NCBI GenBank assembly: GCA_016188145.1
Contig: JACPIJ010000014.1
Location: 1 to 34,243 of the forward strand
DNA length: 34,243 bases
Source of the DNA: Candidatus Woesearchaeota archaeon
GTDB lineage: Archaea; Nanobdellota; Nanobdellia; Woesearchaeales; UBA10216
Reading direction: 5' to 3'
The position numbers and the translations under genes are program-made. The notes beneath the pieces were generated by a model. The model made no database searches, was not told the origin of the DNA, and was given only the letters and a program-made list of their open reading frames with translations. This document shows, in pieces, positions 1 to 34,243 of the stretch (the stretch's first letter is position 1; every line of letters begins with the position of its first letter).

Positions 1-411
1 ATTGTTAAGGCTGTTGAAAAGGAAGTTGAGCATGAGTGGCAGGAAAAATACCTTAACGAGCACAAAAAGGAGGACAGTTTTTTCATGTTGGTCGATCTTG
101 GGCATGGGGCGGCTTGGATTAAGAGTGAAGTTTGCAATGTAGGCCTTCGTTTCCCGGGAAAGCCGCCAAAGCATCCTGATGAGCGTGGCTCCTTTCGACT
201 CATTAACATGCCTGAAGGGGATAATTACATGAAATAAGAGGCCGAGCGCCGTATATGCCAGCGCCATCCACAGCAGCACTTGCTGCGTTTCAGGCCTGAG
301 AAAGCCGGCATAGTAGCTGTTGGTGCGGTAAAATGCCAGGGCAAGCCAAACCAGTGCCAGATTGGAGATGTAAGATTCAACCTTGCGCCGAAGCCCTGAC
401 TGAGCCAGCAT
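1..411 (-). CDS. Hypothetical multi-pass membrane protein, partial at window edge
   Basis: Minus-strand frame open from ATG at 411 to base 1: MLAQSGLRRKVESYISNLALVWLALAFYRTNSYYAGFLRPETQQVLLWMALAYTALGLLFHV...LVKVFFLPLMLNFLFNSLNN; hydrophobic segments; TATA-like TTTATAAA upstream near 435-443. The plus-strand frame is also open (1-237), but the minus reading looks more protein-like. Confidence 0.65.
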   Translation of the reverse strand, partial: MLAQSGLRRKVESYISNLALVWLALAFYRTNSYYAGFLRPETQQVLLWMALAYTALGLLFHVIIPFRHVNESKGATLIRMLWRLSRETKAYIANFTLNPSRPMPKIDQHEKTVLLFVLVKVFFLPLMLNFLFNSLNN

Positions 412-610
412 TCCTAGGCTGGCCTGAGTGAAATTTATAAAAGTATCGCATATGCCGCATAGGCTAAAAATCTCTGGCTTCTCCGTTTTTCTTTCAAAAT
501 TTTGGCTTTTTTCCGGCAGATTTGCGGCAGATGCCGGCAAAGTTGCGGGAATGCCAGAATTACGACGACAAAACAGCCGAAAGGCATTTTAATTCTAAAC
601 ATTACAGAGG

Positions 611-2029
611 ATGTTGGTGATGTCGATGAAGCGATTAATGGTATTGTTTGTTATGTTCATTGCAGTTGCGGCTGCACTCGCTGTTGTGCTCGGTGCTGAC
701 GCGGCAGTGGCCGCAGCTGCAAACGAGACAGCCAACGTAATAATATCGCAAGTCCTCTACAATCCTGCCGGTTCAGAGTCCGGTGGGGAGGCCGTTGAGC
801 TTTACAACCCTGCAGCTTCTTCTGTAAACATAAGTGGGTGGGTTCTTGCTACGGAAACCTCTCCAACGGATGCCATCATTCCGCCAAGTGCGGTGATTTG
901 CGGCGGCTGCTATTATTTGGTTGCTGACTTGAACTGGTCAAACGCGAAAGACAACAGCAGTTGGCCTTATGCTGATTTTGAAGAGGCTGTAACCTTAGCC
1001 AATACGGATGCTGGCGTGGCGTTAAAAGACTCTAATGGTATCATTGCGGATGCTGTTGGGTGGGGCAATCCTGTGAATATCGGTGCTGGCTTGTTTGAAG
1101 GCATTCCCCACATCGGCAGCAGCGGCGGGAATGCGCTGGTGAGAAGAACTGTGAATGGCAGCTACCTCGACACAAATAACAATTCCAACGATTTCATTGA
1201 GGCAATGCCGAATTTCCATAACAGCAGTTCTTCAGTTTCTAAAACAGCGAGTGCAAATGCAGAAATTCAGATTATGATAATTGTTTCAGGCTCAGGCCCC
1301 GCTGTAAGCACATTAAACATTTTGGCCGATGATGACAGCTTCCTGCCTGGGAACCAAGTCAGCCCCGTCCCGAATAAAAATAAAACAATGGCAGTTGAAG
1401 CTGTCATTGCCGATGACAACGGGGCTTCAGACATTGCATCAGTTATCCTGACTTTTAATTCCGCCAATCTAACAGCGGCTATGGCAAAAAAGAGCGATAT
1501 TAATGCAACAGCAGCGATTTATTCAGCCTCTTTTAATCTTTCAAGCCATTTTCCGGCAGGAAACTATACCATCACGGCAACAGCAACAGACAATTCGGGG
1601 TTTTCTGCAAATTCATCGGCCAGCTTTGAATACCTCACAATGACCGCTGTTGAGGTTGACGCAAGCTCAATTACATTCTTTGCATCCCCAGGCTCAATGT
1701 ATGAGGTAATTGGTGATGAGTCTAGTTCAACGGCAACTAACATAACCGTGCTTAATGCAGGGAATGTGCAGCTGGATTTCGACCTGTGGTCAACAAACTT
1801 CAGCTCTGGAAGCAGCACCATCATAGAAGCGTCAAAGCTCCAGTACACTTTCAACGGCAACTACAATAACGCCTCTTTTGCAGGGAACATGACAAATGCC
1901 AAAGCGAGGAAGGACATAAACCTCAATCCCAGCTCGACGGCGGGGCTCAGCCTAAGGCTCAACCTGCCTCTGGCAACCTCTCCAGGCAATTACTCAGGGA
2001 AAATATCGCTGGTCGCGGTGAATTCGTAA
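611..2029 (+). CDS. Secreted protein with lamin-tail (LTD)-like domain
   Basis: 472 aa ORF; N-terminal signal/TM; VIISQVLYNPAGSESGGEAVELYNPAASSVNISGWVL matches the LTD motif pattern. True start may be 626. Confidence 0.85.
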   Translation: MLVMSMKRLMVLFVMFIAVAAALAVVLGADAAVAAAANETANVIISQVLYNPAGSESGGEAVELYNPAASSVNISGWVLATETSPTDAIIPPSAVICGGCYYLVADLNWSNAKDNSSWPYADFEEAVTLANTDAGVALKDSNGIIADAVGWGNPVNIGAGLFEGIPHIGSSGGNALVRRTVNGSYLDTNNNSNDFIEAMPNFHNSSSSVSKTASANAEIQIMIIVSGSGPAVSTLNILADDDSFLPGNQVSPVPNKNKTMAVEAVIADDNGASDIASVILTFNSANLTAAMAKKSDINATAAIYSASFNLSSHFPAGNYTITATATDNSGFSANSSASFEYLTMTAVEVDASSITFFASPGSMYEVIGDESSSTATNITVLNAGNVQLDFDLWSTNFSSGSSTIIEASKLQYTFNGNYNNASFAGNMTNAKARKDINLNPSSTAGLSLRLNLPLATSPGNYSGKISLVAVNS

Positions 2030-2574
2030 TGCAGCGCTCTTTTTTTATTTATTACTTTCTATTTTTGCTTTTGGTGGCAGCAACTGTAGCCATAAATGCT
2101 TCCCAAAACGTCAATGCTGCCGGCTTTGGCGTTTCCCCATCCGGCTTGGAATTCGCTGTTGAAAAAGGAGCTCAAGCATCAAGGCATCTCATAATTTACA
2201 ACACTTACGAGGTCACGGCAGAGTTCAGCGTAACAAGCGGCAACCCCTCAGCGCTAATTGTTACCCCGGATAGGGGAGTCATAGAAGAAGGTGGCACAGC
2301 TCTTGTAACAGTAACGGCAATTGGCAAAGATGTTGGAACTGCAGCAGAAGAAATAAGCATTGGCATCAGCAACTACAACGCCAATAGCGATAGGGAAGTC
2401 AGCTTGTCATTAGGCACTACTGTTGCTGCAAAGATAACGGTAGCTAAAAACGGCAGTTTGGCTGCTAACGTCTTTGTCGGCGCGTTGCTGTCGGCCAGCA
2501 TTGTTTTTGCCGGGTTGGCTGCCTATTATGCTTCGAGAAAGAAAGTCCGGCAGCTGCTGTTTGCAAGAGCATAA
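2029..2574 (+). CDS. Secreted/membrane-anchored protein, C-terminal TM
   Basis: 181 aa; signal peptide and C-terminal hydrophobic helix followed by RKK; start overlaps previous stop (TAATG). Confidence 0.8.
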   Translation: MQRSFFIYYFLFLLLVAATVAINASQNVNAAGFGVSPSGLEFAVEKGAQASRHLIIYNTYEVTAEFSVTSGNPSALIVTPDRGVIEEGGTALVTVTAIGKDVGTAAEEISIGISNYNANSDREVSLSLGTTVAAKITVAKNGSLAANVFVGALLSASIVFAGLAAYYASRKKVRQLLFARA

Positions 2575-2608
2575 GCTTTATATAGATATTCATATGTATA
2601 TTCATATT

Positions 2609-2854
2609 ATGGCGAGGACGATAATGATTGCAGACAGGGTTTATGAGGAGCTGAAAAGAATGAAAGGCAAGGACAAAAGCTTCACGGATGTTATAGCTGA
2701 AGCTCTTGAAGCGTCAAAGCCTAAAAAAACCATAGCCGGAGTTTTGAAGTATGCTGGTACCCTTAAGGGCGATACAGAATACGACGAATTAATGAAATGG
2801 TCAAAAAAGAGATGGAAAGAATGGCAGGATAGATCATGGAAAAAATCTGTTTAG
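2609..2854 (+). CDS. vapB: VapB-like antitoxin
   Basis: MARTIMIADRVYEELKRMKGKDKSFTDVIAEALEASKPKKTIAGVLKYAG...; resembles archaeal VapB antitoxin of the DUF217 type; overlaps downstream PIN gene by 19 nt. Confidence 0.8.
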   Translation: MARTIMIADRVYEELKRMKGKDKSFTDVIAEALEASKPKKTIAGVLKYAGTLKGDTEYDELMKWSKKRWKEWQDRSWKKSV

Positions 2855-3207
2855 ATACATCTGTATGCATTGATTTGATAAAAAGAGGTAACGAAGAGGC
2901 ACTATTTTCTTTTTTAACTGCTGAAGCTTTTTTAAGTTCGATGACCCTTTTTGAGTTAAGGCTTAGGACGCACAACTTGGAAGAGGCCGAATTATTCATT
3001 AGCACATTCGAAATATTGGCGTTTGACAAGAAAGCAGCCGAGGAGGCGAGCAACATAGAGAAGGACTTGAAAAGCAGAGGTGCACTCATAGGACGCCAGG
3101 ACATTTTCATCGCCGCAACCGCAATTGTCAACGGCTGCGCCCTTGCCACCCTCAACGTAAAGGATTTCTCAAGGATTAAGGGGCTGAAACTTGTAAGGCT
3201 ACGGTAA
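2836..3207 (+). CDS. vapC: VapC-like PIN-domain ribonuclease toxin
   Basis: MEKICLDTSVCIDLIKRG...GRQDIFIAATAIVNGCALATLNVKDFSRIKGL; PIN acidic motifs. Confidence 0.88.
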   Translation: MEKICLDTSVCIDLIKRGNEEALFSFLTAEAFLSSMTLFELRLRTHNLEEAELFISTFEILAFDKKAAEEASNIEKDLKSRGALIGRQDIFIAATAIVNGCALATLNVKDFSRIKGLKLVRLR

Positions 3208-3215
3208 AATTAATG

Positions 3216-3315
3216 CGCCGGCGGCGGGAGTTTCACCCACTAAGGTTTTGAACCCGCGAGGCTTCCGCCAAGAGGATCTCAACCTCTCGCCATGACCAAG
3301 CTAGGCGACGCCGGC
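3216..3315 (-). tRNA. tRNA-Leu(GAG) with 17-nt T-loop intron
   Basis: Acceptor GCCGGCG/CGCCGGC, D-arm GCC...GGC, anticodon arm AGAGG-TTGAGAT-CCTCT, long variable arm GGC-GGAA-GCC, T-stem GCGGG/CCCGC interrupted by 17 nt; TATATAAA promoter upstream. Discriminator reads G rather than the usual Leu A. Confidence 0.88.
3230..3246 (-). other. BHB-type tRNA intron (ACCTTAGTGGGTGAAAC), position 59/60
   Basis: Outer helix GCGGG/CCCGC, central 4-bp TTCA/TGAA, 3-nt bulges AA^A and AC^T, inner CCT/GGG; removal gives T-loop TTCAAAT. Confidence 0.88.
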
Positions 3316-3662
3316 AAAAAGTTTATATATCACTTAACATTTTTAGTTTACGGGATCTCAACCTCTTGCGCCAAGCTAAGCGGCGCCTTTTTTCTTTTAC
3401 ATTTAAGCACAGAACCTGTTTAAATACGCTAGCTGGGCATGTCCAGTGACCAGTGAGACAAAAAATCAGGAAACCTTCCGCTGCAACCGGAATTCTTCCA
3501 TAATTTTACTCACAGCCCAATCAAAAATAGCCTTCAAAGCCAGTGGACACTACAACCCTCCTTTCCAGACGCAATGCTATGTAAGTATAGTTCATCAAAA
3601 TATTACTCGAGGCACACAACAACATCTTTATATAAGAGTCTTCCACCACTAGAGTAAATAAA

Positions 3663-3923
3663 ATGTTTAGAAAATCAGAGATTACACTTCTAAAGAAAAT
3701 TGCTATTTTTCTGTTTGGACTAAGTAATATAATCCCTTCAAAAATTAGTATTTATGACCAATACGTGATACCTATGATTGAAAAAGACTTAACTCCTGCA
3801 AATCCTTTCTTTATAGCAATAAAATTAGGAATATTATTCTTTAGAATTTTAATTATAGTTATAACGGCGTATGAAATCTATGATATTATAAAATACGTAA
3901 AAAGAAACAAAATCTTTCACTAA
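3663..3923 (+). CDS. Small AT-rich membrane protein, unknown
   Basis: 86 aa, two hydrophobic stretches, TATA box TTTATATAAG upstream; noticeably AT-rich versus surroundings. Confidence 0.6.
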   Translation: MFRKSEITLLKKIAIFLFGLSNIIPSKISIYDQYVIPMIEKDLTPANPFFIAIKLGILFFRILIIVITAYEIYDIIKYVKRNKIFH

Positions 3924-3971
3924 TGATGTGCGCCCCTGCGTCACGCATTTTGTTTGCTGCTTCGGCCGGAA

Positions 3972-5837
3972 TCACGAATAGTAATACTTTCCTTCCGCCT
4001 TCTGCTTCCTGTCCAGCCTTGATTCCGGTGAATTAATCCTCGGCCTGTTTGAGTCTTTATCACGCCTGAGCGTGATGTTAAGGCTGCGGAGGAAGCTGTT
4101 CATTCCATCCTCCATTGAGAAAGGCCCTTTTGCCTCCCCTTTTATCGCTGGCTCGCCTTCAAAAACCATGAGCATGTCAGAAACATAGTCAACAAGCATC
4201 AGGTCGTGGTCAACAACCAGGGCAGTTTTGCCATGCACGTCCATTCTCTCGCGCAGCAGCTTTGAGACCGCAATCCTCTGCTCAACGTCGAGATAAGCTG
4301 CCGGCTCATCCAGTAAATAGAGGTCTGCATCCTCTGCAAGGCATTTGGCAATCATGACCCTTTGCAGTTCCCCTCCTGACAATTCGCTGGCTTTTTTCAG
4401 CAGCAGCGGCTCAAGCTCAAGCCGCGCCATAAGCTGCGCGTCATTCTGCGCTTTTGCCAGTATGTTTGTCACCTGCTCATCTGCTTTCTCAGTAGCGTGG
4501 ATGTACTGCGGCTTGTACGAAATCCTCACGCTCGCGCTTACAATTCCGCCATTAGCGGAATGTACCATCGGGCGCATCCCGATGTGTATGCTGCCGCTGT
4601 CAGGCTTTATCTCCCCTGCCAGCATCTTGACAAAGGTTGTTTTTCCAAGCCCGTTTTCCCCAAGAACTCCGATGACGTGCTTTTTAGGCAGTTCTCCTGC
4701 AGCGGCGGTGAAGTGGAATTTTCCTAATTTTTTGCCGAAGTCATCCCATTTGACAAGGCCTTCCTTGCCGATGACCTTCTTTGGCGGCTTAGCCACGAAC
4801 CTTATCTCGTGCTGCCTGAAGCGCATGTTTTCTTCCTTGAGGTAGCCCTCGAGGTAAGTGTTTATAGCTGTCCTTGCCGGCCTTGGCCTGCTTGCTATCC
4901 CGTAAGCGCCAGCCTCGCCGTACATTATGTGCACAGAGTCAGCAAGGTAATCCATGACAATCAGGTCGTGCTCTACTGCAACAACAGCTGTTTCCGGCTT
5001 TGCAAGCTTCCTGATGTATTGGCTGGTCCTTATTCTCTGCCTTATGTCCAAATATGATGTTGGCTCATCGAAAACAAAAACGTTCGCTCCTTTGTCGTCT
5101 TTAAGCACTGCAGCTGCAATGGCTATCCTCTGGAGCTCCCCTCCCGAGACCTGGCTTATGTCGGTTTCCAAAACGTTACTTATTCCCAGCTCTTCTGCAA
5201 CAGCAGCTATTTTTTTATCATTGCCGCAAACCTTCTTCAACAGCTGCTGCGCCGTGCCTTTGAACGTTTTCGGTATCGCATCAACCGCCTGGGGCTTCAC
5301 CGACACCCTTATTTTTCCATCGCGCACTTTCTCAAAGAACACCTGTGCTTCGGAGCCTTTGAACATCTGAATCAGCTTGTTGATGGGCTCTTTTTCTTCT
5401 TCTTTTTTCCCTTTCGCTTCAGTAGCTGTTGCAGCTGCCTCTTTTATCCCGAAATTCGGCGTCAGCATCTGCGCAATTATTTTGACCGCCGTGCTTTTGC
5501 CAATGCCGTTTATGCCCAGTATTCCGTTTACCTGCCCGAACATAGGCACAGCCAAACTGAACAGTGAAAAGCCATCCCTGCCAAACCTGTGTACGGGCTT
5601 CTCGGTGAGCTTCTCAGGCAGCTTCACCATGTGAATCGCTCCAAACGGGCATTTCTTTACAGTGATGCTCTCGGCGTCAGTGCAGACCTCTTCGTTCACC
5701 TGGGCTTTGCCGTCAGACCCGATTACGAATACTTCGTTGCCCATTCTGTTCCCCGGGCTCACCCTGATGCACAAATACCCACCGCATCCCTGCGGGTTGC
5801 ACTTGTCCTTCTCAATTACTGCTATTCTGCGTTGCAT
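3972..5837 (-). CDS. ABCE1 / RNase L inhibitor-type ribosome recycling ATPase
   Basis: N-terminal Fe-S region, two ABC domains (GINGIGKST, SGGELQR; GENGLGKTT, SGGELQRV, LLDEPAAYLD). Start taken at MQRRIAVIEKDKCNPQGCGGYLC. Confidence 0.95.
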   Translation of the reverse strand: MQRRIAVIEKDKCNPQGCGGYLCIRVSPGNRMGNEVFVIGSDGKAQVNEEVCTDAESITVKKCPFGAIHMVKLPEKLTEKPVHRFGRDGFSLFSLAVPMFGQVNGILGINGIGKSTAVKIIAQMLTPNFGIKEAAATATEAKGKKEEEKEPINKLIQMFKGSEAQVFFEKVRDGKIRVSVKPQAVDAIPKTFKGTAQQLLKKVCGNDKKIAAVAEELGISNVLETDISQVSGGELQRIAIAAAVLKDDKGANVFVFDEPTSYLDIRQRIRTSQYIRKLAKPETAVVAVEHDLIVMDYLADSVHIMYGEAGAYGIASRPRPARTAINTYLEGYLKEENMRFRQHEIRFVAKPPKKVIGKEGLVKWDDFGKKLGKFHFTAAAGELPKKHVIGVLGENGLGKTTFVKMLAGEIKPDSGSIHIGMRPMVHSANGGIVSASVRISYKPQYIHATEKADEQVTNILAKAQNDAQLMARLELEPLLLKKASELSGGELQRVMIAKCLAEDADLYLLDEPAAYLDVEQRIAVSKLLRERMDVHGKTALVVDHDLMLVDYVSDMLMVFEGEPAIKGEAKGPFSMEDGMNSFLRSLNITLRRDKDSNRPRINSPESRLDRKQKAEGKYYYS

Positions 5838-5998
5838 AGTGCTGCTGTTTTGTGGTTTTGTATTTAAATTGTAGCCGTTTTTCCTATTTTGGGAAAGTGG
5901 CGCAGCTTCCTGCATATTTCTATTTTACAATTTTAATTTTATATTATTTTCGATAAAAATAGAAAGATTTATAAATAAACTGCTATATTTAGCGAAAT

Positions 5999-6634
5999 AT
6001 GAAGAAGTCGGAGCTCGTCTACAGGGAGGTGCTGCGAAGCTTTTTGGAAGTGAAAAAGGCGAAGTTCACGCAGCTCGGGTTAGCCAGGGCTCTGAGGATT
6101 TCCCTAAGCACGGTCAGCAACGCCCTACAGCCGCTTAGGAGGATGGGTGCTGTGAGGGTGAAGAGAAGAAGTTTTGAGGTTGTCAATGCCAAAAAGGTGT
6201 TGTATTATTGGGCAAGCGCCAGGAGCCTTGATAAAGATGTTATTTACAAGACCAGGGCTGACATGACGGTTTCAGGGATTGAGAAAGGAATGCCCCCGCA
6301 GGTTGTTTTTGCTGCCTACACCGCTTACAAGTTCAGGTTTGAGGATGTGCCTGCAGACTATTCCGAGGTTTACGTTTACTGCGGAGAGAATGACCTGAAG
6401 GAAGTTGTTAAAAGGTTCCCGCAGGGCAAAAACCCAAATCGAGAGCGCTCGATTGGGCGCAGTCGCAAAAGCGACTTGCGTTCCAACCCGAATGTTTTTG
6501 TGCTGAGGAAGGACTTTGCCGATAAGGAAATGCCCCTGGCCCAGATGTTTATCGACCTGTGGAACCTGAAAGAGTGGTACGCGAAAGACTTCTTGACCGC
6601 TTTGGAGGGGAGGATGCATGAAATACTGGCATGA
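5999..6634 (+). CDS. Winged-HTH protein, AbiEi-like antitoxin candidate
   Basis: 211 aa; HTH (TQLGLARALRISLSTVSNALQPLRRMGAVRVKR); overlaps the downstream nucleotidyltransferase gene; contains in-frame palindromic insertion 6431-6484. Confidence 0.7.
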   Translation: MKKSELVYREVLRSFLEVKKAKFTQLGLARALRISLSTVSNALQPLRRMGAVRVKRRSFEVVNAKKVLYYWASARSLDKDVIYKTRADMTVSGIEKGMPPQVVFAAYTAYKFRFEDVPADYSEVYVYCGENDLKEVVKRFPQGKNPNRERSIGRSRKSDLRSNPNVFVLRKDFADKEMPLAQMFIDLWNLKEWYAKDFLTALEGRMHEILA

Positions 6635-7238
6635 CCTTATTACAGAAAAGAGCTGGAAGCTGCTGCAGCGGCTGAAGGGGAAATTCAAGTTCATCTTGAT
6701 TGGCGGGTGGGCGGTTTATCTTCTCGCAAGAACACAGAAGTCAAAAGATGTAGATGTAATCGTTGACGTGAATACGCTGCAGCGTCTTAAAAATGGGTAT
6801 GATTTAAGGAAAAATGACGCGTTGCGAAAATATGAGATAAAGATGGATGAGATAGATGTTGACATCTACGTGCCTTACTATTCGCAGCTTGCAATACCTG
6901 TTGAGAAGGTCGGGTCGCTGAAAATTGAGGGCTTTGACGTAGCCAAGCCGGAAGAGCTTCTGATATTGAAGCAGGGCGCTGAGCTTGACAGGGAGCACAG
7001 CGAAAAGGGCGAGAAGGACAGGATAGACATCATGAGCCTGCTGCTGAACTGCGAGGTTGACTGGAAACGCTACAGGAGGATTCTAAAGGAGAACATAAAG
7101 GGGAACAGGCTGGAAGGGCTTATAACCGGGCTGCTCAGTCTGGTAAGGGGCTTTAACGACTATGAGCATTTTGACATGTTACCTTCCGAATTCAAAAAGA
7201 AGAAACAAAAGCTGCTTGACGAGGTAAGACGGCTGTAA
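6618..7238 (+). CDS. Nucleotidyltransferase, AbiEii-like
   Basis: FILIGGWAVYLLARTQKSKDVDVIVD nucleotidyltransferase motif; overlaps upstream HTH gene. Confidence 0.78.
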   Translation: MKYWHDLITEKSWKLLQRLKGKFKFILIGGWAVYLLARTQKSKDVDVIVDVNTLQRLKNGYDLRKNDALRKYEIKMDEIDVDIYVPYYSQLAIPVEKVGSLKIEGFDVAKPEELLILKQGAELDREHSEKGEKDRIDIMSLLLNCEVDWKRYRRILKENIKGNRLEGLITGLLSLVRGFNDYEHFDMLPSEFKKKKQKLLDEVRRL

Positions 7239-7283
7239 CAATTCCGCAATTCTTTTATAGCCATTTTCACACCCTTTCCTCTC

Positions 7284-8162
7284 ATGAAGCACAGCCTCAT
7301 GGACCAGGTCGCGGTTTTGCTGCTCAGGCACGGCTACACTGTAAAAAGCCTCACGAGGGCAAGCTTTGACATCGTGGCAAGGAAGGGCTCCCATGTGCTT
7401 CTTATCAAGGTGCTTGAGGACGCCAACAGCATCAGTGAGGACTACGCAAGTTCCATGAAGGGCCTTGGCAGCTACATCGATGCCTCGCCAGTGATTATCG
7501 CGGAAAAAGCCGGGCACATCCTGGAAGAAGGGGTTGTTTACTCAAGGTTTGGCGTTTACACATTCAATTACGGCACGTTCAGCAGCTGCCTTGAGAGCCG
7601 CTTCCCCATAATCATAAGCACAAAGGCCGGCTTCACGGCGTCTGTTGTGGGTGAAAAGCTTCGGCAGCAACGTGAAGAGAGGGGTTATTCCCTTGGAACA
7701 TTATCAAGGAAGGTTGGTGTTTCCAAGAGGATGATTGCGAAGTACGAGTCAGAAAGGGCTGATGTTTCCTTAAGGGGCGCGATTGCCCTAAACAGGCTTT
7801 TCGGAAACAACATATTCAACAAAGTAGATGTTTTTGCAATAGCAAAGGAAACAGTATCCGGCAAGCCATCCATGATTGCCAGGAAATACGATGAGCTCGG
7901 GTTCAGGGCTGCTGACACGAAAAAGGCGCCTTTTGACGTTGTTGCCAAGCTGGAAAAGGAACTTATCATCATCAAGGTCTCTCCGAAAGCAAACAACCCG
8001 AATCTCGAATCCCTGCAGCAGCTTCTTGGGGCAGACGCGCTCGTGATTTTTGACAAAGATTCAGAAAACAACAAAAAGGGCATGCCATCCCTCCAGAAAA
8101 GGGACTTTTTGGGCATGGAATCTTCAAAGGAGCTTATCAGGTTTTTGAGGGAATTTGAGTGA
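7284..8162 (+). CDS. Archaeal HTH (XRE-type) transcriptional regulator with nuclease-fold-like N-terminus
   Basis: VGEKLRQQREERGYSLGTLSRKVGVSKRMIAKYESERADVSL; flanking domains FDIVARKGSHVLLIKV and FDVVAKLEKELIIIKV. Confidence 0.85.
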   Translation: MKHSLMDQVAVLLLRHGYTVKSLTRASFDIVARKGSHVLLIKVLEDANSISEDYASSMKGLGSYIDASPVIIAEKAGHILEEGVVYSRFGVYTFNYGTFSSCLESRFPIIISTKAGFTASVVGEKLRQQREERGYSLGTLSRKVGVSKRMIAKYESERADVSLRGAIALNRLFGNNIFNKVDVFAIAKETVSGKPSMIARKYDELGFRAADTKKAPFDVVAKLEKELIIIKVSPKANNPNLESLQQLLGADALVIFDKDSENNKKGMPSLQKRDFLGMESSKELIRFLREFE

Positions 8163-8334
8163 AAGGCCTGACAGGAGAGCAGGCAACATCTGACCGGAAG
8201 TGATGAAAGCTGGAAAAAGATAATTTTAGTGCTGAGGTTGGCAATTACAGTGGCACTCCTGAAAGCCTGGAAACAGTAATTAAGAAGCTGCACCCCGATG
8301 CTGTAGTTTCACAGTTCAACAGGGAACCTCGTAC

Positions 8335-8727
8335 TTGGCAAAGGAAAAGCGAGGCTTAGGTTATGTAAAGATAAGTGTAACGCTGTTCCATAAAAATGGC
8401 ATAGGCATAGGAAATGGCAGCGGGGGAAATGGCGCAGGCAAAACTGAGCCTGCACCTGCAATGGGTAATGGCTCATACAGCTTATATAACGTATATAACG
8501 TCCTGATTTTTGTGAGCTTGCCTGAGGCGGATTGCCGGGGTCACATTTACAGGATAGTTCAAGAGGCGGGCATAACCCTGCTGCCAGAAACTGGCAGGAG
8601 GAGCATCAACCCGAATGAACTGAACGGCACCGGTTATGCGGGAACTCCAAAGCCCATGCCACAAGAGCCAATGCCGCTTTCACCCTTAGTAGCTCAACAA
8701 ATACGGGAAATTCTTGAAAAGCGCTGA
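8335..8727 (+). CDS. Hypothetical protein, possibly 3' part of a broken gene
   Basis: ORF begins with TTG and lacks a clear start; frame 8206-8361 upstream (VGNYSGTPESLETVIKKLHPDAVVSQFNRE) looks protein-like in a different frame. Confidence 0.4.
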   Translation: MAKEKRGLGYVKISVTLFHKNGIGIGNGSGGNGAGKTEPAPAMGNGSYSLYNVYNVLIFVSLPEADCRGHIYRIVQEAGITLLPETGRRSINPNELNGTGYAGTPKPMPQEPMPLSPLVAQQIREILEKR

Positions 8728-8799
8728 GAAACGGCTTATGCGCCCAAGGATTCTAAGAAATATTTATAAAGCCGCGCACCGCGCAGTTGCTGCACCAGT

Positions 8800-10519
8800 A
8801 TGGCAAAAAAAGATAAAACTGAAATAGAAAAGCTCGTTCCTGACACTTCTGTAATTATTGAGGGCATGGTAAGCAGGAAGATAAAATCAGGCGAGGTAAA
8901 GCCCTCTGCCATTCTCATCCACGAAGCCGTTATAGCCGAGCTGGAGCACCAGGCGAACATGAACAAGACCATCGGCTTTCTCGGCCTGGACGAGATTAAA
9001 AGGCTTAAGGAACTTTCTGATGAAGCTGGCTTCACGCTTGAATTTGCAGGCTTAAGGCCGCACGCTGCCGAAATCCGCCATGCGAAGCTTGGCGAGATTG
9101 ATGCGTTGATAAGGCAGCTCGCCTTTGAGACAGACGGAACCTTGATGACAGCTGACAAGGTTCAGGCGGAGGTTTCCAGGGCAAAGAACATTCCCACAAT
9201 TTTTGTTGAGATTGAGCAGATGCAGCATGCCATAAGGCTTGAAAGCTACTTTGACGAGGCAACAATGAGCGTGCATCTCAGGGAGAATGTTGCGCCAAAG
9301 GCAAAGAAGGGAGTGCCTGGAAACTGGTCTTTCAGCGAAATCGATGCCAGGCCCCTGTTAAGGGAGGAAGTCAAGGAAATGTCCAGGGAGATAATCGAGG
9401 AAGCTGGAGTGAGAAGGGACGGCTTTGTTGAGATTGAGCGGCCAGGCTCAACCATTGTGCAGCTCGGCCCTTACAGGAGGGGCTCCGGGCGTCGGCAAGT
9501 CGACCTTCGCCCAAGCTTTGGCGGAGCATTACGCATTGCAGGACAAGATTGTGAAAACAGTGGAAGCGCCGAGGGACCTCTTGCTGCCTGACACCATAAC
9601 CCAGTACGCCATCAGTCATGGCAGCCCCCAGGAGATACATGATATCTTGCTCCTGTCAAGGCCTGACTACACAATCTTTGATGAAATGAGGAACACAGCA
9701 GACTTCCAGCTCTTTGCAGACCTCAGGTTGGCAGGCATCGGCCTTGCTGGAGTGGTCCACGCAACCAACCCCATAGACGCAATCCAGCGCTTTGTTGGGA
9801 GGATTGAGCTGGGGGTTATCCCGCAAATAATTGATACTGTTATCTTCATAAAGAACGGCTTTGTGGGAAAAGTGCTAAGCCTGAACATGACTGTAAAGGT
9901 TCCTGAAGGGATGACCGAAGCTGATTTGGCGAGGCCTGTTGTGGTTGTGAACGACTTCGAAACCGGAAAGCTTGAGTATGAGCTTTACAGCTACGGCGAG
10001 GAAACGGTCGTAATTCCGGTAAGCAGCCTTGCCAGAAGCAGGAGCCCGATTCAAAAGTTTGCAGCAACTGCCATTGAGGATAAGTTAAGGGAATATGTCA
10101 GCAATGCAAGGGTTGAGATGGCTTCTGACAACAAATGCGTAGTTTACGTTCCTGAAAAGGAGATAGCAAGGCTGATTGGTAAAGAAGGAAGGAACATTGC
10201 TGCGATAGAGGAAAGGCTTGGGGTGGGCATTGACGTCCAGCCATTAAGCGCAAAGAGGGCAGCGGCTGCAGCCAGTGAAGGGGAAGAGGAGAACATCGCG
10301 TTTGATGCCCAGATAGGCAAGAAGCACGTCGTGTTTTCTGTTGACGGCATCTTTGCCAACAAAAACGTCAAAATCTACGTTGACGATGATTATGTAATGA
10401 CAGCGAATGTCGGCAAGGACGGCATCTTCAAGATTTCAAGGAAGAACAAGATTGGCAAGGTCATTGGTGATGCTGTGAGTTCTGGAACTGGGTTAAGAGT
10501 CACTATTCAGTCGTCTTGA
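8800..10519 (+). pseudogene. PIN domain-KH domain ATPase (PINA-like), frame-disrupted
   Basis: 8800-9480 encodes PIN domain (LVPDTSVIIEGMVSR) to ...STIVQLGPYR; GAPGVGKSTFAQALAEHY and KH domain (VYVPEKEIARLIGKEGRNIAAIEE) continue in another frame to 10519. Linker to Walker A appears missing. Confidence 0.8.
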
Positions 10520-10568
10520 AGTAATATAAAAGAAATATTTATATTGCTGTTGTGAAAATAGAACTACA

Positions 10569-11864
10569 ATGCTAGACATCAGGTTCATCAAGGCTAATCC
10601 TGCCATTGTAAAAAAAGACCTCGAGCGAAGGCAGGACAAGGAGAAGCTTCCCTGGGTAGATGAGGCAGTCAAGAAGCATGACGAGCTGAAGAAGCTGAAG
10701 CAGGATGTTGACAAGCTCAGGCACGGCCGCAACCTCTTAACAGCAGAGATAAGCAAGCTTCACAAGCAGAAGGAGGACATCTCTGCGAAGATAAAGGAAG
10801 CAAAGGAGATGGCAAAAAAGGTGGCTGCGGCAGATGATAAGCTGCAGCAGCTGCAAGGAAGGATTGATTTTATTCTTCAGCGGCTGCCAAACATCCTGCA
10901 CGAGTCTGTTCCAATAGGAAAAGACGAAACCGGTAATATGGAAATAAGGAGGTGGGGGACCCCGAAAAAACCCGCATTTCCGCTCAAAAGTCACGGCGAG
11001 CTTCTGGAGCAGCTCGGACTTGCTGATTTTGAGCGTGCTACAAAAATTTCAGGGGCGGGGTTTCATTTCCTAAAAGGTGATTTTGTAAAACTGGAGCTTG
11101 CCCTGATCAATTTCGCTGCTGCTGCAATGGAGAAAAAAGGCTTCACGCTTATAGAGACGCCGTTGATGATGCAGAGGAAGCCGTATGAGGGCGTTACCGA
11201 CATTGCTGCTTTCGAGAATGTCATGTACAGGATTGACGAGGGCAGGAAGGATGAGGAAAGCAGCTACCTCATCGCAACAGCGGAGCATCCTATGGCAGCG
11301 ATGCTGATGAACGAAACCCTGGATGAAAAGCAGCTGCCGCTGAAGTTCTGTGGCATAAGCAGCTGCTTCAGAAGGGAAATTGGCAGCCACGGAATTGACA
11401 CTCGCGGCCTGTTCAGGGTCCACCAGTTCAACAAAGTGGAAATGTTTGTATTCTGCAGGCCTTAGGATTCCTGGAAGCTGCACGAGGAGCTGCTGAAAAA
11501 CGCTGAGGAATTGCTGCAGCAGCTTAAAATTCCATACAGAGTGATGAATGTTTGCACCGGCGACATCGGTTTGGTTGCTGCAAAGAAATATGACCTGGAA
11601 GCCTGGTTCCCGAGGCAGAACAACTTCCGCGAGGTTGTTAGCTGCAGCAACTGCACATCCTACCAGGCAGCATCGCTGAGTATAAGGTACCAAAGCGGCA
11701 AAAGCGACGAAAAAGAATATGTTCACACCCTGAACTCCACAGCCATCGCAACGGGAAGAACGATGGTCGCCATCATAGAGAATTACCAGAACAAGGACGG
11801 CACAATCACGGTGCCTGAAGTGCTTGTGCCTTACATGGGCAAGAAGGTTATTGGTGTAAGATAA
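10569..11864 (+). CDS. serS: Seryl-tRNA synthetase, interrupted by one in-frame TAG
   Basis: 10569-11465 and 11466-11864 are in the same frame: ...[35 protein letters not shown]...; motif 2 (CFRREIGSHGIDTRGLFRVHQF) and motif 3 (IATGRTMVAIIENYQNKDGTITVPEVLVPYMG) present. Confidence 0.9.
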
Positions 11865-11890
11865 GGAAAATTTCACAGCAGCATTTCAAT

Positions 11891-12769
11891 TTATATTCCA
11901 ACTTCCTTTGCAACAACCAAAAACCCAGCTCTTTGCCAAAGGTATCTTGGAACATCACCGCCAGCTATCCCGAGGTCTGTTCTCTGGTTCAGAAGTGAAT
12001 CAAATTTACTAACAACTCCGTTCTCGGCAATAAGTTCAACCAGGCTTCTATCCCTGGTGAGTGTTCCTTGGTCCATAAGTTCAGCAAGATGCTCCATAGG
12101 ATGAACAATTGCGTAAAGTCCACGTCGCTGCTCATTATTTAATTTTCCTTCTTTTTCCAACTCGTCTCTAAATGTAGCTTGTGCTTTATAAAAATCGTTA
12201 ACTCTGCGTCTTAAAAGACTATCATAAGCATGACCGTAAACAACGGTAAATCTTGCTATTGATGCAAGCATGTGAGCCACATGACCTAGGACTGCTTCTG
12301 ACTCTGATTGATCTGGCCCAGAAGTAGGAACTTGTTCGATAAAAGGAATAAAGTACATACCTATGTGTTCATGTGAAATTGGCAGCATTGGAGCCTCGGG
12401 GTTATTTCCTCTCAATATACTCGCAGCCATGACTGTTTGCTGACCCAGGCGGTAATCAAGACCGCGCTCTCGCATGACATCCATTACAGTATCTGCAATT
12501 TTTGGTGCTGCTTCTTCAGGAACTCTGGCAGGATTGTGCAGCAGATTTACCGCTGTACGGCGAACCCCTGAATTTGCTCCGGCATCAGCGAGGATGGGTA
12601 AGTAAAGCTGCCATGGTTGCAGCCCTGCTCTTGTCAGAGCTATTTCTAGACTCTCAATCACCTTATCTAGCGTCGGACCAGGCATACTGATTCTTCGTCT
12701 TTCCTCTAAAGAACTCAATTCCCTAAGAAGAACCTCTTTGAAAGTACTAATTTCTGCTATACAAACCAC
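11891..12769 (-). CDS. Hypothetical protein
   Basis: 292 aa minus-strand ORF with no competing ORF of similar length. Confidence 0.7.
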   Translation of the reverse strand: MVCIAEISTFKEVLLRELSSLEERRRISMPGPTLDKVIESLEIALTRAGLQPWQLYLPILADAGANSGVRRTAVNLLHNPARVPEEAAPKIADTVMDVMRERGLDYRLGQQTVMAASILRGNNPEAPMLPISHEHIGMYFIPFIEQVPTSGPDQSESEAVLGHVAHMLASIARFTVVYGHAYDSLLRRRVNDFYKAQATFRDELEKEGKLNNEQRRGLYAIVHPMEHLAELMDQGTLTRDRSLVELIAENGVVSKFDSLLNQRTDLGIAGGDVPRYLWQRAGFLVVAKEVGI

Positions 12770-12865
12770 CCATTAACCTGTGGTGATCCACACGCCTTTA
12801 AAAATTTATCTGGGGAGCAAGCTGCCACAACAAACTATTTAAACGTTCCAGCCGCTCTTTATTCC

Positions 12866-13936
12866 ATGGCTTTTTTCGGCAGCACAGGCAGCAGCGGCGA
12901 ATCCCTGTTTCGCAACCCGATTGGGCTCGACTACGACTACCAGCCAAAGGTTGTCAAATACAGGGAAGCCGAGATGAAGCAGGTAGCCGCTGCAATCAGG
13001 CCACTGTTCCAGAAAAGGAGCGGCAGGAACGTCTTTGTCTACGGCCCCTCCGGAGTTGGGAAAACAGTAGCCGTGAGGAACCTGTTGCAGGAGCTTGAGC
13101 AGGAAACAGATGACATAGTGCCCTTCTACATCAACTGCTGGAAAAACGACACCACGTTCAAGATGCTTCTTGAGATGTGCAATGCCATAAATTACAGGTT
13201 CACTCAGAACAAGAGGACAGAGGAGCTTTTTGAGGTTGTCAAAAAAGAAGTCAACAAGAAGGCAGCTGTTTTTGTTCTTGACGAGGTTGATAAGATAGAT
13301 GACATAGACTTCCTCTACAACATGATTGAAGAGGTGTTCAACAAGTCAATAATCCTCATAACCAACAGGAAGGACTGGCTTGCCGAACTGGACAGCAGGA
13401 TAAAATCCCGCTTGACGGCAGAGATTCTGGAATTCCGGCCTTACAACCTGACAGAGACAAGGGGCGTCTTGCAGCAGCGCATGGAGTTTGTGTTCGCGCC
13501 CGGAGTGTGGGAGGACGCTGCTTTTGAGGCTGTTGTCCAGAAAGCGCTCGGCATGCAGGACATCCGCTCAGGGCTTTACCTCATGAAAGAGGCGGCCAAC
13601 GTTGCTGAGGAGCGGAATTCCGGGAAAATCACAACAGCCGATGTCGCGGCAGCCACCAAAAAGCTTGAGGAGTTCAGCATAAAAAAGACAGAGGAATTGG
13701 AGGACGAAACCCGCTTCATACTGAACATCGTAAGGAAGAACAGCGGCAAAAAGATTGGCGAGGTTTACAACGCCTATAAGGAAGCCGGGGGCGAGATGGT
13801 CTACAAGACGTTCCAGAGGAGGATTGCAAAGCTTGAGGATGACAGGTTTATCGCCACAGAGAAAATTGTTGGCGGGAACGAGGGCAGCACAACCGTAATT
13901 AAGTTTGGCCAGGAGAAGAAGCTGACGGAATTCTAG
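12866..13936 (+). CDS. Orc1/Cdc6-family AAA+ ATPase
   Basis: LFRNPIGLDYDYQPKVVKYREAEM...VYGPSGVGKTVAVRNLL...VFVLDEVDKI; C-terminal winged helix. Confidence 0.9.
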   Translation: MAFFGSTGSSGESLFRNPIGLDYDYQPKVVKYREAEMKQVAAAIRPLFQKRSGRNVFVYGPSGVGKTVAVRNLLQELEQETDDIVPFYINCWKNDTTFKMLLEMCNAINYRFTQNKRTEELFEVVKKEVNKKAAVFVLDEVDKIDDIDFLYNMIEEVFNKSIILITNRKDWLAELDSRIKSRLTAEILEFRPYNLTETRGVLQQRMEFVFAPGVWEDAAFEAVVQKALGMQDIRSGLYLMKEAANVAEERNSGKITTADVAAATKKLEEFSIKKTEELEDETRFILNIVRKNSGKKIGEVYNAYKEAGGEMVYKTFQRRIAKLEDDRFIATEKIVGGNEGSTTVIKFGQEKKLTEF

Positions 13937-14094
13937 ATTCTGCTTTGGTCAGTTTTAGCTTTACTTTACGCTATAGCTGCAGCCCTGTTACAGAACAGGC
14001 ACAACTCGCGCAGCATAAACTGACATTACTTTAAAGTAGTAAAAATATCGAAAGGTTTATATACTACTTCTTGTAGTGCTGCTGCTGAAGCAAA

Positions 14095-14658
14095 ATGACT
14101 TGGCGCGGCAACAGAATCAGGCACTCCCTTGCGCGCAGGGGAATAAGGTTAAGGAGGAAGCCGACTTCAAGCATTTACGATGTAAGAGGGCTTGAAAAAT
14201 TTGTTGATGGGGTGGTTAATGAGGTTGGAGTGCCCAGAAACGAGCAGGGCATAACAGAAGTTAGTGTCAGATTTTACGATTGGGAGATCGTGGCTGATGC
14301 TTCAAAATTTGGGGAAAAGCCAAGTGTGAGAGAGATGGCGGCGGCTAAAGCGTTTATCATGGGCTTTGACGAAGCAGACAGAGCTTACATTTTTGTTGGC
14401 AAAGGCGGCACTTTCGTTCATCCAAGCGGTTATGGTGATAATCACTACATGCAGCCGGTTGGTTATCATGGCCCGGCCATATTACTCGCCAGACCTGTTG
14501 AGCTTTGTGCTGTGACTAAGGAACGCGGGAAGGGGCAGCCGGTTGAGATTCCTTTCGCCATAGCAGGTTTCGTAGGGCTTGAAGGCCTGGTAAATAAGGC
14601 TCACATGAACGGTCATCGCAGAACTGATTTGGGAAAGACAGTTAAGTTGGGGGTGTAA
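14095..14658 (+). CDS. Hypothetical protein
   Basis: 187 aa ORF, TATA box (GGTTTATATAC) upstream. Confidence 0.7.
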   Translation: MTWRGNRIRHSLARRGIRLRRKPTSSIYDVRGLEKFVDGVVNEVGVPRNEQGITEVSVRFYDWEIVADASKFGEKPSVREMAAAKAFIMGFDEADRAYIFVGKGGTFVHPSGYGDNHYMQPVGYHGPAILLARPVELCAVTKERGKGQPVEIPFAIAGFVGLEGLVNKAHMNGHRRTDLGKTVKLGV

Positions 14659-14663
14659 ACAAG

Positions 14664-15275
14664 ATGGTATTAACATCGGATGGTTTGGATTTGGAAACTC
14701 TGGCCAATATGGGAATTACTCAGGATAGAGGAGGCAGGCTCAGGATAGGGCACGACTTTGCAAAGCAGATGGGTTTGGGTGGTGGCAGGTGGCTTAAGAA
14801 GGAGGAGGAAGCCGTTGTTCCCGCTGCCGTCAATGGCTATAAGGCTTTGCCGCAGCTTGTTAAGGATGGCAGAGTTTACAACGCTATAGAGCGTTTTCAC
14901 CTTGCGGCAGCTGCTGGAATTTTTGAAGCTCCTGACCTAAGCGAGCATTATGCTCAAATGCAGGCAGAGCTTGAGGAAAAGCTTGGAGCAGCAAAGCTGA
15001 AACACGCTTCTGACGGCTTGCCACAGCGTTCAGTGCTTGCCTTATACTGGCAGCAAAACCTGCAGTTGGCTGACAAAGGTCATGCTCCGATGACTACAGT
15101 GCAGTTCGCTGAAGGACTTGTTGACTATGTGCGGCAGCACTTGAATGGTGCAGAAACAGTTGCAAGGAGCCTTAGACCAAAGCTTGAGGCTGCCGGAAAC
15201 ATAAATGTTGTTTCAGGCAACGGCTCATACGGCACTGAGCATGAGCAGGTTCGTGGTGCCGCTGCCAGGGCATAA
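14664..15275 (+). CDS. Hypothetical protein
   Basis: 203 aa ORF directly downstream of previous gene. Confidence 0.65.
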   Translation: MVLTSDGLDLETLANMGITQDRGGRLRIGHDFAKQMGLGGGRWLKKEEEAVVPAAVNGYKALPQLVKDGRVYNAIERFHLAAAAGIFEAPDLSEHYAQMQAELEEKLGAAKLKHASDGLPQRSVLALYWQQNLQLADKGHAPMTTVQFAEGLVDYVRQHLNGAETVARSLRPKLEAAGNINVVSGNGSYGTEHEQVRGAAARA

Positions 15276-15339
15276 AATTTTTTATTTTGATTATTCTTCT
15301 AGTTGTTATGTTTTTTAGCAAAGATGAGGAAAAAGCGCC

Positions 15340-15648
15340 TTAAGAAAACCTTATATCAAACCCTTCAAACTCGCCGGTTGCCTGCTCTTCTTTCATCTCA
15401 ACCTCGCTGACGAACGACATCAGGGGCCCTTTCCTGAACTTCCTCTCGAATTCCCTGAGCTGCTTTTCCTCGCCTTCCGCAACGATTTCAACCGTGCCGT
15501 CTTTAAGGTTTCTGACATAGCCGCTGACGCCAAGCCCCTCAGCTTCTCTCCTTACGAATTCCCTGTAGAAGACGCCCTGCACCTTTCCCTTGACTACCGT
15601 GTGTATTCGTTTCATTACAGCTTCCTCCAATGCTGCCTTTTTTCGCAA
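15340..15648 (-). CDS. acyP: Acylphosphatase
   Basis: HTVVKGKVQGVFYREFVRREAEGLGVSGYVRNLKDGTVEIVAEGE is the acylphosphatase signature; true start probably internal (MKRIHTV). Confidence 0.93.
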   Translation of the reverse strand: MRKKAALEEAVMKRIHTVVKGKVQGVFYREFVRREAEGLGVSGYVRNLKDGTVEIVAEGEEKQLREFERKFRKGPLMSFVSEVEMKEEQATGEFEGFDIRFS

Positions 15649-15795
15649 CTGCCGTTATTCGGCTATTTGGTTTTTTGTTTTAAATGTTGCGGTGGCTTGC
15701 TGTTGCTGCGAGACTACAGTAGCTGCAGTATATACGGTAAATATTTATAGTTCAAAATATCAGCAGTAACGGGTTAGATTGGGGGGTTTGGCAGT

Positions 15796-15924
15796 ATGGA
15801 ACCGGGCACTTGCATAAGGTGCGGAATGGAAATAGTTAGAAGTTCCAGTTACCATGACCTGTGCAAGGAGTGCGAGCGCTCGATGAGCGAGGAAGAGATT
15901 TTCGCAATAATGGATGCAGAGTGA
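15796..15924 (+). CDS. Tiny zinc-ribbon protein
   Basis: MEPGTCIRCGMEIVRSSSYHDLCKECERSMSEEEIFAIMDAE; CxxC...CxxC; below the ORF-track size cut-off. Confidence 0.65.
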   Translation: MEPGTCIRCGMEIVRSSSYHDLCKECERSMSEEEIFAIMDAE

Positions 15925-15969
15925 TACTAAGCAGGCAGTTTTGCAAACAGCAAGTGGGGGTGGTTGTTT

Positions 15970-16194
15970 ATGGGAGGCAGTTTGGTTGCTAGGATGGAAG
16001 CGAGGCTAGCGAAGGAAAAATCGGTATTGGAACATGAGGACATTGGCTACGAAGAAGATGCAGTCAGCATACCGCAAAAAGAATCTGCTGGAACGCATCT
16101 TGAGCTTCTCGTGCACAGGAGATACAGCCTGCCTGAGAGGCCTGACATCGAAATCGAGAGGACGGTGTGGGCTTACAGGGAAAAAAGGGGATAG
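15970..16194 (+). CDS. Hypothetical small protein
   Basis: 75-76 aa ORF MGGSLVARMEARLAKEKSV... following the zinc-ribbon ORF. Confidence 0.5.
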   Translation: MGGSLVARMEARLAKEKSVLEHEDIGYEEDAVSIPQKESAGTHLELLVHRRYSLPERPDIEIERTVWAYREKRG

Positions 16195-16265
16195 TCACGA
16201 AAACAATCTGCTGCAATTTACCAAAGGCGAAATATTTATATGGCTGAGGGCGGATTTCTTTAATA

Positions 16266-17473
16266 ATGGACAGGTGGCTTGTTGGTCTGGCAGTTGCGGC
16301 GATTGTCCTGCCTCTGATAATTTTTGTTGGAAACCTCAGGATAGAAGTTCCTGAGGGGGGAGGGGAAGGCATAGAAAGCACTGCTACTGCCGAAGCTGCC
16401 GCACAGGAAGAAAATGCGCAGGCAGCAGCGCCCTCAACAGCTGCGACAACTGTGATTACAAAAGTGAACAAGCCGGCCGAGGCTTCCCCTAGGGTGGCTG
16501 AGCTTGTTGGGATTTCTGACTGGGTAAATTCAGAGCCGCTTAAACTCGCTGACTTGAAGGGCAAGGTTGTTCTTGTTGACTTCTGGACTTACACGTGCAT
16601 AAACTGCATAAGGACACTGCCTTACCTGAACATGTGGCACGAGAAATATGGTGGCAAAGGGCTTGTAATTATAGGCGTCCACTCTCCGGAGTTTGACTTT
16701 GAAAAAGAGCTTAGTAATGTGCAGAAGGCGGTTGCCAAGTACGGCATAAAATACGCTGTTGCCCTTGATAATGAGCACGAAACCTGGCGCGCTTTTAAGA
16801 ACAACTACTGGCCCCATAAGTACCTCATCGATATTGACGGCAAGGTAAGGTATGACCACATAGGAGAGGGCGGTTATGACAGAACAGAAATAGCTATTCA
16901 GGAACTGCTTGAGGAAAGGGCTGAAAAAATGGGTGAGAGGGCTGTAATCCCTGAAAGCATAAGCCTTCCAAAGGGTGCTGTCGGGGTTGACTTTGCTTCG
17001 ATAGCGACCCCTGAAATTTATTTTGGCTACGAGTTTGCGAGGGTCAACCTCGGGAATGAGCAGGGCTTCAGCCCAGAGAAAGTTGTCAGTTATTCCGCGC
17101 CGGAATCTTACGCCAGCCTTACGCCAAACGTCCCGTACATTGAAGGCGAGTGGAGGAACAACCCGGATAATCTGGAGCTCATTTCTGACAGTGGCAGAAT
17201 ACTGCTGAAATACACGGCCAAGCTGTTAATGCCGTTGCAGGGCCAGGCGTAATACCATCCATCACGTATGTTAACCTTGATGGAAAGCCGGCAAACTCAA
17301 CAAACAAGGGAAGCGATGCGGCAATTGCCAAGACCGAGGTTGGCGGAGCTGTTGCGGTTATTGACGAGCAGCGCCTCTACAGCGTTGTCAACGATAACAG
17401 CTACAGCACCAGGGTGCTGGAGCTGGCAGTAACCGGAAAGGGCTTCAGGATTTACACGTTCACGTTTGGATAA
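16266..17473 (+). pseudogene. TlpA/DipZ-like thioredoxin-fold protein with -1 frameshift
   Basis: LVDFWTYTCINCIRTLPYLNMWHEKYGGKGLVIIGVHSPEF...; ORF stops at 17252, but a frame from about 17220 continues AVNAVAGPGVIPSITYVNLDGKPANSTNKGSD...VLELAVTGKGFRIYTFTFG* to 17473, matching the expected DipZ-like C-terminal domain. Confidence 0.85.
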
Positions 17474-17541
17474 TTCAAAATTTTAAGAAAACAAAAAGAA
17501 AAACAAAAAAGAATTAAGCTAGAACTATGAATAAGCTGTTC

Positions 17542-17685
17542 TTATTCTCTCCTGCTTGTTCTGTGCTTTGAATAGCAGTCCCTGCAATAAACAGGCCTGC
17601 CTTCAGCCGGCTTGAAAGGCACCTCAGACTGTGCCCCACATTCGGAGCAAGTTATCTGGTGCATCTCTCTCTGACCAAATGCCAT
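17542..17685 (-). CDS. CxxC-x17-CxxC-type zinc-ribbon protein
   Basis: MAFGQREMHQITCSECGAQSEVPFKPAEGRPVYCRDCYSKHRTSRRE*; below ORF-track cut-off. Confidence 0.85.
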   Translation of the reverse strand: MAFGQREMHQITCSECGAQSEVPFKPAEGRPVYCRDCYSKHRTSRRE

Positions 17686-17790
17686 TCTCTCATACACCTA
17701 AGGGGTTATTTGGAGTATATAAAGGTATGCTTTCTACGTTATTAAACGAACTTTTTCGCAGTTTTCCGGGGACGCTTTACCAAGCAGCCA

Positions 17791-17873
17791 TTTTCCGCCA
17801 GTCGTTTCCCACCAGTCGTTTCCCACCAGTCGTTTCCCACCAGTCGTTTCCCACCAGTCGTTTTCCGCCAGCG
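17791..17873. repeat. 14-bp tandem repeat array (TTTCCCACCAGTCG x4 plus two variant end units)
   Basis: TTTTCCGCCAGTCG, four perfect TTTCCCACCAGTCG, then TTTTCCGCCAGCG. Confidence 0.97.
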
Positions 17874-18190
17874 CTTTGCTCAACCGCAGTTGAGGAAAGG
17901 GCTGTGCCACTGGACACTGGACATGCCCGGCTAGGGTATTTAAAGGGGAAAAGGAGGCTTTCTTGTGCGAGGTGATGTGTTATGTCGTTGCCAACAGAAT
18001 TCAGCGTGGGCATGGTCAGTGAGTTGTTTTTCAGGCGTTTTAAGGAGTTGAGCATCCGCAGCCTTAACGAGCTCAGGGAAGGCAACAGGCGGCCAGAGCT
18101 GAGGCTTATTGGCAGCTTTGGCAGTTCAGGGTCCACCTCTAGACTACTTCTGAAGACTTAAAGGGCAAATATTGACCTATTGGTCAATAC

Positions 18191-18258
18191 GCATCGGCTG
18201 TTGCAAATCGGACTGTGTCCGATTGCACATTCCGCTCGCTGCGGAATTGTGCCGATGC
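18191..18258. repeat. Composite palindromic element (outer stem enclosing two hairpins)
   Basis: GCATCGGC(18191-18198)/GCCGATGC(18251-18258) encloses GCAAATCGGA-CTGTG-TCCGATTGC and ATTCCGC-TCGCT-GCGGAAT. Confidence 0.9.
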
Positions 18259-18331
18259 TGATTTGCGGGTTGGGGGTGGGGCTATTTCTTCCACAACAAA
18301 TTTTTTATAGCAACTCGCCATTGCCGCAGTC

Positions 18332-18904
18332 GTGGAAATCGTAACAAAGGAGGAGTTTCTTCAGGAGAAGATAAAGTACTTCAGGCTCATTAGCCAGGGC
18401 GCTGTTTTCATATACCCGACAGATACCATTTACGGCATTGGCTGCGATGCCACAAGCGAGAAGGCAGTCCAAAGGATTCGCGAAATAAAACAGCGCGGCT
18501 CAATGCCTTTCTCTGTCATTGCGCCTTCGAGAAGGTGGGTGTTGGAAAACTGCCAGCTCTCACTGGAAGGAGAAAAATGGCTGGAAAGGCTTCCGGGACC
18601 GTACACGCTTATTTTCAGGCTGAAAAACAAGTCCGCTGTTGCAGCAGCCGTAAACCTGGGCGGCAACACTCTGGGCATACGGATACCAGAACATTGGGTA
18701 AGGGGCGTTGTTGCAGAGCTCGACTTCCCGGTTGTGAGCACATCTGCCAACGTCACTAGCGAGCCCTACATGACTTCCACAGAGGACCTTGATGACTCAG
18801 TCAGGCAGAAGGTGGATTTCATAGTTTACGAGGGCGAAAAGCAGGGCAGGCCCTCAACAATCGTCAAGCTGTTTGAGAAGGAAGTTGAGGTGGTTGAGCG
18901 TTAG
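18332..18904 (+). CDS. Sua5/YciO/YrdC-family threonylcarbamoyl-AMP synthase
   Basis: GAVFIYPTDTIYGIGCDATSEKAVQRIREIKQR...VVSTSANVTSEP; GTG start. Confidence 0.93.
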   Translation: MEIVTKEEFLQEKIKYFRLISQGAVFIYPTDTIYGIGCDATSEKAVQRIREIKQRGSMPFSVIAPSRRWVLENCQLSLEGEKWLERLPGPYTLIFRLKNKSAVAAAVNLGGNTLGIRIPEHWVRGVVAELDFPVVSTSANVTSEPYMTSTEDLDDSVRQKVDFIVYEGEKQGRPSTIVKLFEKEVEVVER

Positions 18905-18970
18905 CAGCATAGCTATTTCTCGACGGCAGCAACCGCAAAGCTTTTAAATGCCGAACCATTCTTTTTTACT

Positions 18971-19591
18971 ATGAAAATCCTTGCAGCGGGCTGCATCCAC
19001 AGCAACAGCACATTGATTGAATCCCTGGCAGAGCAGGCGGAGAAAGAGAATGTTGACCTGGTTGTGCTGTGCGGCGACCTCACGTATGGCGAGCAGAGCA
19101 CTGATAACATCATAGGCCCGTTTGTCAGGAAGAGCAAGAAGGTAGCCCTCGTTCCTGGCAACCACGAAACCGTTGCAACGGCAGAGTTCCTCGCCAAAAA
19201 ATACGGCGCAGTTAACCTTCACGGCTACCATCTCAAGCACGAAAACATTGATGGAACCGGAACTGTCGGCTTTTTCGGCTGCGGGGGAGCGAACATAGGG
19301 CTGTTTCAGCTGCCGGAAGACGAGATTTTCTATACGCTTTACAAAGCGCATAAAGGCGTAAAGGATGCTGCAAAAAGGATTATGGTAACGCATGTCCATC
19401 CCAAGGACACAATGATTGAGCAGTTCTCTGACTTTGTGAAGGGCAGCCACGGCGTGAGGAAAGCCATTGACGTTCTCAAGCCTGACCTTTTGCTGTGCAG
19501 CCACGTTCACGAGGCATCTGGCCTGGAAGAAACAGTTGGCACGACGAGGGTCATTAACGTCAGCAAGGTTGGGAAGGTTATTGAGGTTTAA
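18971..19591 (+). CDS. Metallophosphoesterase
   Basis: AAGCIHSNS...VVLCGDLTYG...VPGNHE...VTHVHPKD...CSHVHEASGLEE. Confidence 0.88.
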   Translation: MKILAAGCIHSNSTLIESLAEQAEKENVDLVVLCGDLTYGEQSTDNIIGPFVRKSKKVALVPGNHETVATAEFLAKKYGAVNLHGYHLKHENIDGTGTVGFFGCGGANIGLFQLPEDEIFYTLYKAHKGVKDAAKRIMVTHVHPKDTMIEQFSDFVKGSHGVRKAIDVLKPDLLLCSHVHEASGLEETVGTTRVINVSKVGKVIEV

Positions 19592-19994
19592 GCGGATACT
19601 TCTTCTGGAAATGTGCTAAAAGACCACTTATTTCTTCCGCGAATCCCTTTGACAAGTCATCAAAGGTAAAGCTGTAAGCAATTGTTTTGCCATTTCCGTC
19701 CATTTGTTTGCCTGATTGTGGACGAAAGCCTCTATGAATCAGTTCTGCTTCGCATTCGCTTACAAAGCCTTCTAAGTTGCTATTGCCGATTTTGCTTATA
19801 TAAGGTGGTGGCAATGGTGGGAGACTTATTCTTCGTTGATTTGCGATCATGTAAAGGTATAGATGAGCTTTTACTGGCTGGGTAACGAAGGCCAAAGCGA
19901 GCTCTTTAACTGCTTCCTGTTGCTGCCCCGGTTCTTCCTCCTCAAAGTCAAAGCTTGCCAAAAAATTATCAATAGAGTCAGGGTTTGTTGTCAT
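19578..19994 (-). CDS. Hypothetical protein
   Basis: 138 aa ORF overlapping the 3' end of the metallophosphoesterase gene. Confidence 0.55.
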   Translation of the reverse strand: MTTNPDSIDNFLASFDFEEEEPGQQQEAVKELALAFVTQPVKAHLYLYMIANQRRISLPPLPPPYISKIGNSNLEGFVSECEAELIHRGFRPQSGKQMDGNGKTIAYSFTFDDLSKGFAEEISGLLAHFQKKYPLKPQ

Positions 19995-20026
19995 ATGAGA
20001 CAGGGAATCTTGCTTATTTTATAAAA

Positions 20027-21483
20027 TTACCCTTTCACAACGCCCAGCGGCACCAGCCTCGCAACGAGCTTTCCAAGCTTTGCCTCGTTGGAAACCCTAC
20101 AGACCTCATCAACATCCTTGTACGCTGGAACGTTTTCCTCTGCTATGCCTTTCCAGCTTGCTGCCTTAACTAGGATGCCGCGCTGCTCAAGTTCCTTCGC
20201 AACAGCCTCTCCCCTGAATCGCTTTATGGCCTCTGACCTTGACATCTCCCTTCCTGCGCCATGCGCAGTGCTGCCCCAGCTCTTCTCCTCTGCCTCGTTT
20301 GTGCCAACAAGAACGTAGCTTGCAGTGCCCATAGTGCCTGGAATAAATACTGGCTGCCCAACATCACGATACACTTCATTGACTTCTTCCCTTCCGGAAC
20401 CAAAGCTACGAGTGGCTCCTTTTCTATGAACGCACAACTCTTTAACCTCGCCATCGACCTTGTGCTTCTCTATCTTGCCGATGTTGTGGCAAACGTCATA
20501 AACCTGCTTCATGCCATGGTCAGTGCCCATTACTTTCTTGAAGCTGTCCCTTATCCAGTGCACTATCATTTGCCTGTTTGCGAATGCGTAGTTCATTCCC
20601 GCGCACATCGCCTTAAAGTACTTTTGGCCGAGTTCGGAGTTGAATGGCGCGTTAATCAGCTCGCGGTCCGGCAAATCTGCAAAGCCGTACTTCTTCTCCA
20701 TCTCCCTTATGTAGTCAGAAGCTACCTGGTGGCCCAATCCCCTGCTTCCGCAATGCACCATCACAACAACCTGCCCAACACCGCCGTCTATGCCGAATGC
20801 CCCAGCAGTTTTCTCGTCATAAACGGCATCAACAGCCTGAATTTCAAGGAAGTGGTTTCCGGCTCCGAGTGTTCCCAGTTGCGGCTTTCCCCTTGCGATT
20901 GCGGTGTGCGAGACCTGCTCCGGGTCTGCCTGTCTCATGTAGCCGTAGTCCTCTGTTGCTGCCAGATCGTCCTTGGTACCGTAGCCCTGCTCAAGGCTCC
21001 ATTTTGAGCCCTTTGCAAGGATTTCATTCATTTCAGAGTCGGAAAGCCTGGTGAGGCCGCCTCTTCCAACGCCTGATGGAACTTCAGTGAAAAGTGTATC
21101 GAGAAGCTGCTTGAGCTTTGGCTTTATATCTTCAACAGCCCAGTCTGTCCTTAAAAGCCGGACTCCGCAATTAACGTCGTAGCCAATACCGCCAGGGCTA
21201 ATTATGCCTTCTTCTGTGTCGAACGCTGCTACGCCGCCGATTGGAAATCCGTCTAAGGCTGAACCAGCGAAGTGCTGAGTCAGAAACCTTCGTGGGCGTC
21301 TGGCATCACGTACGAGTACTTCTGTATTCCTTTCAGGTGGGCTACGTTTGCAGCCTGCATCAAAGTCCTATCCTGCTGTATCTTCTGCACCAGCTTTTCC
21401 GATGCAAAAATCCTCGCAGGCACCTTCATTCCGCCGTGCTTCGGTATCTCCCACTCATACTCAGAGATTTTCTTTAGTTCCAT
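20027..21483 (-). CDS. rtcB: RtcB RNA ligase, split by a 32-nt BHB intron (exons 21483-21285 and 21252-20027)
   Basis: Exon 1 MELKKISEYEWEIPKHGGMKVPARIFAS...KYSYVMPDAHEG; exon 2 GFPIGGVAAFDTEEGIISPGGIGYDVNCGVRLLRTD...GAGNHFLEIQ...MVHCGSRGLGHQ...GTMGTASYVLVG...HGAGREMSRSEA. Spliced length 1425 nt, 474 aa plus stop. Confidence 0.92.
21253..21284 (-). other. Candidate BHB intron in rtcB (TCTGACTCAGCACTTCGCTGGTTCAGCCTTAG)
   Basis: Central 4-bp AAGG/CCTT, 3-nt bulges TT^T and AG^A, internal stem CTGACTCAGC-ACTTC-GCTGGTTCAG; removal restores HEG-Y(TAC)-GF. Confidence 0.88.
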
Positions 21484-21499
21484 TGCTGTTGTTTCACCT

Positions 21500-21519
21500 C
21501 CGCTGCGTTTTGGCAGCGG
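21500..21519 (-). promoter_or_regulatory. Hairpin abutting the rtcB Shine-Dalgarno-like GGAGGTGA
   Basis: CCGCTGC-CAAAAC-GCAGCGG on the coding strand, followed by AGGTGAAACAACAGCAATG. Confidence 0.5.
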
Positions 21520-21540
21520 CGTTGGTTTAAAAATTATCTT

Positions 21541-21630
21541 ATAGCAAATCACTTAAGTTTTCGTATCTTTTCAAGTGATTTGCTATTAGGCAATAACAGA
21601 TGGATATACGATTATTAATGTTATTGCCTA
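21541..21630. repeat. Two abutting long hairpins between archease and rtcB
   Basis: 14-bp arms ATAGCAAATCACTT/AAGTGATTTGCTAT (21541-21586) and 12-bp arms TAGGCAATAACA/TGTTATTGCCTA (21587-21630). Confidence 0.95.
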
Positions 21631-21642
21631 TAGTTTCGAGTT

Positions 21643-22068
21643 TCATATGTCCACAACAACCTGCACAACCCACTGCTTGCCTTCTTGCCTTACAAACATG
21701 CTGTTATACGTGCACGCCTTTACCTGCGGGCCAATTGTTTCGTAGTTCTTTGCCTCATCTCCGGCTGCAACGGCAGAAAGTTTGTATTGTTTTTTGCTGC
21801 TGCTGATTGAAATCTTCCTTATTTTTGAAAGAAGGAAGTTATCTGTATCAAGCAGGATTATGAACTGCTCAAGGAATTGCTGCAGCAGGGATTCAAGGTC
21901 GCTTCCTTCTGCAGCAATCTTTTTTGTTGTTTTCGGCTTTACCTTTTCGGTTTCAACCATCACGTTAAACATCGCTGTAGCTGCATTGGCAAACGCCTCC
22001 TCAAGGGTTTTGCCATAAGCCCTGAACTTTACGTCTGCGGTGTGTGGAAGGTATTCGTACTTCTTCAT
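21643..22068 (-). CDS. Archease, RtcB activator
   Basis: MKKYEYLPHTADVKFRAYGKTLEEAFANAATAMFNVM...LDTDNFLLSKI...; encoded directly upstream of rtcB. Confidence 0.93.
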   Translation of the reverse strand: MKKYEYLPHTADVKFRAYGKTLEEAFANAATAMFNVMVETEKVKPKTTKKIAAEGSDLESLLQQFLEQFIILLDTDNFLLSKIRKISISSSKKQYKLSAVAAGDEAKNYETIGPQVKACTYNSMFVRQEGKQWVVQVVVDI

Positions 22069-22185
22069 ATGCAGCTGTTGCTTTAGCGGTGTTTTTTAAT
22101 CTTTGCAAAAGCCCTGGAGTGCATCAAAAAAACCGCAAAGGTTAAATAATCGGCAATTAATGGCTGCTGTTAAAAAAGGTGCATC

Positions 22186-22491
22186 ATGAAGATAAGCATA
22201 GACACAAAAGAGGACTCCCCTGAGGAAATAAGGAAGCTTATCAGGATGCTTCTGGCTTTGGTTGGCGACAGCAGCGGCTACGAGGAAAAGGCATCTCCAG
22301 CTACGGGTGAGGGCCTGTTTGACATGTTCGGAGACCCTGCAGCTTCGACATCTGAACAGCAGCAGATTGGAAAAAGTCAGGGCGAGGGAATCACTGACAT
22401 CAACGACTTTCTGGAGAAATCCGGTGACTCCTCCCAGCAGAAGTCAGGCGGCAGCGATGATGACGAGGATTTGAGGGTTGTGCCTTATTGA
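22186..22491 (+). CDS. Hypothetical acidic small protein
   Basis: 101 aa ORF, MKISIDTKEDSPEEIRKLIRMLLALVG... Confidence 0.7.
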   Translation: MKISIDTKEDSPEEIRKLIRMLLALVGDSSGYEEKASPATGEGLFDMFGDPAASTSEQQQIGKSQGEGITDINDFLEKSGDSSQQKSGGSDDDEDLRVVPY

Positions 22492-22919
22492 TTGACTAAG
22501 TGTTCTGCAACAGTCACGGGCCTGCCACAGAAAACTTCATAAGCTTTATTCAACATGGTTTGGTATTTTCCTTGCATAATTCCCTGGTGCTCTAGAGTGG
22601 CTTTTGACGCCAAAAACTCCATTACACCAGGTTCCTTTATGAAAGTCAGTCTTAGGTAAACGCATTTGCCAGTCAAGCCATCTTCGACGGCTACTTGTGA
22701 ACGTTCAGGGTCTTGTGTAAGTATTATCTCCAGCGCAGTGCCTTCTGCACTGGTTTTGAGGTCTGCTTTCTTGGGGTTGTGAAAAGTGACGTTTATTTCA
22801 CCGCCGTCATACTTCGCTGTCACCTGAAAAGAGCCTTCTGCACCCTGAAAAGGCGAGCCACGTGCTGCAGCATAATTTGCCAATGCCTTTGATTTTTTAT
22901 TGAACTGTAAGGTTGACAT
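22485..22919 (-). CDS. Hypothetical protein
   Basis: 144 aa minus-strand ORF. Confidence 0.65.
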   Translation of the reverse strand: MSTLQFNKKSKALANYAAARGSPFQGAEGSFQVTAKYDGGEINVTFHNPKKADLKTSAEGTALEIILTQDPERSQVAVEDGLTGKCVYLRLTFIKEPGVMEFLASKATLEHQGIMQGKYQTMLNKAYEVFCGRPVTVAEHLVNQ

Positions 22920-22980
22920 GCATGATAGGGAATTGACTGCTTTATAAATAGTTTACGGATTTGCAAAAAAGTGACAATTC

Positions 22981-23385
22981 TTATTCTTTTGCCCAGAAGT
23001 AAAGCCTCACTATCAGGCTGGTTGAGTTTGTGGTGTTTCCAGCTACGAACATGGAGTTGGCATACACCCTTGTTGTTGGAAGGCCCCGTATTGCTGCGTT
23101 TGGATTCACAGAAAGGTTCACTTTAAACTCGTACTTGTCTTCGAGATTCCTGTCAACGGTTTGGTTTATGCATGTGAAATTCTGCTGGATTACGCAATTC
23201 CTGAAGTCGTCGTTGCCCCTTAACGTTGCAAGCACGTTAGGGGGTGTTTGGAATGCTGTCTGCTCCCTTTGCTGCGGGATGAAAACAGTGAGGAATATGA
23301 AGGTTATGAATACGGCTATAAACGCCTCAATCGTCCTGAATATCCCTTGCTTGTCGGCTTTCATTTTTATTTTCGTGTTTACCAT
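22981..23385 (-). CDS. Membrane/pilin-like protein, single N-terminal TM
   Basis: KQGIFRTIEAFIAVFITFIFLTVFIPQQRE. Confidence 0.7.
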   Translation of the reverse strand: MVNTKIKMKADKQGIFRTIEAFIAVFITFIFLTVFIPQQREQTAFQTPPNVLATLRGNDDFRNCVIQQNFTCINQTVDRNLEDKYEFKVNLSVNPNAAIRGLPTTRVYANSMFVAGNTTNSTSLIVRLYFWAKE

Positions 23386-24698
23386 CCTTTTATCCTCAGC
23401 TTGTGCCTTGATTTTAAGCCGTGCTTGTCAAGGATAAACACGTCCTTTTCCCTGGCAAAAACGTTTGTTACTCCCGGAATTTTTGGCTGATAGTTGAACA
23501 CCATGTTTCCATCCGCGTCGTAAAGGGTAAAGGCGAAATCCTTGGAATTCGGGAAGTCCCAGGCGCCCTTAAGCGCCTGGTAATCCGACTCGTTAACCTT
23601 CCTGTAAAGCGCTTTCGAGATGCCAGTGATGTTTTCGGCAATGCCGAAAGCTGCCCTGTAGGGAGAAACGTACTTCAGCGTGCTGTTGAAATCGCCTGAA
23701 TGGAACAATATGCCATAGGTTGTCTCGTTTTTCATCGGGAAATCGAGGCTTAGCCTTGCTGTTGAGTTGCCTGTGCATAAGCTTATGTTCGTTTCTTCCG
23801 GCACTATGAAGGTTACCCCGCTTATATCATCATAGAAGTCTATGTACCTGCCAATGCTGGCTGTGCATGCCTGTGCTGAGGAGTTTATCGCTCCTGAAAC
23901 AGCGTTGTTTATGAAAAAGGAGGTGTAGTTCCTGAGCATTGCCGATATGACTATGTTATGTGGTTCTTTTGCATCCGTATTTATGTAGTTTAACATCCTT
24001 GAAAATCCGGCAACTACAAAGGATGTGTGGCTAAGCTGGGGAAACTCGGTCCTGTACCTGGCTGATAAGGCTGTTACATTGGCTTCTGTTGTTGCTGTTT
24101 CAGGCCTTAGAGCCAGCCCTTCAATGCTTATGTTGAAGTCGCTGAGCCTTTCCTTATCAAAGTGGCTTGCGCTCGCAAGCATTGAGTCCTGGAATTTTGC
24201 AGAAAACCTTTGTGAGTTTACAGAGGCTCCCTGGCCGGTTGCTGTCAGGTCAAAGCTTGACAAGGAGAGGGTATAGTTCTCAGCGGATGTTACCAGCTCA
24301 AGCGTGTTCCTTCCTCGGTTGAGCGTCCTTACAAATATCAGCTTGCCATCCTTGCTGTCAAAGCTCATATTATCCGTGAACGAAAAGTTTTCCCAGCTGT
24401 ATGGAAACCCGACTATCAGGGGCTCGGTTCCTGACAGGTTTGAAAAGACTATGAGAGGCAGCCTCTGGACGTGCCACTTTGTGGACTTATCTATGCCGTC
24501 AGCCACATTTTCAAGCAGCGCGTCGGTAACGCTTTGCTGCGCAGGCAGCTGCCTTATCGCTATGAAGAAGACTCCTATGTAAATGAGGAAAAGCCCAAGG
24601 CTGATTATCCAGTCAAGGTCAATGGCTATTGCCTTCTTTGACGCTAGCCAGCGTGTATGCCTCTTTGTATGCCTCTTTTTTTCAATTGCCATTGTCAT
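23379..24698 (-). CDS. Membrane-anchored extracellular protein, pilin-like N-terminus
   Basis: 439 aa; SKKAIAIDLDWIISLGLFLIYIGVFFIAIRQLP; overlaps downstream pilin-like gene. Confidence 0.75.
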   Translation of the reverse strand: MTMAIEKKRHTKRHTRWLASKKAIAIDLDWIISLGLFLIYIGVFFIAIRQLPAQQSVTDALLENVADGIDKSTKWHVQRLPLIVFSNLSGTEPLIVGFPYSWENFSFTDNMSFDSKDGKLIFVRTLNRGRNTLELVTSAENYTLSLSSFDLTATGQGASVNSQRFSAKFQDSMLASASHFDKERLSDFNISIEGLALRPETATTEANVTALSARYRTEFPQLSHTSFVVAGFSRMLNYINTDAKEPHNIVISAMLRNYTSFFINNAVSGAINSSAQACTASIGRYIDFYDDISGVTFIVPEETNISLCTGNSTARLSLDFPMKNETTYGILFHSGDFNSTLKYVSPYRAAFGIAENITGISKALYRKVNESDYQALKGAWDFPNSKDFAFTLYDADGNMVFNYQPKIPGVTNVFAREKDVFILDKHGLKSRHKLRIKGW

Positions 24699-24722
24699 TG
24701 CGGCAGCGGCGGCAGCGAATTT

Positions 24723-24844
24723 ATTGAAAAGTCGCAGGGTATAAAACCCCGCACTTCAGTGCGACTTTTCAATTCCAAAACTCGCCTGTATGTGAGGAGC
24801 GTAAAACCAAGGGTTTTGTTGTAGCTCCGAGCAGGCGAGTTTTG
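24723..24844. repeat. Two adjacent long hairpins in divergent intergenic region
   Basis: 14-bp arms ATTGAAAAGTCGCA/TGCGACTTTTCAAT (24723-24773) and 13-bp arms CAAAACTCGCCTG/CAGGCGAGTTTTG (24776-24844) with nested inner GGAGC/GCTCC. Confidence 0.95.
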
Positions 24845-25022
24845 TTATTTGTTACGGCACGTGCCACAGCCGAAGCTGTTAAGCTTACCAATTCGGAACT
24901 TATTTAAAGGTTTTGAGATTTGAGTTCTTGAAAATGCTAAAAATGGCGAGGTGCTCCTCATTCCCAAGTCAGCTTGTGCGCTGATTGGGCCCAATCGAGC
25001 TGTGCTCGATTTGGGTTTCATT

Positions 25023-25652
25023 ATGGCAGCAGTTATTTTTGCAGCTTTTGCAGCATTGCTTCTTAGCGGCTGCGCGCAGGATTCTGTGAAGGAGAAGCAA
25101 AGCGAGAAAGTGAGGGAGATCGCCGCCTTGGTGAATGGCGCAAGAATTTATTTTGATGAGGTCAATGAGGAGTACGCCTCGCTTGCGCCTGAGCAAAGGG
25201 ATGGCGTGACAAAGGCAGATGCGCTTTCATTTCTTATAGAGAGGGAAATCTTGTATCAGGAAGCGCTTAAGGATGGCCACAAGGCAAAAACCGAAGAGGT
25301 TGATAACGAGTATGCGGTTTTTACTGCACTAGGCAACCTCACGGAAGCAGAGCTTAAATCCAAGCTTGCTGAGAGGAACAGCTCTGTGGAAAAGCTGAAG
25401 TCAGCGCTTATGAAGCAGGTTTTGATTATTAAGCTGCTTGACAAAAAAGTTCCGCGCAAATTTGTGATAAGGCATGAGGATGCGGAAGCTGTTTACAACA
25501 CCAGTTTCCGCCAAACAGGCCTTTCTTTCGAGCAGTCCGAGAGGACCATAGTCGAGCTTCTTTCAGCGCAGCGCCAGAAAGCTGACAGGGAAAGGTACAT
25601 AAACTCCCTTAAGGAGAAGGCAGACGTGCTGATAGTGGCTGTGCCAAGCTAG
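25023..25652 (+). CDS. Lipoprotein, SurA-like N-terminal domain candidate
   Basis: MAAVIFAAFAALLLSGCAQDS lipobox; ALVNGARIYFDEVNEEYASL...KADALSFLIEREILYQEALKDG. Confidence 0.7.
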   Translation: MAAVIFAAFAALLLSGCAQDSVKEKQSEKVREIAALVNGARIYFDEVNEEYASLAPEQRDGVTKADALSFLIEREILYQEALKDGHKAKTEEVDNEYAVFTALGNLTEAELKSKLAERNSSVEKLKSALMKQVLIIKLLDKKVPRKFVIRHEDAEAVYNTSFRQTGLSFEQSERTIVELLSAQRQKADRERYINSLKEKADVLIVAVPS

Positions 25653-25679
25653 CTGATTCTGGCTGATTTGAGCTTGTTC

Positions 25680-27167
25680 TTACAGCTCGCTCAGCGTCGC
25701 AACCGCAAGCCTTGTCTCCCCTGGCTTTATGTTCGAGTCCATTGCGACAACGCATTTCACGCTTGCCATTTCTGCTGCCTTGATGAGGTCTTTGTCAATT
25801 GTTCCATCAAGCACGATCGCGTAAACGTTGTTGAGGCTTCTAAGTGTTGACTGGAGCTCGGCAAGTGGCACCTTTCCAAGTATGTTGAGCTTCTCGTCAA
25901 AAAGGTACGCTCCTCTTGTCCCAATGAGCGCTCCGGATATCTCCCGGAATATGCTCTTCTCGCTTTGGGAGAGCTGTTTTTGCTCTGTTTTTGATTGACC
26001 TTTTTCGCTAAAAAGGTCATGTTGCTCAAACTTTGGCTCGCGGTCAACCCCGTCAAACCTTTGTTCCCTCTCAAACCGCTGTTCCCTCTGCAACGGCCTG
26101 CGGCCCTGGCCCTGCGTCATCTGAGGCCTTCTGCCTATCATTCCCCCTCCCTGGACTCCCTGGGTTCCATGGGCTACCTGCGAGTGCTGCGAAACCGGGG
26201 CCCGTTCCTGTCCCTGCCTGAACTCCGGCCTGAACTCCTCTCTGGGCTTGAACTCATCCCTCGGCCTGAACCCTTCCTTATTGCTCTGTGAAGCCTGTGC
26301 AGCCTGGTCTTTTTCCGCAAGCTTTTCTATCCTCTCAGCCCTCTCCAACCTGAGCTGCTCCGGAACCACCCTGGCCCTGAGCGCCTGGTGAATCTCCTTC
26401 TTCTCAAGCTCCTCGACCTCTTTTCCGTCAGGCGCTTTCGTCACAAAGTCAACCTGGGCAACGTCAATAAGCTCCTTCAGTATGAGGTCGCCTCCCCTGT
26501 CGCCGTCAACAAAGGCAGTAATCTCCTTCTTTTTGCTGAGCTCGACTATTGTTCCAGGAACAGATGTGCCGTTCATGCCTATAACATTCTTGAAGCCGTG
26601 CTTCAGAAGGTTGAGGACATCTGCCCGGCCTTCTACCACGATGACCTCGTCGCTGTCAGCAACAGCCGGCCCGGAGGGAAGCCTGTCAGTGCCGTATTCC
26701 ACCACTTCCATCACCCTGACTGCTTGCGATACCTCCTCGGCAAGCTCCTGGGAGTCCGGCAGGACATTATCCATCAGGTTCTTAAGGAGCTCCTTAGCCC
26801 TTTCAACAACATAGCTGCGCTTGCTCACCCTGACGTCTTCTATCCTCTCAATCCTGAGCTTGGCGTTGCACGGCCCTATCCTCTGGATTATTTCAAGGGC
26901 GGCTGCCACTATGGTTGTTTCTGCCTTGTCAAGTGATGACGGAATGGTTATTGAGCCAGCCGTCTTGCCGCTTCTTGTTTCGGTGTCTACCTCTATCCTT
27001 CCAATCCTTCCGGATCGCTGCAGCTCCCTCAATTCAAGGTCTGCGCCAAGAAGGCCCTCTGTCTGGCCGAATATCGCGCCGATGACATCAGGCCTGTCAA
27101 CCACGCCATCTATCTGTATGGTGGAGTGTATTATGTACTTTGCAGATACCGGACTTATCTTTCCCAT
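25680..27167 (-). CDS. dnaG: Archaeal DnaG-type primase/exosome subunit
   Basis: KYIIHSTIQIDGVVDRPDVIGAIFGQTEGLLGADLELRELQRSGRIGRIEV...VIVVEGRADVLNLLKHGFKNVIGMNGTSVP...AFVDGDRGGD. Confidence 0.94.
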   Translation of the reverse strand: MGKISPVSAKYIIHSTIQIDGVVDRPDVIGAIFGQTEGLLGADLELRELQRSGRIGRIEVDTETRSGKTAGSITIPSSLDKAETTIVAAALEIIQRIGPCNAKLRIERIEDVRVSKRSYVVERAKELLKNLMDNVLPDSQELAEEVSQAVRVMEVVEYGTDRLPSGPAVADSDEVIVVEGRADVLNLLKHGFKNVIGMNGTSVPGTIVELSKKKEITAFVDGDRGGDLILKELIDVAQVDFVTKAPDGKEVEELEKKEIHQALRARVVPEQLRLERAERIEKLAEKDQAAQASQSNKEGFRPRDEFKPREEFRPEFRQGQERAPVSQHSQVAHGTQGVQGGGMIGRRPQMTQGQGRRPLQREQRFEREQRFDGVDREPKFEQHDLFSEKGQSKTEQKQLSQSEKSIFREISGALIGTRGAYLFDEKLNILGKVPLAELQSTLRSLNNVYAIVLDGTIDKDLIKAAEMASVKCVVAMDSNIKPGETRLAVATLSEL

Positions 27168-27520
27168 TTCAAATCGCCTCGTGTTTAGTGTTTTGCACCG
27201 AGGCCAGCTTCAAGAACAAGCCACAACCAAGTTGTTGTTTAGCGATTGCAATTCGGCGCAGTTTACGTTGTTAACAGGCCTTAGCAGGCAGCTAATCACC
27301 AACCAACCCGTGTAATTTTCTGCTATCGCCGTTATCGCTCTTATGTTCCCTACTCACTTGGATGAATGTGAATCACAAGGCCAAATGCCTTATTATTCCT
27401 TATTAACTTACGTTAGTTGTGCTTGTCACAGTTTCTGGCACTTAGTGCCTTTAATCTTGTTCTTTGGCTTACCAACCTAATCTTGTTCGATTATGATCAT
27501 CATAAAATAAAATGTTGCCC

Positions 27521-27686
27521 GACACTAACCCCCGGATTCCTGGCCAGCTATTGAGCGAGCTTGTCCGGGTAACTCTGTACCGGGCCGAGTGCATATTGTG
27601 GCTCCCGTTCATCCCAAGGCTTTCACAGCCCGGTTGCGGAAGGACCGAATACGCACTCTCGTTGAATACGTATTGCCTAGAGTGTC
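27521..27686. ncRNA. Unassigned structured-RNA candidate (strand uncertain, plus favoured)
   Basis: Closing GACACT/AGTGTC, internal CCCGGA/TCCGGG, GAGTGCATATT/AATACGCACTC, GGCT/AGCC and CGGTT/GACCG helices; no convincing CDS. Confidence 0.4.
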
Positions 27687-27778
27687 AAGCCCATTAATAA
27701 AGTTTTGTATGGTGCAATATTCACTTGGTAGTGGTGATAAAGGAAAGGTTTATAAATGGCGTTCTTATGCTTCCGCCT

Positions 27779-28933
27779 ATGGGGATTGAGCTTAGGCTGA
27801 CTGTTTTAAAGGAGGATATGAAGTCGCTTTATGCTGACGAGGGCAGGGCACCCCTTTTTGCTGCCTTGAAGGACAGCTCCAGCCTTGGTTACTCTCAAAA
27901 CCTTCTTGTGAATCCTGTAGTTCTTGCAATTAACGCCGTGGGAAGTCTTTTAGATGAATATGTTAGTCCACAAATCGGCCCGGATAAATTCAAGGAAGTG
28001 CGTGATTTTCTGGACGGCTCACTTAGGATAAGGAAAGACTTGCAGGATGCGGCTGTTAAAAGCGTTTCAAGTAAATCAAAGATTGAAGGCTTGGTTAACA
28101 GCCACTTTTCAGAGCTGCAGGCTATTCCGGGGTATTTCGCATTATTGAGCAATGTTGACATAAGTAATGCGGATGAGCCTCGCAGAGGCTTGTTCGGGAT
28201 TGGCTTGCGCGGGCTTGCCTCGATGGTCATAGAGGCTAATGAAATGTATGGCCCTGAGACAAGAACGCAGTTCCTGCAGTATGTCAGGCGGGGAATGCTG
28301 AATATGGACTTCAGGAATGGCATGCGTATTGTGCTAAAAAGCGCTGGAAGGAAGGTTTTCGGCAAAGACGTGGTGGGGCTGTTTACAGAGCAAAAAGAAG
28401 CAGTCAGGCAGGCGTTGCTTTACAGGAGGGAAGGCGAAGATGGGGAAGGCACTTGCGCCACAGACCTTCTTGTTCAGCCGGCATTTGAAGCCCACAGCCT
28501 AGAAACACCAAAGATAAGCACTTACCTATCAGAAAGTGGTTTGCAAGAGCATGTAGTGTTAGCAACTGACGATGTTGCTTCCAGCTGGTGCAGGCTTGTA
28601 AATGCCCTCGATGGCAGCAGCGGGAAAAGCAGTAACTTGACGGCAAGGCAGTTTAAAATGTTAGCAAGCCATCATGCAGGACTGCTTTCAAGGCTTACTG
28701 GCTTTTACAGGCGCCTTGCTGAAATTGACATTTCAGGCTTACCTGGAAATGATGCTGACCTTTTCAGGCAAGGCATGGATAGTCTTTTAAGGGTAATAGT
28801 CAGGGCGAAAGCCATGTATCATCCAGATACAAGCGCTGGAGTCTTGCAGCACGTAAAGGCTAGTGAGTTGGAGCAGCCTTATGACCTTGGGATGCTTGCG
28901 GCCGCGAAATCCATAGTTCCAAAAACTCTATAA
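27779..28933 (+). CDS. Hypothetical protein
   Basis: ORF with leaderless-type ATG at 27779 behind TATA (GGTTTATAAATGG). Confidence 0.75.
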   Translation: MGIELRLTVLKEDMKSLYADEGRAPLFAALKDSSSLGYSQNLLVNPVVLAINAVGSLLDEYVSPQIGPDKFKEVRDFLDGSLRIRKDLQDAAVKSVSSKSKIEGLVNSHFSELQAIPGYFALLSNVDISNADEPRRGLFGIGLRGLASMVIEANEMYGPETRTQFLQYVRRGMLNMDFRNGMRIVLKSAGRKVFGKDVVGLFTEQKEAVRQALLYRREGEDGEGTCATDLLVQPAFEAHSLETPKISTYLSESGLQEHVVLATDDVASSWCRLVNALDGSSGKSSNLTARQFKMLASHHAGLLSRLTGFYRRLAEIDISGLPGNDADLFRQGMDSLLRVIVRAKAMYHPDTSAGVLQHVKASELEQPYDLGMLAAAKSIVPKTL

Positions 28934-28957
28934 ACCCATCACATTACTTCTGCGGTC

Positions 28958-29683
28958 ATGGCTAAGAAGTTCCGCGAGCGCTTCAAGACATTGAACGATG
29001 TATTCGACCAGTTTACAATCCGCAACCTGTTCGTGCTGAGCAGGAAGGACCATTTTGTCGAGGACACTCTGGGCCCTCTTTCGATAGGCAAGGAAGCTAA
29101 TGTTTTCACTGCCGCTTCCAAAGATGGCGGCAGGGTCGTCATAAAAATTTACCGTTTGGAAACAGCTGATTTCAACAGGATGTATGACTACATTGGCGCT
29201 GACCCGCGCTACACCAGCCTGCAGAAGAAGCAGCGCGAGGTCATTTTTGCGTGGTGCCAGCGCGAGTACAGGAACCTCATGGCCTGCAGGGAAGCCGGAG
29301 TTCGTGCTCCTCTTCCGCTGGCTTTCCTGAAAAACATCCTTGTTATGACGCAGGTTGGTGAAGATTCTCCGGCGCAGAAGATAAAGGATGACGTCCCAAA
29401 GCAGCCGCAGAAGTTCTTTGCAGAAACAGTTGAGCAGATGAAGAAACTCTTCCATTACGGCTATGTGCATTCTGACCTGTCAAAGTTCAACATCCTCAAT
29501 CTTGGCCAGCATCCTGTATTAATCGATTTCTCGCAGATGATTCCAACGAACGGTCCAAACGCTTACGAGTACCTGAAGCGCGACGTTGAGAACGTTTCTG
29601 ACTTCTTCAGGAGGCTCGGCGTGAAGATTGACAACGAGAAGATTTTCAAGGAAGTTGTTGCTGTTGGGACGAAGAAGGTTTAG
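28958..29683 (+). CDS. RIO-type serine/threonine kinase (RIO1-like)
   Basis: GPLSIGKEANVFTAASKDGGRVVIKIYRLETADFNRMYDYIGADPR...GYVHSDLSKFNILNLGQHPVLIDFSQ. Confidence 0.94.
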   Translation: MAKKFRERFKTLNDVFDQFTIRNLFVLSRKDHFVEDTLGPLSIGKEANVFTAASKDGGRVVIKIYRLETADFNRMYDYIGADPRYTSLQKKQREVIFAWCQREYRNLMACREAGVRAPLPLAFLKNILVMTQVGEDSPAQKIKDDVPKQPQKFFAETVEQMKKLFHYGYVHSDLSKFNILNLGQHPVLIDFSQMIPTNGPNAYEYLKRDVENVSDFFRRLGVKIDNEKIFKEVVAVGTKKV

Positions 29684-30090
29684 GTTTCGTAGAACTCAAC
29701 TACTGATTTTGCTTTTTTCCTGATTTCCTCGTCAAACGTGACAAGTTTTGACTGGCTCTGCTTGGCTGCATTTACTATAACAGCATCTGCCCCTCTAAGG
29801 CTCGTTGAAATGGCAAGGTCGCTTGCCAGAGAGGCGTCAAGATTGCTTATTGGAATGATACTTAGAAGTCCTTTTTCACTTAGGACATTCACATCGTTTT
29901 TAACCCGCTTTGCTGTTGCTTCATCAGTTTGCCTTCTCACGGCGCCGCAGAGCTCTGCCAGGGACAGCACCGACAACAATCCCCGAATTTCACCATTCAC
30001 TATACTGCCTATTACCGACTTCGCTTTCTGGTGGTGCGTGTCTGATATGAAAAAAGAGACCAGGCAGGAGGTATCCAAAAACAGGTTCAT
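29680..30090 (-). CDS. vapC: VapC-like PIN-domain toxin
   Basis: MNLFLDTSCLVSFFISDTHHQKAKSVI...SLRGADAVIVNAAKQSQSKLVTFDEEIRKK. Confidence 0.85.
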   Translation of the reverse strand: MNLFLDTSCLVSFFISDTHHQKAKSVIGSIVNGEIRGLLSVLSLAELCGAVRRQTDEATAKRVKNDVNVLSEKGLLSIIPISNLDASLASDLAISTSLRGADAVIVNAAKQSQSKLVTFDEEIRKKAKSVVEFYET

Positions 30091-30095
30091 CTGTA

Positions 30096-30347
30096 TCAGT
30101 ACCTTCTCTCTCGTCTGACTGCCTCAACAGAAGTGAGGCCTTTAGGCCATTTTGCAGAAACTATTGTTGCGGTTTCATCTAACAGCTTCATAAGCTTGTC
30201 TGCGTCAAATCGCTTTATGAGTATTCCTTCCTTGGTCACCTGCTCCTCCACCATAACCCCTTCCTTCAGCCCGAACTCTTCCCTTAGCTTCTTCTTGAGC
30301 ACAATCTGCCCCTTGGGCCCGATTTTACTTACCGCTGTCAGAGTCAT
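30096..30347 (-). CDS. vapB: AbrB-type antitoxin (VapB)
   Basis: AVSKIGPKGQIVLKKKLREEFGLKEGVMVEEQ. Confidence 0.87.
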   Translation of the reverse strand: MTLTAVSKIGPKGQIVLKKKLREEFGLKEGVMVEEQVTKEGILIKRFDADKLMKLLDETATIVSAKWPKGLTSVEAVRRERRY

Positions 30348-30449
30348 ACCATAAACTCAGTCATACTTATATTTAAGTCTTACTATTTTTAAAGCTGGAA
30401 AAGCTATTCAAGCGAAACTTATTTATAGAAGTAAGCCTAAGCTTACTGT

Positions 30450-30701
30450 ATGAAGAGTAGCATTCGTGTCGTAGCAGTAAGCTCAAAAGGTCAGATAGTG
30501 ATACCTGAAGAGTTTAGGGAAGAGCTTAACCTAAAAAAAGGATCTAGTCTAGTCATGATTAGGGAAGGCAGAACCCTCTTCTTAAAGAGGGAAGATGATG
30601 TCAGGGATGAGTTTGCCGACTTGTTAAAGATTTCTGAGAAATCACTTGAGGATATCTGGGGCAGCGAGAAAGAGGATGTCTGGAACAAGTATCTGGAGTG
30701 A
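30450..30701 (+). CDS. AbrB/MazE-type antitoxin
   Basis: VVAVSSKGQIVIPEEFREELNLKKGSSLVMIREGRTLFLKR. Confidence 0.87.
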   Translation: MKSSIRVVAVSSKGQIVIPEEFREELNLKKGSSLVMIREGRTLFLKREDDVRDEFADLLKISEKSLEDIWGSEKEDVWNKYLE

Positions 30702-31042
30702 AAATGGTTAAGCAGCGTGAGCTTGTCCTGATACCTTACCCTTTCAGCGAGCTTAACTTTTCAAAAGTCAGGCCTGCTGTCGTAGTTTCAAATGACAGCT
30801 ATAACAGGGAGTTCGAGGATTTGATAGTTGTTCCGGTAACCACAAACCTGAGTTTGAGAAGGCACGTTGTGAGATTGTCTGACAGCGAACTGGAGCAGGG
30901 GCATTTGATTGCTGAGAGCGTGATAAAAGTTGACAGGATACTAAGCGTTAGCCAAAAGCTGGTAAGAAAGTCAATCGGTTCTGTAAAGAAGGACGTTCTT
31001 GTAAAGATAAGAAGCATACTGGCCGAACTTCTCGGTGACTAA
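30698..31042 (+). CDS. MazF/PemK-family endoribonuclease toxin
   Basis: RELVLIPYPFSELNFSKVRPAVVVSNDSYNREFEDLIVVPVTTNL; 4-nt overlap with antitoxin gene. Confidence 0.87.
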   Translation: MKMVKQRELVLIPYPFSELNFSKVRPAVVVSNDSYNREFEDLIVVPVTTNLSLRRHVVRLSDSELEQGHLIAESVIKVDRILSVSQKLVRKSIGSVKKDVLVKIRSILAELLGD

Positions 31043-31063
31043 AGAAGAAGACCTGATTTCTGC

Positions 31064-31858
31064 AACTTTTCCTGCACAAAAAGCTTATGAGCAGATACCG
31101 ATTACCTATTGTTATGACAGATTCAGATATATGTGCGAGAATAGACAAAATAGTGGCTGACTTAAGATCAAGCAGAACATGGGAACTTGAGAGTACGGTT
31201 GCTGAAGCTACTGTACTGGCAGGAGAAAAGCACGACTTCCAGCCAGCTGGGCAGCTTCTTTTAGCGTTCGCCTTGGCTAATTCGGTTAGCTATAGCAAGG
31301 ATTTGAATCACGAAATGGCTAATGCTCGCCAGAAGGAAATACGGCGGATAATAGATCGGGAACTTTATTGCTTGCGTCCGGTCCGTGAGGGCGCGAGTAG
31401 AACTACAAGGCTTATAGGGGCGCACATGATTGTACTTGACACAATTACCTCTTTGTATAAACAGTCTACAGTAGTTCTCGCTTCAAGCGCTTTAAGGTAT
31501 TATGGGTTTCGTGCAGATTTTTCCAGGTTTGATTATCTGATTGCTGAAGTTGCTGCACTGGAGACTCATAGATCCGGAGGGAATATCTTCGCATTAGAAG
31601 ACCTCGAAAACAGAAAAATCGCGTTAAAAAGTGAATTAACTGAAGCTATTGATTCATTGATCTACCTAAATAAGAACAAATGGCTGGCACACGGCGCAAA
31701 TTGGATATTTAGCATTCAAAAACAAGAATTAGACAAAAATGGCGCCGTTTTAAAAGTGCCTGTTCCAAAATTGGACTACATTGGGCTATCCGGAACTTCT
31801 TAAACAACAAAATATGAGCCTGGAACACGTAGTAACTTTTCCTGCACAAAAAGCTTAT
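31064..31858. repeat. Pair of perfect 25-bp direct repeats flanking ORF 31114-31803
   Basis: AACTTTTCCTGCACAAAAAGCTTAT at 31064-31088 and 31834-31858. Confidence 0.95.
31114..31803 (+). CDS. Hypothetical protein
   Basis: ORF, likely ATG at 31114 (MTDSDICARIDK...) about 26-30 nt after TATA-like AAAAAGCTTATGAG. Confidence 0.65.
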   Translation: MTDSDICARIDKIVADLRSSRTWELESTVAEATVLAGEKHDFQPAGQLLLAFALANSVSYSKDLNHEMANARQKEIRRIIDRELYCLRPVREGASRTTRLIGAHMIVLDTITSLYKQSTVVLASSALRYYGFRADFSRFDYLIAEVAALETHRSGGNIFALEDLENRKIALKSELTEAIDSLIYLNKNKWLAHGANWIFSIQKQELDKNGAVLKVPVPKLDYIGLSGTS

Positions 31859-32072
31859 TAAGAAGCAATGATTTCCCCTCATCCATGAAGAGTTCAGCAG
31901 GCAGCGGAATTGCAAATTCGTGTGATTCTAGCCATGCTGCTGCTTTTTCATTCGGTTTTAGCTTCTTTGCGTTTTGCTAAGTGCCAACATATAAGGCACG
32001 AGGCATTTAATTCAAAAAAATATCTTGATAATAGTTCAAAGTCAAAGGTAAAAAAAATGAAAACAAGCACAA

Positions 32073-32423
32073 GTGAGGCACGCGCGCAGCAATGCTGTGA
32101 TTGCCTTTTCAGGCTGCAATGAACTGAATGAAACACTGGTAGCGTTAGCGTCAGAGCGTCTTACGCAAAAGCAGAAGGCAATTATTGTGTATATTGAAGC
32201 CCATGCTGAACCGCTTAACGTGACGAGGCTGGCTGCTGCCCTGTCAAAACATTTTGACTGCTCCCTTTCAGCAGTCTGGAATAACCTGCGTTCTCTCAAA
32301 TCAGCCAGGATAATCAGCTACAGCTCCAAGGACAACAAGGGCCTTCCGGTCCAGATTCTTTCTCACGCTCAAGTAATATCTGAAAAAATAAGGGAGGAGG
32401 ATGGAAAATGGAAAAGACTGTAG
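32073..32423 (+). CDS. Winged-HTH regulator
   Basis: LTQKQKAIIVYIEAHAEPLNVTRLAAALSKHFDCSLSAVWNNLRSLKSARIISY; overlaps pheA; start uncertain. Confidence 0.65.
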   Translation: MRHARSNAVIAFSGCNELNETLVALASERLTQKQKAIIVYIEAHAEPLNVTRLAAALSKHFDCSLSAVWNNLRSLKSARIISYSSKDNKGLPVQILSHAQVISEKIREEDGKWKRL

Positions 32424-33310
32424 CAATTTTGGGGCCTATGCTGACCTACACCCATGCGGCAGCAATGGAGCACTATGATGAAAGTGCCCGGATAATTCCC
32501 TTAGGAAGCATTGATGCTGTCATCGCCGCTGTAGAAAAGGAGGATGTTGATGAAGGCGTGGTTCCTGAAGAGAACAGAGTCAAGCACGAGATTGAGGAAA
32601 CGTACGCGGGGCTTTATAAGCGTGCCGTGACAGTTGTAGGAAAGGTTGTACTGCCCATAAAAAACTGCATTGGAGTCAGCAACAGCAGCGCCAATCTTGA
32701 GAGAATAACAGAAATCTGGACAAAGGCGGATGCTTACGCGCAGTGCGGCGATTGGCTTGGAAAGCACACGCCAAATGCTCGCTTGGTACCTTGGAACAGC
32801 ACAGCAAGCGCCATTGAGGGGTTAAGCGCTAAAAAACTACCTCACGTTGCAGCCATTGGCCCACAGGTTGCTATTGAACATTATGGGCTGCATCTTGCTG
32901 CCCAAGGCATTGATGACGTGAACGACAATGCAACCTTGTTCTCCGTAATAGGAAGGGGAAGGGAAATAGGGATGCCGCAGGCAAACGAAGAATATGAAAC
33001 TTGGCTCCTGATGCGGCCAGCGGGGGATGCCCCTGGAGAGCTCTACCGCCTGCTTAGGCCGATTTCTGAGCATGGGGTGGACATGACTAAGATATGCTCG
33101 CTCCCACAGGATCGCCTGATGAGGGCAGGCAAGCCGCTGCTGGACTTGCCTGGGGGATATCTCTTCGAAGTCAGGGTAAAGGGGCACATTTTGGACAGTA
33201 AGGTAGGTGCCATGCTTGGGGACTTGCGGAAGGCATGCGAAACTGAAAAAACAGAACTTGTGGTGGCAGGAAGCTACAAAATGGTTAGACTGGCGGACTA
33301 TAGAACATAG
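32408..33310 (+). CDS. pheA: Prephenate dehydratase-like protein
   Basis: VAILGPMLTYTHAAAMEHY...DEGVVPEENRVKHEIEETYAGLY...AAIGPQVAIEHYGL...NDNATLFSVIGRG. Confidence 0.85.
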   Translation: MEKTVAILGPMLTYTHAAAMEHYDESARIIPLGSIDAVIAAVEKEDVDEGVVPEENRVKHEIEETYAGLYKRAVTVVGKVVLPIKNCIGVSNSSANLERITEIWTKADAYAQCGDWLGKHTPNARLVPWNSTASAIEGLSAKKLPHVAAIGPQVAIEHYGLHLAAQGIDDVNDNATLFSVIGRGREIGMPQANEEYETWLLMRPAGDAPGELYRLLRPISEHGVDMTKICSLPQDRLMRAGKPLLDLPGGYLFEVRVKGHILDSKVGAMLGDLRKACETEKTELVVAGSYKMVRLADYRT

Positions 33311-33377
33311 GAGATGTGCAAGAAAGGGAAATCCGCATTCCGCGAGCGGGCCTGATGAAACGCTTGCAGTCTAGTGT

Positions 33378-33953
33378 CTATTCTAACCTGTACATCTGGC
33401 TGCGCATTCCTATATACAGCTTGATTACGCTCTCATCAATAGGTTGAAAAACCATATCCAGCAAACGGGATGATAGAACTAATCCTTTCTCTGCTGCCTC
33501 AGCCATTAGTTTTTTTCTGTAATCATGGTCCGTTACTCCAGAAAATAAAAAATAGGACTCCATACGCATCATACGACTATAGCCTATTGCCCACCGATCT
33601 ATGCCACCTACACGCCACATTATCCTTTCCTTTATTAGCGGGACATCTTCAGTTTCGTATCTTGGGGGAATCCAACTAACGAGTTTTCTTCTTTGCGTGA
33701 TGCCATGGTCCATAACAGCACGCCTTTCCAACTGAGGAATTCCACGTATAATGCCTAAGTTATAGAGGGATAATTCTATTTGTGCTCTCCCAGCATATTT
33801 CATTTTTCCTTCATCTGTGTCAACAACAACTTGACTCGAGAAGGCCCAGTATTTGTGAAATTCTGTTCTTGCTTCCAAATCTTCTATTCTAATTACTTGC
33901 CGAGCTTGTCCTGAGTCTTCTTTTATTATTTGTGAGCCTGTCACACAAATCAC
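33378..33953 (-). CDS. Hypothetical protein
   Basis: 191 aa minus-strand ORF. Confidence 0.65.
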   Translation of the reverse strand: MICVTGSQIIKEDSGQARQVIRIEDLEARTEFHKYWAFSSQVVVDTDEGKMKYAGRAQIELSLYNLGIIRGIPQLERRAVMDHGITQRRKLVSWIPPRYETEDVPLIKERIMWRVGGIDRWAIGYSRMMRMESYFLFSGVTDHDYRKKLMAEAAEKGLVLSSRLLDMVFQPIDESVIKLYIGMRSQMYRLE

Positions 33954-34049
33954 CCCATTCCATCTGGACAGGTAATGGCGTTTTGCTAATAAACTTTTTC
34001 TGCAAAAGACTCAGTATACAGAACCAGCGCTAGTAAATCATAAAAAAAG

Positions 34050-34169
34050 AAAAAGGTCCCCAAGCTTGCGCTTGAGGACGCTGTCCTTTTTTTGCCTTCA
34101 TTGTTGGTTGTTGGGGGTGGTAAATGAAGGCAAAGAAAGCTCACCTAGTCGGTGAATGTGATTTCTTTG
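34050..34169. repeat. Cluster of overlapping hairpins
   Basis: AAAAAGG/CCTTTTT (34050-34091), TTTGCCTTCATT/AATGAAGGCAAA (34091-34134), CAAAGAAA/TTTCTTTG (34131-34169) enclosing TCACC-TAGTC-GGTGA. Confidence 0.9.
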
Positions 34170-34210
34170 CGCTCCTTATCGTTTTCCGATTGACCGCTTT
34201 CGCAAAGGGG

Positions 34211-34243
34211 TCATACTATCTCGATGCCGAGCTCGTCGTCAAC
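34211..34243 (-). CDS. C-terminal fragment of a gene running off the window
   Basis: ...VDDELGIEIV* on minus strand, stop TGA at 34213-34211. Confidence 0.5.
   Translation of the reverse strand, partial: VDDELGIEIV

Follow-up and report, generated by a model that had tools for sequence, protein, structure and literature searches.

Structure of the rtcB locus

The window, here the whole 34,243-nt stretch of DNA that was analyzed, is contig C39 of the metagenome assembly G000 (1.18 Mb, 81 contigs, 85% complete), in which rtcB is a single-copy gene. The parts of the gene, its neighbor, and the insert that breaks it are listed in Table 1. Read without splicing, the rtcB frame ends as ...MPDAHEGF*, with the TGA lying inside a 32-nt insert that also shifts the frame. 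Excision of the insert yields a 474-amino-acid RtcB with the motif HEGYGFPIGG and a single full-length domain. The preliminary description had placed a 32-nt, stop-containing interruption at exactly this position and had proposed that T|AC joins into a tyrosine codon; both hold, and the restored residue is Tyr67 of the spliced protein. Spliced RtcB matched PF01139 over 426/426 profile positions (7.5e-167) and Pyrococcus horikoshii RtcB (1UC2) from end to end (2.9e-177). Asp92 and Cys95, which we take to be metal-binding residues of RtcB, are both present after splicing and correspond to Asp95 and Cys98 of P. horikoshii.

Table 1. Features of the interrupted rtcB gene and of its insert (window positions)
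Feature	Position	Strand	Description
Archease gene (RtcB cofactor)	21643..22068	-	Directly upstream of rtcB, same strand; PF01951 5.4e-43
rtcB exon 1	21285..21483	-	ATG at 21483; 199 nt; ends HEG + T, first base of Tyr67 codon
BHB intron, site A1 (probable)	21253..21284	-	32 nt, TCTGACTCAGCACTTCGCTGGTTCAGCCTTAG; splits Tyr67 as T|AC
rtcB exon 2	20027..21252	-	1226 nt with stop; AC GGA TTT CCA ... TAA
Central helix, 5' strand AAGG (exonic)	21287..21290	-	Covaries with intronic strand in relatives
5' bulge TT^T	21284..21286	-	Predicted cut between 21285 and 21284
Inner stem-loop CTGACTCAGC-ACTTC-GCTGGTTCAG	21259..21283	-	One C.U mismatch
Central helix, 3' strand CCTT (intronic)	21255..21258	-	Pairs with AAGG
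3' bulge AG^A	21252..21254	-	Predicted cut between 21253 and 21252

Between the archease gene and rtcB, at 21541-21629 on the minus strand, lies a pair of long, perfectly paired hairpins, AGGCAATAAC/GTTATTGCCT and one of about 16 bp around ATAGCAAATCACTT. These hairpins were not seen upstream of rtcB in G003 and G018, the only relatives in which the rtcB start was placed.

The insert has the geometry of a BHB intron

The BHB rule consists of a 4-bp helix and two 3-nt bulges, each cut after its second nucleotide, and a relaxed form of the motif is accepted by some EndA types. A broad-specificity EndA is on record (PMC12397907). The junctions of the insert can be laid out as exon-cg AAGG TT^T CTGACTCAGC ACTTC GCTGGTTCAG CCTT AG^A cg-exon, which gives a fully paired central helix (4/4), bulges of 3 + 3 nt, and an inner helix with 8 of 9 counted pairs that is closed by the loop ACTTC. 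The outer helix has just two base pairs (G-C and C-G) and is followed by a mismatch. The geometry first proposed (central helix AAGG/CCTT with 4/4 pairs, TT^T and AG^A as bulges, inner stem, loop ACTTC) is thus confirmed, with one C.U mismatch in the inner stem, and the outer helix was rightly called weak.

In the RNAfold centroid, the inner stem and the central helix were recovered together with the bulge on the 5' side. Total folding energy at the junction was ordinary (z = -0.23), and the case for a BHB rests on geometry and covariation. When the intron was shuffled with the exon junction held fixed, 5 of 200,000 shuffles (2.5e-5) reached four central pairs and at least 8/9 inner pairs. At this frequency, the structure is beyond chance at the sole position that repairs the protein.

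Relatives carry introns at the same site

In a profile search of relatives, several genomes of the genus and of the family had rtcB broken at the same position of PF01139. At this site, A1 (G-T|AY-GF), introns of 29 to 32 nt were found in G000, G002, G003, G005, and G007 within the genus and in G013, G016, and G017 within the family, and T|AC restores the tyrosine in all of them. In G016, a change of exonic AAGG to AGGG is mirrored by a change of intronic CCTT to CCCT. A1 introns in other families have the central helices TTGG/CCAG, TAGG/CCTG, and GGGG/CCCT. Covariance model R1 scored the window intron at 42.7 bits, with the window sequence being part of the model; the A1 introns of G003 (E = 8.6e-5) and G005 (E = 5.3e-6) were also found, although both had been left out of the model.

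Two genomes of the window's genus, G004 and G006, have clean, intronless rtcB sequence at the insert site, and the G004 RtcB protein is 94% identical across the C-terminal region. A break in the rtcB of G006 was rejected as an intron, since the gene spans two contig ends. Two further inserts at site A1, in G199 (L193) and G181 (L194), restore GYGFS upon excision and have a central helix of only about 2 bp; they are candidates for a degenerate BHB or for a different cleavage rule. In G164 (L097), an 18-nt in-frame insert with TAG precedes GACATAAAC in rtcB, about 75 nt downstream of the A1 intron, and can form a minimal BHB (GGCT/GGCT).

These comparisons bear on whether the insert could be an assembly or sequencing artefact, such as a hairpin-induced error in a single metagenome bin. 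The window does come from an 81-contig metagenome assembly, and the insert is a hairpin. However, separately named genomes, among them NC_groundwater_435, 725, and 270, UBA10216, and ARS1199, have a different hairpin sequence at the same site, and compensatory changes are present. We consider an artefact vanishingly unlikely; as judged from the sequences of independent genomes, this reading is already refuted.

BHB introns occupy eight positions in rtcB

In total, 45 BHB introns of 23 to 33 nt were found in the rtcB genes of 37 genomes, metagenome assemblies among them, from 19 families of the window's order and class; 7 of the 19 carrier families belong to other orders of the same class. In a sample of the order drawn evenly, 26 of 262 rtcB-positive genomes had at least one rtcB intron by our own tally. 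The introns occupy eight positions, all in a stretch of about 30 codons (residues ~65 to 94) next to Asp92 and Cys95. Besides A1, these are A2 (GH|WGYG; G088, G245, G253, G137, G226, G272, G063, G174, G381, and G353), A3, inside a Trp codon (TG|G; G294 and G308), B1 (GIG-T|AT-D; G003, G007, G008, G014, G016, and G383), B2 (GFD|INCG; G236, G084, G346, and G328), B3 (G174), B4 (G296), and B5 (G308). G296 also has a 28-nt A1 intron, read by eye as GGGG AT^A ... CCCT TT^A, which is included in the total of 45 and lies outside the tabulated set of 44 used for the structure counts.

Within the tabulated set, the central helix had 4/4 pairs in 34 introns and 3/4 in 10, and in the ten A2 introns it was mostly closed by a G.A mismatch. 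Bulges of 3 + 3 nt fit at every site, even though the cut had been fixed by the protein motif. The preliminary description had read the insert as a BHB intron in rtcB and had called for a covariance and BHB search of related rtcB loci. Comparison of these loci showed same-site introns in relatives with a covarying structure, precise empty sites, and introns elsewhere in the gene, which together give the reading comparative support.

Three other irregularities were seen in rtcB genes of these lineages. A 12-nt in-frame insert with TAA, (A)TTTAAACCTTAG, lies upstream of GFDINCG in L090 (G226, near 308), L083 (G088), L091 (G267), and L219 (G353); it fits a relaxed hBH motif with outer CCCG/CGGG and central GAGG/CCTT pairing and without an inner stem, and TTTAAACCTTAG is a possible hBH-type mini-intron in these four genomes. 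The rtcB of G009 (L041) lacks residues ~59 to 90 at about 715-725 and changes frame, in the stretch that holds most intron sites, through either deletion or misassembly. An apparent split of rtcB in G266 (L095) contains Ns and was rejected as an assembly fault.

Covariation and selection support removal at the RNA level

Among the 14 A1 introns, 96.2% of cells were paired, compared with 78.0% after shuffling; there were 39 double-change cells compared with 12.3, the covariation score was 0.658 compared with 0.266, and 0 of 500 shuffles reached the observed covariation values. Over all sites (44 introns), 307 inner pairs were found, compared with a permuted mean of 169 (maximum of 205 in 5,000), all of these shuffle and permutation controls ignoring kinship between the sequences. 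Slid registers remove relatedness, and when the register of the A1 introns was slid by one base, pairing collapsed to 59% or less. Both helices covary, and the structure is kept by compensatory change.

It is conceivable that RtcB is made without RNA splicing, either by recoding (programmed frameshifting or readthrough) or, through internal initiation, as a two-chain enzyme. Exon 2 offers a long open reading frame, and 14 of the 44 tabulated inserts have a length that is a multiple of three and could be crossed by readthrough. The remaining lengths fall into two further classes (21 leave a remainder of 2 and 9 a remainder of 1). The three classes, mostly with stops, would need different recoding events, whereas one splicing rule covers them all. 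Two chains are difficult to reconcile with the inserts at the B sites, which fall at catalytic Asp92 and Cys95, residues hardly separable between chains. Recoding predicts neither the 3 + 3 bulges nor the covariation between exon and intron. We therefore regard production of RtcB without splicing as very improbable.

Spliced RtcB of G000 differed from that of G005, G007, and G003 by dN values of 0.048, 0.037, and 0.065 and dS values of 0.87, 1.12, and 1.76, respectively, and dN/dS was about 0.03 to 0.06 across both rtcB exons. By this measure, both exons are under strong purifying selection. A stop and a frameshift in an otherwise single-copy gene are what one would expect of a pseudogene in decay into which a hairpin element had inserted. 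A ratio this low over the whole spliced gene argues against decay, as do the 37 genomes in which the inserts lie exactly at BHB-compatible junctions and excision restores the RtcB motif in every case. A pseudogene is accordingly given almost no weight, and the insert is best read as an intron in a probably functional gene.

Distribution of introns and inteins

Carriage of the introns is patchy even within one genus, and the window's genus mixes carriers and noncarriers. In genus g124, a fully supported set of four genomes includes two with A1 and two with A2. On a tree that was built by a quick method from the C-terminal parts of 90 RtcB proteins and has many open forks, the minimum numbers of changes were at least 15 for A1, at least 8 for A2, and at least 4 each for B1 and B2, counts that are indicative only because weak forks were resolved arbitrarily and that do not separate gain from loss. 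The occupation of eight positions points to several gains.

RtcB inteins, seen as large in-frame inserts, lie near residue 95, within a few codons of the intron sites, in L035 (G004), L046 (G015), L052 (G044), L203 (G095), and others. Since many relatives have an intein that breaks the protein at about residue 95, this stretch is a hotspot for precisely removed elements. As far as these sequences indicate, the rtcB gene of this archaeal class is a hotspot, with repeated gain or loss of mini-introns and inteins near the active-site motifs.

Search for other introns and for the endonuclease

In the genome from which the window comes, two strict searches turned up no further intron of this kind. 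A loose BHB scan of 1.16 Mb of G000 gave 174 hits, compared with 161 to 195 in control geometries; the lack of an excess leaves room for weak BHB-interrupted genes. When coding scores were added to the scan, rtcB was among the two best matches. The other high-scoring matches resembled gene junctions, with a stop and then a start, and were rejected. No convincing second locus of this intron type was found in 39 genomes, in which covariance-model matches outside rtcB had E values of at least 0.018, at chance level.

Of 29 relatives, 27 have EndA (PF01974), among them the seven other genomes of the genus. EndA was not found in G000, an absence attributed to the incompleteness of the assembly. The EndA matches in G013 and G024 look truncated. 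Aragorn predicted 19 intron-containing tRNA genes in G000; since only 2 of the 19 pass a strict BHB check, the tRNA introns lend little support.

Proposed splicing of the rtcB message

We estimate a probability of roughly 93% that the 32-nt insert is a true BHB intron that is cut by EndA and joined by RtcB with archease in a self-dependent loop, in a gene that is a hotspot for such elements. This reading builds on the observed sequence, structure, covariation, conservation, empty sites, selection, and distribution; we infer self-dependence and any regulatory role as well as EndA cutting and RtcB joining, the latter two from established EndA and RtcB biochemistry, including work on the cbf5 intron and EndA (PMC2738675) and on archease and RtcB (PMC3973293). 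EndA would recognize, in the rtcB message, the 4-bp helix with a 3-nt bulge on either side and cut after the second nucleotide of each bulge. RtcB, helped by the archease encoded just upstream, would then ligate the exons, from which the full-length protein would be made. As it is RtcB that joins the exons, maturation of rtcB mRNA would require existing RtcB and would proceed only where the protein is already present.

As an addition to this splicing explanation and not an alternative to it, the insert may act as a self-regulating switch: EndA cutting at low RtcB or archease would destroy the message, retention or loss would tune the ligase level, and this would be the selected reason for the concentration of introns in rtcB. 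The multiple sites and high turnover in rtcB are in keeping with such a switch, as are the lack of another convincing BHB-interrupted gene in G000 and of a second copy of this intron type in 39 genomes. However, G004 and G006 of the same genus live without any intron, and turnover at many positions also fits neutral or selfish gain. We consider a selected switch unlikely. A broader proposal, that BHB introns in the class prefer rtcB among mRNA hosts since it encodes the ligase, so that RtcB production would depend on existing EndA and RtcB activity in a self-referential loop, with many independent acquisitions at different codons and possibly including the 12-nt hBH-type mini-intron in four genomes, can be put forward tentatively, as somewhat less probable than its converse.

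The apparent recurrence of BHB mini-introns at multiple sites in the gene for the splicing ligase across one DPANN class is a larger finding than the single intron noted at the outset. Since the interrupted gene encodes the very enzyme that joins exons, and since it is interrupted time and again, at various codons and in many uncultured Woesearchaeota-type lineages, one can now test whether splicing machinery is able to regulate or addict itself, by what route mini-introns of archaea originate and spread to new places, and whether the type of EndA sets limits on introns in mRNA. In carrier genomes, rtcB is probably misannotated as broken or split, which could falsely suggest that tRNA ligation is absent.

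Comparison with known systems

A BHB intron in crenarchaeal cbf5 pre-mRNA was reportedly described by Watanabe (2002) and Yoshinari (2006). According to Yokobori et al. (2009), cbf5 was at that time the only archaeal pre-mRNA whose splicing had been confirmed, others being predicted (PMC2738675). Our literature searches, which extended to sources other than subscription papers and preprints, found experimental confirmation of archaeal mRNA BHB introns for cbf5 only and returned no description of rtcB introns or of Woesearchaeota introns, although a prior description may exist.

The cbf5 and rtcB introns are alike in having a protein-coding host, BHB-like junctions, EndA as the cutter (presumptively so for rtcB), and lineage-specific presence and absence. 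They differ in that the cbf5 intron belongs to Desulfurococcales and Sulfolobales, whereas the rtcB introns occur in DPANN, in the gene for the ligase itself; the latter are 23 to 33 nt long, are spread over at least eight sites of a single gene, which in some genomes carries two of them, and are patchy within a genus. With the BHB introns of archaeal tRNA and rRNA, the rtcB introns share the rule of a 4-bp helix, two 3-nt bulges, and a cut (predicted for rtcB) after the second bulge nucleotide. Unlike those introns, they have an mRNA host, in which the exonic helix strand is constrained by the protein and the intronic strand follows (AAGG/CCTT to AGGG/CCCT to TTGG/CCAG). RtcB inteins interrupt the same gene in the same short active-site stretch (about residue 95; G004, G015, G044, and others). 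The inteins, however, are removed at the protein level, are well over 1 kb long, and give open frames of about 880 to 1015 amino acids, whereas the introns are about 30 nt long and noncoding.
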